In this document: in pieces, positions 1-64,000 of the stretch | Layout of the letters: each line of letters opens with the position of its first letter | How positions within the stretch are numbered: position 1 is the first letter of the stretch | Source: Actinoallomurus purpureus | Lineage (GTDB): Bacteria; Actinomycetota; Actinomycetes; Streptosporangiales; Streptosporangiaceae | Assembly: GCF_024055795.1 (NCBI RefSeq) | Contig: NZ_JAMXMY010000001.1 | Span: 1-64,000 of the forward strand | Length of the DNA stretch: 64,000 bases | Direction: 5' to 3' | Translations under genes and position numbers: made by a program | Notes under the pieces: generated by a model | What the model was told of the DNA's origin: nothing | The model's input: the letters and a program-made list of their open reading frames with translations, nothing else | The model's database searches: none

Positions 1-267
1 CAGGTCATGGTGCAGGCCTGCCTGGCGGCCGAACCGGTCCGAGAGCATTCCCAGCAGCGGCATCCCGGCGACGTAGCCGAGGAGGAAGGCCGTGACGACC
101 AGGCTGGCGTGCTCGATGTGGTTGACCGGTACGCCGAGGTCGCCGACCATCGTCACCAGGACGGTGACGACGACGTACGCGTCGACGGCGGCGAGCAGGA
201 CGACCAGCCCGCCGGCGCCGAGGGCGATCCGCCGGGAGCCGCCCGGCCGGGGTTCCGTGGAGGTCAC
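1..267 (-). CDS. MFS transporter, P55-like (N-terminal part, runs off the window)
   Basis: Reading leftwards from a GTG at 267 gives a hydrophobic first helix ([17 protein letters not shown]) and then the classic MFS loop motif ([12 protein letters not shown]), so this is the first quarter of a major facilitator transporter. It follows the LppX/LprG-type lipoprotein gene with a 4-base GTGA overlap, which implies translational coupling. In mycobacteria the pair lprG-Rv1410c (P55) has this arrangement; the lipoprotein and pump together move triacylglycerides and lipoglycans to the outer layers and affect drug tolerance. The same role here is inferred from gene order and family, not shown. The rest of the protein is outside the window. 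Confidence 0.8.
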
Positions 268-965
268 TGCGCCGGCGCGGTGATCGAGAACGGTTTGTTG
301 AAGTCCGCGAAGGTGACCGTCGCCGTGCCGGGCTTGCCGCCGTTCTTCGACGGCACCTTCACGTCGGCCTTCAGCACGCGGTGGTCCGCCTTGGCGATCC
401 ACAGCTCCGCGGGCGTATCGGCCGAGACGCCCGGGACGAGCCGGGACAACGGCGCCTGGGCGAGCGTCGCGTCGACCCGGTAGCAGTCCTGCCCGGCGAC
501 CTTCTGCCGGCCCTTCGTGCTCGGGTTCTTCGCCGTCGTCAGCAGCTGCACGAGCCCTCGGTCCGGATCCAGGACGGCGGAGGGGTCGTAGATCCCCGCC
601 ACCCGGGACAGCGGCTGCTGCTGCCACCCCCCGGTCAGCCCCTTCAGGTGCACCGTCTTGCCGAGGACGACGAAGTCCAGCTGGATCGGCAGGCCGAGCT
701 CGGTGATCTGGACCGAGCCCTGGGCGTTGCCGCCCCGCAGCAGCTTCGCGTCCGCGCTCTTGGCCTTGACCTGCGGATCACCGGAGGTGCGGAGCGAGAA
801 GGCGAGGCTGGTCACGGCCCGTGTCGCGGTGGCCGCCTGCTGGAGCAGCGTCCCGCCGGGCGGGTACTTCTCCGATCCGCCTCCGCCGCAGCCGGTGGCC
901 AGGGCGAACGTGAGCGCGACGAGGCAGGCGAGCTGCGCCCGGAATGATGACATAAGGGAAAACAT
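264..965 (-). CDS. LppX/LprG-family lipoprotein
   Basis: 233-aa secreted lipoprotein. The N-terminus has a hydrophobic stretch ending in a lipobox (LATGC), so the mature protein should be acylated on that Cys and sit on the outer face of the membrane. The rest matches the LppX_LprAFG pattern: a [19 protein letters not shown] start, alternating strand segments, [13 protein letters not shown], and a C-terminal [11 protein letters not shown] strand. This fold has a large lipid-binding cavity. I chose the ATG at 965 because GGGA lies just upstream; the ATG at 953 is also possible. The stop overlaps the GTG of the MFS transporter gene, recreating the mycobacterial lprG-p55 operon plan. Confidence 0.85.
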
Positions 966-1126
966 AGCGATCCCGGGGGTGGGGGAGTAGGCGCCTGGTC
1001 GCTTCCCGGCGCGGACGATGTCCCGTACGGCGACGCCTCCGTGCCGCAGGCGGTGATGACGGCGGTCCATGACCGAGTCGGGCGAAACGCCCGCCTCTCG
1101 GGTGGTTCGTCCTTACACTCCCGACC

Positions 1127-1867
1127 GTGGAGAACCACGCCGAGGTGCTGGTCGTCGACGACGACCCGATGGTGGCCGAAGTGGTCACCGCATACCTGAC
1201 CCGCGCCGGCCTGCGGGTCCGCCGCGCGGCCGACGGTCCGTCGGCGGTGGCGTCGGCCGAGGCGCACCTCCCGGACCTCGTGGTGCTCGACCTGATGCTG
1301 CCTGGTCTGGACGGTTTCGAGGTGTACCGGCGGATCCGCGAACTCGGGCCGGTCCCGGTCATCATGCTCACCGCGCGCGGCACGGAGGGCGACCGGGTAC
1401 GCGGGCTGGAGCTCGGGGCGGACGACTACGTGACCAAGCCGTTCAGCCCCCGAGAGCTCGTGCTTCGGGCCCGGTCGGTGCTGCGCCGCGCGTATCCCGC
1501 CCCGGCGGAGGCGCCCGAGGCGCCGCCGGCCCCCGAGAGCCGGACCATCGGGGACCTCACCCTCGACGCCGCCGGACGCCGCGCCGTCAAGGCCGGGGAG
1601 CCGCTGACGCTGACGGGCCGGGAGTTCGACCTGCTGGGCTTCTTCGCCGACCACCCCGGGCAGGTCTTCACCCGGACCGAGCTGCTCCAGCACGGCTGGG
1701 GCTGGGAGTTCGGCGACGAGTCGACCGTCACGGTGCACGTCCGGCGGCTCCGCGAGAAGATCGAGGACGACCCCCACCAGCCCCGGCTCATCGTCACGGT
1801 CTGGGGGGTCGGTTACCGCTTCGACCCGGGACCGGGTGCCGCCGGGACGGGGACGTCCGATGAGTGA
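1127..1867 (+). CDS. OmpR/PhoB-type response regulator
   Basis: 246-aa two-component response regulator. The receiver domain occupies about residues 5-120, with the acidic pocket VVDDD, the phosphoacceptor Asp55 in VVLDLMLPG, and the conserved Lys104 in TKPF. A winged-helix DNA-binding domain follows (about 145-238), ending in VTVWGVGYRF. The linker is Ala/Pro-rich. GTG start. The last codons overlap the start of the histidine kinase gene by 8 bases, so the two form one operon. The target genes are unknown; the two secreted-protein genes downstream on the same strand are possible candidates by position only. Confidence 0.95.
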   Translation: MENHAEVLVVDDDPMVAEVVTAYLTRAGLRVRRAADGPSAVASAEAHLPDLVVLDLMLPGLDGFEVYRRIRELGPVPVIMLTARGTEGDRVRGLELGADDYVTKPFSPRELVLRARSVLRRAYPAPAEAPEAPPAPESRTIGDLTLDAAGRRAVKAGEPLTLTGREFDLLGFFADHPGQVFTRTELLQHGWGWEFGDESTVTVHVRRLREKIEDDPHQPRLIVTVWGVGYRFDPGPGAAGTGTSDE

Positions 1868-2990
1868 CGACGTCTGCGTCGTCGTCATCGGCGGGGGCTC
1901 CGCCGCCGCGGTCGGGATCGTCGGTCTGGCCATCATGCGAGCGCTGCGCGGCCGGTCCCTGCGGCTCGCGCTCTTCGTCCTGGCGGTCGCCAGCGTGCTG
2001 GCGATGGTGGCCGGCACGGTGGTCGCCGCCGAGGAGATGTTCATCTCCCCGGAGGACTTCGGCGTCGTCCTCACCGTCTGTGCCGCCTCCGGGGTGGTCG
2101 CCTCGGCCATGGCCCTGCTGCTGTCGCGCGCCATGGTCGCCGACAGCCGCACGCTGCGCCGCGCCGTACGGGCCCTGGGGCACGGGGCCGCACCGGGCGG
2201 CGGAACGATGCTGTCGACGGCGGAGATGGGCGAGCTCAGCAGGGAGCTCAGCCTCACCAGTGCGCGGCTCGCCCGGTCCCGCGAGCGCGAGCGTAGCCTC
2301 GAACGCTCCCGCCGGGAGCTCGTCGCGTGGGTCTCCCACGATCTGCGGACGCCGCTCGCCGGGCTCCGGGCGATGGTGGAGGCGCTGGAGGACGGCGTGG
2401 CCCCCCAGCCCGCCCGCTATCACACGCAGATGCGCCTCGCGGTCGACCGCCTGTCCGGCATGGTCGACGACCTGTTCATGCTGTCGCGCATCCACGCGGG
2501 GGCGCTGGCCCTCTCCCCGGAATGGGTAACCCTCGCCGACCTGGTCGATCAGGCGGTGGCCGGCACCAACCCGCTGGCCCGCGCGCAGGGCGTCCTGCTC
2601 GGTGCCGAGATCAGCGACCCGGTCGTCGTACGGGCCGACGTCCGAGAGCTCTCCCGGGTCCTGACCAACCTGGTGGTCAACGCGATCCGGCACACGCCGT
2701 CCGCCGGTTCCGTGCTCGTCGAGGCGGGCCGACGCGACCAGCACGCCGTACTCGCGGTGTCCGACGCGTGCGGCGGCATCCCGCCCGACGACCTGGGTCG
2801 TGTCTTCGACGTCGCGTGGCGCGGCACGGCGGCGCGCACGCCCGAACCCGCCACCGGGGCGGGCCTGGGCCTGGCGATCGTACGCGGTATCGTCGAGGCG
2901 CACTCCGGCGCGGTCGAGGTACGCAACACCGACCACGGCTGCCGGTTCGAGGTCCGGCTCCCCCTGTCCACGGCCGCGTACGGCGCGTGA
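1860..2990 (+). CDS. Sensor histidine kinase
   Basis: 376-aa membrane histidine kinase, cognate partner of the preceding regulator. Two or three hydrophobic segments lie in the first 95 residues with only a short external loop (about 55-68), so it probably senses within or near the membrane. A linker coiled coil rich in RERERS follows. The dimerisation helix carries phosphoacceptor His160 in WVSHDLRTP. The ATPase domain shows the N box (NLVVNAIRHT), G1 (DACGGIPPDD) and G2 (GAGLGLAIV). I chose the ATG at 1860 inside the regulator's last codons over an upstream in-frame GTG at 1836, because overlap of this kind is normal in such pairs. Confidence 0.93.
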   Translation: MSDDVCVVVIGGGSAAAVGIVGLAIMRALRGRSLRLALFVLAVASVLAMVAGTVVAAEEMFISPEDFGVVLTVCAASGVVASAMALLLSRAMVADSRTLRRAVRALGHGAAPGGGTMLSTAEMGELSRELSLTSARLARSRERERSLERSRRELVAWVSHDLRTPLAGLRAMVEALEDGVAPQPARYHTQMRLAVDRLSGMVDDLFMLSRIHAGALALSPEWVTLADLVDQAVAGTNPLARAQGVLLGAEISDPVVVRADVRELSRVLTNLVVNAIRHTPSAGSVLVEAGRRDQHAVLAVSDACGGIPPDDLGRVFDVAWRGTAARTPEPATGAGLGLAIVRGIVEAHSGAVEVRNTDHGCRFEVRLPLSTAAYGA

Positions 2991-3228
2991 CGACTGGCCC
3001 TCGTTTCCGCACGTCACAGCCGGAGGCGACGCCGTGGTCCACACCGCGGCGAAATATTACGAGATTCGAACACGGCCCCCGATGAGCCCTGCGGGCCACG
3101 GCCGCTCCCTACATTCCTCAGCGGCACCACCGGTGCGCGATCGCGAAGTTCACGGGGGGCGACGCGCACGGCGGTCCATCGGGCGGCCCCACAGCGGGGC
3201 CGCGTACGACGGACGAAGGAGCGACCCC

Positions 3229-3819
3229 GTGAAGACATCGACGAAGCTCAGCGGCGTCACCCTGGCGGGGCTCACCACCGCCGGCGTGGCGATCGCCGCG
3301 ATCGGATCCGGCCCGTCCACCACGGTGGCCCGGAACGTCGGCCAGAGCCGTCACTTCACCGCGGCCGGCGACGCCGGTCAGGTTGCCGTCCGGCCCTCGG
3401 ATACCGCCCCGCACCGGTCGAGACCCGCGCGCGTGGCGCTGACCTCACGCTACGCCGTCACGAACGTGCGGGCGGGACACTCCGTCGCGGTCCTGCGCAA
3501 GATCGGTCGCCGGTGGCGCGCCGTGGGCACGCTGCGCTCGACCGACCGGCGGGTGTGGGGCGCCACCGTCCCCGTCCGCCGCCCGACCACGGTGGTCGCC
3601 GTGGCGGGGCACCGCGCCGTGACCCTCATCGTGCCGCCGCGAGCCGTCGTGGTCGTCGCCGACAACGGCCGGATCGGCGTGGTCGGGTGGCGCTTCCTCA
3701 AGAGGGTCGTGGCCGTCACCCCGACCGCGCCGCCTACCACGGCCCCGACACCGACTCCGAGCGGTTCGCAGTCTCCCGTCGTCGGCGGTCTGCAGAACCG
3801 GGTCTCCACGAAATGGTGA
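3229..3819 (+). CDS. Secreted protein of unknown function
   Basis: 196-aa protein with GTG start, well placed after AAGGAG. The N-terminus looks like a signal peptide: two Lys near the start and then TLAGLTTAGVAIAAIGSG. The mature part is basic and rich in Val and Arg, with short beta-prone strands (AVTNVRAGHSVAVLRKIGRRWRAV) that suggest a small SH3-like or beta-barrel domain, followed by a Thr/Pro tail (TAPPTTAPTPTPS) typical of cell-wall spacers. I do not recognise the family. It lies 239 bases after the histidine kinase and 92 bases before another exported protein on the same strand. Confidence 0.65.
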   Translation: MKTSTKLSGVTLAGLTTAGVAIAAIGSGPSTTVARNVGQSRHFTAAGDAGQVAVRPSDTAPHRSRPARVALTSRYAVTNVRAGHSVAVLRKIGRRWRAVGTLRSTDRRVWGATVPVRRPTTVVAVAGHRAVTLIVPPRAVVVVADNGRIGVVGWRFLKRVVAVTPTAPPTTAPTPTPSGSQSPVVGGLQNRVSTKW

Positions 3820-3911
3820 CGCGCCGCACCGCGTGACCTGAGCCAGGTCACCCAGCGACTCCCGCGGAAACGCCGCGCGCCCCCTCCACCGGTCACTCGA
3901 GAGGACACCGA

Positions 3912-5840
3912 ATGTCGTTCATGGAAAGGTCGAACTGGCAGGACCCGAACCACCCGCGGCGGTTCCGGTTGTTCATCCCGCTCGCGGTGGCACTGGTCCT
4001 CGCCGTCGGCGCGGTCGTGGCCCTCACCACGAAGGTGGGGCTCACCGCGTTCGGCGGCGCACCCAACTGCGCGAGCGCGAGCGCCACACCGACCGCCCGA
4101 ACACCCCGGACCGGCGCCGGCCGGCGCCGGATCCCGCAGAAGGGCGCCGAGGAGGTGAAGGTCGGTGCCACGCCGGCCGCCTCCCCGACCGACTCCCCCT
4201 CCGGCGGGGCGTCGGCGGCCCCCTCCACCGGGACCGGTACGGCGGACCCCGGCGGCGCACCGCCCAGCGGTGCGGCGAGCGCGGACCCGGGGACCGCCGC
4301 TCCCTCCCCGGCCGGCCGGGGAGCCAGGCCCCTCGCGGCCGCCCCGGCGGCGGCGCCGTCCACCGGCAGCGCCATGCCGGACGCGAGTGCCGCACCGTCG
4401 GCGGGGACCGCCATGCCGGACGCGGGGGCCGCCCCGTCCACCGGAACCGCCATGCCGGACACCGGAGCGATGCCGAGCGCGAGCGGCTCGGCGGGTACGG
4501 CCATGCCCGCTCCGAGCACGAGCGCGGGCTCCGGCAGTGCCGCTCCGGCCACCCGTAATCGGGGGAGCGCCACGCCGAGCTCGTGCCCGACCCCGACGGG
4601 CGGCGCCGCGGCGGCCGACCCCAACGCGAACTGCACGCTGATCGTTCCTGCCAACCCGCTGAGCGCCCGCGGCCTGGCCACGCCGTACCGGCTGACCGCC
4701 ACCGACGCGGCGATGGGCCCCTGCAACGAGGCGAACGTCAACCAGTCGGCGTTCGTGCAGGCGACGATCATCGATCGGGCGACCGGCAAGTTGTCGGTCT
4801 ACGACCCGCTCGTGATCGACCAGGGGACGCAACCCGCCGCCGCACCGGTGACGCCGGCCCTTCCGGCGGGCGCCGTCGTCGGCATCTGGTTCGGCTACAA
4901 CGGCGACAACCTCACCCTGCGCGGCGCCGGAGGCGCACTGCAGCAGGGAAGGTGCGTGGGCGGCCTGAACGGCTCGGTCTTCGGGCAGTTCGCCTACTGC
5001 AACGCCTCGGCGTTCTTCACCGCCGCCAACGCCGCGATCAGGGCCGGAAGACTGACCGTGCCGGCGCTGGGAACGGCGAAGGACGGCATGCCCTGCATGT
5101 CGACGCGGGACTTCGCGCTCATCGACCAGGACCAGAGCGACAACGTCACGACGACGTACCTGGCGACCGGGAACGGAAGGACCGCGCAGAATACGGCGGC
5201 GAACAAGGGCCGGCTCGCAGGCGCCCAGACGCTCGCCAACCCGAGTGACAACGCGCTGCTCGACGTCTTCGTCGACCCGGCCCTCGGCTGCACACCGTGG
5301 ACGGCTCCCGACCTCGCCAACCCCGGCACCGTGGCGACGTCGCTGGCGCTGGACGAGCTCCAGGCCGCCGCCCACCAGAAGGCACCGAGCGCGCTCGTGC
5401 CCCTGAACAACCCGATGACCATGGTGAACGACCAGATGAGCACGGCGAAGACGAACCTCTACCGCGCCGGGGTCGACCAGGCCGCCCTGCCCGCCGGGCA
5501 GACGCCGGCGGTCTACTGCCGCACCATGGACACCGTCCAGGCCGCCCGGCTGCAGAAGAACATGCAACTGCTGGCGGGGCAGGCCAGCCCGATGCCGGCG
5601 GCGGCCAACAGCCTGTTCACCTTCCTGGGGATGCGGCTCCAGCAGTCGTTCGGCAACCTCAACTGCCAGAACTTCGGCCTGACCAACCCCGTCGCGAAGC
5701 TCACGATGAACGGCGACGTCGTCACCGCCGTCACCTTCGCCGGCAACGGCAACCAGGGCGGCAACGGCGGCAACGGCAACGGCGGAGGCAAGGGCGGGAA
5801 GGGAGGCGGACGCCATCACGGGCCCGGACCGCAGAACTGA
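3912..5840 (+). CDS. Large membrane-anchored extracellular protein with low-complexity spacer
   Basis: 642 aa. A basic N-terminus is followed by one strong membrane helix (about residues 20-40, LFIPLAVALVLAVGAVVALT) with no cleavage site, so it should be a type II membrane protein. Residues 60-220 form an Ala/Pro/Ser/Gly/Thr spacer with imperfect repeats around the phrase GTAMPDAGAAPS. The C-terminal 400 residues form a globular domain with several Cys (ANCTLIV, GPCNEANVN, GRCVGG, ALGCTPW, VYCRTMD, LNCQNFG), plausibly disulfide-bonded, and a final Gly/Asn/Lys/His-rich tail. Family members of this shape occur in actinomycetes without assigned function. The RBS is GAGAGGA just before the ATG. 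A perfect terminator hairpin follows. Confidence 0.7.
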   Translation: MSFMERSNWQDPNHPRRFRLFIPLAVALVLAVGAVVALTTKVGLTAFGGAPNCASASATPTARTPRTGAGRRRIPQKGAEEVKVGATPAASPTDSPSGGASAAPSTGTGTADPGGAPPSGAASADPGTAAPSPAGRGARPLAAAPAAAPSTGSAMPDASAAPSAGTAMPDAGAAPSTGTAMPDTGAMPSASGSAGTAMPAPSTSAGSGSAAPATRNRGSATPSSCPTPTGGAAAADPNANCTLIVPANPLSARGLATPYRLTATDAAMGPCNEANVNQSAFVQATIIDRATGKLSVYDPLVIDQGTQPAAAPVTPALPAGAVVGIWFGYNGDNLTLRGAGGALQQGRCVGGLNGSVFGQFAYCNASAFFTAANAAIRAGRLTVPALGTAKDGMPCMSTRDFALIDQDQSDNVTTTYLATGNGRTAQNTAANKGRLAGAQTLANPSDNALLDVFVDPALGCTPWTAPDLANPGTVATSLALDELQAAAHQKAPSALVPLNNPMTMVNDQMSTAKTNLYRAGVDQAALPAGQTPAVYCRTMDTVQAARLQKNMQLLAGQASPMPAAANSLFTFLGMRLQQSFGNLNCQNFGLTNPVAKLTMNGDVVTAVTFAGNGNQGGNGGNGNGGGKGGKGGGRHHGPGPQN

Positions 5841-5897
5841 CCGGCCGCCCACCGGTCCACCGCCCGGGCGCCGACAAGACGCCTGAGCAGTAATCGT

Positions 5898-5935
5898 CCG
5901 TCGTCCCGGCCGGCCCGCCCCGGCCGGGACGACGG
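5898..5935 (+). terminator. Perfect 16-bp stem terminator
   Basis: The arms 5898-5913 and 5920-5935 are exact reverse complements, with a 6-base loop between them. It lies 58 bases after the stop of the preceding gene. There is no T-tract, which is normal for high-GC actinomycetes. Confidence 0.85.
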
Positions 5936-5953
5936 CATGCAGGGGCCCGACAC

Positions 5954-6061
5954 GTGAGCACCTCTCTGCCCGGCGCGTTCCCCCTGTGTATGAAGATCGA
6001 ACAGGGCGTCTGCGGGCTCCTCCTCATCGGCGTCGCCGGGATCCTCAACGGCTGGCTGTAG
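5954..6061 (+). CDS. Possible 35-aa membrane peptide
   Basis: A short GTG-started frame encodes a peptide with a hydrophobic C-terminal half (GVCGLLLIGVAGILNGWL), enough for one membrane helix. It lies directly after the strong terminator and has only a weak purine run upstream. It could be a genuine small membrane protein or chance. Nothing else is visible between 5936 and 6209. Confidence 0.2.
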   Translation: MSTSLPGAFPLCMKIEQGVCGLLLIGVAGILNGWL

Positions 6062-6209
6062 TCACCGCACGGGGAGTTCCGCGATTCGGCCGGCGACGGA
6101 CGCAGAGGGTCCCCTTATGGTGGTGTCCGGAGGCGGCGAGAGCCGTCCGTGAAGTGGGCCCTCGCACTTCCGCGGACGCGTCGTCGCGATTGAGGATCGG
6201 GGGATTCTC

Positions 6210-6632
6210 GTGAATGCGGTGGACCGTGCCGGGCCGTACGTCCTGTCGCTCTTCCGAATGATCGTTGCCTTCCTGTTCGCGTGTCATGGCGCCGCGTCGC
6301 TGTTCGGGGTGCTCGGCGGGGCGCCCGGCCGAGGCGGCGCGTTGCCGGCCGGCAGCTGGCCCGGGTGGTGGGCGGCCCTCATCGAGCTCGTCGGGGGAGT
6401 CCTCGTGCTGGTGGGTCTCGGCACCCGCGTCGCCGCCCTGATCTGCTCGGGGACGATGGCCTACGCCTACTTCACCGTCCACCAGTCACGGGCGCTCTTC
6501 CCGATCCAGAACGTCGGAGAGCTCGCCGTGCTCTTCTGCTGGGCGTTCCTCCTGCTCGCGGTCTACGGCCCCGGGCCCTGGGCCCTGGAACGGCTCGCCG
6601 CACCGGCCGTGCGCCGTCGCGTCTCCGGGTGA
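6210..6632 (+). CDS. DoxX-family membrane protein
   Basis: 140 aa with four hydrophobic segments, starting with LSLFRMIVAFLFACHGAASLFG and continuing WWAALIELVGGVLVLVGLGTR, CSGTMAYAYFTVHQ and FCWAFLLLAVYGPG. The R-x-x-x-x-x-FxxxGxxxLFG opening, the E in the second helix and the final GPGPWALE are typical of DoxX proteins. Members take part in redox or thiol homeostasis; mycobacterial DoxX works with SodA and SseA in a membrane oxidoreductase complex. No such partners are next to it here. GTG start. A small 6-bp hairpin (6641-6655) follows the stop. Confidence 0.85.
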   Translation: MNAVDRAGPYVLSLFRMIVAFLFACHGAASLFGVLGGAPGRGGALPAGSWPGWWAALIELVGGVLVLVGLGTRVAALICSGTMAYAYFTVHQSRALFPIQNVGELAVLFCWAFLLLAVYGPGPWALERLAAPAVRRRVSG

Positions 6633-6649
6633 CCGCCCTCACCGGCCGA

Positions 6650-7135
6650 GCCGGTGGCCGGTCGTGACGTCCACGTGGTCGGGCAGCGGGTCGTGCCGAT
6701 CGCCGACCGAGAGCGTGGACGCCGGTTCGAACGTCCGCCCGAGCGGCGGACTCGTAGAGCATCTTCCAGAACGTCTTCTCCCGCAGGGAGACGTCCAGCC
6801 GACACAGGGCGCCGATCTGGCTCTCGGAGAGGGCCTTGGTGCGGTCCGGCGGGCTCGGCCCGCATCTCCGGCAGGACCGGGTCGTCGATTGCGGCGATGG
6901 GGAAGACGGGCGGCTTTGCGCCCCGCCGGGCCGATCCGGTTGGCGCGGTTTCGCCGGCGAACATCCATCCCCACGTCGTCAGCGAAATCCGGTAGATCCG
7001 TGCGGAGGACTTCGCGATCCCGGCACCGGTGAGGTACCGCTCGACCGCTGCGGTGTACGTGGCCGGAGGGGCAGACAGGGGCACCACCCGGGCGCGCGGC
7101 ACACGTAGCGCGCCCCCGGCCCCAGGTTCGGTCAT
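6650..7135 (-). pseudogene. Tyrosine recombinase/integrase remnant, frameshifted
   Basis: The first frame (from about 7135) encodes an SAM-like core-binding segment (YTAAVERYLTGAGIAKSSARIYRISLTTWGWMFAGE) as seen in phage-type integrases. Homology then shifts to a second frame ending near 6700, which reads QIGALCRLDVSLREKTFWK and then MLYESAARAD, the start of the catalytic domain. The catalytic R...HxxR...Y residues are missing. So this is the 5' half of an integrase gene with at least one frameshift and a lost 3' end. It may mark an old insertion. The same strand between 7136 and 7269 holds no gene. Confidence 0.6.
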
Positions 7136-7269
7136 TCGTTCGATCGTCACGCTCGTCCCGCCTCCCAGTGCCGCCGCAGTAGATGCGTACACCTCGCCCT
7201 GGCGGCCGGGACGCCCTGCCGCAGGTCGTGAAGATCACCGTAGAGGCTCCGTCGCAGTAAATCCGATAT

Positions 7270-8244
7270 TTACTGCGGTAGTTCTTCCGAGCCCTGTTGG
7301 GCGGCCGCGGTGAGCCGGTCGGCGAGGTTCTTAAGGGCCCCTCGTAGTTCGTCGGGGTGGTGGATGGTGAAGGGCCATTCCAGGGAGGCGAGCATGTGTG
7401 CCATGCCGTCCAGGCGTTCTGCCCGTGCGTGCACGAGGACACCGGTGGGCTCGGCGGTGAGGGTCACAGCTGAGCGAGGCAGCCGACGGGCGATCGCATC
7501 GAGGGGGCCGTGGATCGTCACCTCGACCTGCCAGCGGTAGGACCCCTGGGCCAGGTTCGAGGTCAGGTGGGCGACGGGGTCGAAGCCGTCGGGGGCGGTG
7601 AAGCGGCCGGTCCGGGGGGTGACGGAAGTGATGCGGTCGATGCGGAAGGTCCGCAGGCTGTCGCGGAGGTGGTCGTGGCCGACGACGTACCAGCGCCCGG
7701 TGTGGAAGATCACGCCGTAGGGGTCGATGTCGCGTTCGGTGTGTTCCTGGCGCCAGGACTGGTGGCTAATGCCGACGGTCGTGCGGGCGCGGGAGGCCTG
7801 GGCCAGGGCCAGCAGGACGCCGGGTTCGGGTGCCTGCCCGATCACGGCGTTGGCGGTGAACGAGAGGGTCTCTCGCATCGCGGCGAGCGGTTCGCGCAGG
7901 GCGTGCGGGAGCATCCGCTCGATCTTGACCAGGGCACCGGCACTGGCCGGCGCGGCCGTGCCCATGCCCAGACGTTCTGCTGCGAGCAGGCCAAGGACGA
8001 CGGCGAGAGCCTCGTCGTTGGTGAGGACCAGTGGTGGCATCCGGTAACCGCGGGCCAGGCGGTAGCCGCCGTAGCGGCCGCGTTCCGCCTCCACAGGGAT
8101 GCCCAGTTCCCGCAGATGGGCGGCGTACCGGCGCACCGTGCGGACGTCGGTGTCCAGGCGGCCTGCCAGCTCCGCCCCGGTGAGCTGGGCATTCGACTGG
8201 AGGAGTTCCAGCAGGGTCAGCACACGGGTGAGGGGATGTGTCAT
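7270..8244 (-). CDS. YafY-type WYL-domain transcriptional regulator
   Basis: 324 aa. The N-terminus is an HTH_11 winged helix (VLTLLELLQSNAQLTGAELAGRL, DVRTVRRYAAHLRELGIPV, RYGGYRLARGY). A WYL domain follows (about residues 145-235, DIDPYGVIFHTGRWYVVGHDHLRDSLRTFRIDRI), and then a WCX-like C-terminal region. WYL domains often sense nucleic acids or small ligands. The gene is divergent from the alpha/beta hydrolase gene with 82 bases between starts, so autoregulation and control of the hydrolase is the natural reading. Confidence 0.92.
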   Translation of the reverse strand: MTHPLTRVLTLLELLQSNAQLTGAELAGRLDTDVRTVRRYAAHLRELGIPVEAERGRYGGYRLARGYRMPPLVLTNDEALAVVLGLLAAERLGMGTAAPASAGALVKIERMLPHALREPLAAMRETLSFTANAVIGQAPEPGVLLALAQASRARTTVGISHQSWRQEHTERDIDPYGVIFHTGRWYVVGHDHLRDSLRTFRIDRITSVTPRTGRFTAPDGFDPVAHLTSNLAQGSYRWQVEVTIHGPLDAIARRLPRSAVTLTAEPTGVLVHARAERLDGMAHMLASLEWPFTIHHPDELRGALKNLADRLTAAAQQGSEELPQ

Positions 8245-8326
8245 GGATCACTCGACATTTCAGGGCGGGATCTGTCCTGTATTTACTTTACGCTCCCCGC
8301 AGCACACCTCACTTCTGGGAGATCAC

Positions 8327-9055
8327 ATGGCCACCTTCGTACTCGTTCCCGGTGCCTGCCTCGGGGCGTGGGCCTGGGAAGACACCGTCCGCGCTCTGCG
8401 GAAGCAGGGCCACACTGCGCTGTCACTGACGCTGACGGGCCTGGCCGAGCACGCCGACCAGGGCGGACCGCAGACGGACCTGGATACGCACATCGCGGAT
8501 ATCACCGGATTCGTTGAGCGCAACGATCTACGCGACGTCACGCTGGTCGCCCACAGCTATGCGGCTGCCCCGGTGACCGGCGCAGCCGGACGTCTCGGTA
8601 ACCGGCTGGAGCGCGTGGTCTACGTGGACAGCGCTCCGTTCGCCGCGGGCATGTGCATGCTGGACCTCATGCCACCGCAGGCAGCAGACCAGCTGCGCCA
8701 GCAGGTCGCCGCTTCCGGTGATGGGTGGCGGCTGTCCTTTGAGGCGATCCTGGGCTTGTCCAGCAGCCTTGACGGGCTCAACGAGGACCAGCTGGACGTT
8801 CTGCGCGCACGTGCCACCCCTCAGCCGTTCGGCACCTACACCCGGCACCTAGCCGGCCCGGCCGAGCCTGGTGCCGATGTGGACCGTGTCCTGATCGCTT
8901 GCCATGACTTCACGGGCCTGCTGGATGCCGGAATGCCGATGCTGGCCTTCCTGAACCAGCCGCCGTGGCGACGCTTCGACCTGCCCACGGGACACTGGCC
9001 GATGCTGTCGGCGCCCACTGAACTTGCCGACATCCTCGACACGGCCGTCTCCTGA
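8327..9055 (+). CDS. Alpha/beta hydrolase
   Basis: 242-aa alpha/beta hydrolase of the small esterase/hydroxynitrile-lyase-like group. It starts with the strand and oxyanion loop FVLVPGACLGAWAW, has the nucleophile Ser77 in VAHSYAAAP, and a late catalytic His in the phrase LPTGHWPML. The elbow is A-H-S-Y-A rather than G-x-S-x-G, which is common in this branch. The substrate is unknown. The ATG at 8327 is chosen because GGGAG sits 6 bases upstream; the upstream extension of the frame runs into the divergent regulator. Expression is likely controlled by that WYL regulator. Confidence 0.88.
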   Translation: MATFVLVPGACLGAWAWEDTVRALRKQGHTALSLTLTGLAEHADQGGPQTDLDTHIADITGFVERNDLRDVTLVAHSYAAAPVTGAAGRLGNRLERVVYVDSAPFAAGMCMLDLMPPQAADQLRQQVAASGDGWRLSFEAILGLSSSLDGLNEDQLDVLRARATPQPFGTYTRHLAGPAEPGADVDRVLIACHDFTGLLDAGMPMLAFLNQPPWRRFDLPTGHWPMLSAPTELADILDTAVS

Positions 9056-9084
9056 CCGCGCCGGACCACGAGATACACAGCCCG

Positions 9085-10161
9085 ATGCTTGACTGTGAGA
9101 GCGTCCGCCGGCTGCGGGCCCGTGCGCAGGCCCTGGCCGGCGGTACACGGGAGGCCTCGGCCGAGGCCGTCGTCCGACGGGTCTTCGCCATCCAGGCCCA
9201 GGACGCCGCGGCCGCCGACCTGGGCATTCGGGTACGCGGGCGGGACATCACTCCCCGAGCCGTCCGCGCAGCGTACGAGGAAGAGCAGAGCATTGTCCGC
9301 GGCTGGTACATGCGCGGCACCCTGCATACCATCCCCAGCGACGACGCCCGCTGGGTCCTGCGGCTGCTCGCCCCCAGAATCCTCGCCGCAACCAGCCGCC
9401 GCTACCAGCAGCTGGGCCTGAACGACGATCTGCGCCAGCGCGCCGACCATCTCCTTCGGCGCGTCCTCACCACGCACGGCCCACTTACCCGGGCCGAGCT
9501 GACCGAGCACCTCTCCACCCTCGGTATCCCGCCGGACGGGCAGGCGCCTTTCCACCTGATCCGCCACGCCGCGCTCACCGGCATCCTCTGTCACGGCCCG
9601 CAACGTGCCGGTGAGGCCACGTATGTGCTGCTCGACGACTGGCTGCCCATCACCAGGGGCGCCCAGTGGGAAGGAGACGCTGCTCTTGCCGAGCTGGCCC
9701 GCCGCTACTTGGCCGCGCACGCCCCCGCCGCCTTGGAAGATTTCGCCGTCTGGTCCGGGCTGCCGGTCACCTGGGCCCGCAGGGCATGGAAAATGCTGGC
9801 GGAATCCGGCGTGATTACCGAGTACGGCGCGTTGACCATGCGCGCCGGGCGTGTGGAGGAACCCACGGGCCCGTCTGACACCCCAGACGTTCGCATGCTG
9901 CCCGCCTACGACAACTACCTGGTCGGCTACCGCACCCGCGACGTATCCGTCCCCGCTCTCCACCAGGCCGGAGTGTGGCCGGGAGGCGGCATCATCCGGC
10001 CCACCGTCATTGCCGACGGGCTGGCCATCGCCACCTGGACCCGTGGTTCCGGCGCGCGCTGCATCCAGGTGGATGCGTTCGGGTCTGTCCCGCCTCAGAT
10101 CGAGCTGGGAATCGACATGGAGAAGGCGTCCGTCGTTCGCTTCCTGAAGCCCACCGCATAA
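9085..10161 (+). CDS. Winged-helix protein of the HTH_42/AlkZ family
   Basis: 358-aa protein of the family that includes the DNA glycosylase AlkZ, which removes bulky alkyl adducts and unhooks interstrand crosslinks, often as self-resistance in antibiotic clusters. The signature is the Q-x-Q motif, Gln37-Ala-Gln39 in FAIQAQD, at the same position as the catalytic glutamines of AlkZ. Other family marks are RGWYMRGTLHTIPSDDARW, the winged-helix turns near LTRAELTEHLSTLGI, and the C-terminal MLPAYDNYLVGYRTR. It follows the hydrolase with a 29-base gap on the same strand. Whether it excises lesions or only binds DNA cannot be told from sequence. Confidence 0.85.
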   Translation: MLDCESVRRLRARAQALAGGTREASAEAVVRRVFAIQAQDAAAADLGIRVRGRDITPRAVRAAYEEEQSIVRGWYMRGTLHTIPSDDARWVLRLLAPRILAATSRRYQQLGLNDDLRQRADHLLRRVLTTHGPLTRAELTEHLSTLGIPPDGQAPFHLIRHAALTGILCHGPQRAGEATYVLLDDWLPITRGAQWEGDAALAELARRYLAAHAPAALEDFAVWSGLPVTWARRAWKMLAESGVITEYGALTMRAGRVEEPTGPSDTPDVRMLPAYDNYLVGYRTRDVSVPALHQAGVWPGGGIIRPTVIADGLAIATWTRGSGARCIQVDAFGSVPPQIELGIDMEKASVVRFLKPTA

Positions 10162-10193
10162 CCGAACCGCAGCCCAATCCAAAGGAACGGGGC

Positions 10194-10455
10194 CTACGCC
10201 AGACTCATGCGCGCTCGTGCCGAGGACCGGGCACGAGGCACGGTCACGGGCCGTGTGAGGTCGAGCCGCTTGTCCATGTCGAGTCGGAAAGTTCCGTAGG
10301 GGTTGATGTTCGACCAGAACAGTGCCGTCAGCCCCCGCCGGTCCTCCTCCGACAACTTCTCCGCCCAGGCTGGCTCGGCGAGAACCTGCTGGAGGAGCAG
10401 GGTGTTGACATGCACGAGCGCGGACTGGAGCAGGTGCAGGGCGAGCATGGTGGCG
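10194..10455 (-). pseudogene. Tn3-family transposase C-terminal remnant
   Basis: Reading leftwards, the phrases HVNTLLLQQVLAEPAWAEKL, DRRGLTALFWSNINPYGTF and RLDMDKRLDL match the last ~70 residues of Tn3-family transposases. The rest of the transposase is absent. Its inner end lies exactly where the AraC/GlxA-type regulator on the other strand loses its homology, so insertion or a later deletion removed the 5' part of that gene. Confidence 0.8.
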
Positions 10456-11124
10456 GCCGGAGCGCTCGACGGCCGCCGCGCCACGACGCACTGGCAGTGG
10501 GCCGACCTGTTCACCGCCCGTCACCCGGACGTCCGGCTCATCCCGGACGTCCTCTTCGTCGACGACGGTGACGTTCTCACCGCCGCCGGGAGCGCGGCGG
10601 CCCTGGACCTCGGCCTGTACCTGGTCCGCCGTGACAACGGAGCCGAGATCGCCAACGCGGTGAGCCGCCGCCTGGTGTTCGCGGCGCATCGCGACGGCGG
10701 CCAGCGGCAGTTCATCGAGCAGCCCGTCCCGCACGTGCCGGACGCGTCCCTGGCGCCGGTACTGGCCTGGGCGCGAGAGAACCTGGACCGGCCGCTCACG
10801 GTGGCGGACCTCGCGACGCGGGCGGCGGTCAGCCCCGCCACCCTGCACCGGCGCTTCCAACGCGAGCTCGGCACCACGCCGTTGGCGTGGCTCACCGCCG
10901 AGCGGGTGGCGCTGGCCTGCCGGCTGATCGAACGCGGCGAACCACGGCTGGAGGCCGTCGCCCGCGCCACCGGGCTGGGGACCGGGGCGAACCTGCGGAT
11001 CCAGCTGCGCCGGCACACGGGCCTGAGCCCGTCGGCCTACCGTCGCCGGTTCGGGTCGGACGAGGGTACGGTCCCGGCGGCCGGCCGCCTCGTCAGCGCC
11101 CCGTCCAGTCGAGGCAGACGATGA
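10447..11124 (+). pseudogene. 5'-truncated GlxA/AraC-type regulator
   Basis: The surviving frame begins inside the DJ-1/PfpI-like sensing domain (AAGALDGRRATTHWQWADLF, then IPDVLFVDDGDVLTAAGSAAALDLGLYLVRR) and continues through a complete pair of AraC helix-turn-helices (LTVADLATRAAVSPATLHRRF; RLEAVARATGLGTGANLRIQLRRHTGLSPSAYRR). Full-length members have ~320 residues; about 100 N-terminal residues are replaced by the Tn3 remnant. An ATG at 10447 lies in frame at the junction, so a shortened DNA-binding protein could still be made. I call it a truncated gene, not an intact regulator. Confidence 0.75.
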
Positions 11125-11246
11125 CGGCGTCGTCGGTCGGTTGCGTGCCCCGGTGGCGCTCGACGAACCATCGACGGGCTCGCCAGACTGAACACCTGAG
11201 CGCGGGGCGTGCTCGGGTGGGTGGCACCCGAGCACGCGCCCGGCGA

Positions 11247-12446
11247 TCACCAGGTGAGCGGCAGGCGGTGCACTCCGTAGATGACCATGTCGTGCCGCAA
11301 CGGGACCTCCTCGGGCGGCACGGCCAGGCGCAGTTCGGGGAAGCGCGCGAAGAGGGCCGGGTAGGCGACCTTCATCTCCGCGCGGGCCAGTTGCTGGCCC
11401 AGACACTGGTGGAAGCCGTGTCCGAACGCGACGTGCTGCGCCGGCGGCCGGGTGATGTCGAGCCGGTCGGGGTCGGGATAGTGTTCCGGATCCCGGTTCG
11501 CGGCGGCGAGCGACGCCACCACTGTCTCGCCCGCGTTGATCAGCCGCCCGCCGATCACCACGTCCTCCCGGGCGACGCGCACGATCCCGAACTGCACGAT
11601 GCTGAGATAGCGCAGCAGTTCCTCCACCGCGCCGTCGATCAGTTCCGGCCGCTCGCGCAGCGCCCGCAGCTGGTCCGGCCGCGTCAGCAGGGTGAGCGTC
11701 CCCAGGGCCAGCATGTTGGCCGTCGTCTCGTGCCCGGCCACGAGCAGCAGCAGCCCGACGCCGGTCAGCTCGTCGGTGGTGAAAGAGCTGTCCGGGTCGT
11801 GGACGAGACTGCCGAGCAGCGCGTCGTCGGGCTCCTGGCGCTTGCGCTCGACGAGGCCGCGGATGTAGGCCCAGAGCGCGTCCCGGGCCGCGAACACCGA
11901 CTCCTCGTCCCCGCCGATCCGCAGCAGCGTGGCGGTCCAGTCCTGGAAGGCGGCGCGATCCTCGTACGGGACGCCGAGCAGCTCACAGATGACGAGAGAG
12001 GGGATCGGCAGCGCGAACGCCGGGACGAGGTCGACCGGCGGCCCGGTGCGCTCCATCGCGTCGAGGTGCTCGGCGACGATCCGCTCGATCCGCGGGGTCA
12101 GCTCGCGCATCCGCCGTGTCGTGAACCAGTGGGTGAGGATCCGGCGATAGCGGGTGTGCTCGGGAGCGTCCATGCCGATGAAGGACCCGGCGCGGAAGAC
12201 GGGCTCGCCGGGGCGGACGGGGAACGACCGGACGGGCGACGAGGCCCGCAGCCGGTTCGAGCTGAACCGCTGGTCCGAGAGCAGCGCCCGGACGTCCTCG
12301 TGCCGGGTCAGCAGCCAGCCGACCTTCCCGTCCGGGAAGGCGAGCCGGCTGACGGGATCCTCCTCCCGTAGCAGGCGGTACTCGTCGGGCGGGTCGAACG
12401 GGCGTTCACGGCGGGTCGGCAGCGATGGCGGCGTTGTCACGGACAT
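11247..12446 (-). CDS. Cytochrome P450
   Basis: 399-aa soluble bacterial P450 (CYP105/CYP107-like by general look). Visible motifs: the I-helix oxygen-binding AGHETT, the K-helix E-x-x-R in EELLR, the PERF-like region NRDPEHYPDPDRLDI, and the haem-binding loop FGHGFHQCLGQQLAR with Cys348 as thiolate ligand. It has an excellent RBS (AGGAGGTG) before the ATG. It lies 160 bases downstream of the patatin gene on the same strand, so it could be the last gene of the SoxR-linked group or have its own promoter. No ferredoxin gene is adjacent. The substrate is unknown. Confidence 0.95.
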   Translation of the reverse strand: MSVTTPPSLPTRRERPFDPPDEYRLLREEDPVSRLAFPDGKVGWLLTRHEDVRALLSDQRFSSNRLRASSPVRSFPVRPGEPVFRAGSFIGMDAPEHTRYRRILTHWFTTRRMRELTPRIERIVAEHLDAMERTGPPVDLVPAFALPIPSLVICELLGVPYEDRAAFQDWTATLLRIGGDEESVFAARDALWAYIRGLVERKRQEPDDALLGSLVHDPDSSFTTDELTGVGLLLLVAGHETTANMLALGTLTLLTRPDQLRALRERPELIDGAVEELLRYLSIVQFGIVRVAREDVVIGGRLINAGETVVASLAAANRDPEHYPDPDRLDITRPPAQHVAFGHGFHQCLGQQLARAEMKVAYPALFARFPELRLAVPPEEVPLRHDMVIYGVHRLPLTW

Positions 12447-12606
12447 GCGGGCACCTCCTGCGCTCGAAGCCCGGCCCGCGGATGCGGCACCGGAGGTGCG
12501 CCGGTCGGTGGTACGGCCGGTGTCCCCAGCGCCGGCCGCCCGCAGCCATGTGGGCCCGGACGGCAGGCCGAGCGACCATTTCCCAGCTTATGTCGATATG
12601 TGTGCT

Positions 12607-13470
12607 TTACATAGACCGGACCGGACCACGGGGCGCATCGGCTCCGGCGCCACCCTGCCAGGCGTCCCGGATCCGCTCGGCGGCGTCGGCGGCCTGGCGG
12701 GTTCCAGCCTCGTACGACGCCTGCCAGGCCGCACGGTCGTGCAGGTCGGGACCGAATACCTCGATCGTCGCGCGGTCGGGGACGATCCGCAGGACGTCAC
12801 GGGAGACCTCGGCCGCGACATCCGCCGGGAACAGGTGCGCCAGCGGCTCGACGAGGACCAGGACGCCTGCGCCGTCGGCGAGGTCGGTGTTGCTCCCACC
12901 GGCGAGCGCGCCGTCCATGTAACGCCGGCCGTTGACGGTGATCGGCGGGTAGACGCCCGGCATGGCGCAGCTCGCCGCCACGGCGGCCACCAGCGGGGCG
13001 CCGTCGGCGCGGGCCCAGACCCGGCGCTCACCGGTCTCCACGTCCACCGTCGTGATCAGCAGCTCCCGCTCCGGCCAGTCACCAACGCCGGTGAGCGCGG
13101 CCATCCGGGACCGGTGTGCCTCCTCGTCGCCGACCTCGGAGGCGAGGGCGATCCGGCCGACCCGCCGCCGGGCGTCCGCGGGGTCCAGGCTTCGATCACC
13201 GAGCACCGCGAACACCTCGTTGAGCCGTGCGGGGTCCACTGCCGGGGCGGAGGCCTGCGAATCGGCCGGGCTCGGGAGGGAACCGAGCCGTTCCAGGTCC
13301 CGTCCGGTCGCGAGCATCGCGCCGACGATCGCGCCGGCCGAGGTGCCGACGATCAGGTCGGCCTCGGTCAGGTCCACGCCCGCACGCCGCAGGCCGACGG
13401 ACAGGCCGGCCGTCCAGGCCGTGCCGACGACGCCTCCAGGGCCGAGGACCAGTGCCTTCGTCTTCGTCAT
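12607..13470 (-). CDS. Patatin-like phospholipase/acyl hydrolase
   Basis: 287-aa patatin-family hydrolase. The oxyanion loop is LGPGGVVGTAW, the nucleophile elbow is VGTSAGAIVG, and the catalytic Asp is in RRYMDGALAGG, giving the Ser-Asp dyad of this family. Of four clustered Met codons I chose the ATG at 13470, which has AAAGG at the right distance. It lies 13 bases after the stop of the MFS gene, so it is co-transcribed with the efflux pump and FMN reductase genes. Family members release fatty acids from membrane lipids; a membrane-repair role under redox stress is inference. Confidence 0.9.
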   Translation of the reverse strand: MTKTKALVLGPGGVVGTAWTAGLSVGLRRAGVDLTEADLIVGTSAGAIVGAMLATGRDLERLGSLPSPADSQASAPAVDPARLNEVFAVLGDRSLDPADARRRVGRIALASEVGDEEAHRSRMAALTGVGDWPERELLITTVDVETGERRVWARADGAPLVAAVAASCAMPGVYPPITVNGRRYMDGALAGGSNTDLADGAGVLVLVEPLAHLFPADVAAEVSRDVLRIVPDRATIEVFGPDLHDRAAWQASYEAGTRQAADAAERIRDAWQGGAGADAPRGPVRSM

Positions 13471-13483
13471 GATCATCATCCTT

Positions 13484-14980
13484 TCAGGGCTTCGAGTGGT
13501 GACGCGGCAGGAAGAAGGCCGGTAGCAGGGCCAGCACCATCAGGACCACGGCCCAGACGTAGGTGTGCTGGAAGGCGTCGGCCAGACGGGGGGCGATGGC
13601 GTGTCTCGCCGGTGTCGCGAGAGCGCGGACAGCCCCGGTGCCCCGGTCGGCGGCGTCCGGCAGCCGGTCGCGCATCGCGGCGGCGAGGAGGACCGAGATG
13701 AGGGCGGTCCCGAGCGCGGCGGAGACCTGCTGGGTGATGTTCAGCGCCGTGCTGGCGCCGGGGACCTGCTCGCTCGGGACGTTACGGGTCGCCGCCGTCA
13801 TCGCCGGCATGATCGTCATCCCCACCCCGACACCGGTCACGACGAGCGGGGCGATGAGGTGCCAGTACGGCGTGTCGGCGTGGACCTGGGTGGTGAAGAC
13901 GAGGAACCCGCTGCTCGCCAGCGCGATTCCTACGGGCACCAGCCGTCCGGGGGAGACCCGGTCGCTCAACCGGCCGGTGATCTGCATGGTGATGCCGGTG
14001 GCCAGGACCTGCGGGATGCCGAGCAGCCCGGAGGCGGTCGCGCTCTGCCCGCGCACCACCTGGTAGTACAGCGGCAGCAGCAGCATCGACCCGAAGTACG
14101 CGCAGGTGAAGAACACCAGTGTTCCGGCGGCCGTCGCGAACGACCGCCGGCTGAACAGCCGCAGGTCGATCAGCGGGTGCCGGGCCGTCAGGCCGCGGAC
14201 CACGAAGCCGGCGACCAGCGCCGCGCCGACCACGGTGGGAACGAGGACCTGGGCGGAGCCGAAGTCGCCGTGCCGGCCTCCGGTGGCCAGCCCGTAAATC
14301 GTGGCGGCCAGCCCGGGGGAGAGCATGAGCAGGCCGGGGACGTCGAGGCGGTGCCCGGGCTGAGGGGTGTCGGCCGGGAAGATCCGGCCGGCCAGCAGGA
14401 GCACCAGCGCCCCGATCGGGATGTTGATGAAGAAGATCCAGCGCCAGGACGCGCTGTCGACCAGCCAGCCGCCGAGGATCGGTCCGGCCAGCGGCCCGAT
14501 GAGCACCGGGATGCCCATCACGCTCATCATCCGGCCCATGCGCGCGGGGTCGGCGGCCCGGATGATGATCGTCATTGCCAGTGGCGTGATCATCCCGCCG
14601 CCGAGGCCCTGCAGCGCACGGAAGCCGATGAGCGAGCCGGTATCCCAGGCGAGCCCCGCCAACGCCGAACCGAGGGTGAAGAGCGCGATCGATGCCAAGT
14701 ACGCGCGTTTGGCGCCGAACCTGCCGACCGTCCAGGCGGTGGCGGGGATCACCGTGGCCAGGGCGAGGGTGTATCCGGTGGCCACCCACTGGATGGTCGC
14801 GACCGGAGCGTGGAAGTCCTGGGAGAGCCGGCCGAGGGCGACGTTGACGATCGTCATGTCGATGACCGTCATGATCGATCCCAGCACGATGACCACGGCG
14901 ATCGCCATGGGGCGGGGGCCGCCGTGCGGTGGCCGGGTTCCGGGGCGGGTGCGCGGGTGCGGTGCGGGTGCGGTCGCCAT
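13484..14980 (-). CDS. DHA2 (EmrB/QacA-type) multidrug efflux MFS transporter
   Basis: 498 aa, length and hydropathy fitting 14 membrane helices. The DHA2 signatures are visible: LGSIMTVIDMTIVNVALG in helix 1 (motif D1), WVATGYTLALA, the GFRALQGLGGGMITPLA segment, and motif C in GIPVLIGPLAGPILGGWLV. Substrates are usually cationic dyes and hydrophobic drugs. It lies 31 bases after the FMN reductase gene and 13 before the patatin gene. With a SoxR box upstream of the group, export of redox-cycling compounds is the likely job, by analogy with SoxR regulons of streptomycetes. Confidence 0.93.
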   Translation of the reverse strand: MATAPAPHPRTRPGTRPPHGGPRPMAIAVVIVLGSIMTVIDMTIVNVALGRLSQDFHAPVATIQWVATGYTLALATVIPATAWTVGRFGAKRAYLASIALFTLGSALAGLAWDTGSLIGFRALQGLGGGMITPLAMTIIIRAADPARMGRMMSVMGIPVLIGPLAGPILGGWLVDSASWRWIFFINIPIGALVLLLAGRIFPADTPQPGHRLDVPGLLMLSPGLAATIYGLATGGRHGDFGSAQVLVPTVVGAALVAGFVVRGLTARHPLIDLRLFSRRSFATAAGTLVFFTCAYFGSMLLLPLYYQVVRGQSATASGLLGIPQVLATGITMQITGRLSDRVSPGRLVPVGIALASSGFLVFTTQVHADTPYWHLIAPLVVTGVGVGMTIMPAMTAATRNVPSEQVPGASTALNITQQVSAALGTALISVLLAAAMRDRLPDAADRGTGAVRALATPARHAIAPRLADAFQHTYVWAVVLMVLALLPAFFLPRHHSKP

Positions 14981-15011
14981 TATGAAGTCCTGTTCCTCAT
15001 GGGGCGCGGCG

Positions 15012-15611
15012 TCAGGCGGCGTACGGGCGGGCGGCGCGCGCCTCGCGCAGCGCGTGGGCCCACCACAGGAGCTGGTCGAGCAGGGTCTTGGCGGCCGCGT
15101 TGCACCCGGCCGGATCGACGGGCCGTCCCTCCGCGTCGAATCGCTCCCAGGCGCCGTGGAAGCTCACCGTCTCGCGGACGGTGACCGCGTGCAGCTCGGC
15201 GAAGACCGGGCGCAGGTGCTCGACCGCCCGAAGGCCGCCGGACAGCCCGCCGTACGACACGAAGCCGACGGGCTTGGCGTGCCATTCGGCGTTGTGCCAG
15301 TCGATGACGTTCTTGAGCGAGGCGGGGAAGCTGTGGTTGTACTCCGGTGTCACGACGACGAACGCGTCGGCCGCGGCGAGGCGGGGCGTCACCTTCTCCA
15401 GTGCTCGTGCCGTCTCGGGCGCCGGCGCCGACCCGAACGCCGGGAACGTCAGCGGCAGCCCGACCTCGGCGAGGTCGATGACGTCGACGTCGACGTCCGC
15501 GCGCTGCCGGGTCTGGCCGGCGAACCAGTCGGCGACGGTCGTGCCGAACCGTCCCTCGCGGACGCTCCCGACGATGACGGCGACTCTGAACCGCTCGGCG
15601 ATCTCTGACAT
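15012..15611 (-). CDS. NADPH-dependent FMN reductase
   Basis: 199-aa flavodoxin-fold reductase. The FMN phosphate loop is GSVREGRFG and the second flavin-contact region is TPEYNHSFPASLKNVIDW; a third is VSYGGLSGGLRAVEHL. It matches the ArsH/YieF-like quinone and chromate reductases, which use NAD(P)H to reduce quinones by two electrons and so avoid redox cycling. It is the first gene of a leftward operon (FMN reductase, MFS pump, patatin). A 22-base SoxR-type palindrome lies 70 bases upstream of its start. FMN reductases are known SoxR targets in Streptomyces. Confidence 0.93.
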   Translation of the reverse strand: MSEIAERFRVAVIVGSVREGRFGTTVADWFAGQTRQRADVDVDVIDLAEVGLPLTFPAFGSAPAPETARALEKVTPRLAAADAFVVVTPEYNHSFPASLKNVIDWHNAEWHAKPVGFVSYGGLSGGLRAVEHLRPVFAELHAVTVRETVSFHGAWERFDAEGRPVDPAGCNAAAKTLLDQLLWWAHALREARAARPYAA

Positions 15612-15680
15612 GGCGAAACCTCTGTTCGTCCGACGGTGATGTCACGGCCGCCGACGGAGCGGCCGCAGGGACAACCATCG

Positions 15681-15702
15681 GACTTAAACAGAGGTTTAAG
15701 TC
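15681..15702. promoter_or_regulatory. SoxR box 1
   Basis: Perfect inverted repeat gacttaaac-agag-gtttaagtc. It lies between the FMN reductase operon (leftward) and the truncated soxR copy (rightward). The same palindrome stands before the complete soxR gene at 16716-16737, differing only in the 4-base centre. The shape (9-base arms, short spacer, within a promoter) is as expected for a MerR-family activator such as SoxR. Confidence 0.8.
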
Positions 15703-15719
15703 AAGTTGCGCTGTCCGGC

Positions 15720-15803
15720 ATGCCGGAACGTACGGAGCCCAAGCGTCCGAAGATCACCAAGGAACTCACGATCGGCGAGGTGTCGGAACGCAGCGGCGTC
15801 TGC
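15720..15803 (+). pseudogene. Truncated soxR copy (first ~28 codons)
   Basis: From the ATG the frame encodes MPERTEPKRPKITKELTIGE and then VSERSGVC, which is the SoxR N-terminus seen again at 16755. Homology stops in the middle of the recognition helix. The frame stays open and runs on into the DUF6585-type gene, so a chimeric product is possible but unlikely to be the main one. Together with SoxR box 1 this looks like a duplicated soxR promoter and 5' end left by insertion of the 15.8-16.7 kb segment. Confidence 0.8.
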
Positions 15804-15899
15804 CATTCACCCCGAAGTACGCCGTTATCAAACGCGCAGACAATATTGTGGTCAGTTCTGACCGTGCGGGCTTTGATGGGCGAAATGGTGGGAGCGCCG

Positions 15900-16679
15900 A
15901 TGGACGCGCAAGACGTCTCCGCGAGGATCGGCGAGGCCGTCCGGGGGGAGCGCCTCGGTGGTCACCGGGCGACCTATCCGGCGGTACTGGTGTCCACGAC
16001 CGGGTTGCGGGTGGGCGGCGTGGTGGCGGCGGTGGCGGCAGTGCTGGCGTTGATCGGCCTGGCCACCGGTGTCATCGTCCTCGTGGTCTTGGGGGCGATC
16101 TTCGCGGTGGTCCTCGGCTACAGGATCGTGCGGCTGGCACTACTGAACCGGCAGAAAGAGGGCCAGCAACTTCACTTCTTCGAGCACGGGCTGGTCTGCG
16201 TCGGCGTCGGCGGGCGGATCACGGTCCGGCGGTGGGATTCCACTACAGTCTTTCAGAACACGGTTCGGCACTATCGCAACGGCGCTTATACCGGCACCAC
16301 GTACTCCTACCGGCTGATCGGCCCCGCCGGCGACACTCTCGGGCTCGCCGGCGGATTCGAGAGACCCGCCGAATGGGGCCAGGCCATCCAGCAGGCCGTG
16401 ACGGACGCTCAGCTCCCCGGCGCGGCCGCCACGATCCAGGCCGGAGGGACACTGACGTTCGGCGACATCTCCATCAACCGGGAGACGGTGGGGGCTTCGG
16501 GGAAGTCCGTCCCGTGGTCGCAGATCCAGGAGATCAGGGTCAAGGACGGTCTTGTTTCCCTGCGAGTCCAAGGCAGGTGGCTGTCGCTGACCACCACCAT
16601 GGTGCGATCGATCCCCAACTTCTTCGTCTTCTACGCTCTGGCCGAGCGGCTGCGTCTGTCCGCCGCCGGTCCGTACTAA
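15900..16679 (+). CDS. DUF6585-like membrane protein
   Basis: 259 aa. After a short N-terminal region, two adjacent hydrophobic segments (about residues 37-80, LRVGGVVAAVAAVLALIGLA and VIVLVVLGAIFAVVLGYRIV) form a membrane hairpin. The following ~170 residues are beta-rich and PH-like (HFFEHGLVCV, ITVRRWDSTTVFQNTVRHYRN, GTTYSYRLIGPAGDTLGL, VPWSQIQEIRVKDG). Proteins of this layout are common in actinomycetes and have no known function. ATG chosen with GGGAG upstream. It sits between the truncated soxR and the complete soxR and seems to be the cargo that split a duplicated soxR locus. Confidence 0.7.
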   Translation: MDAQDVSARIGEAVRGERLGGHRATYPAVLVSTTGLRVGGVVAAVAAVLALIGLATGVIVLVVLGAIFAVVLGYRIVRLALLNRQKEGQQLHFFEHGLVCVGVGGRITVRRWDSTTVFQNTVRHYRNGAYTGTTYSYRLIGPAGDTLGLAGGFERPAEWGQAIQQAVTDAQLPGAAATIQAGGTLTFGDISINRETVGASGKSVPWSQIQEIRVKDGLVSLRVQGRWLSLTTTMVRSIPNFFVFYALAERLRLSAAGPY

Positions 16680-16715
16680 TGCCGCGCCCCGTCACGGACC
16701 CCGGCCGCCTACTCG

Positions 16716-16737
16716 GACTTAAACAAAGGTTTAAGTC
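16716..16737. promoter_or_regulatory. SoxR box 2 (soxR promoter)
   Basis: Perfect inverted repeat gacttaaac-aaag-gtttaagtc, ending 17 bases before the soxR ATG. Autoregulation of soxR is expected for this position. Arms are identical to SoxR box 1. Confidence 0.8.
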
Positions 16738-16754
16738 AAGCTAGGGTGATCGGC

Positions 16755-17216
16755 ATGCCGGAACAGGAACGCCCGAGGATCGCCAAGGAACTCACCATCG
16801 GCGAGCTGTCGGAGCGCAGCGGCGTGTCCGCCTCGGCGCTGCGCTTCTACGAGCGGCAGGGCCTCATCCACAGCCGCCGCACCAGCGGCAACCAGCGGCG
16901 CTATCACCGCACGACACTGCGGCGGGTCGCCTTCATCCGCGCCACGCAGAGCGTGGGCATGCCGCTGGAGTGCGTCGGCCACGTCCTGAACATGCTTCCG
17001 CCGGACACCGAGCTGACCCGGGAGTTCTGGGTCGGGGCCTCCGAACACTGGAGACAGCAGGTCAACGACCGCATCGCGAAGATGGAGCGGATGCGCGACC
17101 GGTTCACCGAGTGCATCGGCTGCGGCTGCCTGTCCTTCGAGCAGTGCACGCTCGTCAACCCCGGCGACGTGCTCGGGCAGCAGGGGCCCGGCCCGCGCCG
17201 TTTGCTCGCCCCGTGA
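16755..17216 (+). CDS. soxR: Redox-sensing transcriptional activator SoxR
   Basis: 153-aa MerR-family regulator. The HTH and wing are in residues 12-50 (LTIGELSERSGVSASALRFYERQGLI, RTSGNQRRY). A dimerisation helix follows, and then the [2Fe-2S] ligand set Cys120, Cys123, Cys125 and Cys131 in the phrase ECIGCGCLSFEQC, the same C-x2-C-x-C-x5-C spacing and nearly the same numbering as E. coli SoxR. In actinomycetes SoxR responds to redox-active natural products (quinones, phenazines) rather than to superoxide and controls small sets of reductase and transporter genes. I start at the ATG at 16755, matching the truncated copy, not at the GTG at 16746. Confidence 0.97.
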   Translation: MPEQERPRIAKELTIGELSERSGVSASALRFYERQGLIHSRRTSGNQRRYHRTTLRRVAFIRATQSVGMPLECVGHVLNMLPPDTELTREFWVGASEHWRQQVNDRIAKMERMRDRFTECIGCGCLSFEQCTLVNPGDVLGQQGPGPRRLLAP

Positions 17217-17693
17217 CCCGCCCCGCCGCACCCGGTCTCCGGCTGCGGCGGGCACCTGCGTACGGCCCGCACTGCGGCGGGCTCCCCGGTCACGGCCACG
17301 GGTGGCGTCGTCGGCGTACGGCCGGTCCGGCAGCCGGTTCATCGGTCACGTCACGCCACCCACCGGAGGCGCTATCGGTCCGACGCGAGCCGGCGCAGCG
17401 CCAGCAGCCCGCCGACACCGGGAACGAACGCGAGGAACCGCGTCCCTGCGGAGGCGCGACGCTCAGACCCGCGAGGTCGCCGACGCCACCGCCCCGCCGC
17501 GCATCCCCACGCCGACCCGCTGACCACACACCACCGCCCGCTCGGCCTCGGACCGCACCATCACCGCCCGCCCGGCCGCACCACCACCGTCCGCCCGGCC
17601 GCGGACCGCGCCCGCCGGTGCTCTCTTCACCGCTGGGCCCGGCGCGGGAAAGCCGCGTGCGCCGGGCCGACCGGCACGCCTACGCTCGTCGCC
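17217..17693. other. Intergenic stretch with no recognisable gene
   Basis: 477 bases between soxR and the nucleotidyltransferase gene. It is very Pro/Arg-codon-like in all frames (low-complexity GC-rich) and shows no domain, RNA gene or clear repeat. It may be eroded coding sequence. Confidence 0.5.
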
Positions 17694-18461
17694 ATGCGGG
17701 CACACGATGACGACGCCTTCGTCTCCCACGTCACGAGTCGGCTCGCGAGCTTGCCGGGCGTACGCGCCGTCGCGCTGGGCGGCTCGCGTGCCACCGGCGC
17801 CCACCGGCCGGACAGCGACTGGGACTTCGCGATCTACTACCGAGACGCGTTCGCGCCCGACGACCTGCGTGCCCTCGGCTGGTCCGGGCAGGTCTCCGAG
17901 ATCGGCGAATGGGGCGGCGGCGTGTTCAACGGCGGTGCCTGGTTGACCGTCGACGACCGGAAGGTCGACGTCCACTACCGGGACCTCGACGACGTGGAGC
18001 ACCGCCTCGCCGAGGCACGCGAGGGCCGTTTCGCGATCGAGCGGCTGATGTTCCACCTCGCGGGCATCCCGACCTACCTCGTCGTGGCCGAGCTTGCCGT
18101 CAACCGGGTCCTGCACGGCACCCTGCCACGACCGCGCTATCCCGAGGCGCTCCGGCGGCGAGCCGCCGACCGGTGGTGGGGCGACGCCCGGCTCACCCTC
18201 GGCTACGCCCGCGCCGCCCACGCCCCGCACGGACACGTCGCCGGCTGCGCGGGGGCGATCGCGACCGCCGCCTGTCAGGCGGCGCACGCGGTGCTGGCCG
18301 CGCGAGGCCAGTGGGTGACCAACGAGAAGACCCTGCTCGACCGCGCCGGCCTGCGCGGCGTCGACCGCCTCCTCGGCGCGCTCACTCCGGATCCCGCCGC
18401 CCTGACCACCACGGTCGATGAGACATCCGCCCTACTGGAGACCGCGGTCACGACCGCCTGA
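17694..18461 (+). CDS. Nucleotidyltransferase-fold protein
   Basis: 255 aa. The polymerase-beta-type nucleotidyltransferase core is clear: GGSRATGAHRPDSDWDFAIYY supplies the GS motif and the D-x-D metal ligands, and a later Asp lies in VDDRKVDVHYRD. The C-terminal half is helical and contains AVNRVLHGTLPRPRYPEALR, similar to aminoglycoside adenylyltransferase-like and MNT-type enzymes. The substrate is not evident (aminoglycoside, tRNA or protein targets occur in this superfamily). No HEPN partner is adjacent. It starts at an ATG with no strong Shine-Dalgarno. Confidence 0.82.
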   Translation: MRAHDDDAFVSHVTSRLASLPGVRAVALGGSRATGAHRPDSDWDFAIYYRDAFAPDDLRALGWSGQVSEIGEWGGGVFNGGAWLTVDDRKVDVHYRDLDDVEHRLAEAREGRFAIERLMFHLAGIPTYLVVAELAVNRVLHGTLPRPRYPEALRRRAADRWWGDARLTLGYARAAHAPHGHVAGCAGAIATAACQAAHAVLAARGQWVTNEKTLLDRAGLRGVDRLLGALTPDPAALTTTVDETSALLETAVTTA

Positions 18462-18468
18462 GAACGGT

Positions 18469-18513
18469 TCATGCCGTCCCGACGTCGTGAGCGGTGCCCT
18501 CGGCGATGAGCTG
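18469..18513 (-). pseudogene. 3'-end remnant of an ECF41-type sigma factor gene
   Basis: Reading leftwards it encodes QLIAEGTAHDVGTA and a stop, matching the last residues of the intact ECF41 gene at 35.1 kb (QAIAEGTAHEVRTRRP). Twenty-four bases (18485-18508) are identical to 35099-35122. With the ATP-grasp copies next to each, this shows that both ends of the 18.5-35 kb segment share duplicated sequence. Confidence 0.6.
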
Positions 18514-18655
18514 ACGGAAGAATCCGCCGGCACGGGCGCGGCGTGAAGGCCCGTCCGGGGCCGGCGGGGTGAGGTGTTGAAACGATCGACTTTCGACGCG
18601 GGCCGCCAAGAATTCCGTTGCTCCGGGTGCTGCTCACGCTGGGAGGATCGCCGGG

Positions 18656-19444
18656 GTGAGCACACGTCGATCGTTCCTGTTGCCGCCGCGCGCGACCACG
18701 ACGGGTCGGCTTCTGGCTGAGGCGGCCGCGTGGCGGGGCATGGACGTGCGCACAGTGCCCGCAGAACCGATTCCGGCCGACCTGAGGGGACGCGCCCATC
18801 TTTACGGCGGCGAACGCTTCGCCGACGCGATGGCGTCCGCGCTGGACGTGGCGCTGCTGGAGCCGCCCCTCGATCTGCTGCCGGCCCTGCCCGCGTACTT
18901 CACCGGTCGGCATGTCGAGCTGATCACCCTGGGGCAGGCTCGGCGGCACCGGGTCCCCCGCTTCGTCAAGCCGGCCGCCGGAAAGCTTTTTTCGGCCGGA
19001 GTTCGTCCAGACGGCACCGGCCTGCCGACGCACCTTCCCGCCGAACTCCCCGTGCTGTCCGCCGAGCCGGTCGCGTTCGCCGAGGAGTACCGCCTCCACG
19101 TCCTGGACGGCGAGGTGCGCGCCGCGAGCCGCTACGCGCTTTCCGGGGTTCTCGACAGCGCGCCGCTGCCGCCGAGGCATCCCGCGCTCGGCTTCGGCGC
19201 CGAGCTGATGGATCACCTGGTCGGCGGGCTGCCGGGCGCTGTCGTCGTCGACATCGGAATCCTTTCCGACAGCGGCCGGTTCGCCGTCGTCGAGGCCAAT
19301 GAGGCATGGTTCAGCAACTCCTACGCCGCGGACGCCGACCGAGTCCTGGACGTCGTCCTGCGGGCCGCGGGACCCGGGCACGACGTACGGGACACCGATC
19401 GGCGCTTCGTACGGAGGACGGCGGGCTGCGTCACGACGGCATGA
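18656..19444 (+). CDS. ATP-grasp domain protein (complete copy)
   Basis: 262 aa. It resembles the small actinomycete ATP-grasp/DUF4343-type proteins: a Rossmann-like N-terminal part (LLPPRATTTGRLLAEAAAWRGMDV), a central lysine in FVKPAAGKLFSAGV, the acidic AFAEEYRLHVLDGEV strand, and the C-terminal metal/ATP-binding VVDIGILSDSGRFAVVEANEAWFSNSY. Enzymes of this fold ligate carboxylates to amines with ATP; the substrate is not known. GTG start preceded by GGAGG. A diverged C-terminal copy lies at 34638-35033. Confidence 0.75.
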   Translation: MSTRRSFLLPPRATTTGRLLAEAAAWRGMDVRTVPAEPIPADLRGRAHLYGGERFADAMASALDVALLEPPLDLLPALPAYFTGRHVELITLGQARRHRVPRFVKPAAGKLFSAGVRPDGTGLPTHLPAELPVLSAEPVAFAEEYRLHVLDGEVRAASRYALSGVLDSAPLPPRHPALGFGAELMDHLVGGLPGAVVVDIGILSDSGRFAVVEANEAWFSNSYAADADRVLDVVLRAAGPGHDVRDTDRRFVRRTAGCVTTA

Positions 19445-19585
19445 CCCCATTCGGCCTCCCGCCGAGCGGCTCCGAGCATGAAGCGTGAGGTTAGCCGGCT
19501 TCTGGGCATTGGGACTGAAATGGGAAGGCGCGGTCCGTGCCGTCGGACGCCGTGAGCGTCGATCACACGAACCGCGCCGGGTTGG

Positions 19586-19714
19586 TCAGCGGCCGGTGTC
19601 GTCAGTCGTGACTTGTGCCATCAAGCCGGCGACCTCCTGCCAGATAACCGGCGTGACCTCGACGCAGGCCTCATCGTTGACAGCTCCGCTGCGGGAGTTC
19701 TTGCGCCAATGCAT
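19586..19714 (-). CDS. DUF397 small protein
   Basis: 42-aa DUF397 protein (MHWRKNSRSG, then NDEACVEV). DUF397 proteins are partners of the XRE-DUF5753 regulators just upstream on the same strand, as in the WhiJ-type modules that affect development in Streptomyces. The frame is open and of normal length for short members, but its regulator is frameshifted, so it may no longer act. Confidence 0.6.
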   Translation of the reverse strand: MHWRKNSRSGAVNDEACVEVTPVIWQEVAGLMAQVTTDDTGR

Positions 19715-20310
19715 CGCCACTCCATCGCCTCCAATCGCCGTTCGATTAGCACGCGCGAGGCGTCGTCGGACGCTGCTTTCTGTCCGATCAGGTCGAAGTC
19801 CAATCGAAACTCTCCGACCTCGCCGCACATCTCGATCAGCCGGCCACCTCGCGCTGCTCCAGCGTAGGCGATATCGCGCGAATCGAGGCTGATGATGCGG
19901 AACGGACCGTCCTTGCCGATATGGGCACCTGTCGAGCGTGGGATGACGCGGATGGAGATGTGTGGCCGCTGCATCAGTTCGAGCAGGTGGCGGAGCTGTG
20001 TCTGCATGCCTCGACGCCGCCGATGCGGTCGTCGAGCACGTTCTCGTCCAGCAATGCCCAGACGTAGGGCGGATCCGGCCTCTCCAAGATCGCGGCCTGC
20101 CGCTCCATCCTGGCTTTGAGAATCTTTTTCAGGTCCTTGGCGTTGCTACTGGCCAGCAGCAAGGCGCGTGCGTAGTCCTCTGTTTGGAACGGGGGCGGGA
20201 TGTACTGCCCTTGATAGATCCTGATCAGCCGGGCGATGGCTTCGTACGCGGTGACCGACTGGGCCCAGTCGGGGTTGTGGTCCTTTGTGCCGCCGAGGTC
20301 GCCGCCGGCC
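19715..20310 (-). pseudogene. Frameshifted XRE/DUF5753 regulator remnant
   Basis: Pieces of one DUF5753 domain appear in two frames: IYQGQYIPPPFQTEDYARALLLAS...NAKDLKKILKARMERQAAILERPDPPYVWALLDENVL down to GGVE near 20010, and then, in another frame, QLRHLLELMQRPHISIRVIPRS through SRDIAYAGAARGGRLIE to VLIERRLEAME near 19715. The N-terminal helix-turn-helix is missing. So the gene has lost its start and carries a frameshift around 20005-20012. The intact equivalent is at 37875-38690. Confidence 0.7.
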
Positions 20311-20584
20311 TCTACGACAAGAAGACTAAGAAGGCCGCCCGCTCACCGAGAAGTCGTCCCACATGGGATGAGCAAGACACCATCTTCTGAGCGGCTGGGC
20401 GAGCGCCCTCTTGATGAGGGAACGATCTGTGGTACATGGTGACAGTAAAGAAAGGTAGCCGCGAGGGCGTGTGCCATCGAGAGGACCGCCGTAACGATCG
20501 AAGTGAGCGAGCCGCAGACACCGTTGGACGAGTGCGCTCCCGTGGCGGCCTGCCGCTATTGCCCGACCGGCTGACAGAGTAATC

Positions 20585-22087
20585 GTGGGTATCGATAGGT
20601 CCGCCAGCACCGACGCGGGCGTCGAGCAGATCGAAGAGAAGAAGCCAGCCGGCCGCCCCGCTTCCCCACCCGATCGCCCTGGCCAGGAACCCGAAGGCGT
20701 CCCGTCTCGGCGAGAGTCCCGCAGGACAGTGGCTGCCCTGAACGAGCAGGCTGCCAAGAAACCCGCCGAAGTCGCCGACAAGGGCACACCCAAGGCGACG
20801 AGCGAGCAGGGCTCCGTGGTCGCAGAGAAGGAACCAGGGTCGTCCGCCACATCACAGGCGGCCGAGACGAGCGGGACCGCCGGCAAGGACCGTCTGTCCT
20901 TTGGACCATACGACGACGACCGCGACCAAAGTGACGATGCTTCCGGCGGGAAGCTGAGGAGTCCGGAGTCCGTATCCCCGGCACAGGAAGATCCCGGCGA
21001 GGTTGCGAACGGTCGCCGCGACGATCCCGCCGACGCGGGCGGTGATGGCGAGGCGCAAGAGGACCACCAGCAAGCAGCCAGTACGCCGGAGGCCGCGACC
21101 GAACAGCCGCCCTTGGAGCGCACTGACAAGGCGCACGAGGTCAAGCCTCCGCAGATCGTCGGCGACTATTACCCGAGCATCCCGCCGACCGCGCAAGATC
21201 GATATCTCGTCCGCGACAAGTCCAACCCGGTGCCCATCTTCGACGGCCCACCGACCCGCGACCAGGTCGCCCAGAACGACGTTGGTGACTGCGGCATCGT
21301 CGCTACCCTCGGCTCGGTGGCTGAGCATCGCCCAGAAGCGATCAAGAACGCCATCAAGCAGGTCGGCGACGGTGAGTATGAGATCACTCTGCATGAGGTC
21401 ACCGAAGCCACCCCAGCCGACCCTGTCGCCCGGCCCACGGGAGATGTGAAGACCTATCGCGTGAATGACGAACTCCCTGTCCGGACTGACGACCCCACGC
21501 GGCCGCTCGTCGGTATTGGTGCGGAATCCTGTGGGTGGGCCGCGATCATGGAGAAGGCGATCGCCGCCGAAGATCAGACCTGGGATACGAGCAAGAATGC
21601 CAACTGGGACCAGGAGTGGACGACCTGGCATAAGCCGGCGGTCGACCGGGACCGTGCGAGCGCCGGACTCGGGGCGTCTCCCAACGACGCGCCGAGGGGG
21701 TATAACCGGCTCGACATCGGCTCCACCGCGTACCAGCGGGCTGACCTACTCGCCAAGCTGACCGGAGAGGACGCCGAAGTGCGCCGCATCCCCGACGAGC
21801 AACAGGGCGAGCAAGCGCTACTCGACACCTTCCGAGACCAACTCAACGCAGGAAAACCTGTGCTCGTCGGCACCCGCGGTACCCGCGTGGCCGGTGAGCA
21901 ATTCCCCAATAGGCTTGTGGCTGGGCATGCGTACGAAGTGACGAAGATAGAGAACGATGAACTTTATCTCCGTAACCCGTGGGGAAGGCGCCACCCAGAT
22001 CCAATGGACGCAAAAACATTCTGGGAGTATTATCGCCGCTACAATTATGACGGCACCCGTGGCGGCCACTTCACTACGCTAAAATGA
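20585..22087 (+). CDS. Calpain-like cysteine protease, candidate polymorphic toxin
   Basis: 500 aa. Residues 1-190 are disordered and rich in Glu, Ala, Pro and Lys. Residues ~195-500 form a C2 calpain-type papain-fold domain: QNDVGDCGIVATLGSVA holds oxyanion Gln230 and nucleophile Cys236, AGHAYEVTKIE holds His448, and LRNPWGRR holds Asn464. All catalytic residues are present. There is no signal peptide and no WXG100, LXG or other trafficking domain. Bacterial calpain domains often are toxin tips of contact-dependent systems, and the small gene 7 bases downstream fits an immunity gene. Alternatively it is an intracellular protease. GTG start with a weak RBS. Confidence 0.8.
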   Translation: MGIDRSASTDAGVEQIEEKKPAGRPASPPDRPGQEPEGVPSRRESRRTVAALNEQAAKKPAEVADKGTPKATSEQGSVVAEKEPGSSATSQAAETSGTAGKDRLSFGPYDDDRDQSDDASGGKLRSPESVSPAQEDPGEVANGRRDDPADAGGDGEAQEDHQQAASTPEAATEQPPLERTDKAHEVKPPQIVGDYYPSIPPTAQDRYLVRDKSNPVPIFDGPPTRDQVAQNDVGDCGIVATLGSVAEHRPEAIKNAIKQVGDGEYEITLHEVTEATPADPVARPTGDVKTYRVNDELPVRTDDPTRPLVGIGAESCGWAAIMEKAIAAEDQTWDTSKNANWDQEWTTWHKPAVDRDRASAGLGASPNDAPRGYNRLDIGSTAYQRADLLAKLTGEDAEVRRIPDEQQGEQALLDTFRDQLNAGKPVLVGTRGTRVAGEQFPNRLVAGHAYEVTKIENDELYLRNPWGRRHPDPMDAKTFWEYYRRYNYDGTRGGHFTTLK

Positions 22088-22094
22088 GGTTACG

Positions 22095-22367
22095 ATGACC
22101 GATTATCTTCCAGGAACGATCGATCTTTACGGCGGCATACCTCGTCGGCTCGGAGGTGGAGAATTCATTGCAGGTGACAGCTATCTGGATGATCAGGATC
22201 GTTTGGAGGTCAGTCTGACCGTCGATGATGATGCTGGAGAGCGTGACATCAAGTGTCACGAAGGGGATGTCTTTGACTTCGCTGGTGCTACCTGGCGGGT
22301 TACGACGATCTTCGAGGTATCTATGAGCGCGCGACGGCGTATTGCAACTCTCTCGAAGGATCAATAG
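22095..22367 (+). CDS. Small DUF6406-like protein, candidate immunity protein
   Basis: 90-aa acidic beta-rich protein (IDLYGGIPRRLGGGEFIAG, RLEVSLTVDDDAGERDIKC, GDVFDFAGATWRVTTIF). The pattern resembles the DUF6406 family of small actinomycete proteins, but I am not certain. It begins 7 bases after the calpain gene with a GAGGT-type RBS, so the two are translated together. Position, size and acidity make it the candidate inhibitor of the protease; function is inferred only. Confidence 0.6.
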   Translation: MTDYLPGTIDLYGGIPRRLGGGEFIAGDSYLDDQDRLEVSLTVDDDAGERDIKCHEGDVFDFAGATWRVTTIFEVSMSARRRIATLSKDQ

Positions 22368-22421
22368 CCGGGTTGGGTCTTTCTGCGGCAACCGACCCAC
22401 AGCCGCACTTCCAACGCGGTC

Positions 22422-22511
22422 CTATGCGCAAGCGCTGGTCACAAAGCTGGTGACGTCGACGCATCCCTGGTCGTAGACACCTCCACTGCGGGAGCTCTTG
22501 CGCCACTGCAT
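22422..22511 (-). pseudogene. DUF397 fragment (29 aa)
   Basis: MQWRKSSRSGGVYDQGCVDV and a few more residues, then a stop. It is the N-terminal half of a DUF397 protein with the conserved WRKSSRSG and a VDV in place of VEV; the usual second half is gone. Confidence 0.6.
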
Positions 22512-22601
22512 CGCGACGGTGGCCTCTAATCGCGTTAGTTGAGAACGCGCGGGGCATCCTCGGACGCCCCTCGCGTCGCCTGTGTGAACCGTGAGTGATG
22601 G

Positions 22602-22730
22602 TCAGCAGCCAGTGCCGTCGGTCATGAGTTGCGTCAGCACACTGGCGGCTTCGTGTGAGGTCAGTGGCGCCACCTCGACGCACGCCTCGTCGTTGACCCC
22701 ACCGCTAACTGAGCTTTCTTCCTTCGTTCG
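22602..22730 (-). pseudogene. DUF397 C-terminal fragment
   Basis: In this frame the phrase SSVSGGVNDEACVEVAPLTS and a DGTGC end match a DUF397 protein lacking its first residues. The same bases are read in another frame as the tail of the 83-aa protein starting at 22912, so a deletion seems to have joined the two genes. Confidence 0.55.
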
Positions 22731-22912
22731 ATGAACGCGACGAACTCCTGTGGTCCCGCCATGTCGAACCACTCCAGCGCGACGTCGAGGAAGACCAGCT
22801 GATCTCTGTCGGTGGCCGCGACCCAGACCGGCTCCGACGTACGCCGCCACAACGGCACGCCGTCGATCGTGCCTGCACTGATCCAACCGGGAGGTGCCGG
22901 ATCTGTCATCGT
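22661..22912 (-). CDS. Small hypothetical protein downstream of HATPase gene
   Basis: 83 aa. Starts with MTDPAPPGWISAGTIDGVPL and WRRTSEPVWVAATDRDQLVF, with a perfect AAGGAG RBS, 13 bases after the HATPase gene. The last ~18 residues come from out-of-frame DUF397 sequence, so the natural C-terminus is probably lost. The family is unknown to me; such small genes accompany HATPase/XRE/DUF397 sets. Confidence 0.55.
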   Translation of the reverse strand, partial: TMTDPAPPGWISAGTIDGVPLWRRTSEPVWVAATDRDQLVFLDVALEWFDMAGPQEFVAFIERRKKAQLAVGSTTRRASRWRH

Positions 22913-22925
22913 TTCTCTCCTTCGT

Positions 22926-23345
22926 CTACGGTCCGACCCTCGCCCAGACCACCTTTCCGCAGGCCGTCGTCGACCGGTACCAGCCAAGCCGCTGGTCGGA
23001 CAGCTCGTAGGCCAGCGCGAGTCCGCGGCCGGACTCGCCGTACTCGGTCGGCGGAAGGATCTTGGGAAGGTTGTCGGGGTCGGGATCCCAGACGGCCAGC
23101 TCCAGAAGGTTCCGGCCGGCTTGGCTGGAGACCCACACGTGTATTTCCTTGCCCTCGTAGAGCCGTACCGCGTTGGTGGCCAGCTCTGTGAGGATGAGCT
23201 GTCCGGTGAATCTGGCGTTCTCGGACAGGCCCCAGGTGTCAACGGCTTGATCAACCAGATTACGGACGAGATAGACGTTCTCCGCGTAAGCGAACATCTT
23301 AAGATCGAATCTGTGGGGAATCTCGTACAGTCGCGTGATGTCCAT
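22926..23345 (-). CDS. RsbW-like ATP-binding protein (HATPase_c_2)
   Basis: 139-aa GHKL ATPase of the anti-sigma/serine-kinase type common in actinomycetes. N box: LILTELATNAVRLYEG; G1: AVWDPDPDNLPKIL; G2: ESGRGLALAYELSDQRLGW; and the terminal GKVVWARV. It has no receiver or sensor domain. Genes of this kind sit beside XRE-DUF5753 and DUF397 genes, as at 37.3-38.8 kb in this window. Here the neighbours are fragments. ATG at 23345 chosen; a GTG at 23354 is possible. Confidence 0.82.
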   Translation of the reverse strand: MDITRLYEIPHRFDLKMFAYAENVYLVRNLVDQAVDTWGLSENARFTGQLILTELATNAVRLYEGKEIHVWVSSQAGRNLLELAVWDPDPDNLPKILPPTEYGESGRGLALAYELSDQRLGWYRSTTACGKVVWARVGP

Positions 23346-23846
23346 GCACGTCACGTCCTTCGGATCGGCCTGCCGAAAGACTGATCCGGCGCGCCGATGC
23401 CTGCCACAATTCCGGAGCCTCTGAAAAGCCGGGCATCGCTGTGGCAGCGTCAAACAAGACCGGTTCGGGCGCTGCGCCGTGGAATCGGCCAGCCGGTGAC
23501 CTGCGGCGCTGATGCGCTCATCACGGTATGTCCCAACAGCGGATCGGCTGGTCGAACGATGATCCTTGGTGAAGGTTTCCAACAGACGCTTGAGGCACTC
23601 GCGACATCTGGTCTGACTACACGGAGTCGTGAGCGGGCACGCAATACGACCAGGTCGACGCGTTTTAACCCACTTACGCGACAAAGCGCACATATAGTGC
23701 GATAGGTGGGTCGATGAAGGTCAGATTCGTGTCATATGTTGTCCATACCCGGAGGAGAGTCGATTTCGATCATGTTAGACGAAGCAATCAATCCGAGACT
23801 CGATCGGGAACCATGTGACGGATCGCGTTGTCTGAGAGGAATGCAG
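23346..23846. other. Upstream region without a convincing gene; short palindrome
   Basis: 500 bases, AT-richer than the flanks. I see no conserved protein in any frame. A palindrome cgcac-atata-gtgcg lies at 23687-23701, about 145 bases before the lipoprotein start, and could be an operator. Confidence 0.4.
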
Positions 23847-24140
23847 GTGCGAACCCATCTTTTCGGCGCTCTGACCGTGCTCCTCTGTTCGGCCTCCGCT
23901 CTCGCGGCCTGCGGTGACCAACCCAGTCCTTGTCCGAGTCCGGCGGGGTCTACTCAGGACGCCGATCGCGCGCCACGCATGCGGCCGCCCCGTGAGGGCG
24001 CCTCTTACTCTCGCCGGTTCGGCCCAAAGGGCCTCGGGCGCCCCGGAGCGCCTGTTGTCGGGACCCCGCAATGCTTGCACCAACTGGACATAGCCGTCAC
24101 GCGCGGGACGGTGGCAGCTCCCTTCCCAACTGATCCGTAG
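23847..24140 (+). CDS. Short putative lipoprotein
   Basis: 97 aa. MRTHLFGALTVLLCSASALAAC is a clear lipoprotein signal with lipobox LAAC. The mature part is short, Pro/Arg-rich and without a recognisable domain, so it could be a truncated gene. I prefer the GTG at 23847, 6 bases after GAGAGGA, to the ATG two codons earlier, which lies too near the same site. Confidence 0.5.
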   Translation: MRTHLFGALTVLLCSASALAACGDQPSPCPSPAGSTQDADRAPRMRPPREGASYSRRFGPKGLGRPGAPVVGTPQCLHQLDIAVTRGTVAAPFPTDP

Positions 24141-24314
24141 CAAGATCGACGGTGTCCACAGCCGTCCAGAATTGTCCCCTGACCTGTCTTGCGCCGATAC
24201 GTCGTCCAGATCGGTCCACGGCTACCGAGGCCGTTGTTAGGAGAAGCGTTAGCAAGCTCGCCTACGTTGCCGCCGCGGTTCGTGGGCAACCCGACCCGTA
24301 CCGCGGTCCGCAGG

Positions 24315-24962
24315 TCACTGTTGCCTGGAATCAATAAGAATTTCAGTGATCTCGGCAGTTGTTTTCGGGACTATTGGCCTTGCCTGTACATTCCACACTG
24401 CGGCGCCGTTTATACCTGATGTATGCGCACTATTAGAGTAGCTAATCTTTCGATACAGGGTCGTATCGCGCGAGAGTTCTGCTACGCCTCCAGCATCTGG
24501 AGTGTCGACCAGTTGTTTATATTCTGCCGCAAGGCGGGCGCTAGGCATCTCGACCCAGGAGATGGCAACCACCATTTCCGAATAGCCTACCTGCACGTAT
24601 GCGCGGGCTAGCCACTTGCATGGATTCGACTTGAAAAATTTGTGAACCTGCCCGTATGAATGAGCTGCACAATCAGTGTCGAACCTCATTGCGAGGCTGG
24701 CCTTATGCCCGCTGGCCACTAGCGTAGCCTCGGCCCGTTTGAAGCCTGCTTGAGCCACAGCAGGTATTGCATTATTAGATAGTCGAGCACGGCTTGCCGG
24801 TCGCGGCTTCAGGGCGCCGGAACCTCCTCCCGATCCTGTCATCGTAATGGTAAAAGCTCCAACGGTGACAGTGGCAGCAATACCTACTCCCGCAGCAGGA
24901 TGCCTCCAATGCGCCCTAACCCGCGTACCGTCCTTCCTGTAATACTCCGGTATATGAGGCAT
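24315..24962 (-). CDS. Hypothetical protein with N-terminal membrane helix
   Basis: 215 aa. It opens with MPHIPEYYRKDGTRVRAHWR, a basic motif often seen on mobile-element proteins of actinomycetes, followed by one hydrophobic segment (AAGVGIAATVTVGAFTITMTG). The exterior part has two Cys pairs (DTDCAAHSYG, SNPCKWLARAYVQVGY) and resembles a small globular domain. Base composition is clearly lower in GC than the window average, suggesting recent acquisition. Function unknown. Confidence 0.6.
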   Translation of the reverse strand: MPHIPEYYRKDGTRVRAHWRHPAAGVGIAATVTVGAFTITMTGSGGGSGALKPRPASRARLSNNAIPAVAQAGFKRAEATLVASGHKASLAMRFDTDCAAHSYGQVHKFFKSNPCKWLARAYVQVGYSEMVVAISWVEMPSARLAAEYKQLVDTPDAGGVAELSRDTTLYRKISYSNSAHTSGINGAAVWNVQARPIVPKTTAEITEILIDSRQQ

Positions 24963-25215
24963 ATTCCCGCCTATGGTATCGACGTCGGGAGGTGATAATA
25001 TCTGACAGCTTCATCAGTGTCGGTGCGGTTTGACACACTTCCGCATGATCGTCGAATAGATCTTCACAACCCAATGACTTCTTCGCCGCAGCAAGATCGA
25101 GAACAAGGTGAACCGGGCCGCAGTGCCGACTGCGGCCCGAGGACCGGAGGCGCCGCGTTTGCCGATCGGCCCAACCCCGTGGTGTGTGCAACCACCCACA
25201 GCGATCGTCACGGCC

Positions 25216-25773
25216 TCACTCGGGTTTACGTGGCCTTGGATCGACGAAAAAGGAGCCAGCAAGGTCGATTGACGTCAATCCAAGTTCCTCGCGCGCCCTA
25301 CTTAGAAACATCCCATGTGCATCGTAAATGAGCGTGAGATGCTTCTGTATCCGGAAAACTGCGCCGGGATTTCCGACACCAAATGCATATAGCGCCTCGA
25401 GCCCCCGATAAAGCTGTTCATGGACCGTAGATGCCGCAGAGAGCGTAGCGGGTTCTTCGCAGACGAGACAGACCTCGTGGTAGAGGTGATGGAGTTCGTT
25501 GGCCGCCTTCTCCCAGTCGTCCATTGCGATGCTTTCGCGCTCCTTGTTTCCTGCACCCTCCCAGACCTCATGAAGCGCAAGGCGGAAGTCTTCCGAAGCG
25601 CGAAGGTAACGTGCGTATAGGCCGCGCTTATCTGCCGTGCGCTCGCTACGCTTTTTTCGTTCGTACTCTTGCCCATCGCGCACGAGCTGCCACCGATGGC
25701 TTGCGTAGGCGATTCCCCCCTGTGCGACGGAAGTGAGACCGACGCCGGCAAGAGCCGCTATCGCTGCGTTCAC
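25216..25773 (-). CDS. Hypothetical protein, membrane-anchored helical
   Basis: 185 aa. A short N-terminal hydrophobic segment (AAIAALAGVGLTSVAQGGIAYA) precedes a charged helical body (WQLVRDGQEYERKKRSER, LHHLYHEVCLVCEEPATLSA, AVFRIQKHLTLIYDAHGMF). This resembles the small DUF-type membrane/coiled proteins frequent in genomic islands. No catalytic motif is visible. Lower GC than neighbours. It is divergent from the repeat-containing ORF at 25814. Confidence 0.6.
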   Translation of the reverse strand: MNAAIAALAGVGLTSVAQGGIAYASHRWQLVRDGQEYERKKRSERTADKRGLYARYLRASEDFRLALHEVWEGAGNKERESIAMDDWEKAANELHHLYHEVCLVCEEPATLSAASTVHEQLYRGLEALYAFGVGNPGAVFRIQKHLTLIYDAHGMFLSRAREELGLTSIDLAGSFFVDPRPRKPE

Positions 25774-25813
25774 GGCTCAAATTTTAATAGCGACACGTTC
25801 ACCTCGTCTTCTC

Positions 25814-26260
25814 ATGGCCAATATTGTCCTACTCCACGATTGCTTAGACGCTGCAGCAGGCAGCAGGCAGCAGGCAGCAGGCAGCAGGCAGCAGGCGACC
25901 AATGTCGACCTGGATCACGACCAGCGCGGCAACACTGGCGACCTGTCGTACGACCACGTCACAGGCGACCTCCAGCCCGCCAACGGCGCCCGCATCTCCC
26001 GGCTGGCGCGGTATCGGGAGAAAGACGACTGGAGCGGCACGGGGATCAAGCTGGGTGACAAGGTTCCCGGGGAGTACGAGTGCCTTCAGACGCCGGCCAA
26101 GGAGTGGCGGCAGCGATTCACCAGAGATGATCTGGCGGCAGACACGATCGTCGCGTGCGTCAAGACCGCCGAGGGGGAGCTTGGCTACCTGGTGATCGGC
26201 CGTAACCCTCACCACAAGCCGGTGGCGTACCACGTATATTCCTACGTCTGGGTTCGCTGA
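25814..26260 (+). CDS. Hypothetical protein with in-frame heptanucleotide repeats
   Basis: 148 aa if started at the ATG at 25814. The N-terminal part (about residues 12-28) is encoded by six perfect copies of a 7-base unit, read as GSRQQAAGSRQQ. The conserved-looking body starts at ATNVDLDHDQRGNTGDLSYD and continues with GARISRLARYREKDDWSG and DDLAADTIVACVKTAEGELG to YHVYSYVWV. It looks like a C-terminal domain of a larger secreted or kinase-linked protein whose first part is lost. Because the repeat unit is not a multiple of three, each gain or loss of a copy changes the frame. Confidence 0.45.
   Translation: MANIVLLHDCLDAAAGSRQQAAGSRQQATNVDLDHDQRGNTGDLSYDHVTGDLQPANGARISRLARYREKDDWSGTGIKLGDKVPGEYECLQTPAKEWRQRFTRDDLAADTIVACVKTAEGELGYLVIGRNPHHKPVAYHVYSYVWVR
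25855..25896 (+). repeat. Six tandem copies of AGCAGGC
   Basis: Perfect 7-base unit repeated six times without interruption. It lies inside the start region of the ORF at 25814-26260 and can be read through in two plus-strand frames. Confidence 0.95.
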
Positions 26261-26363
26261 CGTCCGCCCTTCGCTCGCCGGGGAACGCGGTGAGCGGCGT
26301 TCTGGCGTCGATGGCTTCCGCGCGGTCGGGCGGGGAGCCTCGGAAGCCCGTTGTGCGGGACTG

Positions 26364-27278
26364 TCAGAAGCCCGGCAACGAATCCACGAAGCCGTACATC
26401 TCCTCATGCAGGTGACGCTTGCGTTCGTCCGGGAAGCGGATGTTGTGCCGGTGATACCGGTGGAAGGCGATGATCAGGGCGGCGTGTTCGACCTCGGTCG
26501 GGAGCGTTGCGACCTCTTCGTCTGACAGCGGCCGTACCTTGGTGTAACCGGTGACGATCTGGTGCGCTCGGTCGTGGTCCAGACGGCCGGCGACGTTGGC
26601 CAGGCCGAGGAGCGTCATGCCGAGGTCGAGCAGGGCACTGTCCAGAGACACCGTCTCCCAGTCGATGACGGCGAGCTTGTCGTCGGGCCGCAGGATGAGG
26701 TTGTCGGCGAACAGGTCGCCGTGGCTGACGACGTCCGGGACGGAAGGCAGGGCTCCCTCCTCCCGCCGAACGGCGTCCAGCCGTTCCGACAGCCATTCTG
26801 CGAAGCGCCGGTCCGGGAATTCCTCGATCAGCTTCAGATGTTCAGGTGACAGGCGCCGGGTTCTCGCGGGAAGGTCTGGGACATCCTGCGGAAGATCGTG
26901 CAGGTGGGCGAGGAGTTCGCCGGCCGCCGGGAGCAGGCGACTCGGAAGCGGATCGACGACCTGACCCTCGATCCAGCGCTTGACCATGACGGGCCGCCCG
27001 CTGATCACGGAGATACTGCGTCCGCCCACGTCATGGATGACTTCGGTGGTTGGTACGCCGAGGCGGAACAGTGCCTCGGTCCGGGCGGTGAGGGCCTCGG
27101 CACCGGCCAGGTCGTGGTTGTCCAGGATCGTCAGGACGAAATCGCCCTGCTCGGCGGTGGCCTTGAAACTCGAATTCGCGGCGCCGCCGTGCAGCGCCTC
27201 AAGGTGCAGATCGTCCCAGCCGTACCGGGCGGCGATCTGGCTGAGATCGAGGTCGTCTATTGAGGTGTAGGTGGCCAC
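26364..27278 (-). CDS. APH/ChoK-family phosphotransferase
   Basis: 304-aa aminoglycoside-phosphotransferase-fold kinase resembling homoserine kinase type II and choline kinases. Nucleotide-binding part: HGGAANSSFKATAEQGDFVLTIL. Catalytic loop: VVSHGDLFADNLILR (H-x-D-x4-N). Metal-binding: AVIDWETVSLD. The substrate is not known; members phosphorylate homoserine, choline, sugars or antibiotics. GTG start. It begins 4 bases after the stop of the STAND NTPase gene, so the two are one operon, an unusual pair. Confidence 0.9.
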   Translation of the reverse strand: MATYTSIDDLDLSQIAARYGWDDLHLEALHGGAANSSFKATAEQGDFVLTILDNHDLAGAEALTARTEALFRLGVPTTEVIHDVGGRSISVISGRPVMVKRWIEGQVVDPLPSRLLPAAGELLAHLHDLPQDVPDLPARTRRLSPEHLKLIEEFPDRRFAEWLSERLDAVRREEGALPSVPDVVSHGDLFADNLILRPDDKLAVIDWETVSLDSALLDLGMTLLGLANVAGRLDHDRAHQIVTGYTKVRPLSDEEVATLPTEVEHAALIIAFHRYHRHNIRFPDERKRHLHEEMYGFVDSLPGF

Positions 27279-27282
27279 CGGG

Positions 27283-29976
27283 TCATTCTCCAGTCAAGGA
27301 CGTGAGCTCGCGCTGCCGATCGGCGACCAATCGCGCCCAGCGGTCGGCGGTGGCGGCGACTCCGTCGATCCAGCGGGCGCGGGGGAGATCGGCCGGCGGC
27401 TCATCGTCCAGCATCAGATACGTCAGTTCCAGCAGGTATCCGAACTCCTCGCCGTGGACGCTCTCACGCAGCCTGTCGCGGCTCGCCGCGATCAGTTCCG
27501 GGTCCTCCCGGATGGCCGCGTGGTAGCAGGCGGCGAAACGTGCGTACGCCACCGAGGACGACAATCCGTTCTCTGCGGCGAGCGCGGCCACCGCCTCGGC
27601 CTGCTCCGGAAGGCTGTCCGCCCGGCCGCAGGCCTGGAGGAGCCGCGCGTTGCGGACCTGAAGTTCGGCAAAGCGTGCATTCGTTCCGGCCAGCATCCGC
27701 TCCGCTCGGTCGATCTGCTCACGGGCACGGGCCGGGTCCTGGAACGCGGCGGCGAAGGCCAGGCACGCCTGGCTGAGGGCGGCCTCTCCGTGGTGCGCCT
27801 GGTCGAGCGCGTCGTCGCGACCACGCGCGTACTCCGAGCAGGCCAGGCCGATGGCGCCCTGGGTCCACCACAGGTCGCCCAGAGTGCGGTGCTCCCTGCC
27901 CTGCGGACCGACCTCGTCGATCGCTGCGAGGACGTCGGGGAAGCGCCCCAGCCGTCGAGCCAGATGGAGCAGGCCCCGGGATGCGTCGGCGGCCAGCCGA
28001 CCACCGCCGTCCGCGACCCGACGCATCCCTTCGAGCGAGGCGGTCAGGTTTCCGAGGTCACGGTCGCATTCGGCGAGGAAGTAGCGAGGGAGTTCGTCCA
28101 GCCCCAACGGCAAGGACCCCGTGGCGAGGATCGTACGGAGCCGGTCCGCGGTGATGGCACGATGCTCACGCTGCCGGCGGGCGATCGTCGTCAAGGTCTC
28201 CGCCAGCGCGACGGCCGGACCGTCGGCCGCGGGAAAGGCGGGTTCCCGCGGGGTTCCCCCTGCCGAGGACGCCGCCGCCCGGACGTCGATGTGCTCCCAG
28301 ACGAAGTCCCCGACGTAGGTGAAGGCCGCGTCCACGAGCCAGCCGAGTTCGAGGTCGAAGTCGCGCGCCAGGGTCAGTCCCTGGCGCAGGCACCCGATGA
28401 GGCGCCGGCGGTCCGATCCGGCGCCGTGATCCGCGAACTCGCGGCCGAGGGCATCGAACGCCCGTTGCGCGGCGCGCCGCCAGTCGGCGTCGCTCCACCG
28501 ATCCTCGCTCGATGAGTCGGCGTCCCGTACGGCCGCGCGCACCACGTCGTGGAGGTGGTACGGCCACGGAGCGCCGGGATCGGCGTCGACGAAGGGACGT
28601 TCCGTCAGCTGAAGGGCCGGTGCGTCCCGGTCCATCCCAGCCGCTGCCGTGGCCAATTCCACCGAGAATGCATCGAGTAGGCTCGCCGCCCGCAGCACCT
28701 GACGTTCTTCGTCGGTGAGGTCACGGAATGTACGGGCCACAAGGGCGGGAAAGTCATGGCTGAACTCGCTCACATCCGGAGCATGCCCGAGCCGTTCGTG
28801 CAGATCCAGGAAGCGCATCACCGCGAGATCCAGATACAACGGCAGACCCTGCGAATGAGCGATGATGACGCGTCGCGTCCGGTCGTCCATCAGCGGCCGG
28901 TCGCCGATCGTGAGGCGGCGTTGAAGGTAGTCCTGGGCGTCATCTTCGGCCAGGTAGCCGACGCGGTACTGCTGCGGATCCTCGGCGCCGCCAGGTACTA
29001 ACTGAGGCCAGCAATGCTCACCGACCCAGTCGAGTTGCCCTTCCAGCCGCGTGTCGTCCCATTGCAGCCGATTACGACCGGTGATGACGAACAGTGCGTT
29101 CGGCATCAGCCAGGCCATCCGCTGGATCAGCCGTTCGAAATCCCGGTGTGTACGGTCCCCGACGTCCTCGAACGTGTCCAGGAGGATCACCGGCGTCGCC
29201 GTCCGCTCCTCCGGGAGTTGTGCCAGGTCCCAGGCGAGGAGGTGCGGGTAGTAGCTCAGCGCGTCGGTGTCCGGGTCGGCTTCAAGGATGTCCGGCAGAC
29301 GCCGGCAGCCGGCGAGAGCCCTGGCCTTCTGCCTGCGGTCGCGCAGCGCCCGTACGACGAGGCGAAGCCCTTGGCCCGCCAGCGAGCCGATCGTGCCGGG
29401 CAGGGTCAGCGCCTGAGCGATGTCCGCCAGCCCCGCCTCCATCTGGCCGCGCAGCGAATCGCGGGAGGAGAAGCGGCGGAAGAAGGTGTGACGCCGGAGA
29501 TAATCCTCCAGCGCCTCGCCAGGATGGTTGTGTTCCCAGTACCGGTAGAACGCCAGGTCGAAGGCGCGCATCGGACGTCCGAGGTTCGCCACCGCCAGCC
29601 GTACGGCCAGCACCACGGTTTCGAGGTTCGCGCCGAATTGGCGGGACAGATCAATCCGGATGGGGATGACACGTCCTAATTGCGAATCCGGTGCGAGCCA
29701 ATGGGCCGGCCCGTCCTCCGGGGCGCTCAGACGCTCTGAGATCCGCTGCGACAGCGTCGTCTTCCCGATGCCGCCGACTCCGTAGAAGACCAGGACGTTG
29801 CGGCGAGGCGTCTGTACGTCCTCCACGTCGAACGTCGGATTTTGCCGCGCGGCGACGACACGCGCCAGGCCGCGCGAGACGGCCGACCATTCCTCTTCCC
29901 GATTGGCGAACACGTCGACCGAGGCCAGGGAACGATTGTTCGTGCGGAAGACCCCACGCAGATCAGGGCGCGACAA
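27283..29976 (-). CDS. STAND-type NTPase with TPR-like C-terminal half
   Basis: 897 aa from a TTG at 29976, which has GGGAGG eight bases upstream. A P-loop domain starts near residue 60: Walker A FYGVGGIGKTTLSQ (Lys72), Walker B ATPVILLDTFEDVG, and sensor-like LFVITGRNRLQW; LPLYLDLAV follows as the GLPL-like motif of AP-ATPases. A winged-helix part comes next (LTDEERQVLRAASLL), and the last ~400 residues are helical repeats of TPR type (GEAALSQACLAFAAAFQDPARA). STAND proteins are signal-triggered switches; several are anti-phage (Avs-like), others are regulators. No effector domain is recognisable at the N-terminus. The frame upstream of 29976 is open but does not look coding. Confidence 0.85.
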   Translation of the reverse strand: MSRPDLRGVFRTNNRSLASVDVFANREEEWSAVSRGLARVVAARQNPTFDVEDVQTPRRNVLVFYGVGGIGKTTLSQRISERLSAPEDGPAHWLAPDSQLGRVIPIRIDLSRQFGANLETVVLAVRLAVANLGRPMRAFDLAFYRYWEHNHPGEALEDYLRRHTFFRRFSSRDSLRGQMEAGLADIAQALTLPGTIGSLAGQGLRLVVRALRDRRQKARALAGCRRLPDILEADPDTDALSYYPHLLAWDLAQLPEERTATPVILLDTFEDVGDRTHRDFERLIQRMAWLMPNALFVITGRNRLQWDDTRLEGQLDWVGEHCWPQLVPGGAEDPQQYRVGYLAEDDAQDYLQRRLTIGDRPLMDDRTRRVIIAHSQGLPLYLDLAVMRFLDLHERLGHAPDVSEFSHDFPALVARTFRDLTDEERQVLRAASLLDAFSVELATAAAGMDRDAPALQLTERPFVDADPGAPWPYHLHDVVRAAVRDADSSSEDRWSDADWRRAAQRAFDALGREFADHGAGSDRRRLIGCLRQGLTLARDFDLELGWLVDAAFTYVGDFVWEHIDVRAAASSAGGTPREPAFPAADGPAVALAETLTTIARRQREHRAITADRLRTILATGSLPLGLDELPRYFLAECDRDLGNLTASLEGMRRVADGGGRLAADASRGLLHLARRLGRFPDVLAAIDEVGPQGREHRTLGDLWWTQGAIGLACSEYARGRDDALDQAHHGEAALSQACLAFAAAFQDPARAREQIDRAERMLAGTNARFAELQVRNARLLQACGRADSLPEQAEAVAALAAENGLSSSVAYARFAACYHAAIREDPELIAASRDRLRESVHGEEFGYLLELTYLMLDDEPPADLPRARWIDGVAATADRWARLVADRQRELTSLTGE

Positions 29977-30579
29977 GGACGGCCACCTCCCAGCTCCATC
30001 ACTCGCCCCCCGACGAAGAGACAAGGGCCCCGACCGATGAACGACGGCGACCAAGGAAGCGGACGCCTGGTGGCGGGAACCCCATCCCGACAGCGACTCG
30101 ATCGTACCTTGGTGGCTGAGCGCATCCCATGAGTGGTGTTCGCCATGCCGACCATCTTGCCCTGCTCGGCGGCTCTTGGTACTGACCTCAAGGATCAGAA
30201 GAGGAATGGGTGAAGGGGGGCGGGTGAAGCGCTGGGGAACGACTGTTCGAGTGGATGTGCGATTGGCTTCGCCGTCATCAGGCATACAGGTGATATCAGG
30301 GACAAACCGGTATTCGAGCCATGGTCGCCCAGTGGATGCCACAAATGCCTCGGTGTGTGTCGCGAGGTCGTTGACGGCAGCAGGCGCACCATTGATACTG
30401 GTGGCGAGTGACAGTCAGCCCGAAAGCTAGGTTCCGGCTAGCCTTAATCAGTAGATTCTGCTCGACTACTCGCACTCTTCAATGCGTGTGAGACAATCCC
30501 GCAGGGTTGATGTCCACCTTTGTGTTTTCGGTCTCGCGTTTTGTTGACTAATGCTTCCTGTCTCGCTTCGGAGTGCACG
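29977..30579. other. Divergent intergenic region
   Basis: About 600 bases between the leftward STAND operon and the rightward Nudix operon. No conserved protein, RNA gene or strong repeat is visible; both promoters should lie here. The part near 30440-30560 is AT-richer. Confidence 0.5.
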
Positions 30580-31002
30580 GTGACCCGCATACAGTTCGCA
30601 CAGAAAGCTGTAATAACGGACGGGAGAAAATTCCTCCTCGTGCGGAAATCGTGCGAAGATCCCTACAATCCCGGGAAGTGGGAGTTTCCTGGTGGGCGGA
30701 TGGAGAGCGCGGAAGGCCTCGACCAGCATGTCCGCCGTGAGGTGTTGGAGGAGACCGGGCTGCAGGTAGAGCCGGGCCGCATCATCGACATGTGGTCGTG
30801 GGAGATGTTCTGGGACGGGGAGCAGGTCAGAGTGATCGCCGTCTCCAGATACTGCCACTTGGTCCATGCGAACGCGTCGGCGCCCCGGCGTCTAAGTGAT
30901 GACTACATTGACGCTCAGGCCTGGTATTCACGGGGTGAACTCCTCGATCTTGACGTGATCGACTCGCAGCGGACGACGTTGAAGCTGGTAGCCGAGGATT
31001 AA
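30580..31002 (+). CDS. Nudix hydrolase
   Basis: 140 aa. Complete Nudix box starting at GGRMESAEGLDQHVRREVLE and ending ETGL, with the G-x5-E-x7-REVLEETG pattern. The flanking KAVITDGRKFLLVRKSC and WEFPGG are as in MutT/NUDT1-like enzymes that hydrolyse nucleoside diphosphate-linked compounds. Start at GTG 30580 with GGAG upstream. First gene of a compact operon with a P-loop kinase (12-base gap), a HIT protein (overlap) and a membrane toroid protein (8-base gap). Confidence 0.92.
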   Translation: MTRIQFAQKAVITDGRKFLLVRKSCEDPYNPGKWEFPGGRMESAEGLDQHVRREVLEETGLQVEPGRIIDMWSWEMFWDGEQVRVIAVSRYCHLVHANASAPRRLSDDYIDAQAWYSRGELLDLDVIDSQRTTLKLVAED

Positions 31003-31014
31003 CACTGAGGTCAT

Positions 31015-31638
31015 ATGGCCCCTCCCCGGATCGTCATAGTCTCTGGATTCACGGCAGCGGGAAAGACCACGCACTGTCGTCTGCTGGCAGCGGCGCTCGG
31101 CTGGCGCTACATCGGAATGTCCTCGATCCGAAAGTCGTGTGTCGTCGGGTCCTCATCGCAGCGGCAAGAGTGGCTGCCTGGAGGCGACCGGTTGCGATCG
31201 GCGGATACCGGGCTGGACCTGGAGATGGACCGTCTGCTCACGCAATCGATCGAGAGCTTGGATGAGCCTGTCGTGGTCGACGCCTGGCTGCAGCCGTGGC
31301 TATGCCCGCTGAGCGGGGCGGTACGCGTCTGGTTGCACTCCGACTTCGACTCCAGGGCGGCCAAGGCGCAGGTCAGCAGGCTTCGCTCTGGGCTTGCCCC
31401 GTCGTCCACCCTGGAGGCGACGATCGCGGAGAAGGACAGGTTCTCCGTAGATCATTTTCGTCGGTTGTACGGGATCGAATTCGGCGCCGACCCGGATGTC
31501 TTCGACCTCCGATTGGACAACTCGCATCTGATCGATGAGCCGACGATCCAGGCGAGCGATAAGGGGATAGCCCGATTCGCGCCGATCTTCAACGCGAGTG
31601 TCGGCGCGCTGTTGCAGGAAGGAAGAAATGGTGTCTGA
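31015..31638 (+). CDS. P-loop kinase of the adenylate/cytidylate-kinase type
   Basis: 207 aa. Walker A is VSGFTAAGKTTHCRLLAAALG; the second region is YIGMSSIRKSC, and VVVDAWLQPWLCP occupies the place of Walker B. The C-terminal part (AKAQVSRLRSGL; IAEKDRFSVDHFRRLYGIEF) resembles the LID and base of CMP-kinase-like proteins such as AAA_33 kinases. The acceptor may be a nucleotide or a small molecule. It lies between Nudix and HIT genes; its end overlaps the next gene by 11 bases. Confidence 0.85.
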   Translation: MAPPRIVIVSGFTAAGKTTHCRLLAAALGWRYIGMSSIRKSCVVGSSSQRQEWLPGGDRLRSADTGLDLEMDRLLTQSIESLDEPVVVDAWLQPWLCPLSGAVRVWLHSDFDSRAAKAQVSRLRSGLAPSSTLEATIAEKDRFSVDHFRRLYGIEFGADPDVFDLRLDNSHLIDEPTIQASDKGIARFAPIFNASVGALLQEGRNGV

Positions 31639-32269
31639 TCTGGAACCCGCATGCTTCCTTTGCCGGGCCGCGGCCGGTGCCACCGACATTCCCTGGACAG
31701 ACCGGCCTCTGTGGCTCGATCCCCGCTACGGGGTGCTCGTCCCAGGGCTGGGCGGGTTATCGGCGGGCTATGTGCTGTTGGCACCCGTCGACCACCACCA
31801 CAATCTGGCGTCGGCCTCGCTGGATACCGGCGGCGGAGCCGACGGTTTCACAGACTTCGTTCATGCGCTCCTCACCTACCTGCGGGCGAAGATGGGGAGC
31901 CTCACCTACTGGGAGCACGGCGGTGGCTACCGTCCGGGCGTGCGCAGCTCCGCCTGCGTAGAGCATGCGCACCTGCACATCGTGCCGGGTACGCTGGACC
32001 TCCCGCTACCCCCCGGCCACAGGAGCTACCCGAGCATCGGGAGGGCCCTGGCTGCGCTGGTCGGTCGCTCCGAGGTGAAGGACGGTTACCTGTTGATGGG
32101 ACACTCGCCTGGCCACTGCTTCGTCGGTCGTGATGTCGGAATCTCGCAGTACTACCGGCGCGAGTGGGCTCGTCTCCTTGGCAGAGCCGATGAGTGGGAT
32201 TACCTCCTCAGTGAAGACCCGGAGCTCACGAGGAAGACCATCGCGGCCTTCTTCGACCGCCAGATCTGA
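31628..32269 (+). CDS. HIT-superfamily hydrolase/transferase
   Basis: 213 aa. The histidine triad is in VEHAHLHIVPGTLDLPL (H-x-H-x-H). An N-terminal CFLC pair (ACFLCRAAAG) may bind zinc as in many HIT proteins. The strand GLSAGYVLLAPVDHHHNLASA is the usual nucleotide-contact region. Longer than classical HINT/FHIT (about 140 aa), with a C-terminal extension (GHSPGHCFVGRDVGISQYYRREWAR). HIT enzymes cleave nucleotide phosphoramidates, dinucleoside polyphosphates or act as nucleotidyltransferases. Starts inside the kinase gene after GGAAGG. Confidence 0.88.
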   Translation: MVSDLEPACFLCRAAAGATDIPWTDRPLWLDPRYGVLVPGLGGLSAGYVLLAPVDHHHNLASASLDTGGGADGFTDFVHALLTYLRAKMGSLTYWEHGGGYRPGVRSSACVEHAHLHIVPGTLDLPLPPGHRSYPSIGRALAALVGRSEVKDGYLLMGHSPGHCFVGRDVGISQYYRREWARLLGRADEWDYLLSEDPELTRKTIAAFFDRQI

Positions 32270-32277
32270 GCAGGTCG

Positions 32278-33537
32278 ATGCCGGCCGTCCGCCTCCCTGC
32301 GGAGACCTACTTCGTCTCCGTCGATACCCCTGTCCTGCGCGGTGCCATGGAGAGGATCGAAGAGCACTTCCGCGATCTCCTGGAGAACGGTGCGCAGGCG
32401 GCGGGGTTGCCCGAGGGTTGCTATGCCGCTGGGCAGTACCTCATCCCGCACAGCATCAATCAGCGGGGGCTGTACGGCACGTCTGCGGCTGTCCTGGCGC
32501 TTGCGAGAAGCGCGCGCAGCCCGGACCGGATAAGACTGATCGAGGGAATTCTCCGTTACATCGCCGATCGTCGTAGCATCGAGATCTCTCTGGCCCAGTC
32601 CGGAGAGGAGATGTCGGCGCTGACCACCCGCCTGGCCCAGGAATGGCGTACGGCGTTCAAGTGCGCCGACCTGCTCTACGCACTCTCGGCGGCGCCCGCC
32701 GTGGTGAACGGCCGGGAACATCTGCTGAACAAGGTCCTGGCAAGGATCCAGCAGGCCAGGTCGGCGACCGGCGGATGGGCCGCTGATCTGGATTCATGCG
32801 GAGAGGTCGATCCGCTCGCCACGGCGAGTATCGTCCGGGGGCTCAGCGCGGCAGGGGCTCCCGTTGACGACACCGACCTCGAACTTGTCCGAAGGTACGC
32901 TCATGACGAGCGTAATGGCTCTATCTACGTGCGCGTCTTCTGCCTTTTTGCCCTGCTCGAGACCGGAGACAGAGGCGAGGAACTGTACGCACTCTGGAAA
33001 GAATTGCTGGAGAAGCTGACCCCGAGACTTCGCGACCGCGCCGAGGCGAATTATGAGTTCACCCTAGGCAACCACTATCATTACGTTCGCGTGCCCTGGC
33101 AGTTGTATCTACTGTCGTGCACTTCGCTCCTCAGCCCGTTGCGGATCGTCTTCAACCGGCACATTCGTACGGTGCTTCTGGACAGCATCGCCGCAGTCAA
33201 CTCGGCCGAAGGCTACGTCTACGCGTCTTCGGGTCATATGCGATCAACGCGTACCTACAGCATTTTGATGGACACACTGTGGGGGCTCGAGCACACGCTG
33301 GCAGCATCCCGATATCTTGCGTCCGTCTCCGCACTAGCGAACCTGAGCGTCCGCATCGTCTACTCCCGCACCACGACATGGCTCGTCCTGCTCGTCGCGG
33401 CGGCTGTCGGCGGACTCTCCCTCTGGTCATGGATCTTCGCGCAGAAATTCGCGCTCAGCGCTGTCGGTCCCGAACTCTTCTCCACCGGAATGCTGGCCGC
33501 CGTGGGATTGATGCTGCGGCGGCTGCGGCGCCGGTGA
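32278..33537 (+). CDS. Membrane-anchored alpha/alpha-toroid (terpenoid-cyclase-like) protein
   Basis: 419 aa. The body is an alpha-helical repeat resembling prenyltransferase/terpene-cyclase toroids (HSINQRGLYGTSAAVLALAR, RSATGGWAADLDSCGEVDPL, ATASIVRGLSAAG). It lacks the D-x-D-D and QW motifs of true triterpene cyclases. The C-terminus has two hydrophobic segments (TTTWLVLLVAAAVGGLSLW; SAVGPELFSTGMLAAVGLML) ending in RRLRRR, so it is a tail-anchored membrane protein. ATG 8 bases after the HIT gene. I propose a scaffold or sensor rather than a cyclase, as inference. Confidence 0.7.
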   Translation: MPAVRLPAETYFVSVDTPVLRGAMERIEEHFRDLLENGAQAAGLPEGCYAAGQYLIPHSINQRGLYGTSAAVLALARSARSPDRIRLIEGILRYIADRRSIEISLAQSGEEMSALTTRLAQEWRTAFKCADLLYALSAAPAVVNGREHLLNKVLARIQQARSATGGWAADLDSCGEVDPLATASIVRGLSAAGAPVDDTDLELVRRYAHDERNGSIYVRVFCLFALLETGDRGEELYALWKELLEKLTPRLRDRAEANYEFTLGNHYHYVRVPWQLYLLSCTSLLSPLRIVFNRHIRTVLLDSIAAVNSAEGYVYASSGHMRSTRTYSILMDTLWGLEHTLAASRYLASVSALANLSVRIVYSRTTTWLVLLVAAAVGGLSLWSWIFAQKFALSAVGPELFSTGMLAAVGLMLRRLRRR

Positions 33538-33546
33538 GCGGGTACA

Positions 33547-33963
33547 TCAGTAGGACATCGCGCCGGGGATGACACCCCGCACCCCGCCGCGCGGGTCAGG
33601 CGTATCACCGAATCGGCGCGGGATGACGTGAATGTGGGCATGGAAGATGGTCTGGCCGGCGGCCTGGCCGCAGTTCATCCCTATGTTGAAGCCCGCGATG
33701 GTCGGATCGTCGTTCTGCAGGCCTTCGCATAGCTCCCGAAGCGCGAGATGCGACTGCCAGACTTCCGATTGGTTCATCTCGAAGTAGTCCGTGACGTGCC
33801 TGACCGGTACGACAAGGTGATGACCCTGGGTGACCGGGCTCGTGTCCGCGATCACGATGATCAGCCGGTCGGCGGATGTTCCAACCGCGTTGTGGGCCAC
33901 GATCTCGCAGAACGAGCACTGATCTCTCACCGCCTCTGGCGACATTCCGCACCCCCATCCCAT
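33547..33963 (-). CDS. HIT-family protein (HINT/Hit-like)
   Basis: 138 aa. Classical HIT layout: a zinc-type CSFCEIVAH, DTSPVTQGHHLVVPVRHV, and the triad FHAHIHVIPRR. Standard length for a HINT-type phosphoramidase. It converges with the operon to its left, 9 bases between stops. Two HIT genes within 2 kb, of different subfamilies, suggest that both belong to one functional locus. The ATG at 33963 has GGAG five bases upstream. Confidence 0.92.
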   Translation of the reverse strand: MGWGCGMSPEAVRDQCSFCEIVAHNAVGTSADRLIIVIADTSPVTQGHHLVVPVRHVTDYFEMNQSEVWQSHLALRELCEGLQNDDPTIAGFNIGMNCGQAAGQTIFHAHIHVIPRRFGDTPDPRGGVRGVIPGAMSY

Positions 33964-34339
33964 GCTGCTCCGCCTGGGCGCTGCCGCCGGCGATCAGCGT
34001 TCGCCCATCCCGGCCGTAGGGGAGCATCGCCCGGTGATATCAGATCGGGTCGCTGTGTGAGGGCGGAAACGCTCTGCCACTCCGTACGGAGACCAGGGCA
34101 GACCGACTCGACTCGCGGCTCGCCGGCTACGAGACGTGGCGGGCGGACACATCGGTCGGGTACGACACCGCTCTGCATGACATCCCTCCCTTAGCTTGAT
34201 CTTTAACCCGTCCGGCGTGGGCGTGGGGTCGTGGATTTTCTCCTTCGTCGTCTCTGGGTGTCCGTTTTGCCGATGATGTGCACGTCGTGGCGGGGGGTCG
34301 GGTGGGTGTTGGCGCGGCCTGCGGGCCGTCCTGGGCCGG
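33964..34339. other. Intergenic region without gene
   Basis: 376 bases between the HIT gene and the kinase fragment. No conserved frame is visible. The sequence around 34200-34330 looks like debris of coding sequence, with no product I can name. Confidence 0.4.
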
Positions 34340-34652
34340 GCCGGGCTCGCCTATATGGCTCCAGAGCAGTTCCACAACGAGGTCGAGGCTCGGAGCGACC
34401 TCTATTCGCTCGGATGCGTGCTGTACCGGATGTTGACCGGAGAACTACCGTTCGACGGCCCGACCGATGCGTCCGTGATGCACGGTCAGCTTTATGAGAG
34501 GCCGGTCCCGGTCCGTAGCCTGCGTCCGGATGTGCCCGCGGAGCTGGAAACGGTCGTATTAAGCCTGCTGGCCAAGCGGTCCGAGGAACGAACCGGATCG
34601 GCGGAGGAGGTGTACCGACTTCTCGAACCGCGCCGATCCGGTCGCGTTCGCT
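34340..34652 (+). pseudogene. Ser/Thr protein kinase C-lobe fragment
   Basis: AYMAPEQFHNEVEARSDLYSLG is subdomains VIII-IX of an actinobacterial PknB-type kinase, followed by CVLYRMLTGELPFDG and the subdomain XI Arg region (LLAKRSEERTGSAEEVYRLL). The N-lobe and catalytic loop are absent, as is any membrane or sensor part. It is joined directly, out of frame, to the ATP-grasp fragment. A recombination junction lies near 34640. Confidence 0.8.
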
Positions 34653-35033
34653 GAGGAGTATCGCCTCCACGTCCTGGACGGTGAGGTGCGCACCGCGAGC
34701 CGCTACGCGCTTTTCGGGGTTCTCGACAGCGCACCGCTGCCGCCGACGCATCCCGCGCTCGGCTTCGGCGCCGAGCTGGTGGACAACCTGGCCGGTGGGC
34801 TGCCGGGCGCTGTCGTCGTCGACATCGGAGTCCTCTCTGACAGCGGCCGGTTCGCTGTCGTCGAGGCAAATGAAGCCTGGTTCAGTAACTCGTACGCCGC
34901 GGACGCCGACCGTGTCCTGGACGTCGTCCTGCGGGCAGCGGGACCCGGGCGTGAAGTACGGGACACCGATCGGCGCTTCGTACGAAGGACGGGGGGGACG
35001 CGTGACGACGACATGACCGATGGCGTGGGATGA
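34638..35033 (+). pseudogene. ATP-grasp C-terminal fragment (second copy)
   Basis: The frame beginning DPVAFAEEYRLHVLDGEVRT matches residues ~138 onward of the complete ATP-grasp protein at 18656-19444 almost residue for residue, through VVDIGVLSDSGRFAVVEANE to DTDRRFVRRT. The first half is missing. The DNA identity is high between 19064-19430 and 34645-35000. It ends just before the ECF41 sigma gene, whose 3'-end sequence is also duplicated near the other copy. Confidence 0.85.
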
Positions 35034-35076
35034 GCCGGGTGTTGATGATCGTGTCGTCGGCGCCGGCGGGTCCCGC

Positions 35077-36003
35077 TCAGGGTCTCCGCGTCCTGACTTC
35101 GTGAGCGGTGCCCTCGGCGATGGCCTGGAGCTTGTCCGGGTTGGCCACGTTGTGGATGGCGGTGATGCGGCCGTCCGCGTCGAAGTCGAAGGTGACCGTG
35201 GCGATCACGCGGCTCGATCCGCTGAACACGATGCCCGGCCCGCCGTTGATCTCGACGAGTTCGGTGTTCATGTCGGCGGGCTCGACGCCCTGGTAGGTGA
35301 CGGTGCCGATGGCCGCGAACCAGGCGGCCACCGTCTGCGCGCCCACGACCGGACGAAGGGCCTGGCGGACCTTGCCGCCGCCGTCGGTCCACAGGGTGAC
35401 GTCCGGGGACAGCAGTTCCATCAGGGTGTTGATGTCGCCGCCGGTCGCGGCGGCGAAGAAGCGCTCGGTGGCCTCGCGCTGCCGCGACCGGTCCGCGGTG
35501 AAGCGTGGCCGCCGGGCCTGCACGTGCTCACGAGCACGGTGCGCGGCCTGGCGCACCGCGGCCTCGGAACGCTCCACCGCCTCCGCGATCTCGGCGTGGC
35601 TGAAGTCGAAGACCTCCTTCAGTACGAACACCGCGCGCTCGAGCGGGCTCAGCGTCTCCAGCACCACCAGCATCGCCATCGACACCGACTCGGCGTCCGT
35701 GACGGACTCGGCGGCGTCGCCGCCGGTGAGAATGGGCTCCGGAAGCCACGGCCCCACATAGGTCTCCCGCTTGTGCCGGGTCGAGCGCAGCCGTTCCAGC
35801 GCCAGGTTCGACACGATCCGCGTCAGGTACGCCTTGGGGTCGGCCACCTGGGAGCGGTCGGCGGCCGACCACTTGATCCAAGCGTCCTGGACCGCGTCCT
35901 CGGCGTCGGCCGCGGTGCCGAGGAGGCGATAAGCCACCGAGAACAGCAGGTTGCGGTGCTGGTGGAACACCTGCTGATCGGGGTCCGGGGAGGGGTGGGT
36001 CAC
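35077..36003 (-). CDS. ECF41-family RNA polymerase sigma factor
   Basis: 308 aa. Sigma2 (FHQHRNLLFSVAYRLLGTAADAEDAVQDAWIKW) and sigma4 (LSPLERAVFVLKEVFDFSHAEIAEAVE) are followed by a SnoaL-like domain. The ECF41 marks are all there: the linker motif YVGPWLPEP, the internal DGGGKV and the C-terminal NPDKL. In ECF41 factors this extension both activates and inhibits the sigma factor, replacing an anti-sigma protein, and the partner gene is often an oxidoreductase. Here the GTG start overlaps the stop of the FAD oxidoreductase gene (GTGA), giving tight coupling. Confidence 0.95.
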   Translation of the reverse strand: MTHPSPDPDQQVFHQHRNLLFSVAYRLLGTAADAEDAVQDAWIKWSAADRSQVADPKAYLTRIVSNLALERLRSTRHKRETYVGPWLPEPILTGGDAAESVTDAESVSMAMLVVLETLSPLERAVFVLKEVFDFSHAEIAEAVERSEAAVRQAAHRAREHVQARRPRFTADRSRQREATERFFAAATGGDINTLMELLSPDVTLWTDGGGKVRQALRPVVGAQTVAAWFAAIGTVTYQGVEPADMNTELVEINGGPGIVFSGSSRVIATVTFDFDADGRITAIHNVANPDKLQAIAEGTAHEVRTRRP

Positions 36004-37199
36004 CGGGTCCCCCGGATGCGGGTGAAGCGGCCACCGCGGGGCCAGAACGCGCCCGAGGCGGGCATCTTCTTCATACGGCCGTAGGTCGGCCAGGGGGAAG
36101 CGGTCACCGTCTCCTTGTACCAGGCCGCCGTGCGGCCGGTGAGATGAATGCGCCGCGGGCTGTCGTCGGGGTGGGTGAACTGCACGACCGCGTCGCGGCG
36201 GCCCAGGCTCACCGGCGTGTGGTAGTAGCCGAAGCGGAACGGCTTGGGCCGCCTGCCGTTCAGCGCACGGACGATCGACACCGCCGCGTGCACACCGGTC
36301 GGCATGCCGCCCTGGCAGGTGCCGTGCATGACGCCGTAGCCCTGGCGGATCGCGGCCGCGTCGCCCACGGCGTACACCTCCGGGTGCGAGACCGACCGCA
36401 GCGCGGCGTCGGTGACGATGCGGCCACGCTCGTCGACGCTCAGCCCGGCGGCGGCCGCCAGCGGTGACACCCGTGTACCGCTGGTCCACAGGACCGCATC
36501 GGCGGCGATGCTCTCCCCGCCTGCCAACGCGACCGCATCGGGCAGCACCTTCACGACCTCGACCCCGCTGCGCACCTGGACGCCCAGACGGTCGAGAGCG
36601 GACCGCAGATACGCCCTGGCCTTCGGGTTCATGGCCGCACCGGGTTCCTGCCGGCCCAGCAGCACGACATGCAGTTCCGGGTGCCGTTCGGCGATCTCCG
36701 CGGCCGACTCGACGCCGGTCAGCCCGTTGCCGCCGACGACCACCGTTCCGCTGCCGAGCCGCGCCAGGCGGTCGGCCAGCAACGCGGCGTCCTGGGCGCT
36801 GTTCAGGGTGTAGGCGTGGTCCTCGACACCCGGAACCGCCGCCGTGTCGGCCACGCCGCCCAGCCCGTACACCAGCGTGTCGTAGTGCAGGACCCGATCG
36901 TCGTCGATCCGCACGGTCTTCGCGTCAGCGTCCACCGCCGTCACCCAGCCGCGCACGAACCGCGTGCCCGTGCCCTCCAGGAGCTCCGGGATGTTCATCT
37001 CCGCGAGCTGCTGCCCGGTCGCCGTCATGTGCAGCCGCAGCCGCTCCGTGAACCGCTCCTGCGCGTTCACCAGCGTCACCCGCACGTCCTCGCGCCGCCT
37101 GACCCGACTCGCGAGCTGGATGGCCGCGGCCATGCCCGCGTAACCCGCTCCCAGGATCAGAACGTGGTGGGTGGTCGCCGTGCCGGCCTGTGCGCTCAT
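36000..37199 (-). CDS. FAD-dependent NAD(P)H oxidoreductase (NDH-2-like)
   Basis: 399 aa pyridine-nucleotide-disulfide-type oxidoreductase without the redox Cys pair. FAD site: VLILGAGYAGMAAAIQLA; NAD(P) site: GTVVVGGNGLTGVESAAEIAE; second FAD site: HPEVYAVGDAAAI. The shape fits NADH:quinone-type or AIF-like oxidoreductases. RBS GAAAGG upstream of the ATG. It forms a two-gene operon with the ECF41 sigma factor and is the expected partner (the COE oxidoreductase class) and probable target. Confidence 0.92.
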   Translation of the reverse strand: MSAQAGTATTHHVLILGAGYAGMAAAIQLASRVRRREDVRVTLVNAQERFTERLRLHMTATGQQLAEMNIPELLEGTGTRFVRGWVTAVDADAKTVRIDDDRVLHYDTLVYGLGGVADTAAVPGVEDHAYTLNSAQDAALLADRLARLGSGTVVVGGNGLTGVESAAEIAERHPELHVVLLGRQEPGAAMNPKARAYLRSALDRLGVQVRSGVEVVKVLPDAVALAGGESIAADAVLWTSGTRVSPLAAAAGLSVDERGRIVTDAALRSVSHPEVYAVGDAAAIRQGYGVMHGTCQGGMPTGVHAAVSIVRALNGRRPKPFRFGYYHTPVSLGRRDAVVQFTHPDDSPRRIHLTGRTAAWYKETVTASPWPTYGRMKKMPASGAFWPRGGRFTRIRGTR

Positions 37200-37305
37200 C
37201 GTTCGGCCTTTCTTCGCTTGCCGCTGACGACCACCAGATGCAAGCTGTCCGCCCGTACGTGACATGCGGCCGATGTGATGCACGCCACAGCCAAGGCCGG
37301 TCGAC

Positions 37306-37764
37306 CTACATCGGAACCGGCGGGGGGTCGGTCGCGACGCGGGCCCACACCCACTTGCCGGGGGAGCGGCCGGTCCTCGGGTCGACGGGGTCGGGCCGGT
37401 ACCCCCACTCCTGGGCGAGGGCGTCGATGATGTGCAGCCCCCGGCCGCCGTTCTCATCGAACCCGTCCTCGGACAGGTCGAGGTCGTCCAGGGTCGACTC
37501 GACGTCGCGCGTCGGTGCGGGCCGCCCGGGGCTCGAGTCCCAGACCGCGACGTAGACCGCGCCGTCCTCCCAGCGGCAGAGAAAACGGATGACCCGGCCG
37601 GGGGTGGCCTTCATTGCGTTCGTCACCATTTCAGTGGCCACCAGAGTGGCGTCATATGAAATGTGTGAGTATCCCCATTTTTTGAGGCGTCGCTCCATCA
37701 GCGTACGCGTGAAGCCGGGGGCTGCCGCAGATGCGGGCATGCATATCCGGATATCTTCGGTCAT
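37306..37764 (-). CDS. RsbW-like ATP-binding protein (HATPase_c_2)
   Basis: 152 aa GHKL ATPase. N box: TLVATEMVTNAMKAT; G1: AVWDSSPGRPAPT; G2: ENGGRGLHIIDALAQEWGY; end: GKWVWARV. Divergent from the XRE-DUF5753 gene with 110 bases between starts. Together with the DUF397 gene this is the intact form of the module whose decayed copies are at 19.6-23.3 kb. Members are thought to affect developmental sigma-factor networks; the partner is unknown. Confidence 0.9.
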   Translation of the reverse strand: MTEDIRICMPASAAAPGFTRTLMERRLKKWGYSHISYDATLVATEMVTNAMKATPGRVIRFLCRWEDGAVYVAVWDSSPGRPAPTRDVESTLDDLDLSEDGFDENGGRGLHIIDALAQEWGYRPDPVDPRTGRSPGKWVWARVATDPPPVPM

Positions 37765-37874
37765 GGCCGCCGCCGTTTCCTTGATCTTGCTGTGATTCTA
37801 AATTCTTCTGCTAAGAATGGCTCTTTCGGCCTACAGTCGGGCGTGTCCGGAACGATCGAAAACAAGGGGGCGTC

Positions 37875-38690
37875 ATGCCGATCGTGCGAGCACCACTGGA
37901 CCCGAAACTCTCCCTCTGGCATTTCCTCGCGTACGAGCTGCGCTATGAACGCGAACGGCACGGGCTCTCGTTGACCCAGATGGGGAAGGTCATCAGCGCG
38001 GCGCGGTCGACTGTTTCCAACATCGAGGCGGGCCGCCGCAAGATCGACGACGACCAGGCGAAGAGCATCGACACCGCGTGGGGGACCGGCCGCCTGTTCG
38101 AGCTGCTCCTCTGGTACGCCCAGACCTCCCACGGCCCCGACTGGGGGCGCACGTACGTTCGGTACGAGGCGACGGCGGGGACGATCAAGATCTACCACGG
38201 CCAGGCGATCCCCGGAGTCCTGCAGACCGACGACTACACGCGCGCTCTCCTGCAGGTGGGAAGCGCCACGGACATCGATGCGGAGCTCGCCGAACGAGTG
38301 TCCAGGAGACGCGCGATTCTGGACCGTCCGGATCCGCCGTTCATCTGGGTCCTGATGGACGAGAGCGTCCTCGCGTGCCCCGTCGGGGGCGTCGAAGTCA
38401 TGCGGGAGCAGCTTCGTCACCTACGAGAACTGGCCGACCGCCCTCACCTGATCATTCGCATCATCCCCACGTCGGCGGGGGCTCACCTCGGCTTGGACGG
38501 ATCATTCCAGGTGCTCAGTCTCGATGTGCGGGACGTCGCCTATTCGGGGGCCCAGAACGGTGGCCGTCTGATCGAAGACACGGGCGAGGTCAAGCGGTTG
38601 GGCGTAAAATTCGATCGAATCGGCGCAAAAGCCGCATCCGAGGACGCCTCGCGTCTCCTCATCGAGCAACACCTGGAGAGATACACATGA
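37875..38690 (+). CDS. XRE-family regulator with DUF5753 domain (WhiJ-like)
   Basis: 271 aa. Helix-turn-helix at about residues 18-75 (LAYELRYERERHGLSLTQMGKVISAARSTVSNIEAGRR), then the DUF5753 domain: IKIYHGQAIPGVLQTDDYTRALL, SRRRAILDRPDPPFIWVLMDESVL, EVMREQLRHLRELADRPHL, IRIIPTSAGAHLGLDGSFQVL. It overlaps the DUF397 gene by ATGA. Such XRE/DUF397 pairs (WhiJ, BldB-related clusters) act as repressor and antagonist in Streptomyces development. Confidence 0.93.
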   Translation: MPIVRAPLDPKLSLWHFLAYELRYERERHGLSLTQMGKVISAARSTVSNIEAGRRKIDDDQAKSIDTAWGTGRLFELLLWYAQTSHGPDWGRTYVRYEATAGTIKIYHGQAIPGVLQTDDYTRALLQVGSATDIDAELAERVSRRRAILDRPDPPFIWVLMDESVLACPVGGVEVMREQLRHLRELADRPHLIIRIIPTSAGAHLGLDGSFQVLSLDVRDVAYSGAQNGGRLIEDTGEVKRLGVKFDRIGAKAASEDASRLLIEQHLERYT

Positions 38691-38803
38691 TCGCCGATTG
38701 GCGGAAGAGCTCCCGTAGCGGTGGCGTGGACGACAAGTACTGCGTCGAAGTCGCCCAGGTGACGTCGTCGGACGACGTCGCCGGTCGGGGAGAGAAGACG
38801 TGA
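38687..38803 (+). CDS. DUF397 small protein
   Basis: 38 aa: MIADWRKSSRSGGVDDKYCV and a short tail. The WRKSSRSGG...CVEVA pattern is diagnostic for DUF397. The C-terminal part is shorter than usual (about 60 aa), so it may be slightly truncated. Translationally coupled to the XRE regulator by a 4-base overlap; expected to antagonise it. Confidence 0.85.
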   Translation: MIADWRKSSRSGGVDDKYCVEVAQVTSSDDVAGRGEKT

Positions 38804-38921
38804 GGGCCCGCCGGCGGTAGCCGATGAGCCCTCGTGGCAAGGAAGGCGAGGGAACTAGTTTCATCCGAGGTGAGAAGGAAGCTCCCTCATGGCCTCGCCG
38901 TACCGGGACGGTAGTCGACCG

Positions 38922-41099
38922 CTACTCGGGGATCAACTCGTTAAGCCGGTCGAGGGCGTACACCTCGGACCCGGCAGGCAGGCCCTCCGGCCGTTCGAGT
39001 CCGATGAACGCCACCGGGCCGTCCAACTCCATGCCCGCCTCGTACGGCGTCGTCGCGCCGGCCTTTGCCGCGAGCAGGTCCACGAGGTACGACATCGGCA
39101 GGTAGCGGCGCTCCAGGACGCCGCGGGCCAGGAGCGTGGTCGAGACCCGGTTGGTCTCCACCCGGTTCGCCCAGTCCGTGCCGCGCAGGTACAGATGCAT
39201 CCAGTGCGCCGACCAGCGGCCGTCGTCGTCCCGCGCGAAGACCGCCGGCAGCGCGACCCGGCCGGAGCCGCGCAGGTCGGACTTCATGCGCACCGTACGC
39301 GGCTCGAATGGCCGGCCCGCCTGGTCGGGGCCGCGCAGCATGAACCCGAAGAACGACTCGGCGACCTTCCCGAAGCCCTCGCCCGAGTAGACGTGCACCT
39401 GCGGTAGCACGTACCTGGCCCGAACCCGGCCGAGGTCGAGGTCGATGAACTCCGACGCGCCAGTCTCGGCATCGGTGATGTCGCCCGAGTGCACCCCGCC
39501 GTACGCCTGCAGGTTCGTCCACGACACGTGACCGGTGGGGACGAACTCGTCGTCGAGCAGCAGGACGGACAGGTCGAAGTCGGTCGACTCGTGGGCCTGC
39601 CGCCAGTACACGAAGAATCGCAGCGCCTCGCCGTCGACCGGCACGACCGACCCGCGCGGCACCACGCCGAAGCCGTTCGGCGCGGTCCTGCCGGTCAAGG
39701 GCACGGTCAGGTCCAGCACGGCGGGGTCGACCACGACCCGGTCCCATGACGGCAGGCGGCGGGCCAGTTCCGCGTCGAGGATCTCGGTGAGGCGACGTAC
39801 GACAGGCTCGGCCAGCGGCGGCCGGTCGTCCACGCGCGCCCACGCCCGGGCCTCGCGGTTGACGAAGATCCGCCAGGCGTCCGGCGTGGTCCGGTCGGCC
39901 AGGTGCTCGCGTACTCCCAGGATCACCCGTCCCGACACCCGGCCGATCACCTCACGCGCGGCGCCGAGCGTCCGGTCGACCTCGTCCGGCGTCGCGGCCC
40001 GCAGGACCCGGTCCAGCGACCGGAAGAGCATGCCCGGCGCCGTGGCCAGCAGGGAGACCGCGTCGCTCACCTGCCCGCCGGAGAACGCCAGCTCAACGCG
40101 GGCGGCGAGCGACCGTACGGTCTTGTCGCCATGGGCGACGGCGAAGACGTCGAGTGCGTGCGGCAGGTGCGGGTACTCGTGCGGATGCAGCCGTTCGCCC
40201 AGGCGCTTCCACATCTCCCGATGCCGGGCGGCGTCGGCCGCCTTGGCCGGGGCGTCACATACGACCGCGTCCAGTGCGGTCAGGAGCGTGCGGCGCCGCG
40301 CACGCGGGAACGACCGGAACCGGGTGGGCGTGGTCAGCGAGACGTCGCCGTCGGACAGCGCGCACGCCAGCCGCAGCACATCGGTGACCGTGTCGACCAG
40401 CAGCAGCCTGTCCGCGAGCAACCGCGCCCGGTTGATCACCGCGCGGTTCTCCCTGCTCGGGATCGTCGCCGGCTGCTCGCCGTCCACGCACTCGGTGGCC
40501 AGCTCGCCGAGCAGGGCCAGGTCGGCGTCGCCCAGGGGAGCCGGGCTGCCCGCCAGCGAGAGATAAAGGTGCCGGATCTCCTCGGAGAGCGGTCGGCCCA
40601 GATGGATGACGGTGAGCCGGTCCTTCACCGAGGGGATCAGCTCGTCGTGCGCGGCGAGCAGTTCGGCGTACGTGTGCTGGTACCGGCCGTACGACGGCAG
40701 GGCCAGCAGGTTCACCTGACCGGTGCTCAGTACGGCTCGGAGCACGGCGTCGCCGTGCGCTTCGTCGCCGGGGCCGCCGCTGCGGACGATCGCCTCGCGC
40801 AGGCACCGGACCCAGAACTCGACCGTGTCCGGCACGTTGGCCGGGAAGTCGCGGAAGTAGACGTTGTGCTGGAGATGGTCCCCGACGATCTCCCGTACCG
40901 CGGCCAGGACCCGCACACCCGTGTCCATGACGACGCCGGCGTCCAGGCGCGACAGGTGGTCCAGCAGTTCCCCTGACGCCTTGAACCCGGCATTGAGCAG
41001 CGCCGCGTCAAGCTGGCGGGCCACCGCGCGGCCGTCGCCTTCAGGCGCGGCCGTCTCCGGCACCCGCAGCGTCTTTTGGATGATCCGTATATCGAGCAT
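38922..41099 (-). CDS. TerD-domain protein of the MXAN_6230/SCO0854-like family, apparently without RING cysteines
   Basis: 725 aa. The N-terminus (LRVPETAAPEGDGRAVARQL, GFKASGELLDHLSRLD) and middle (LALPSYGRYQHTYAELLAAHDEL, IHLGRPLSEEIRHLYLSLAG) resemble the MXAN_6230/SCO0854 family. A TerD-like beta-sandwich lies near residues 490-590, with GEALRFFVYWRQAHESTDFD, LSVLLLDDEFV, VSWTNLQAYGG, VHSGDITDAETGASEFIDLD. Family relatives carry a RING-type C-x2-C zinc finger after the first 100 residues; here the corresponding stretch (SGGPGDEAHGDAVL) has no Cys pairs. Ter-type proteins are tied to stress and phage-related membrane complexes. ATG at 41099 with GGAAG upstream; alone on its strand. Confidence 0.7.
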   Translation of the reverse strand: MLDIRIIQKTLRVPETAAPEGDGRAVARQLDAALLNAGFKASGELLDHLSRLDAGVVMDTGVRVLAAVREIVGDHLQHNVYFRDFPANVPDTVEFWVRCLREAIVRSGGPGDEAHGDAVLRAVLSTGQVNLLALPSYGRYQHTYAELLAAHDELIPSVKDRLTVIHLGRPLSEEIRHLYLSLAGSPAPLGDADLALLGELATECVDGEQPATIPSRENRAVINRARLLADRLLLVDTVTDVLRLACALSDGDVSLTTPTRFRSFPRARRRTLLTALDAVVCDAPAKAADAARHREMWKRLGERLHPHEYPHLPHALDVFAVAHGDKTVRSLAARVELAFSGGQVSDAVSLLATAPGMLFRSLDRVLRAATPDEVDRTLGAAREVIGRVSGRVILGVREHLADRTTPDAWRIFVNREARAWARVDDRPPLAEPVVRRLTEILDAELARRLPSWDRVVVDPAVLDLTVPLTGRTAPNGFGVVPRGSVVPVDGEALRFFVYWRQAHESTDFDLSVLLLDDEFVPTGHVSWTNLQAYGGVHSGDITDAETGASEFIDLDLGRVRARYVLPQVHVYSGEGFGKVAESFFGFMLRGPDQAGRPFEPRTVRMKSDLRGSGRVALPAVFARDDDGRWSAHWMHLYLRGTDWANRVETNRVSTTLLARGVLERRYLPMSYLVDLLAAKAGATTPYEAGMELDGPVAFIGLERPEGLPAGSEVYALDRLNELIPE

Positions 41100-41335
41100 G
41101 ATTCTTCCGCGGTCGGGAGTATGCGGCGGTGCACAGCATGACAGCTCCGACATACGGGGGCGTAAGGGTTAATCTCGCCCGCCTCGCGGAGGACGTCGGA
41201 CCCGGTCCGTCTGGGCAGCCGGCTCGGTGAATACCGGGGTCGGATGGCAGTCTGCGGCGTTGGACCTTTTTGTGCCTCCGGTCGCCGAGCCTTCTGCGGA
41301 CGCCTGCCGGTCTATGTGGGAGAGAGGGAATAGCG

Positions 41336-41355
41336 GCGTAGCATAGATGTTACGC
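41336..41355. promoter_or_regulatory. Candidate autoregulatory operator
   Basis: Inverted repeat GCGTAGCA-taga-TGTTACGC (seven of eight arm positions pair), 22 bases before the ATG of the XRE antitoxin-like gene. It also overlaps the rival ATG at 41347, which argues for the downstream start. Confidence 0.5.
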
Positions 41356-41376
41356 TACTGTGTGGAGGTGACGGCG

Positions 41377-41793
41377 ATGGCTGGGCTGTTCTGGGAAGAT
41401 CTCGCGGCCGACCTGGAGGATCCAGCGTTCCTGCGGGAGTATGTCCGTGAGTCGATCCGCATCGCCACGGTGGACGCTCTCATGAACGCGCTGGACGACG
41501 CGCGTCTGGCCGAAGGGTTGTCGAAGGTCGAGTTGGCCAGAGCGATCGGTGCGGACCCCGCAGCGGTTCGCCGTCTGTTCGCGGCCGGCAACGCGAACCC
41601 CAATCCGACCCTGGGCACGCTCGTCGATGTGGCGGCCGCCCTCGGCATGCGCATCACGCTCGAACCTCTACCGGCCGGTGAGAGGGAAATGGTCACCGAG
41701 CCGCTGAGGACCGGCAGAGTCGCCAGGAGCGTGATCGATAAGCTGTCTGCACTACGTCGGTCCACCCGGCGGCAATCGGCGCAGCCCGCCTAA
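41377..41793 (+). CDS. XRE/HigA-type antitoxin-like protein (orphan)
   Basis: 138 aa. An N-terminal LFWEDLAADLEDPAFLREYVRES is the usual toxin-contact stretch of addiction-module antidotes; a helix-turn-helix follows (GLSKVELARAIGADPAAVRRLFAAGNANPNPTLGTLVDVAAALG). GGAGGTG precedes the ATG at 41377. No intact toxin gene is next to it. A Gp49/HigB-like toxin fragment lies 2.6 kb away on the other strand at 44.4-44.6 kb, beyond the IS remnants. The operator-like palindrome upstream fits autorepression. Confidence 0.75.
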   Translation: MAGLFWEDLAADLEDPAFLREYVRESIRIATVDALMNALDDARLAEGLSKVELARAIGADPAAVRRLFAAGNANPNPTLGTLVDVAAALGMRITLEPLPAGEREMVTEPLRTGRVARSVIDKLSALRRSTRRQSAQPA

Positions 41794-41904
41794 CTGGTGG
41801 AGTCGCCAAGGGAGCGCGGATTGCGCTTCAACCGGCTTCTAGCGAGGAATCCTGGTCCTTCAGGACTCCGTTGGGAAATGTGTATAGGGGGCATGTTGGT
41901 CGAA

Positions 41905-42835
41905 TCATGCGGCCGGGTCGAGGTTGGCCAGGTGGGAGGTTCTGGTCTTGCCGAGCGGGGTTTCGGTGAGCCATGCGTCGAATCTGATGATGTTGATCGC
42001 GGTGGCGGCCAGAACGTGGCCGAGGTGGGTCTTGGGCAGTCCGATGTAGCGGGTGTGGCGGATTGCGGTGCGGCGAACCGCCTGGGAGATGGTGCCTTCC
42101 ACCCCCGCCCGGATGTGATAGCGCTGCTGCCACTCATCGGTCAGCTGCTCCTGCCGTCGGGTGTCGAGGGCTTGTTGCTGGTCGCGTGGCAGCAAGGTCA
42201 GGCTACGGCCCCATTTGCCGTTGTCGGCGTTGGTGCAGTGGGATCGCAGGGGACACTGCCGACAGTCCTGCGCGGCGAAATGCACCCGGCCGATCGGGGT
42301 TCCGCTGCTTTTGTGCTGGTCGGACCAGCTGACGCTGGCCACGCCCTGGGGGCAGGTGACCGTGCGGGTCTGCCAGTCGATGGCGAAGGCGCTTTGGGCG
42401 AAGTGATCCTCGCCGTGCTGTTGGTGGCAGGTATCAAGCCCCGCCGGGCCCAGCAACTCGATGCCGTGTTCGGTGCGGGCGGTGACGATGTGCGCGGCGG
42501 TGACGTAGCCGGCGTCCACGGCGTGTTCACCAGGGGTCAGCTCTCGTTCGGCCAGGGCCTGATGGATCTCCTGGGTCATCTCGGTGTCGGTGACCGTGGC
42601 GTCGGTGGTCGCGACGTGGGTGATCACATGAGGCGAGCCCGCCTCACAGGTCTCGCTCAGGTGGATCTTGTAGCCTGTCCAGCCGGCCCCGCGTTTGACT
42701 CCGTAACGTGCATCAGGATCATAGGGCGAGGCTAGGCGGTCTCTACCTGGCGGGAGGTCTTTGCCCTCCCGCCAGCGCACCCCCTGTCTGTCGCGGTGGT
42801 ACTGCTGGCCCCAGGCCTCGTGCAGGACGTTTCTG
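41905..42835 (-). pseudogene. IS1182-family transposase, C-terminal part
   Basis: About 310 residues from HEAWGQQYHRDRQGVRWREG onwards: SPYDPDARYGVKRGAGWTGYKIHLSETC, HVITHVATTDATVTDTEM, LADERELTPGEHAVDAGYV-like D...D...E region, RHHIRAGVEGTISQAVRRTAIRH-like E motif and the end TAINIIRFDAWL. The N-terminal ~190 residues are missing, cut at the IS200/IS605 tnpA remnant near 42830. So the element cannot move itself. Confidence 0.85.
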
Positions 42836-43075
42836 CTGGTCGATGTACTCCTTGATGATCGATAGTGGGGCGCCGCCGCAGGAGGCGGCGAAATAGGACG
42901 GGGACCAGAAGTGATCGCCCCACAGGTACTTGCGGATGTGGGCGGGGAACTCCTGGCGGAGGCGGCGGGCGGAGACGCCCTTCAGCGAGTTGACCAGGTT
43001 GGACAGGGCGACCTTGGGCGGGTAGTGCACGAGCAGGTGGACATGGTCGGTCTCGCCGTTGAATCCGGGAGTTCG
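42830..43075 (-). pseudogene. IS200/IS605 TnpA remnant
   Basis: The phrase FNGETDHVHLLVHYPPKVAL holds the HUH metal site (HVHLLVH); the catalytic Tyr lies in SIIKEYIDQQKRP. The first ~60 residues are absent: the frame breaks just before FNGETDH and the region is taken over by the start of the divergent TnpB gene. It cannot be an active Y1 transposase unless supplied in trans. Confidence 0.85.
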
Positions 43076-43112
43076 ACGCCGATGTCGGTACGCAGTTATA
43101 GAGTCGCTGACT

Positions 43113-44396
43113 GTGAAGCTGGTGGTGCAGGTGAAGCTGCTGCCGACGCCTGAGCAGGCGACGGCGCTGGCGGCGACGCTGCACGCCTGCAACGCGGCCG
43201 CGAATCGGGTGTCGGCCGAGGCGTACGAGCAGAGGGTGTTCTCCCGGGCCCGGCTGCAAAAACTCCTCTACGCCGAGCTGAAGGCCTCGGGGTTGTCTGC
43301 GCAGCCGGCGTTGCATGTGATCCGTAAGACCGCCGACGCCTACACCACGCTGCACGCCCTGATCGAGGCCGGGCTGCTCGGCCCGGAAGGGTCCAAGCGG
43401 CGACGCAAGGCCACCTCCAAGCCGATCGCGTTCCGCCCGGACGCCGCCCACCCATTCGACGACCGCTGCGTCAGTTGGCAATACGACGCCCGGACGGTGT
43501 CGATCTGGACCACGGCGGGCCGGTTACAGGGCATCTGCTTCACCGGCAAGCCGTCCCACCTGAAGACCCTGGCCGCCCGCCGCAAAGGCGAAACCGACCT
43601 GGTGCTGCGGGACGGTACGTGGTTCCTGTACGCCACCTGCGAGATCGCAGAGGCCGAGCGGTACGAACCGGCCGATTGGATCGGCGTGGACCGGGGGATC
43701 GAGAACCTGGCCACCACCAGTGATGGGGACAACCATCAGGGCCAGGCGCTGAAGCGGTACCGGCGGGCGCAGGCGCGTCGGCGGGCCGAGTTGCAGGCCA
43801 AGAAGGCGGCCGGATCGAGGTCGGCCGCGCGGCGGCTGGCCAAACGCAAACAGCGGGAGACCCGGCACGCCACCAACGAGAACCACAAGATCAGCAAGCA
43901 GATCGTGGCCGATGCCCAACGCACCGGACGCGGCATCGCCGTCGAGCAACTCGACGGGATCCGCGACCGGGTCCGGCTCAAGCGGCACCAGCGGGCCACG
44001 CTCTCGTCTTGGCCGTTCCACCAGCTCGGCACCTTCCTGCACTACAAGGCCCGCCGGGCCGGGGTGCCGTTCCTGGAGGTGGACGCGCACTACACCTCGC
44101 AGATGTGCCCTAACCCGTGGTGCGGGCACGTCTCCCGCAAAAACCGCCCCACCCGGGGCCGGTTCCTGTGCGTCGCGTGCGGGCTCGCTGGCCTGGCCGA
44201 CGACATCGCCGCCGTGAACGTCCGCCAGCGGGCGCGCACGGCGTGGGCATTTGTCACCATGCCCGACCCCGATCCCGAGCCTTCCAGCAGGGACCGGGGT
44301 GATGCGCCCCCGGCACGACAGCCAGCCGCGACGGGGAGCGCGACGAGGCGTGATCACCGGGCCTCCAAGCTCGGTCGTTTACGGCCGAGACGGTGA
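43113..44396 (+). CDS. tnpB: TnpB RNA-guided nuclease (IS605 family), catalytic residues intact
   Basis: 427 aa, GTG start (first residues KLVVQVKLLPTPEQ, the usual TnpB opening). RuvC residues are all visible: Asp193 in WIGVDRGIENLA, Glu279 in IAVEQLDG, and Asp362 in LADDIAAVN (canonical ADxNAAxN). The zinc ribbon has Cys331, Cys336, Cys352 and Cys355. TnpB uses an omega-RNA from its own 3' end and right element end to cut DNA next to a TAM. The adjacent TnpA is dead, so this may be a stranded TnpB kept for another use, or simply a recent remnant. Confidence 0.93.
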   Translation: MKLVVQVKLLPTPEQATALAATLHACNAAANRVSAEAYEQRVFSRARLQKLLYAELKASGLSAQPALHVIRKTADAYTTLHALIEAGLLGPEGSKRRRKATSKPIAFRPDAAHPFDDRCVSWQYDARTVSIWTTAGRLQGICFTGKPSHLKTLAARRKGETDLVLRDGTWFLYATCEIAEAERYEPADWIGVDRGIENLATTSDGDNHQGQALKRYRRAQARRRAELQAKKAAGSRSAARRLAKRKQRETRHATNENHKISKQIVADAQRTGRGIAVEQLDGIRDRVRLKRHQRATLSSWPFHQLGTFLHYKARRAGVPFLEVDAHYTSQMCPNPWCGHVSRKNRPTRGRFLCVACGLAGLADDIAAVNVRQRARTAWAFVTMPDPDPEPSSRDRGDAPPARQPAATGSATRRDHRASKLGRLRPRR

Positions 44397-44414
44397 CATA
44401 TTCCTCGCCGACCC

Positions 44415-44590
44415 ACCTGGGTCCGGAATGCCTTGTCGAGCCCTGCCACGATGACGAGCAGGGGCTTGTCGACGTCCTTGGCGTCGTAATCCAGTAAGCA
44501 GTAGAGCCGGTAGTGGTGTCGGCCTTTGCCGCCGGCCGGCTTCGGTCCATCGACTCGGACCTCGAACCAGCCCGCCATGTCGCCGTGCAT
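44415..44590 (-). pseudogene. Gp49/HigB-like toxin fragment
   Basis: MHGDMAGWFEVRVDGPKPAG, then RHHYRLYCLLDYDAKDVDKPLLVIVAGLDKAFRT, matches the middle of phage-derived Gp49-like (RelE/HigB superfamily) toxins. In frame upstream is a stop, and the C-terminus runs into the IS605 end. So both ends are missing; the mobile element probably inserted in the toxin gene. Confidence 0.75.
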
Positions 44591-44952
44591 CGCCTCTCAG
44601 TACCCGCCTCCAGCGAACCGATAAGGCGGGGCGGCGGCGACGGCCGATACGACGGCGGCTAATTTCGCCCGTACCGTCGGTGGGCAGGAGCGGAGGAACT
44701 CCCTACCGGGAATCGCTTCGCCAGGGTCGTCATCGGGTGGCGTTTGAAGTACACGACCTCGTGAGGATCCTCACGGCGAGGGCGGATGCGAACGACCGAA
44801 GTGACCACGAACGGTGATCATATCGACACATTCAGTGATCGGCGTGCCGTTCGCGAAGTCTGTGATGTTCGGTGTTCCCGACGAGTGCTGTTCGACTTCT
44901 GGCTGTCCAAGCGGCACCGCTACCTGCTCATCGCGGGTCGGTTCGCTGAGGG
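44591..44952. other. Intergenic region, nothing recognised
   Basis: 362 bases between the toxin fragment and the STAS gene. No conserved frame or RNA was seen. Confidence 0.45.
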
Positions 44953-45294
44953 TCAGAGGGTTGACATGCGCTGGGTCAGGCGGTGGACGCAGGGGGCGAC
45001 GTTGAGCAGCCGGGGGCGGGCCGGGACCCTGGGGCCGGGGCCGACGAGGACGCGCCAGCCGGAGACGTCGATGAAGCGGAGCCCGGTGGTGTCGACCATC
45101 ACCTGGCCCCATCGCGCCGTGACCTGGGCGAGCGCGTCGGCGAGGGCCGGGCTGTTGGTGATGTCGATGTCGCCCTTGAGCAGCACCGTGTCCGGTGGGG
45201 TCGCCTGGACGATGCTGAGCTGAGCGTCCTCATAGAGCACGAGGGTCGCCTGTGGCGAGACGGCTTCCTCCGCCGGGCCGTTACGTTCTGTCAT
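44953..45294 (-). CDS. STAS-domain protein (anti-sigma factor antagonist-like)
   Basis: 113 aa. STAS core: DTVLLKGDIDITNSPALADALAQV, MVDTTGLRFIDVSGWRVLV. The Ser in FIDVSG is where SpoIIAA-type proteins are phosphorylated. The last helix is cut short and basic (PRVPARPRLLNVAPCVHRLT), lacking part of the usual fold, so activity is uncertain. The ATG at 45294 lacks a good RBS; a nearby ATG at 45309 is possible. HATPase and SpoIIE proteins in the window could be functional partners. Confidence 0.72.
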   Translation of the reverse strand: MTERNGPAEEAVSPQATLVLYEDAQLSIVQATPPDTVLLKGDIDITNSPALADALAQVTARWGQVMVDTTGLRFIDVSGWRVLVGPGPRVPARPRLLNVAPCVHRLTQRMSTL

Positions 45295-45482
45295 GACGGC
45301 CACTAGCATCACGTGGGTGCACTCGGGCGGGCCGCCGCTCAATCCACATGGTTCGAGAATGCCTGGGGGGCCGAAATACGTCAACCAATACCAGAAACGA
45401 ACTTCATAATAAGCTCACGGGAGCACCATTATGACCGGTCTACACGCAGATCGGATGAGCGCAACGATGGGCACGCCCGAGC

Positions 45483-45794
45483 ATGGAGGGGGAGGCCACG
45501 CGGCACTGGACGTTCCTGACGAACCACGCCCGTGTCCTCCTGGGGATCGCCCGGAATCCCCAGGCGAGGCTGCGTGATATGGCGGCCACCGCCGGCATCA
45601 CCGAGCACGCCGCCCAGACGATCGTGACCGATCTCGAGGCCGCGGGTTACCTCACCCGGACCCGCGTCGGCCGCCGGAACCACTACACCGTCGACCCCAG
45701 CCGGCGTTTCCGCCATCCCGCCGAGGCGGATCACCGGATCGAGGGCCTGTTCTCCCTGTTCACGCACCGGGAGGAGAGCCGGGACCCGGAGTAG
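45483..45794 (+). CDS. MarR-type winged-helix regulator
   Basis: 103 aa. HWTFLTNHARVLLGIARNPQARLRDMAATAGITEHAAQTIVTDLEAAGYLTRTRVGRRNHYTVD is a standard winged helix with the recognition helix and wing complete. The C-terminus is only long enough for a dimer helix (HRIEGLFSLF). Such minimal regulators are common in actinomycetes. Targets unknown; the divergent STAS gene is 188 bases away. Confidence 0.85.
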   Translation: MEGEATRHWTFLTNHARVLLGIARNPQARLRDMAATAGITEHAAQTIVTDLEAAGYLTRTRVGRRNHYTVDPSRRFRHPAEADHRIEGLFSLFTHREESRDPE

Positions 45795-46023
45795 ACGTCG
45801 CCTCGGGGCATGCGCGAGCCGGCGACCGGGCACCAGAACCGAGCGGGCCGGACGTCCCGGAGCGGGCCGGACCGCCGCGAACCGGGCGTTGCCGACGTGG
45901 CCCGGAGTCCGAGTGGCCTCCGCTTTACCGAAGCCGGGCCGACCTGGGCATTGACGGAACGGTTTTCTGAGCGCACCGTCGAAAGTGGAGTTGCGCCTTC
46001 ACTTTCTGAGGTGATTCCGCACG

Positions 46024-47214
46024 ATGCGTGGTCCGGTCCCGCCGCCTGGCGAGTCCATGAGGCCGAGAGGGAGAGTCCGCGGCGACGCCGTCGCGGTTCT
46101 GGCCGGCCGGGTGTTCGCCCACACGCGCCCGTCCGACGCCTCCGACCTCGTCGCGCTGATCGGTGCGGATGACGGCGGGCTCGTGCTGACGGGCGCCAAC
46201 CCGGTGCGGGCGGCCCGGCGATGCCGGGATGAGCAGGCGTTCGGCGGCCCCATCCTGTTCGACCTCGCGGCGGCGGAGGGGAAGATCGCCACCCGGGAAC
46301 GGCCCTTCGACGAGAACGGCGACCGGCTGGTGGAGACGACCCTGGAAGAGCGCGTCCAGGGACAGATCGACGCGGGTGCCGACGCGGCGCTCACTCCCAC
46401 CCTGTACCTGCGGGCGGGGGAGTTCGGCGCCGTGGAGGCGGCGGTCGAGGGCGCCGTCGGGCTGGGCCGCGACGACGTGATCCTGTCGCTTCCGATGGAC
46501 GCCGGATGGCTGGCGCGGGGCCTGATCGACAAGGTGATCGGCCTCCTCGCCGGGGTGCCGATCCCGAAAGCGATCATGCTGGGCGGCCAGTTCAATCCGC
46601 CGCAGCGGGTGATGGACGGCGTGCTGGGCCTGCGCCGCCTCGTCACCGAGGTGCCGAACGTCGCGCTCTTCCGTACGGACCTGGCGGGGCTGGACGCGAT
46701 GGCGCAGGGCTCCCTGGCCGCCTCGATCGGGACGAGCAGCGCCCTGCGGCACGTCGTTCCGCCGGGCGAGGCCGCGGTGTACGGGCGGGCGAACGGCGGG
46801 CGGGACGACCGGTCGCCGAGCGTTCTGGTCCCGGACCTGCTGTCGTACGTGCGGGGCAGCGTGCTCGCCGACCGGTTCGGCGACCGGCCCGCACCGCTGT
46901 GCCGCTGCGCCCGGTGCGGGGGCCGGAGCATCGTGAGCTTCCTCCGGCAGGAGGACTGGAGGGACGCCCGCCTGCACGGCGTGGCGGTGTGGACCCAGTG
47001 GGCGCGCAACCTCCTCTATCCGGACTCCCTGGCCGGTCGCCGCCGCTACTGGCGGCAGTTGTGCCGGGAGGCGATCGCCGCGCACGCCCGTTACAACACG
47101 CTCGTACGGGCCCGCGAGCCGGTGTTCACGCCGCCGGAGTCCCTGTGGATCTGGGCCGGCGAGGACACCGCCCCTACGACCGCCGGGGCGGCTGTTCCGG
47201 TACGGCCGCGGTGA
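46024..47214 (+). CDS. TIM-barrel-like protein with TGT-type zinc motif
   Basis: 396 aa. I do not recognise a named family with certainty. The C-terminal third has Cys293, Cys295 and Cys298 in PLCRCARCGG and His318 in ARLHG, which is the C-x-C-x2-C...H zinc pattern of tRNA-guanine transglycosylases, although the gap to His is 19 and not 25 residues. Barrel-like strands precede it (TPTLYLRAGEF, DVILSLPMDAGWL, IPKAIMLGGQFNP, NVALFRTDLAGLDAM). TGT-fold proteins include DpdA-type DNA-modifying enzymes. The 3' end overlaps the convergent hypothetical gene by 41 bases. Start uncertain (46024 or 46057). Confidence 0.5.
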   Translation: MRGPVPPPGESMRPRGRVRGDAVAVLAGRVFAHTRPSDASDLVALIGADDGGLVLTGANPVRAARRCRDEQAFGGPILFDLAAAEGKIATRERPFDENGDRLVETTLEERVQGQIDAGADAALTPTLYLRAGEFGAVEAAVEGAVGLGRDDVILSLPMDAGWLARGLIDKVIGLLAGVPIPKAIMLGGQFNPPQRVMDGVLGLRRLVTEVPNVALFRTDLAGLDAMAQGSLAASIGTSSALRHVVPPGEAAVYGRANGGRDDRSPSVLVPDLLSYVRGSVLADRFGDRPAPLCRCARCGGRSIVSFLRQEDWRDARLHGVAVWTQWARNLLYPDSLAGRRRYWRQLCREAIAAHARYNTLVRAREPVFTPPESLWIWAGEDTAPTTAGAAVPVRPR

Positions 47215-47800
47215 GCGTCCGCAGGTGGAGCTCCTCGCCGAACGCCCATCCGGCGGGCGTGTGCGCCCGGCCCCGGAACGGCTCGGGCGGCACGATGACC
47301 TCGGTGCCGGCGACGAGCCCGACCCCCCAGTAGTCGGCCTCCGCCCGCGCCTCGCCGAGGTCCGCGGGCACGCCCGGCAGGGCGACCAGCCGTGCGCAGT
47401 AGGCGCCGAACCGACCGGCGTGGTCGAGGCCGGTCCGCCAGGACGCCGCCCGTACGATGGCGAGCTCGGCACGCAGGGGCCGTCGCAACAGCCGGACGAC
47501 CCCCGCCGGTGAGAGGTCGGCGCATCCGGGCGGCAGTTCGCGGACGGCGTGCAGTTCCCTGGCCGACAGCGCCCTCCAGGGGACCGTCGCGTCGGCCGGC
47601 AGCCCGAGCAGGACGTCCAGCAGATCGACGCGGGTGACGCCGGTCAGGCCGGCGGCCGCCCGGCGCCGCTGCTCGGCCTCGTCGGGAACGTAGGCCATCG
47701 TGACCTCGACGCCGCGCATCCGTACGCGTGCCAGCCGCCGCTCGGGCTCCGAGAGAATGGGGGCTGCGGGGATGGCCGCGCGGGACCCGGTCGCCGTCAT
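47174..47800 (-). CDS. Hypothetical protein
   Basis: 208 aa from the ATG at 47800 (GGGAGG ten bases upstream). Helical and Arg/Ala-rich in the first half (EAEQRRRAAAGLTGVTRVDLLDVLLGLPADATVPW), and a small alpha/beta part in the second (LDHAGRFGAYCARLVALPG, ADYWGVGLVAGTEVIVPPEPF). I do not recognise the family. It lies 3' to 3' with the TGT-like gene, overlapping it, and upstream is the SpoIIE phosphatase gene in the same direction. Confidence 0.6.
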   Translation of the reverse strand: MTATGSRAAIPAAPILSEPERRLARVRMRGVEVTMAYVPDEAEQRRRAAAGLTGVTRVDLLDVLLGLPADATVPWRALSARELHAVRELPPGCADLSPAGVVRLLRRPLRAELAIVRAASWRTGLDHAGRFGAYCARLVALPGVPADLGEARAEADYWGVGLVAGTEVIVPPEPFRGRAHTPAGWAFGEELHLRTLTAAVPEQPPRRS

Positions 47801-47844
47801 AGCGGACCAGCCTCCCACGAGTGCTCCCGCGTCCGCGCGCCGGC

Positions 47845-49002
47845 TCACCTGCGCCGGATCAGGAGCATGGCCGCGTCGTCGGCGATGGGGCCGCCGACAT
47901 GGCGGAGCACGTCGGCGCGCAGGTCGGCGAGCGCGCGTTCGGGATCGTTGGCCGTGAGCAGGTGCGCGCGCCCGGTCAGCGGGTAGAAGGCGCCCTCACC
48001 GTCGCGGGCCTCGATGACCCCGTCGGTGTACAGCAGCATCTGGTCCGAGGGCGCGAACTTGATGGTGTACGGGCGGGGCGCGACGTCGACGATGTCGGAC
48101 AGCCCGAACGGCGGTGCGACGTCGTCGGGCTCGGCGAAGGCGCCGTCGCCACCACCGCGTAGGACGAACGGAGACGGGTGGCCGTAGTTGAGCAGCGTGA
48201 CGTTCTCGCCTTCACCGAACTCGGCCAGGACGGCGGTGACGAACTTCTCGCCGGAGTCCTCGTCGGACGGTCCCTCGGATCGCTGCGCGCCCGGACGTCG
48301 CCGCAACGCGGCCTCGATGCGCGCGGCGACGCCGGTGAGATCGGATTCGTCGTAGGCGGCCTCCCGGAAGGCGCCGAGAACGTCGGCGGCCGTCTCCACC
48401 GCCTCGAGCCCCTTGCCCTGGACGTCCCCGACGATGACGCGGACGCCGGAGGGGGTCAGGGTGACCTCGTAGAGGTCACCTCCGATGCGGGCCTCGGCCG
48501 TCGCGGAGGTGTAGCCGACGGCGACGTGCATGGGTCCGACGCGCCGGGGGACGGGGCGGAGCAGCACCCGTTGTGCCACCTCGGCGATGGACTGGACGTC
48601 GGCGAGAAGGCGTTCGCGTCTCTGCCGGTCGGCGCCGGCGAACACGCTCGCCGCCGCCACGCCCGCCAGGGTCACGAGGGTGAGGGTGTTCTGTTTCCGG
48701 CCCAGCATGTGGTGGTGATAGCTGAGGGCGATGCACAGGGTCAAGGCGGCGAGTCCCACCACCGTGGTGCGCCGGATGCCACACCACAGACTCGCGAACG
48801 CGGGGCCGAGTACGAACATGGGCCGGATTATGATGTCCGGGCTCGCCCAGAGGTCGACCAGGGCCACGATTCCGAGCATGCCGAACGGCAGGCTCCGCAG
48901 CAGCGGGCCAGGCCTCGGGCCCAGTGTCTCGCTTATGGCGCACCCCCAGCCGATGAGTCCGTTCGTGGGGAGAATAGCGCCGTCGCGCGGTCGGCTCCGC
49001 AC
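47845..49002 (-). CDS. SpoIIE/PP2C-type protein phosphatase, membrane-bound
   Basis: 385 aa. Four or more hydrophobic segments in the first ~110 residues (LLRSLPFGMLGIVALVDLW, FVLGPAFASLWCGI, TVVGLAALTLCIALSY, LTLVTLAGVAAASVFAG) anchor it. The SpoIIE domain follows: TAEARIGGDLYEVTLTPSGVRVIVGDVQGKGLEAV, LNYGHPSPFVL, FAPSDQMLLYTDGVIEARD, and the terminal DDAAMLLI. The Asp residues of the metal centre are present (GGDLYE, GDVQGKG, TDGV, DD). Such phosphatases dephosphorylate STAS proteins and release sigma factors. GTG start without a strong RBS. Confidence 0.92.
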   Translation of the reverse strand: MRSRPRDGAILPTNGLIGWGCAISETLGPRPGPLLRSLPFGMLGIVALVDLWASPDIIIRPMFVLGPAFASLWCGIRRTTVVGLAALTLCIALSYHHHMLGRKQNTLTLVTLAGVAAASVFAGADRQRRERLLADVQSIAEVAQRVLLRPVPRRVGPMHVAVGYTSATAEARIGGDLYEVTLTPSGVRVIVGDVQGKGLEAVETAADVLGAFREAAYDESDLTGVAARIEAALRRRPGAQRSEGPSDEDSGEKFVTAVLAEFGEGENVTLLNYGHPSPFVLRGGGDGAFAEPDDVAPPFGLSDIVDVAPRPYTIKFAPSDQMLLYTDGVIEARDGEGAFYPLTGRAHLLTANDPERALADLRADVLRHVGGPIADDAAMLLIRRR

Positions 49003-49302
49003 TTTCTGGTAGTCGTCCCTGGCGGAGGATATGCCGTCCGTCGCCCAGGGTCACTTCGCGCGGCGGATACTGACTACGATATTATTGAATAACGGCTCAA
49101 AGAGGAAGAATAATCAAAAATGGCCAGGTGAATGCCGGACGCCCCAGGCGGATTCCGGGCGCGTCCGCGGAGCCGCGTCGGAGAGTGGGGTTCACCAGGC
49201 ATGATGCCGTGCGGGCCTGGTGGCGCTCCGGTGCGCGTCACCGACTGTCGTACGCTCGTATTATCCTATCCCCGACAAAGCAAGCTGAGAAAGGAACACC
49301 TC

Positions 49303-49668
49303 GTGGCGACGAAAGTCGTAATGGTGGATGATTTGGATGGGCATGACGGTGAAGACGTCGCCAAGCGGGATTTCGAGGTTTCTGGCGTAACGTACACCAT
49401 CGATCTCGGCGATGAGAACTTCAAGCGCCTCGAAGAGCTCCTCGAGACGCTGGCGCCGTATATCGAGAGGGCGGTCAAGGTCCGCCCGGCGGGCCGGGCG
49501 CGTAAGAGCGCCGGTGACACGGCGCCGCGCCTGCGCGGCCACTCCAACAGCGACGTTCGCGAGTGGGCCGTCGCCGAGGGCATCGAGGTCAGCGAGCGCG
49601 GGAAGATCGCCGACGAGGTCTACGAGAAGTTCATCGCCGTACACCCGGACGCCAAGCCGGAGGAGTGA
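49303..49668 (+). CDS. lsr2: Lsr2-family nucleoid-associated protein
   Basis: 121 aa. N-terminal oligomerisation domain (VVMVDDLDGHDGEDVAKRDF, VTYTIDLGDENFKRLEELL, Y at LAPYIERA) and C-terminal DNA-binding domain (SDVREWAVAEGIEVSERGKIADEVYEKF). The AT-hook-like R-G-R of mycobacterial Lsr2 is here R-G-K. Lsr2 silences AT-rich and horizontally acquired DNA, including natural-product clusters in Streptomyces. GTG start with AAAGGA. It is one of usually two paralogues; whether it controls the lanthipeptide cluster 10 kb away is unknown. Confidence 0.95.
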   Translation: MATKVVMVDDLDGHDGEDVAKRDFEVSGVTYTIDLGDENFKRLEELLETLAPYIERAVKVRPAGRARKSAGDTAPRLRGHSNSDVREWAVAEGIEVSERGKIADEVYEKFIAVHPDAKPEE

Positions 49669-49678
49669 CGCCCCGCCG

Positions 49679-49710
49679 GCGGCCCGCGAGGGTCGCTCGT
49701 AGCGGGCCGC
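49679..49710. terminator. Bidirectional terminator between lsr2 and protease gene
   Basis: Inverted repeat gcggcccgc (49679-49687) and gcgggccgc (49702-49710) with a 14-base loop, in the 72-base gap of two convergent genes. Confidence 0.7.
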
Positions 49711-49740
49711 ATCCCGAGGGCCGCTCTCACGGCGTCCCTC

Positions 49741-52700
49741 TCAGAGAGTCGCCGGCAGACCGAGGTTGCCGGCGTCGTCGACGGCCTGGATGACGATCTT
49801 CTGTGCGCCGGCCGGGACGGTGAGACTCTGCCGGCCGCCCGCGTCGACCGTCGCCGCGACGGTCGACACCTGACCGTCGGCGTCGACGCGGTAGGTCGCC
49901 GCGCGGCCGGCGTACCAGTCGTCGCCCGGCGCGACGAAGCTCACGGTCGTGCCGTCGCGCCGGATGTCGCGTGGAGCGCCGGGCGGGCGGGTATCCGTCC
50001 CGTACCGCCCGGTGCGCCACTCGTCGTGGTGATAGGCCCACGACTCGGCGTCCGGCCGTCCGTCGGTCCGCCAGGCGAACAGATACCCCTCGCGGGTGGT
50101 CGTCACCAGGTCCGTGCGCCCGTCACCGTCCAGGTCGCCGGCGGACGGGGAGAACAACGTCCAGCCGCCGGTGAACTTCGGGAAGCCGGCGGCCTGGCCG
50201 GACCCGGTGAACGCGTGCACCGTCGAGGTGTCGCCGCCGTCGACGACCTCGGCCCGGCCGTCCCCGGTGACGTCCGCGACCAGCGGAGCGCCGAGGAAGT
50301 CCAGGCCGGCCCGCGCGCGTGGGTACCCCGTCACGGGCAGGGTCGTGGCGGCGTCGTAGCCGCGCTCGTAGTTGCCGATGGCGGTGCCGCTGCCGGGGTA
50401 CAGCAGCGCGGCGACCAGCGACACAGCGCCCGACCCGGACTCGGCGTAGCCGAGCCGCCCGTCGCCGCCGAACCGCCCGAACGCCCCGCTGGTGGTGAAG
50501 GAGGCCGGCAGGTCGAGCGCCGCCGAGGGCGATGACCCGGTCAGCAGCGTGCGTACGGCGGTCGCGTCGCGGCTCAGCAGAGCGGACGCCGGATTGTTCA
50601 ACGGCCCGTACGCGCCCCGGATCGTGCCGTCGCCCCCGACCAGGAACGTCGCTGAGAACGACGGGCCGGTGGCGACCTCGTCCTTGCCGTCCCCGTCGAC
50701 GTCGGCGACCGCCGGACTGTTGGCGGCCTCGGTGATGAACTCCTGCGCGCTGCCGTAGTAGGTGACGATCGACGGCAGGCGTACCGGCCATCCCTTCACC
50801 GGCGAGCCGTCGGCGTGGTACGCGTACACGTAGTTCGCGCCGAGCGCCTGGATGCCCGCGCCGTGGCTCTCGGAGTGCTGGGAGCGCACGACGATCTCCG
50901 GCCGGTGGTCCCCGTCGAGATCGGCGACGGCGGGGGTGGCGTCGAGCTTCGCGTCGTCGATCGCGGTCAGCCCGGACGCCGGCTTGGGCGGGTCCGCCAC
51001 GGTCACCGGCCAGCCGGGCACGTCGGAGCCGTCCGCGTGCCAGGCGTGCAGCCGCCCGTCCCATCCGGCCTGCACGATCTCCAGGCCGGGCCGTCCGTCC
51101 AGGTCGGTGAGGACCGGAGACGCCGTCGCGCCCTGGTGGGGGAGCCGCGTGTAGGCCAGCGCGGGCCGGGGGATCGCGGGCCTGGTCACGCCGGTGTCGA
51201 GGGTCTTCGGCCAGCCGGGCAGGAGCCGGCCCTGGGCGTCGAACACGTACGTCCGTCCGGTCGTGCTGGTCGCCACCACCTCCTGATGGCCGTCGTGGAA
51301 CAGGTCGCCGACGGCGACCGGGGCGATGACCGGCTCATGGCCCGCGTCGAAGCCCGGGATCCGGGTCCGGCTCGCGCTCGTGGTCGCCGGCCAGCCGGAG
51401 AGCTCCTGGCCGCTCACCCCGTCGACGGCGTGCACCCGGCCGTCGGCGTCGCCGAACACGATCACCTCGTGGCCGGTGCCCCGCAGGTCGGCGAGCGCGG
51501 GCTGGCTCTCCCCGCCGATCCCGAAGCGCAGCGGGAAACCGGTCCGCAGCGTGGCGTCGTGGTGCACCGCGATCGCGCGGCGCTCCTCGCCCATCCGGCC
51601 CGCGTCGTCCCAGACGCGCAGGCGCAGGGTGACGGTGTACTGCTCGCTCGCCGACAGCTCCTTGTCGTCGGGCGTCGTGTACGCCTTGTCCCAGAACGAC
51701 GTCGGCAGTCGTGTCAGATCCAGCGTGCCCACCTTGCCGGCGTACGTCCCGGTGCCCTGCCCGTCGCCGGCCTTGATGAACGCCGAGTCGGCCGGTTCGA
51801 TCCCCGGCGCGAAGCCCAGCTCGTAGCGGAAGCTCTTGGCGCGGCGGGCCTCGACGTGCCCGGTGACCGGCACGGAGGACGTCGTCGCCGGGTCGTACAG
51901 GGTGTACCAGTCCGGGCCGTCGATCCAGGTCGCGGGCGGAATGTCGCCCTTGGCGACTGCGGCCAGGGCCTTCGCCGCGTTCGGCCGGCCGTAGCCGTAC
52001 TGCCGGTCCCACCCCGGCCGGCCCGGCCAGCCCAGGCTCGCGTCGTCGACGTCGCTCGAGGTCGCGCGCAGCACCTGCACGGCCTCGGCGTTGGTCAGCG
52101 GCCCGTCGATCTTCTTTTCCTCGGCGGCCTGCGCACCGTAGGACAGCAGCAGGCCGAACAGCCCGCCGGTGGTCGGCGTCGACTCCGAGGTCGAGCCGCC
52201 CGTGGTGGCCACCGAGAACATCGCCTTCGCGCCGAACGACGTGAGGTTCGAGCGCTCGCGGTAGGTCGAGGTCAGCGCGTTGGCCAGCGCCCCAGGCGCG
52301 CCCGCCGTGTTGGCGACCAGGCCGTTGCCGGGGATGACATGCGGCCAGAACATCCCGCCCTGATGATCGGTGGAATCGAAGTCGTTGCTGGACTCCACCA
52401 TGAGCACGCCGTCGTTCCAGAGCTTGTCGACGGCGCGGCGCATCGCGGAGGAGTACCCGAGGTCGGCCGTCGTGCTGACGATCACCTTGGCTCCGGCCCG
52501 GCCCGCGTACAGCCACGCCGCCGCGAGGTCGTCCGTACGGTCCAGCGCCTCGTCACCGGCGCGGATCGGCAGCAGCCGGCACTTGGGGCAGATCCCGGCG
52601 CCGAACCTGCCATTGTCGGTCCGCGCGGCCGCCACTCGCTGCTGGTTGTTGGCGTGGTCGTACGTGGAGTCGGGCGTGGCGGGGTCGTTCTGGTCGTCGT

Positions 52701-53286
52701 AGAAGTCCCAGCCGGAGATGTCGTCGGTGAAGCCGTTTCCGTCGTCGTCCCTGCCGTCGGAGAACGCGGCGATGAGGTCCTCCGGGTCGATGACGCCGTT
52801 GCCGTTCGCGTCGTGCACGCGGGGGTCCTCGGCGTAGTCGGCCGCGGTGACCGTGCCGTCCCCGTCCCGGTCGTACGCCGCCGATCCGGCGGGTTTCGGC
52901 AGCTCGCCGGTGTTGAGGAAGACCTTGTCGGCGAGGTCGGCGACGTCCCCGGCGTGCCAGTTGATGCCTGCCTCGACGTAGGCGATCACCGTGTCCGGCG
53001 ATCCGGTGGTGTAGTCCCGCCAGGCCGTGTCCACAGACATCCCGGCGGCGCCCTCCGGGTCCTTCGCGCCGGGCGTGCAGCGGGGAATGAAGGAGTAGAG
53101 GTTGTGCTGCTCCCCGCCCGGCGCGGACGTGGTCAGGCAACTCACCGGCGCGCCGTTCTCCACGGGGGCGTAACCCGGGTCGTCGGGCGGTCCCGCCGGG
53201 AAGCCGCCCGCCGCGGCACCCGGCCGGGCGAGCAGGATGAGCAGGGCGGGGACGACGGCGAACACGACGGCCGGGAGACGCCTCAT
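49741..53286 (-). CDS. Degenerate subtilisin-like secreted protein with beta-propeller repeats
   Basis: 1181 aa. Signal peptide: VVFAVVPALLILLARPGAAA. An S8 (subtilase) fold covers residues ~85-440, but the catalytic Asp position reads VIAYVEAGINW (Glu105 instead of Asp), the His motif is YDHANNQQRVAA (His211 without the HGT), and the Ser motif is GGSTSESTPTTGG (Ser367). Two EF-hand-like loops, DRDGDGTVTAAD and DANGNGVIDPED, are inserted at 139-170. Residues ~590-1080 are FG-GAP/VCBS-type repeats (PVLTDLDGRPGLEIVQAG, PAVADLDGDHRPEIVVRS, PAVADVDGDGKDEVATGP). A final Ig-like domain follows. It is in line with the lanthipeptide ABC genes (gap 106) but leader removal by it is doubtful. Confidence 0.82.
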   Translation of the reverse strand: MRRLPAVVFAVVPALLILLARPGAAAGGFPAGPPDDPGYAPVENGAPVSCLTTSAPGGEQHNLYSFIPRCTPGAKDPEGAAGMSVDTAWRDYTTGSPDTVIAYVEAGINWHAGDVADLADKVFLNTGELPKPAGSAAYDRDGDGTVTAADYAEDPRVHDANGNGVIDPEDLIAAFSDGRDDDGNGFTDDISGWDFYDDQNDPATPDSTYDHANNQQRVAAARTDNGRFGAGICPKCRLLPIRAGDEALDRTDDLAAAWLYAGRAGAKVIVSTTADLGYSSAMRRAVDKLWNDGVLMVESSNDFDSTDHQGGMFWPHVIPGNGLVANTAGAPGALANALTSTYRERSNLTSFGAKAMFSVATTGGSTSESTPTTGGLFGLLLSYGAQAAEEKKIDGPLTNAEAVQVLRATSSDVDDASLGWPGRPGWDRQYGYGRPNAAKALAAVAKGDIPPATWIDGPDWYTLYDPATTSSVPVTGHVEARRAKSFRYELGFAPGIEPADSAFIKAGDGQGTGTYAGKVGTLDLTRLPTSFWDKAYTTPDDKELSASEQYTVTLRLRVWDDAGRMGEERRAIAVHHDATLRTGFPLRFGIGGESQPALADLRGTGHEVIVFGDADGRVHAVDGVSGQELSGWPATTSASRTRIPGFDAGHEPVIAPVAVGDLFHDGHQEVVATSTTGRTYVFDAQGRLLPGWPKTLDTGVTRPAIPRPALAYTRLPHQGATASPVLTDLDGRPGLEIVQAGWDGRLHAWHADGSDVPGWPVTVADPPKPASGLTAIDDAKLDATPAVADLDGDHRPEIVVRSQHSESHGAGIQALGANYVYAYHADGSPVKGWPVRLPSIVTYYGSAQEFITEAANSPAVADVDGDGKDEVATGPSFSATFLVGGDGTIRGAYGPLNNPASALLSRDATAVRTLLTGSSPSAALDLPASFTTSGAFGRFGGDGRLGYAESGSGAVSLVAALLYPGSGTAIGNYERGYDAATTLPVTGYPRARAGLDFLGAPLVADVTGDGRAEVVDGGDTSTVHAFTGSGQAAGFPKFTGGWTLFSPSAGDLDGDGRTDLVTTTREGYLFAWRTDGRPDAESWAYHHDEWRTGRYGTDTRPPGAPRDIRRDGTTVSFVAPGDDWYAGRAATYRVDADGQVSTVAATVDAGGRQSLTVPAGAQKIVIQAVDDAGNLGLPATL

Positions 53287-53392
53287 GGAACCACCTCGAT
53301 CAGTTGACCGCGTGGCTCACTGTCCGCCAACCCCCGGATGATGAGTAGTCCTCTGGCCGGATGAGGACATGAGTCTTTCTCGCGTTCGGCCG

Positions 53393-54229
53393 TCAGCCGG
53401 TACGGGAGAAGCGGCGGGCGGCGACGCCCAGCGAGACCAGGGTGAAGGCGCCGACGACCGCGAGCTCCAGGAGCGGTGGTGGACGCAGGCCGCCCCAGGC
53501 CACCGGCGCGAACAGCGTCGAGGACGGATGCGCGGCGGTCCGCGCGACGACCGTCTGCCGCATCGCGTCGACCGCGTACGTCAGCGGGTCGGCCAGCGCC
53601 GCCCACGCCATCCAGCCCGGCATCGCGCTGATCGGGAACATCAGCCCGGACAGGAAGATCAACGGGGTCATCAGCACGCCGAGGACCGTGCTGAAGGTCC
53701 GGGGCCGGGTGATGGTCACCGCCACCACCGCGCCCAGCACGGTCATCGCGAGCGCGGTCAGCGCCAGCTCCGCGAGCAACGGCACGAACAGGCCGAGCCG
53801 ATAGGGCACGTGGACCAGGCCCGCGCCGAGCAGCACGACCGTGCTCTGACACGTCGCCACCGTCGCACCGCCGAGGCACTTGCCGGCCAGGAGAGTGCCG
53901 CGCCGCACCGGGCTGACCAGCATCTCGCGCAGGAAACCGCTCTGCCGGTCCCAGATGATCGACGCCCCGGCGGAGATGGCGGCGGGCTGCGCGGCCATCA
54001 CCAGGACGCCCGGGAACAGGAACATGAGGTAGTCGGAGGCCGGGCCGCCACCGGAGCCGGCGAACAGCCGGGCCAGCCCGACGCCGAGGACGAACAGGAA
54101 CAGCAGCGGCTGCAACAGCGCGACGAGGCTCGCCGTGCCGTCGCGGAGGAAGTGCAGCATCTCGCGGCGCCACACCATGCGCGCGGCACGGAGCTCGGCG
54201 GCGAACCGCGGCGGGAGGGCGAGCGTCAT
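53393..54229 (-). CDS. ABC-2-type exporter permease of the lanthipeptide cluster
   Basis: 278 aa DrrB-like ABC-2 permease with six hydrophobic segments (LLQPLLFLFVLGVGLARLF, YLMFLFPGVLVMAAQPAA, CQSTVVLLGAGLVHVP, LLAELALTALAMTVLGAVVAV, TVLGVLMTPLIFLSGLMFPI, LLELAVVGAFTLVSLGVAA). The conserved DRQSGFLREMLVSPVRR loop is the ABC-2 signature. ATG overlaps the ATPase stop (ATGA). It corresponds in position and type to CinH of the cinnamycin cluster. Last gene of the biosynthetic operon. Confidence 0.92.
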   Translation of the reverse strand: MTLALPPRFAAELRAARMVWRREMLHFLRDGTASLVALLQPLLFLFVLGVGLARLFAGSGGGPASDYLMFLFPGVLVMAAQPAAISAGASIIWDRQSGFLREMLVSPVRRGTLLAGKCLGGATVATCQSTVVLLGAGLVHVPYRLGLFVPLLAELALTALAMTVLGAVVAVTITRPRTFSTVLGVLMTPLIFLSGLMFPISAMPGWMAWAALADPLTYAVDAMRQTVVARTAAHPSSTLFAPVAWGGLRPPPLLELAVVGAFTLVSLGVAARRFSRTG

Positions 54230-55224
54230 CCGGCGTCCCCGTTCCGGTCGACGCGGATGCGGTGCCCCGTGTGGTGGAGGAAGACGTCGTCGAGGCTCGG
54301 CCGGGTGACCGTCACCTCGTACACCGGGACGCCGAGGCCCGCGCACAGCCGGGGGACGAGAGCGGCTCCATTCTCCGCGTGCACGCGCAGGCCGTGCGGT
54401 CCGGCGACGGCCTCGATGCCGAAGCGTTCGAGCAGGGTCACGGCCGCCTCGCGGTCATCGCCGGTGCGCAGGTCGATCCGGTCGGCGCCGAGAACGGACT
54501 TGAGCTCGGCGGGCGAGCCCTGTGCCACGATCCGGCCGTCGTCGATGATGGCGACGCGGTCGCAGCGCTCGGCCTCCTCCAGGTAGTGCGTGGTCAGGAA
54601 CAGGGTCGTGCCCTCGCGTTCGCGGACCTCCCCGAGCTGGTCCCACAGCTGCGTGCGCGCCTGCGGGTCCAGGCCGACCGTCGGTTCGTCCAGGAACAGG
54701 ACGCGTGGGCCGTGCAGCAGTCCGCGGGCGATCTCCAGGCGTCGCCGCATGCCGCCGGAGAAGGTGCGCACGAGACGGTCGCGCCACGCGGTCAGCCCCG
54801 CCAGCTCCAGCATGGCCTCCACCCGCGCGGGCAGCGTCGCGCGCGGCATGGCGTACAGGTCGGCGTGGAACCGGAGGTTCTCGGCGGCCGTCAGGTCCCC
54901 GTCGAGTGTCGTCTCCTGGAAGACGAGTCCGAGGTTGCGGCGCACGAGCCCCGGCGCGGTCCGCGTGTCATGGCCCGCCACCTCGATGCGCCCGGCCGTC
55001 GGGGCGACCAGCGTGCAGAGCATGGCGATGGTGGTCGTCTTCCCGGCGCCGTTCGGACCGAGGAACCCGAACGTCTCGCCCTGGGCGACGGTGAGGTCGA
55101 TACCGCGCACGGCGTCCACGCCCGGGTACGACTTGCGCACCCCGGTCGCGCGGATCGCCGGGACGCCCTCGGTCGGGGCCGCGGCCGCCGAGTCCAGCGC
55201 CCGCGGCCGTGGCGATCGCAGCAC
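54226..55224 (-). CDS. ABC exporter ATPase of the lanthipeptide cluster
   Basis: 332 aa DrrA-like ATPase. Walker A GPNGAGKTTT, Q-loop GLVFQETTLDGDL, ABC signature RTFSGGMRRRLEIARGL, Walker B VLFLDEPTVGLDP, H-loop LFLTTHYLEEAE, and a C-terminal DUF4162-like part. Equivalent to CinT. It follows the hydroxylase gene by 9 bases and overlaps the permease gene. Probably exports the modified peptide or gives self-protection by removing it from the membrane. Confidence 0.95.
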   Translation of the reverse strand: MLRSPRPRALDSAAAAPTEGVPAIRATGVRKSYPGVDAVRGIDLTVAQGETFGFLGPNGAGKTTTIAMLCTLVAPTAGRIEVAGHDTRTAPGLVRRNLGLVFQETTLDGDLTAAENLRFHADLYAMPRATLPARVEAMLELAGLTAWRDRLVRTFSGGMRRRLEIARGLLHGPRVLFLDEPTVGLDPQARTQLWDQLGEVREREGTTLFLTTHYLEEAERCDRVAIIDDGRIVAQGSPAELKSVLGADRIDLRTGDDREAAVTLLERFGIEAVAGPHGLRVHAENGAALVPRLCAGLGVPVYEVTVTRPSLDDVFLHHTGHRIRVDRNGDAG

Positions 55225-55233
55225 GGGACCCCC

Positions 55234-56328
55234 TCAGACCCACCGGGCCAGCCGGGCCGGCCAGTCGTCGGGGACGACGAAGCCGAAACTCCACCGGTGC
55301 CGCGCCGTGGGGTTGACGATGCAGTGCCAGAACAACCGGGCCGGGTCCTGCTCGGCCTTGAAGAACCGGACCATCCCCGGTCGCTCGCGCAGGGTGACGA
55401 TCTCTTCCGTGCGCGGATTCATGTACCGGAAGAACGAGGTACGGGACGGGTCCGTGAACGGCCCGTCGAGGTCGACGATGTACATCCGCCAGCCCGGCTG
55501 CGTCTCGTTGGTGTGCCACAGCCGGTAACTCGACGGCGGGTACCAGAGGCTGCCCGAGAACCGCACCTCCGTGTCGAAGACCGCCTCGAGCGCGTCGATC
55601 GTCCGCCGCTTGGCCGCGAAATAGGCCTCGTAGCCCGGATGGTCGACGTGCTCGTCCAGGTTGACCAGATGGAAGTCGCGCCGGGGGCCGTCCGGTCCCG
55701 TGGCCGGATCACGCCATCCGGTCCGGGCGAGGGCATCGTGCCAGGCGCGGTACTCCGGGTCCGCCGGGGAGCGGTCCGTGGACCTGAGGTCCTCCTCCCG
55801 GAATGTCCGCTGGAACCAGCCGATGTCGACCGACTGCGGCCTGACCTTCAGGTGCGGCAACTGCTCGATGACGTCTTCGAAACCCGGCAGGTCGGTCAGC
55901 CGGTACTCGTGGTGGAGGAGACCGGCCGGCGTGTCCCGCGCACGGGAGCCGGCGCGCGTGCCCGACGCGGTGTCGTCCGGGCGCGTGCGGGCAAGCCCGT
56001 CCGGCGTGGCGCCGGCAGGTCCGTCCGGCGTGGTGACGACCGGTCCGTCCGGCGCGGCGCCGGCGGGTCCGTCCGGCGTGGTGACGATCGGTCCGTCCGG
56101 CGCGGCGCCGGCGGGTCCGTCTTGTGTGCTGCCGCCCGGCGCGGTCGGCGCGCCCGGCCGCGCCCCCGAGGACGACGCCTCCATGAGCTCGGGAACGGTG
56201 AAGGTGTACCCGTGACGGGTTCCGAGCCGGACGATCTCCCGGACTCCGGTCACCGCCCTGAGCTCCCGCGCGATTTCGGGAGAGTCATAGGCGACCCGCA
56301 GGAACGCCTGGCTGGATTCGACGGACAT
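55234..56328 (-). CDS. CinX/DurX-type Asp hydroxylase (Fe/2OG) with N-terminal Nif11-like domain
   Basis: 364 aa in three parts. Residues 1-52 (SQAFLRVAYDSPEIARELRA, EIVRLGTRHGYTFTVPELME) match a Nif11-like domain, best known as a leader region of RiPP precursors. Residues 65-135 are a Gly/Pro/Asp/Thr linker with a 16-residue repeat. Residues 140-364 resemble aspartyl/asparaginyl beta-hydroxylase-type oxygenases: His272 in YRLWHTNETQPGWR, His335 in RLFWHCIVNP as likely iron ligands, and Arg345 in RHRWSFGFVV for 2-oxoglutarate. By position it is the enzyme that beta-hydroxylates core Asp15, required for lysinoalanine formation. ATG 33 bases after the LanM stop. Confidence 0.8.
   Translation of the reverse strand: MSVESSQAFLRVAYDSPEIARELRAVTGVREIVRLGTRHGYTFTVPELMEASSSGARPGAPTAPGGSTQDGPAGAAPDGPIVTTPDGPAGAAPDGPVVTTPDGPAGATPDGLARTRPDDTASGTRAGSRARDTPAGLLHHEYRLTDLPGFEDVIEQLPHLKVRPQSVDIGWFQRTFREEDLRSTDRSPADPEYRAWHDALARTGWRDPATGPDGPRRDFHLVNLDEHVDHPGYEAYFAAKRRTIDALEAVFDTEVRFSGSLWYPPSSYRLWHTNETQPGWRMYIVDLDGPFTDPSRTSFFRYMNPRTEEIVTLRERPGMVRFFKAEQDPARLFWHCIVNPTARHRWSFGFVVPDDWPARLARWV
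55996..56120 (-). repeat. 48-base coding repeat in the hydroxylase linker
   Basis: About two and a half copies of a 48-base unit built of two similar 24-base halves, encoding variations of GPAGAAPDGPVVTTPD. Copies differ at only a few bases, so the repeat is recent. Confidence 0.85.
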
Positions 56329-56361
56329 CGTCGGCCTACCTTCCGAGTTCGATCTGTGGCG

Positions 56362-59300
56362 TCATGACCGGCCGGGGGCCGGCGGTGGGTCGAGGAGCAG
56401 CACCGAGGGGACGCGGCCGGGAGCGGCGAGGCGGAGGAAGTGCATCCCGAATCCGGACATCCCGACCATCAGCCCGGGAAAGAATCCGGCGGTGTTCTCG
56501 ACGAGCCCGGTGTCGGCGTCGTCGACGTTGCGCCACTGGCCGCGTACCTGGACGTTGGCCTCGAGCTGGAACGCGGGTTCGTCCCGCAGCCGGGCGAACC
56601 GCAGGAACAGCTCGGCGTTCCCGGAGCGCCCGTGGCACAGCGTGTCGTTCATCAGCCGGGGGAAGTTGCGCATCGTGGCGGCGAGCGCCTGATGCGCCTC
56701 ACGCAGCAGGGCCTCGTCGGTTCCGCCGAGCGTCGCCCAGCTCGCGATGCGGCTCAGGCCGATGCCGGCGGCTCCGTTGCACCACGCGTTGGCGTAGTGC
56801 CGGCCCTGCCGTACGGGGCCGCCGGCGTTCGTGCGCAGGTCGTACCAGTCGTGCTCGGTGTCGTCGTAGTGCCGGGCCTCGTAGGCGAACGCTCGGCGGC
56901 CCGCGTCGACGTAGGACGGCCGGCCGGCCAGCGCGCCCAGCTGGATCAGCGCCCATCCGATGCCGCCCGCCCCGTGGGCGAAGCCGGTGAGGTTCGCCGA
57001 CGCCTCGCCGGGATCCGTCAGCGGCCAGCTCAGGACGTCACCGTCCGCGACGGCGTGACGGAGGAGCCGGTCGGCGCAGCGGCGGGCGTCGTCCAGGCCC
57101 TGGCCGTCGGTCATGCGCGTGAGCCCGAGCACGACCGGGATCACCCCGGCGCCGCCGCCGAGCACGTCGAACCGCGTGTCTGCGTCGATCCGGCCGGACA
57201 GGTCACGGCTGAGCCGTACGGCGAGTTCGAGCAGGCCGCGGTCGTCCCACAGATGATGCAGGTGCGTGAGCACGTAGACGAGCCCGCCGAGTCCGTCGAA
57301 CGCGCCGATACGCGTGCGGTCGGTGGCCGACACCGCGTGCGACACGGCCCGCTCGGCGGCCCGGCGGAACTCCGGGCGGGGGACGAGCGCGTCCAGGTAG
57401 GCCAGGAACAGCGCGATCCCGCCCGAGCCGTGGTACAGGTCGCCGTCGACGTCGACCTCGGTCAGCGTGCCGCCGGCCAGGTCGTAGGAGGTCCACGGTG
57501 CGGGCGCCGAGGGCTCGCGCAGCATCGCGCACAGGCGTTCGCCGATGCGGGTCGCGTAGTCGAGGGAGGTGGTGACGAAGGCCGGGCTGCTGACCTCGCC
57601 GACGGCCAGCCCGGCGGCGATGTACTGGCCTTGCTGGACGCGGTTCCGCGCCGACAGCCGCCGGATGCGCCGGGCGGCGTAGTCGACGGGGGACAGGTCG
57701 AGCGAGGCCGGCAGCTCGGTGGTGTGGTCGTGCACGAGGTGGTCACCGTGGACGTCCGTGGTGAAGATCGGGACGTCGAGTCGCCACATGGAGGCGATCT
57801 CGCGGTCGGCGAGCACCCCTTCGTCGTCCCACGTGCGCGGGAACGTGCGCACGGTGTTGACGAGCAGGTCGACCTCCAGCGGGTCGACCAGGCACCTCGG
57901 ATGCCGCGCGGAGACGAGCAGCTGGGAGTAGATCTGGGTGCCCCAGTTGATGAACCGCGCCGACGCTCCGCCGAAGGCGTCCGACAGTAGCCGGATCGCC
58001 GCGTCCGGCCGCTGCTCGAACCATGCGTAGACGCGGTCGAAGCCGGCCATGATGGCGTCGGCGAAGTCCTCCGGCCGGGTCAGCCGGTCGCCGAGGAAGA
58101 CGCGGTTGGCCGCCTCCGGCTCGACGTGGACGCCCGCCCGGTGGGTCACCGACGCCGCGAAGCTCAGGCGGTGCTCGTTGACGCTCGGCACCGGAACGGG
58201 CATGTCGTACGCCTCGCCGCCGGAGTAACCGCTGACGCGCATCTCGGCGGCGGACGTCCTGGCCCGCGGCCATTCGAGCAACCCGGTCTTGAAGACCGAG
58301 TCGAGCAGCGTGCCCAGCGGGCGGGCCTGGCCGCGCGGCAGAACGCCCAGGGCGGTCTCGCAGTCACAGACGTGGGCGTGGCCGTCGGCGACGATGATGT
58401 TCTCGAAATGCAGGTCGCCGCCGCCGAGCACGTAGAAGATCGCCAGATGGCCGCCGAGCTCCCGGTAGACCTGCTCGGCCTCCTCCGGTGAGTCCACGCG
58501 GTTGCGCCCCGCCGGGATCAGTGCCTCGTAGCCGTAGCCCTGCCGGGGCAGCACCGGGCGGGACGCGAAGCCGAGCACCCCGTCGCTGCGCAGGCGTTCC
58601 AGCAGGCCCTGCACCGCCGCCTCGGCCCTGATGCAGCGCGGCTTGTACACGAACGAGGCCGTACGGCCGGAGGCCAGCTCGACCTCCACGAACGCGACGG
58701 TCCGCGCGCCGGCGTGGGGGTCGGACCGGCCCTGGCGCACGGAGCGGAAGGCCGCGATCTCCTCGTCGAAGAACGCCGCCGCGATGGCGGACGTGTCGGC
58801 CGCGAGACGGTGCACCAGCCGCTCGCCGAAGTCGGCCAGCAGCGCCGTGACGTGGGCGAGCCACCGGCCGAGGACGGGGAAGCGGAGATAGAAGCGGTGG
58901 TACGCGGCGGCGTCGGCGAACGTGGCGTCGACGTAGGCGAGGTAGTCCTCGCGCGTGGCGCCGGCCCTGTCGACGTGGTGTTCGGCGCAGTGGACGTTCG
59001 CGTGTGCCTCGACCGCCCAGGCGAGGGACAGCTCGAAGCGGTCGAGGAGATGGGCCTGGAAGTCGTCGATCAGCCGCGGGTCGAACCGGCCCGGGTGACG
59101 CGCGCAGGCGTCCTCCAGCCGCCGCCCGAGCTCGATCAGGAACGGCTCGCAGGCCTTCGCGAGCCGGCCGTAGTACACGTCGAAGGCGCGCCAGCTCGGC
59201 CCCGCCGCGCCCGACGCGGTCCCGGTGTCGGTCTGGGAACCCGCCCGGTCACCCCGCACGCGATCGTCCGCCGCACCGGATTCGGACGGGCGGTCGTCCG

Positions 59301-59769
59301 TGGCCTCGAGGTCGCCCGGGCGCTCGTCCGTGATCCAGGCGTGCGCTGCGCGATCGGCCGTGCCGGGCCGCGTGGGCGCCTGAGCCGCGCCGCGTGACGC
59401 GGCCGTGGGGCCGCCGAAGCGGTCCAGGGCCGCCTGGTAGGTGGGCAGCCAGCACTCGTGCGTCGCGGCCAGAATCGCCCTGGTCTCCGGGCCGGCGTCG
59501 TCCAGGCCCAGCTCGTGGAGGCGATAGGCGGTCAGGGCCGCGGCGAGCCCGTCCTTGTCGTGGCGGGCGGACGCCGAGCGGTTCAGCGCCTCCTTGGCGA
59601 ACTTCGCGGCGAGGCGACCGGCCAGCCGGTCGATCTTCCAGGCGTCGAACGGGGCGAGCGGGCCGGCCGGCGGTCGTCGGCCGGCCGCCTCCAGCGCGGC
59701 GACGATGCGCGTCCGCTCGTCCAGGTTGCCGGCGAGTGCCGCGAGATCGAGATAGGGGTGGTCACGCAT
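56362..59769 (-). CDS. Class II lanthipeptide synthetase LanM (CinM-like)
   Basis: 1135 aa. The N-terminal dehydratase (DUF4135) has a VYKPRCI lysine, the GGGDLHFENIIV and CDCETALGVL kinase-like catalytic segments. The C-terminal LanC-like cyclase keeps all zinc ligands: Cys997 in NAWCNGAAGIG, and Cys1045-His1046 in DTLCHGRSGN. It therefore should dehydrate core Ser/Thr by phosphorylation and elimination and close the (methyl)lanthionine rings. A ~70-residue acidic low-complexity insert (about residues 120-190, APTRPGTADRAAHAW through TDTGTASG) interrupts the dehydratase. Gap of 287 bases to the precursor gene with a hairpin; gap of 33 to the hydroxylase gene. Confidence 0.97.
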   Translation of the reverse strand: MRDHPYLDLAALAGNLDERTRIVAALEAAGRRPPAGPLAPFDAWKIDRLAGRLAAKFAKEALNRSASARHDKDGLAAALTAYRLHELGLDDAGPETRAILAATHECWLPTYQAALDRFGGPTAASRGAAQAPTRPGTADRAAHAWITDERPGDLEATDDRPSESGAADDRVRGDRAGSQTDTGTASGAAGPSWRAFDVYYGRLAKACEPFLIELGRRLEDACARHPGRFDPRLIDDFQAHLLDRFELSLAWAVEAHANVHCAEHHVDRAGATREDYLAYVDATFADAAAYHRFYLRFPVLGRWLAHVTALLADFGERLVHRLAADTSAIAAAFFDEEIAAFRSVRQGRSDPHAGARTVAFVEVELASGRTASFVYKPRCIRAEAAVQGLLERLRSDGVLGFASRPVLPRQGYGYEALIPAGRNRVDSPEEAEQVYRELGGHLAIFYVLGGGDLHFENIIVADGHAHVCDCETALGVLPRGQARPLGTLLDSVFKTGLLEWPRARTSAAEMRVSGYSGGEAYDMPVPVPSVNEHRLSFAASVTHRAGVHVEPEAANRVFLGDRLTRPEDFADAIMAGFDRVYAWFEQRPDAAIRLLSDAFGGASARFINWGTQIYSQLLVSARHPRCLVDPLEVDLLVNTVRTFPRTWDDEGVLADREIASMWRLDVPIFTTDVHGDHLVHDHTTELPASLDLSPVDYAARRIRRLSARNRVQQGQYIAAGLAVGEVSSPAFVTTSLDYATRIGERLCAMLREPSAPAPWTSYDLAGGTLTEVDVDGDLYHGSGGIALFLAYLDALVPRPEFRRAAERAVSHAVSATDRTRIGAFDGLGGLVYVLTHLHHLWDDRGLLELAVRLSRDLSGRIDADTRFDVLGGGAGVIPVVLGLTRMTDGQGLDDARRCADRLLRHAVADGDVLSWPLTDPGEASANLTGFAHGAGGIGWALIQLGALAGRPSYVDAGRRAFAYEARHYDDTEHDWYDLRTNAGGPVRQGRHYANAWCNGAAGIGLSRIASWATLGGTDEALLREAHQALAATMRNFPRLMNDTLCHGRSGNAELFLRFARLRDEPAFQLEANVQVRGQWRNVDDADTGLVENTAGFFPGLMVGMSGFGMHFLRLAAPGRVPSVLLLDPPPAPGRS

Positions 59770-59961
59770 GAGGGCTGGCTCCCGAGGGCGTGGGCGAGGT
59801 GAGGTGCCGGGCGCCGCGGCGAGGCGCGCAGAGGCGGGTGGGAAGGTCCGGGATGTAACGGGTGGGGTGGGAAGAGGGCGGGCTGGGAAAAGCGGGGGGC
59901 CGTGGCGGGGCGTGGCGCGAAAGGCGAAGCGCGGACGGCGGAGCGGCGACCGGCCGGCCCG

Positions 59962-59976
59962 CCGTCCGGCGGACGG
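59962..59976 (-). terminator. Possible attenuator between precursor and LanM genes
   Basis: Hairpin ccgtcc-ggc-ggacgg about 80 bases after the precursor stop, inside the 287-base gap before lanM. A partial terminator here would give more precursor than enzyme transcript, as is usual for lanthipeptide clusters. Short stem, so moderate support. Confidence 0.4.
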
Positions 59977-60056
59977 TCGGCGGAAGGCGTCATCCGGCGA
60001 ACCGGACGACGCTCCCGCCTCCCGCCTTGGGCGAACGGAGTGCGGGATCCGAACGC

Positions 60057-60293
60057 CTACTTGGTCATGCCGTCGCAGATCGCCGTGATCGGACCCCAGC
60101 TGCAGCTGGTCTGGCAGGCGTAGATCTCCATGGCCGCGACGCCCTCGGTCCAGAAGTCCAGCGACTCCTGGTCCGGCTGCTCGACCGGGGCGGGAAGCGA
60201 GGAGGAGGACATGCCGAACGCGCCGGGGTCGGCCAGCACCTCGGTGCGGAACTCGCTGTCGACGACGGCCTGAAGGGCCATTGCTGAGGACAT
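60057..60293 (-). CDS. Cinnamycin-type lanthipeptide precursor (LanA)
   Basis: 78 aa: 59-residue leader and 19-residue core, the same lengths as in CinA. Leader phrases ALQAVVDSEFRTEVLADPGAFG and PVEQPDQESLDFW, ending in EIYA, follow the CinA leader; the IYA end stands where CinA has AFA, an A-x-A-like cleavage site. Core: CQTSCSWGPITAICDGMTK (cinnamycin: CRQSCSFGPFTFVCDGNTK). Predicted rings: Cys1-Thr18 and Cys5-Thr11 methyllanthionine, Ser4-Cys14 lanthionine, Ser6-Lys19 lysinoalanine; Asp15 hydroxylated. New residues at 2, 3, 7, 10, 12, 13 and 17. Perfect AGGAGG RBS. Core codons are 60060-60116. Confidence 0.97.
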   Translation of the reverse strand: MSSAMALQAVVDSEFRTEVLADPGAFGMSSSSLPAPVEQPDQESLDFWTEGVAAMEIYACQTSCSWGPITAICDGMTK

Positions 60294-60336
60294 GGAATAC
60301 CTCCTGAAAGTGTGGTGATGAGCCATTGAGGCGGTG

Positions 60337-60693
60337 TTACGCGGTTTTCTCGGCGGTCAGCCTGATGCCGATCTGCTGTTCGACGTTCATCAGCTCGTGA
60401 ATGGCGGCCGCCATGTTGTCGCTGTTGTTCTGCCAGTCGACCAGCTCCTTCTCCTCCGGGGTCAGGCCGTCGTGCAGCCAGATGGCCTCGAGCCACGCCT
60501 TCATGGCGTGGGGATGGAGATCCGCGACGGGATTGATCCGGGACAGAACAGGCTCTTCGTGGACGGCGAGGGCGAGCTGGAGGGCCTCGCGAAGCCTTCC
60601 GTCCGGGGGCAGCAGCGAACACACGATCATGAGCTCCTGGATTCGCCGGATGACATCCACGCCCGGGTAGATGGTGGGGCCCTTTGCGCTCAT
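60337..60693 (-). CDS. DurN/Cinorf7-type lysinoalanine synthase
   Basis: 118 aa, about the size of DurN (119). All-helical and without cofactor motifs: GVDVIRRIQELMIVCSLLP, LREALQLALAVHEEPVLSRI, HAMKAWLEAIWLHDGLTPEE, NNSDNMAAAIHELMNVEQQI. In duramycin biosynthesis DurN positions Lys19 and dehydroalanine-6 so that the hydroxyl of hydroxy-Asp15 assists the addition. Its position just before the precursor gene (43-base gap) is the same as cinorf7 next to cinA. The assignment rests on size, place and the core peptide's intact Ser6, Asp15 and Lys19. RBS GAGGAAGG. Confidence 0.88.
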   Translation of the reverse strand: MSAKGPTIYPGVDVIRRIQELMIVCSLLPPDGRLREALQLALAVHEEPVLSRINPVADLHPHAMKAWLEAIWLHDGLTPEEKELVDWQNNSDNMAAAIHELMNVEQQIGIRLTAEKTA

Positions 60694-60749
60694 CTTCGAC
60701 CTTCCTCGCTCGGTGAGAACCACGGTAGAAAGGGCCTCTTTCAGTTCGC

Positions 60750-61538
60750 TTACACTCTGCTTTCGCCCTGTCTGACCGCGGCCGGCTCACCGCGGAGAAT
60801 GGCGGCGTGGAGGTCGCGCATCTCGCGGCCGGGAGGCACGCCCAGCCGGTCGCGGAGACAGGCGCTCGCCCGGCCGTACGCCTCAAGGGCCTCGGCCGGC
60901 CGGCCGCAGCGGTAGAGCGCGAGCATCAGGTGCCGCCAGAACCCCTCGTGCAGGGGATGCCGGGCCGTCAGCGCGCGCAGCTCGCCGACCAGCCGGTCAT
61001 GCCTGCCCAGCGCGAGGTCGACCTCGTGCCGGCGGTCGAGGGCCCGCAGCCGCTCCTCGGTGAGGCTCGGAACGACGTCGCGGTGCAGCGAGTCCGAGCG
61101 CACGTCGGGCAGGACGGGGCCGCGCCACAGGGACAGCGCCTCGGCGAGGCCGGCCGACTCGGCGGCGAGGTCGCCGCGCCGGCCCGCCGCCTTGGCCTCG
61201 GCGACCAGCGCCCGGAAGCGGACGAGGTCGAGGTCGGTCCGCCCGATCTCGATGAGGTACCCGGCGGCCGACGTGCGGATGAGGCCGCCGGCCTGACGTC
61301 CGTGCCGCTCCAGGGTCTGCCGGAGCCGCGTCACGTAGGTGTGCAGGGCCGCGCGCGGGCGGCGGGGCGGGGCGTCGTCCCAGAGGCGCTCGGTGAGCTC
61401 GTCGAGGGACACGACCTCGTTCGCGCCGAGCAACAGGGTGGCGAGCAGGATGCGCTGCTTTCCCGCCGGGACGGCGACCCGGCACCCGTTGACGCTGGCC
61501 TGGAGAGGGCCGAGAACTCCGAAGACGGGACCGTGCAC
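60750..61538 (-). CDS. SARP-family pathway activator (CinR1-like)
   Basis: 262 aa. OmpR-type winged helix (VFGVLGPLQASVNGCRVAVPAGKQRILLATLLLGANEVVSLDELTERLW, LHTYVTRLRQTL) and a bacterial transcriptional activation domain (LDLVRFRALVAEAKAAGRRGD, ALDRRHEVDLALGRHDRLVGELRALTARHPLHEGFWRHLMLALYRCGRPAEALEAYGRA). SARPs bind heptameric direct repeats and switch on antibiotic clusters; cinnamycin production depends on CinR1 of this family. GTG start with GGGAG. First gene of the leftward cluster. Confidence 0.95.
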   Translation of the reverse strand: MHGPVFGVLGPLQASVNGCRVAVPAGKQRILLATLLLGANEVVSLDELTERLWDDAPPRRPRAALHTYVTRLRQTLERHGRQAGGLIRTSAAGYLIEIGRTDLDLVRFRALVAEAKAAGRRGDLAAESAGLAEALSLWRGPVLPDVRSDSLHRDVVPSLTEERLRALDRRHEVDLALGRHDRLVGELRALTARHPLHEGFWRHLMLALYRCGRPAEALEAYGRASACLRDRLGVPPGREMRDLHAAILRGEPAAVRQGESRV

Positions 61539-61717
61539 GCTGAACTCCCGCTGGGGTGTCGCAGGCGATTCGGCTGGATGGTGCGTCGGCGCAGGGGTGG
61601 GGGACGATTCGCGGAGGAGGCCCCTCCACTCACGCTAACGTAGCGTAGCAGATGCTTTACGAAGAGTAGCATTATTGGCTCGGTGGATCACCCGGAGATC
61701 ATGCATAGGTGACCGAC

Positions 61718-62326
61718 ATGAAGACTCACGCCTACTGGAACCACAACACCCATTACCACCCGCTGGTACTCGACGCGATGCCCGATCCCTGCGGCGAGGC
61801 ACTGGACGTCGGGTGCGGTGAGGGCCTGCTCGTCCGCAGGCTCGCCGGCCGGGCGCGCCGCGTCACCGGTGTGGATCGGTCCGCGGAGATGATCGAACGG
61901 GCGCGCGAGCTCGCCGCCGGCGCAGGCGCCCCGGGCGCCATGGAGTTCGTCCAGGCCGACTTCCTCCGGCATCCATTGCCCGAGGGCGCGTACGACCTCA
62001 TCTGCTCGGTCGCGGTCATCCACCACATGGACTTCACGAGCGCGCTCACCAGGATGGCGGAGCTGCTGCGCCCGGGCGGACGACTGGTGATCGTCGGCCT
62101 CGCCCGCGAGCGCACGCCCTGGGATCGGGCGTGCAGCGGTGCCGCGCTGCCCGCCGTCATGGTCCTCGACCGCCTGTACGGCAAGACGGACCCGCCGGGC
62201 ATGCCGATGGTGGAGCCGGAGATGAGCTGGGGGCAGGTCCGCCGGGACGCGCTGCGGCTGCTGCCCGGCGCGCGGTTCCGGCGGCACCTGCTGTGGCGCT
62301 ATTCGGTGTGCTGGCGCAAACCCTGA
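61718..62326 (+). CDS. Class I SAM-dependent methyltransferase
   Basis: 202 aa. SAM-binding motif I is ALDVGCGEGLLVRRLAGRA, followed by VTGVDRSAEMIERARELA, the motif VQADFLRHPLPEGAYDLICSVAVIHHM and LRPGGRLVIVGLARERTPWD. Typical Methyltransf_11/25. It is divergent from the SARP gene. No N- or C-methylation is known in cinnamycin-type peptides, so a link to the cluster is only positional. ATG at 61718 preferred because AGGTGA lies six bases before; a GTG at 61709 is also in frame. Confidence 0.9.
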   Translation: MKTHAYWNHNTHYHPLVLDAMPDPCGEALDVGCGEGLLVRRLAGRARRVTGVDRSAEMIERARELAAGAGAPGAMEFVQADFLRHPLPEGAYDLICSVAVIHHMDFTSALTRMAELLRPGGRLVIVGLARERTPWDRACSGAALPAVMVLDRLYGKTDPPGMPMVEPEMSWGQVRRDALRLLPGARFRRHLLWRYSVCWRKP

Positions 62327-62406
62327 CCGACGTGGCGTCGTGGTCTCCGTGCGCGAGGTGTCGGCCGACCGGACTAGGGTCGTGCCTCGGACGACAGGGG
62401 GTGACG

Positions 62407-63666
62407 ATGACCGGGCAGATGCGCTTCGAGCACGACGACGTCATCGCCGTGCGCGAGGCGTTCCACCGCCGGCTCAAGGCGTTCGCCGCGCCGGTCGCCG
62501 GCGACCGCGCGGCGGTCACCGAGGACCTCGACCAGCTCGAGGTGGCGCGCGCGATCCACGCCGCGTTCGGCGACCACGAGGCGTACGGCGGCCTCACCCG
62601 CGCCGAGCTGGCCCAGTCATGCGCCCACATCTGCGGCCGGTCGCAGTTCGACCGCTACTTCGAGCTGTTCCTGAAGATGGAGCTGGTCGAGCCGTTCACC
62701 CAGCGCGATTACGAATGGCGGTACGTCCTCAACCCGGCGTCGTCGGCGGCGCTGCTGGTGTTCGGCCGGCTCGAGGCCAGCGGCGGGCTGCAGGAGCTGG
62801 TCACGCTGCTCGACGCCACCTATCGCGAGCTGGAGCGTGGCGGGGCGACGAGCCGTTCGGTGGCCGAGGCGCTCGTGCAGGCGCGGCGGGAGTTCACGAT
62901 CCGGTCCGGGCACCTGCGCCGGCTCGTGCGCCACCGGCCGCTGGAGGAGCTGATCGCCGAGCAGCGTCACCACGGCGACGCCAAGCGGCTGTTCACCCAG
63001 GCGGACCGCATCGTCGAGCGGGTCAACCGCGACTTCGGCGAGCATCGCCGGGCCGCTGAACGCATGGCCGAGGCCGCCCTCCAGTACGTCAACGCCGTGC
63101 AGGAGTACATGGCGCGCCTCCTCGACCAGGCCGCGCAGCGCCGCGACTTCACCCTCCTGGACGCCGAGGCCTACCGCACGGCCGCGATCACCGGCAGCCC
63201 CGAGGCCCTCGCCGCCGTCTTCGACGGCATCGTCTTCGACCCGCCCCGGCTGCACCTGTCACCGCACGAGGTCCTGCGAACGATCGAGACGCACCAGCCG
63301 CGGCCGCGTCCCCGGCAGCGCCGGCCGCGGCGTGAGGACCCGCTGCCCGAGGGCGACCCGGTCGAGGAGGCAGCCGAGCGCCTTCGCGAATACCAGGCGT
63401 CCCGGCGGGCGGCCATCGAGGCGCACCTCGGCTCGGAGGACGACGTCGACCTCACCGAGCGGCTGCGCGGCACGCCGTGGCGGCGGTCGGTGCGCATCAT
63501 CGCCGACGTCCTCGTCTCCGCGACCGACCCCGACCTGCCCTTCGAGCCGGTGCTGGGCGACCGGCTGCACGTCACGGCCGACCAGCCGACGACGTACGTC
63601 AGTGAGCTCGGCGTGCGGGCGGTCAAGGCGGAGCGTGCCACGACCCGGGGCGACCGCGATGACTGA
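62407..63666 (+). CDS. Winged-helix/coiled-coil protein, possible kleisin-like subunit (MksF/JetA-like)
   Basis: 419 aa. N-terminal winged-helix-like part (LTRAELAQSCAHICGRSQFDRYFELFLKMELVEPFTQRDYEWRYVLNP), long central helices (DAKRLFTQADRIVERVNRDF, AAERMAEAALQYVNAVQEYMARLL), then a basic Pro/Arg linker (PRPRPRQRRPRREDPLPEG) and a C-terminal domain. The order wHTH, helical bundle, linker, wHTH is that of kleisin subunits of MukBEF-like SMC complexes. The next gene overlaps by 8 bases. Family not certain; other multi-gene operons with such proteins exist. Confidence 0.5.
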   Translation: MTGQMRFEHDDVIAVREAFHRRLKAFAAPVAGDRAAVTEDLDQLEVARAIHAAFGDHEAYGGLTRAELAQSCAHICGRSQFDRYFELFLKMELVEPFTQRDYEWRYVLNPASSAALLVFGRLEASGGLQELVTLLDATYRELERGGATSRSVAEALVQARREFTIRSGHLRRLVRHRPLEELIAEQRHHGDAKRLFTQADRIVERVNRDFGEHRRAAERMAEAALQYVNAVQEYMARLLDQAAQRRDFTLLDAEAYRTAAITGSPEALAAVFDGIVFDPPRLHLSPHEVLRTIETHQPRPRPRQRRPRREDPLPEGDPVEEAAERLREYQASRRAAIEAHLGSEDDVDLTERLRGTPWRRSVRIIADVLVSATDPDLPFEPVLGDRLHVTADQPTTYVSELGVRAVKAERATTRGDRDD

Positions 63667-64000
63667 GCCGGAGCCGTCCGCCCTGACGCTGGCCCGGCTG
63701 CGCGCCCTCGGCGGTGCACCGGCACGGACGTCGGCGGCCGCGTCGGCCGCGGCCCGCGCGGCCGGGCGGGAGATCGCCCTGGCCTCCGTCGCCGGGGACC
63801 AGGTCGCGCTGCTGACCTGGCCGGCCGACCTCGACCTGGCCGAGCAGTCCGAGCACGCGCTGTGGACGCCGCCGCCCACCGCCCTTCAACTGACCTTCGC
63901 CGCCTGCGTACGGCTGTGCTGGGAGGACCCCCACCTGCACCCCCACCCGGGCCGGGCGGTCGCACCGGAACGCGTCTTCGCGCTGCTCGCCCGCGTGAAC
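63659..64000 (+). CDS. Partial gene downstream of the kleisin-like gene (possible MukE/JetB-like)
   Basis: Open to the right edge (114 codons seen). ATG within the last codons of the previous gene, so co-translated. The visible part is an alpha/beta segment (GREIALASVAGDQVALLTWPAD, ALQLTFAACVRLCWEDPH) ending in the start of a helical region (PERVFALLARVN). In an SMC-type operon this would be the small wHTH subunit gene, but the visible residues do not prove it. Confidence 0.4.
   Translation, partial: MTEPEPSALTLARLRALGGAPARTSAAASAAARAAGREIALASVAGDQVALLTWPADLDLAEQSEHALWTPPPTALQLTFAACVRLCWEDPHLHPHPGRAVAPERVFALLARVN

Follow-up and report, generated by a model that had tools for sequence, protein, structure and literature searches.

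Positions 53393–61538 on the minus strand of the window (the whole 64,000-nt stretch of Actinoallomurus purpureus DNA analyzed here) almost certainly hold a cinnamycin-type class II lanthipeptide cluster, and by its sequence the encoded peptide is a new core within this known family. We think it fairly probable, with all parts taken jointly, that the cluster is complete, that its product would bind phosphatidylethanolamine (PE) and that the producer is protected by the absence of the target. No cluster-borne immunity would be needed because the organism appears unable to make PE, and this apparent lack of PE genes would account for the failure to find a protection gene. Passages of PMC10676316 and PMC6974636 describe the family as PE probes and as drugs under test. 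From the genome pattern comes a simple and testable explanation of how a producer can lack CinL and still withstand an antibiotic that binds PE. A limited literature search, which included the papers cited here, turned up no published description of PE absence as a means of immunity.

Gene content and insertion site

Seven intact minus-strand ORFs fill the span 53393–61538, as the initial annotation had proposed, and encode a SARP, DurN, LanA, LanM, a CinX-type hydroxylase and a two-part ABC exporter; their third-position GC is 0.87–0.95. Family models and homology recovered every gene it had listed (LanM, Asp hydroxylase, DurN-type synthase, ABC exporter, SARP), and its assignment to the cinnamycin/duramycin type agrees with matches of LanA to NF033431, DurN to PF19375 and 6C0G, and LanM to TIGR03897. 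‘Complete’ is apt as far as biosynthesis, export and activation go. It does not extend to the immunity/regulation module: CinK, CinR and CinL were found neither in the window nor in the loci from Actinoallomurus. Identities to the cluster proteins of L070/L083 (Streptomyces), whose core we take to be that of cinnamycin, are 70% (N), 54% (A), 61% (M), 51% (X), 77% (T), 64% (H) and 55% (SARP).

Two congeners have no cluster at this site. In L100, one flank matches as far as 53386 (87.6%) and the other resumes at 61695 (82.3%); the two sit ~0.66 kb apart there, with a single Polyketide_cyc-domain gene in the gap. In L101 the corresponding limits are 53419 and 61726, with a separation of ~0.67 kb. 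Judged from these relatives, the cluster is a discrete insert of approximately 53387–61694. A subtilase-like/FG-GAP protein (49741–53286) was considered as leader peptidase and rejected as a cluster gene because it has no match in other cluster loci and the cluster-free site also contains that stretch. No LanA relatives were found in the viral contigs or plasmids searched.

Precursor, enzymes and predicted product

The lanA gene (60057–60293, minus strand, AGGAGG upstream) encodes a 78-aa precursor that matches NCBIfam NF033431 cinnamycin_RiPP (3e-29; 101.5 bits, cut-off 35) and the Pfam DurB-like model (PF19398, 4.7e-28; 97.8 bits, cut-off 26.6). Its cinnamycin-family leader (60117–60293) has the 59 residues reported previously and ends in EIYA, and is followed directly by the 19-residue core CQTSCSWGPITAICDGMTK (60060–60116), with C1/C5/C14, S/T at 4, 6, 11 and 18, D15 and K19; all the ring-forming residues named in the initial annotation are thus present. 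The same core occurs in no other collected locus, which bears out the claimed novelty, and the fragments SCSWGP and CDGMTK gave no match in a text search of the literature. That core lies outside the group motif given in a passage of PMC12837462, CxxxCSxGPFTxxCDGxTK, with Ile10 instead of Phe. In one of the papers that name Actinoallomurus together with a lanthipeptide, the only passage on the genus concerns microbisporicin.

A search for relatives yielded at least 24 loci. The 26 distinct cores compared here, a set different from the panel of 26 cluster hosts below, were collected with a pattern that fixed C1, C5, G8, P9, T11, C14, G16 and K19, with D/N at 15 and T/S at 18. Constancy at these positions therefore follows from the pattern itself, which does not cover the variant cores found in L068/L071, L012, L007, L034–L036 and L037–L039. 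Positions 4 and 6, both unconstrained by the pattern, are Ser/Thr in 26/26 cores, while positions 7, 10, 12, 13 and 17 vary naturally, position 7 highly so. Trp7 is found in 6/26 cores, Ile10 in 4/26 and Ala12 in 3/26, and Met17 is the sole residue of the new core that is unique among them. Among the substitutions pointed out earlier, neither Trp7 nor Ile10 is a rarity across the wider family, and position 7 is so variable that ‘Phe at 7’ describes the isolated members only. Gly8, Pro9, Asp15, Ser6 and Lys19 are all retained in CQTSCSWGPITAICDGMTK.

The durN-type lysinoalanine synthase (60337–60693, minus strand, 118 aa) matches PF19375 (5.8e-44; 148.9 bits, cut-off 23.9) and the solved lysinoalanine synthase structure 6C0G (E 2e-49). 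The class II lanthionine synthetase LanM, a fused dehydratase-cyclase (56362–59769, minus strand, 1135 aa; DUF4135 + LANC_like), matches TIGR03897 (6e-147; 490.9 bits, cut-off 304) and LicM2 6ST5 (1.6e-47), and carries the motifs WCNGAAG and CHG. The putative CinX-type Asp15 hydroxylase (55234–56328, minus strand, 364 aa) begins with a Nif11 domain (residues 1–48) that is present in 21/21 members of A3; a Pfam search returned Nif11 only, with no match for the catalytic part. Its structural model (pLDDT 80.5) matches 2-oxoglutarate/Fe(II) oxygenases with modest TM scores (Foldseek best matches PHD2/P4H, E 7.8e-7, TM 0.28 by query and 0.43 by target), and H272, H335 and R345 are among the columns invariant over 21 rows. 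A repeat search located 24-bp tandem repeats (55943–56152, minus strand) that lengthen the linker, of which residues 60–131 have pLDDT <50; homologues are 295–330 aa where the start is clear, versus 364 aa here. A further idea, that the Nif11 domain is a copied LanA leader, was rejected (profile comparison probability 3%).

The exporter consists of a CinT-like, DrrA-related ATPase (54226–55224, minus strand; TIGR01188 2.5e-91, with 306.1 bits slightly below the cut-off of 312.45) and a CinH-like permease (53393–54229, minus strand; PF01061 9.6e-31) whose gene shares an ATGA overlap with that of the ATPase. A CinR1-like SARP-family activator of 262 aa (60750–61538, minus strand, GTG start; BTAD 1.5e-42, Trans_reg_C 4.6e-9) lies upstream of durN, as do a probable SARP operator and the start of a -10 element at 60726–60765 (minus strand; CGAAAG-N5-TGTAAG-N5-TGAAAG-N10-TA). 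The pattern, drawn up after the site was seen, has one match in the window and none in 100 shuffles. A looser pattern of the same layout lies no more than 400 bp upstream of durN in 5/10 clusters (the window, L008, L009, L046 and L070, the last with the cinnamycin core), and was not found in that interval in L041–L044 or L071. The layout is cinnamycin-like, the cinnamycin SARP operator being described in PMC5408092. In the lanA–lanM gap, an 18-pair hairpin (59979–60019, minus strand; centroid structure, whole-region z -1.86) occupies the position that the attenuator has in the cin cluster, between cinA and cinM (PMC5408092), and may have the same role.

By analogy with known relatives, the SARP would activate a durN-lanA-lanM-lanX operon through the three hexamer repeats; LanM would dehydrate Ser4, Ser6, Thr11 and Thr18 and close rings 1–18, 4–14 and 5–11; LanX would hydroxylate Asp15; and DurN would close the Ser6–Lys19 lysinoalanine. 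The product would be exported by TH, and a host peptidase is predicted to cleave after EIYA, giving a peptide that is expected to bind PE and has a predicted mass of 1944.80 Da, for which the calculated ions are [M+H]+ 1945.806 and [M+2H]2+ 973.407.

PE synthesis, immunity and alternative readings

The psd gene was found in 0/8 Actinoallomurus genomes, compared with 214/297 in a family sample that includes those 8, and pssA above cut-off likewise in 0/8; weak pssA matches in two genomes examined are phosphatidylinositol phosphate synthases. The host thus appears to be without both PE-synthesis genes, and by extension probably without PE, with the completeness of genome G000 (97.9%, in 52 contigs) counting against the reading of gene absence. 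Other routes, for example a phospholipase-D-type PE synthase, could still supply PE. A literature search returned no lipid analysis of Actinoallomurus, and Actinomadura is described in a passage of PMC8631618 with non-nitrogenous phospholipids.

Among 31 family genomes with a PF19398 match, seven were dropped before producers were counted: G608, G614 and G630 (other cores) and G569, G704, G707 and G708 (matches to the core end only). The remaining 24, with Streptomyces G728 and G942 (the latter with a variant core), form a panel of 26 cluster hosts; 8 have both psd and pssA (one of the 8 pssA matches being below the curated cut-off) and 18 have neither. Within the family, 18/83 psd-negative versus 6/214 psd-positive genomes are hosts (Fisher p 7.5e-7, kinship ignored), an association confounded by ancestry because the 18 fall in two genera: Actinoallomurus, with clusters in 4/8 genomes, and, as we infer, Actinomadura for the other 14.

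CinL-type methylases, in counts for which nearly all candidates were scored (another scoring took the best 10 candidates per genome), occur in 8/8 hosts with psd and pssA and in 3/18 hosts without both, the three carrying a weaker CinL-like gene (115–123 bits). The 8/8 is expected and is by itself no evidence of selection, since these methylases accompany psd generally (198/214 psd-positive family genomes). None of the 16 genomes with psd and without a methylase is a cluster host, but the expected number is only ~1.3 (16 x 24 / 297), so the zero carries no weight. A CinL search of the 8 Actinoallomurus genomes gave one partial match (27.9 bits), and a four-sequence profile at E 1e-10 found none in 4/4 Actinoallomurus cluster hosts.

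The producer might instead owe its protection to the TH exporter or to some other, unlinked factor, the missing PE pathway being incidental genus biology. TH has the DrrAB drug exporters among its relatives and is found in most actinobacterial loci examined, and psd was not found in any of the 8 genus genomes, 4 of which have a cluster. We nevertheless consider this unlikely: in S. cinnamoneus, single deletion of cinorf10, cinR or cinK leads to duramycin sensitivity (PMC5408092), so the rest of the cin cluster, TH included, does not protect that PE-making host, and an extra protective factor would have no purpose if PE is absent. There is next to no chance that the divergent SAM-methyltransferase gene adjoining the SARP gene (61709–62326) replaces CinL, and we rejected it as an unrelated flank gene: it matches CinL at a BLASTP E of only 0.002, its orthologues (79–81%) are present at the cluster-free site in G400, where no cluster was found, and in A. 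soli, and the other cluster loci searched have no match.

The initial annotation's suggestion of a changed head-group or curvature preference is speculation. Retargeting of the peptide to another lipid by Ile10, Ala12 and Met17, at which it hints, would fit the unique Met17 and the scarcity of Ala12, but appears quite improbable given that positions 7, 10, 12, 13 and 17 vary among relatives and that Gly8, Pro9 and Asp15 are kept here (the pattern having fixed Gly8/Pro9, and Asp/Asn at 15, in relatives), Pro9 being the residue tied to PE binding (PMC5408092). A decayed or silent remnant is also improbable: the lengthening of the hydroxylase linker by tandem repeats would fit it, but none of the seven ORFs is disrupted and their third-position GC is strong, the hydroxylase keeps its invariant columns (H272, H335 and R345 among them), and the operator layout is retained.

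Immunity through target absence may possibly extend further, although we put this forward tentatively: it could be the usual condition of cinnamycin-type producers, with CinKR-CinL an accessory for PE-making hosts such as Streptomyces. If so, these clusters would live mainly in PE-free actinobacteria, and a weapon harmless to the producer's whole genus would allow relaxed control of production. If target absence is right for the present cluster, heterologous production would probably require a host whose PE is masked or lacking, and members of Actinomadura and Actinoallomurus might offer natural resistance as hosts.

Comparison with known cinnamycin-type clusters

The cluster resembles the cinnamycin cluster (L070/L083) in its SARP, N-A-M-X-T-H order, 59-residue leader, ring residues and operator layout, including the 10-nt spacing to the -10. 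It differs by seven core changes (R2Q, Q3T, F7W, F10I, F12A, V13I and N17M), by the position of the SARP gene directly upstream of durN, and by the lack of any match to CinKR, CinL, CinY or Orf11 in the window. Its leader ends in IYA and so lacks the AXA motif that PMC6165096 gives for a relative. The kyamicin cluster (Saccharopolyspora; PMC6974636) is likewise compact with a SARP, but unlike the window retains KyaR, KyaK and KyaL. L051, one of the Actinomadura clusters, carries the rubromidin core (PMC6165096), and coerumycin, outside the loci compared, is a further published member according to a passage of PMC12837462.

Actinomadura clusters, including L048 from A. atramentaria, the species of cinnamycin B, mostly share the N-A-M-X-T-H order, have no CinKRL match in the loci examined, and in our panel belong to hosts without psd and pssA, as here. 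Unlike the window, these loci have no SARP match, which was also not found in the A. soli cinnamycin-type cluster, and their cores are mostly C-A/S-S-T-C-x-x-G-P-F/L-T. The clusters of Actinoallomurus iriomotensis (G398) and G402 share a core, CQTSCSWGPITAVCDGTTK, that differs from the new one by I13V and M17T only. In a LanM tree of 29/31 rows (L047, from the same genome as L010, and the partial L060 were left out), the window, G398 and G402 fall in one six-row clade (99/99) whose internal branching is not settled, and homology to the window is confined to the cluster, so the G398 and G402 clusters lie at another chromosomal site.

A seven-gene cluster at a discrete site

The cinnamycin-type cluster described in the initial annotation is real and its coordinates are correct: seven intact ORFs, all on the minus strand, run from 61538 down to 53393. 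They encode a SARP activator (61538-60750), DurN (60693-60337), the LanA precursor (60293-60057), LanM (59769-56362), a CinX-type hydroxylase (56328-55234), an ABC ATPase (55224-54226) and an ABC permease (54229-53393). Family cut-offs were passed by LanA (NCBIfam cinnamycin_RiPP and Pfam DurB-like), DurN (Pfam) and LanM (TIGR03897), and DurN matches a solved lysinoalanine synthase (E 2e-49). The sole Pfam domain of the hydroxylase is Nif11, which is present in 21/21 members of the hydroxylase alignment (E 0.01); a published homologue is likewise named a Nif11 family protein (PMC6165096). The hydroxylase model (mean pLDDT 80.5) has its structural matches among 2OG-Fe(II) oxygenases, the best at E 7.8e-7 with TM 0.43 by target and 0.28 by query. 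In the A. purpureus strain, 24-bp tandem repeats (55943-56152) extend the hydroxylase linker in frame.

The cluster flanks lie ~0.66 kb apart in the congeners A. soli (L100) and G400 (L101), which makes the window cluster a discrete unit of ~8.3 kb. The A. soli gap contains one small Polyketide_cyc-domain gene, and the G400 gap, judged by eye, resembles it. By this comparison, a subtilase-like/FG-GAP gene on the left and a methyltransferase on the right are flank genes outside the unit. A second stretch of ~5.7 kb, directly right of the methyltransferase (window 62333 to approximately contig position 68087), is also missing there in A. soli and G400, and the site may thus be an insertion hotspot. 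The clusters of A. iriomotensis and G402 (a second Actinoallomurus genome with a related core) share one common site, and their homology to the window is confined to the cluster.

Upstream of durN, the hexamers CGAAAG, TGTAAG and TGAAAG are spaced 11 bp, followed 10 nt further by a -10 element beginning TA. The layout is identical in the Streptomyces cluster with the cinnamycin core (TGAAAG, TGAAAC, TGAAAG and TAGTGT), where it is consistent with the operator described in PMC5408092. The exact pattern, composed after the site was seen, has 1 match in the window and none in 100 shuffles; a looser pattern occurs in five of 10 clusters tested, including the three Actinoallomurus clusters, and was not found in the others (L041, L042, L043, L044, L071).

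Self-protection and the PE pathway

Self-protection in S. cinnamoneus is provided by CinL (Cinorf10), a phosphatidylethanolamine (PE) methyltransferase turned on by CinKR (PMC5408092). The locus search recovered CinKRL homologues in L071 (Streptomyces), L083 (cinnamycin core) and the MAG locus L041, and a distant CinL in L043, with none in the Actinoallomurus or Actinomadura loci examined (CinK and CinR were sought at locus level). Since immunity genes of the duramycin cluster, at first thought missing, were reportedly located further off (PMC6974636), the CinL search was widened to genomes. It gave a single partial match in eight Actinoallomurus genomes (27.9 bits, in A. purpureus itself), and a four-sequence CinL profile gave zero matches at E 1e-10 in four cluster-bearing Actinoallomurus genomes.

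PE is synthesized by PssA and then Psd. Of 297 family genomes searched for Psd (PF02666), 214 were positive, whereas all eight Actinoallomurus genomes were negative. PssA above cut-off was likewise undetected in those eight; weak PssA matches in the two Actinoallomurus genomes examined are phosphatidylinositol phosphate synthases. Non-nitrogenous phospholipids are reported for the Actinomadura membrane (PMC8631618), and a literature search found no comparable statement for Actinoallomurus.

In a panel of 26 cluster hosts (24 family genomes and two Streptomyces), psd was present in 8 and undetected in 18, and pssA split identically (E 1e-15; 7/8 above the curated cut-off). A CinL-type methylase occurs in 8/8 psd-positive and 3/18 psd-negative hosts; by coordinates, four of the former (G728, G942, G494, G522) have one such gene no more than ~12 kb from lanA, and the remaining four have it solely elsewhere in the genome. 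No panel host has detectable PE genes without the methylase, and 15/26, A. purpureus among them, have neither. This pattern stands as a description: the methylase accompanies psd in 198/214 genomes, so its presence in every PE-making host is expected regardless. In the family, 18/83 psd-negative and 6/214 psd-positive genomes carry a cinnamycin-type cluster (n = 297; Fisher p 7.5e-7); the 18 psd-negative hosts represent two genera, and shared ancestry could therefore account for the association. From gene content we infer that A. purpureus would be immune through the absence of PE, which is what the analysis adds to the cluster first noted.

LanM lineage and other cinnamycin-like loci

In the LanM tree (29/31 rows included), the window groups with A. 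iriomotensis, G402 and three clusters with a quite different core (support 99/99), with no resolved branching order inside the clade. These three loci (L011 9769-9996, plus; L073 8052-8279, minus; L072 ~7412-7588, plus) combine a cinnamycin-type leader with a LanM of this clade, and L011 also has an exporter; searches for DurN and hydroxylase in them gave no match. Their core, A-C-P-x-T-H-H/Q-C-x-H-T-x-x-C-x-x-T-Y, is wholly unlike cinnamycin, and beta-lactamase-fold serine hydrolase genes occur on both sides in L011, with one confirmed in L072. The core was possibly exchanged inside a single LanM lineage.

A cinnamycin-like precursor in Streptomyces (CTSSCSSGRFTIICDGGTK; L071/L068, G942) has Arg, not Pro, at core position 9, and its cluster retains CinKRL; Pro9 has been linked to PE binding (PMC5408092). 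A small-genome member of the phylum (L012, G103:C60) encodes DurN and LanM homologues, no hydroxylase match in the locus, and a divergent core without C1, P9 and K19. Short precursors in L037, L038 and L039 end C-x-x-T-C-x-S-G-x-T-I-x-C-D-G-x-T-F/L, their likeness to cinnamycin being confined to the core end, with Lys19 missing. Among the matches listed, cinnamycin-like cores also occur in Oscillatoria, Hormoscilla, Scytonema and Sphingomonas (L058-L062), beside a DurN-like and a hydroxylase gene in Sphingomonas and with no DurN match in the Hormoscilla locus; Actinomadura oligospora has a second lanA (L054 3339-3545; core CISTCSYGPTTIICDGATK), with no match to LanM, DurN or hydroxylase in that locus stretch.

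The core peptide and its group

As the initial annotation held, the window core, CQTSCSWGPITAICDGMTK, retains all ring-forming residues of cinnamycin; it differs from the cinnamycin core of L070 at seven positions (2, 3, 7, 10, 12, 13, 17). The core also proved new within the sequences searchable, which hold no identical one, and the closest collected, CQTSCSWGPITAVCDGTTK, is found in two Actinoallomurus genomes. Among the matches listed, Trp7 occurs in 6, Ile10 in 4, Ala12 in 3 and Met17 in 1 of the 26 distinct cores collected. The leader ends in IYA, not in AXA, the cleavage motif reported for a relative (PMC6165096), so the cut site is a predicted one. With four dehydrations and one hydroxylation, the mature product has a predicted monoisotopic mass of 1944.799 Da; applied to cinnamycin, this calculation yields 2039.844, consistent with the figure of 2,041 Da in PMC10676316. 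The window peptide is a further member of the already known cinnamycin-type group, differing at Ile10 from the motif CxxxCSxGPFTxxCDGxTK given for that group in PMC12837462.
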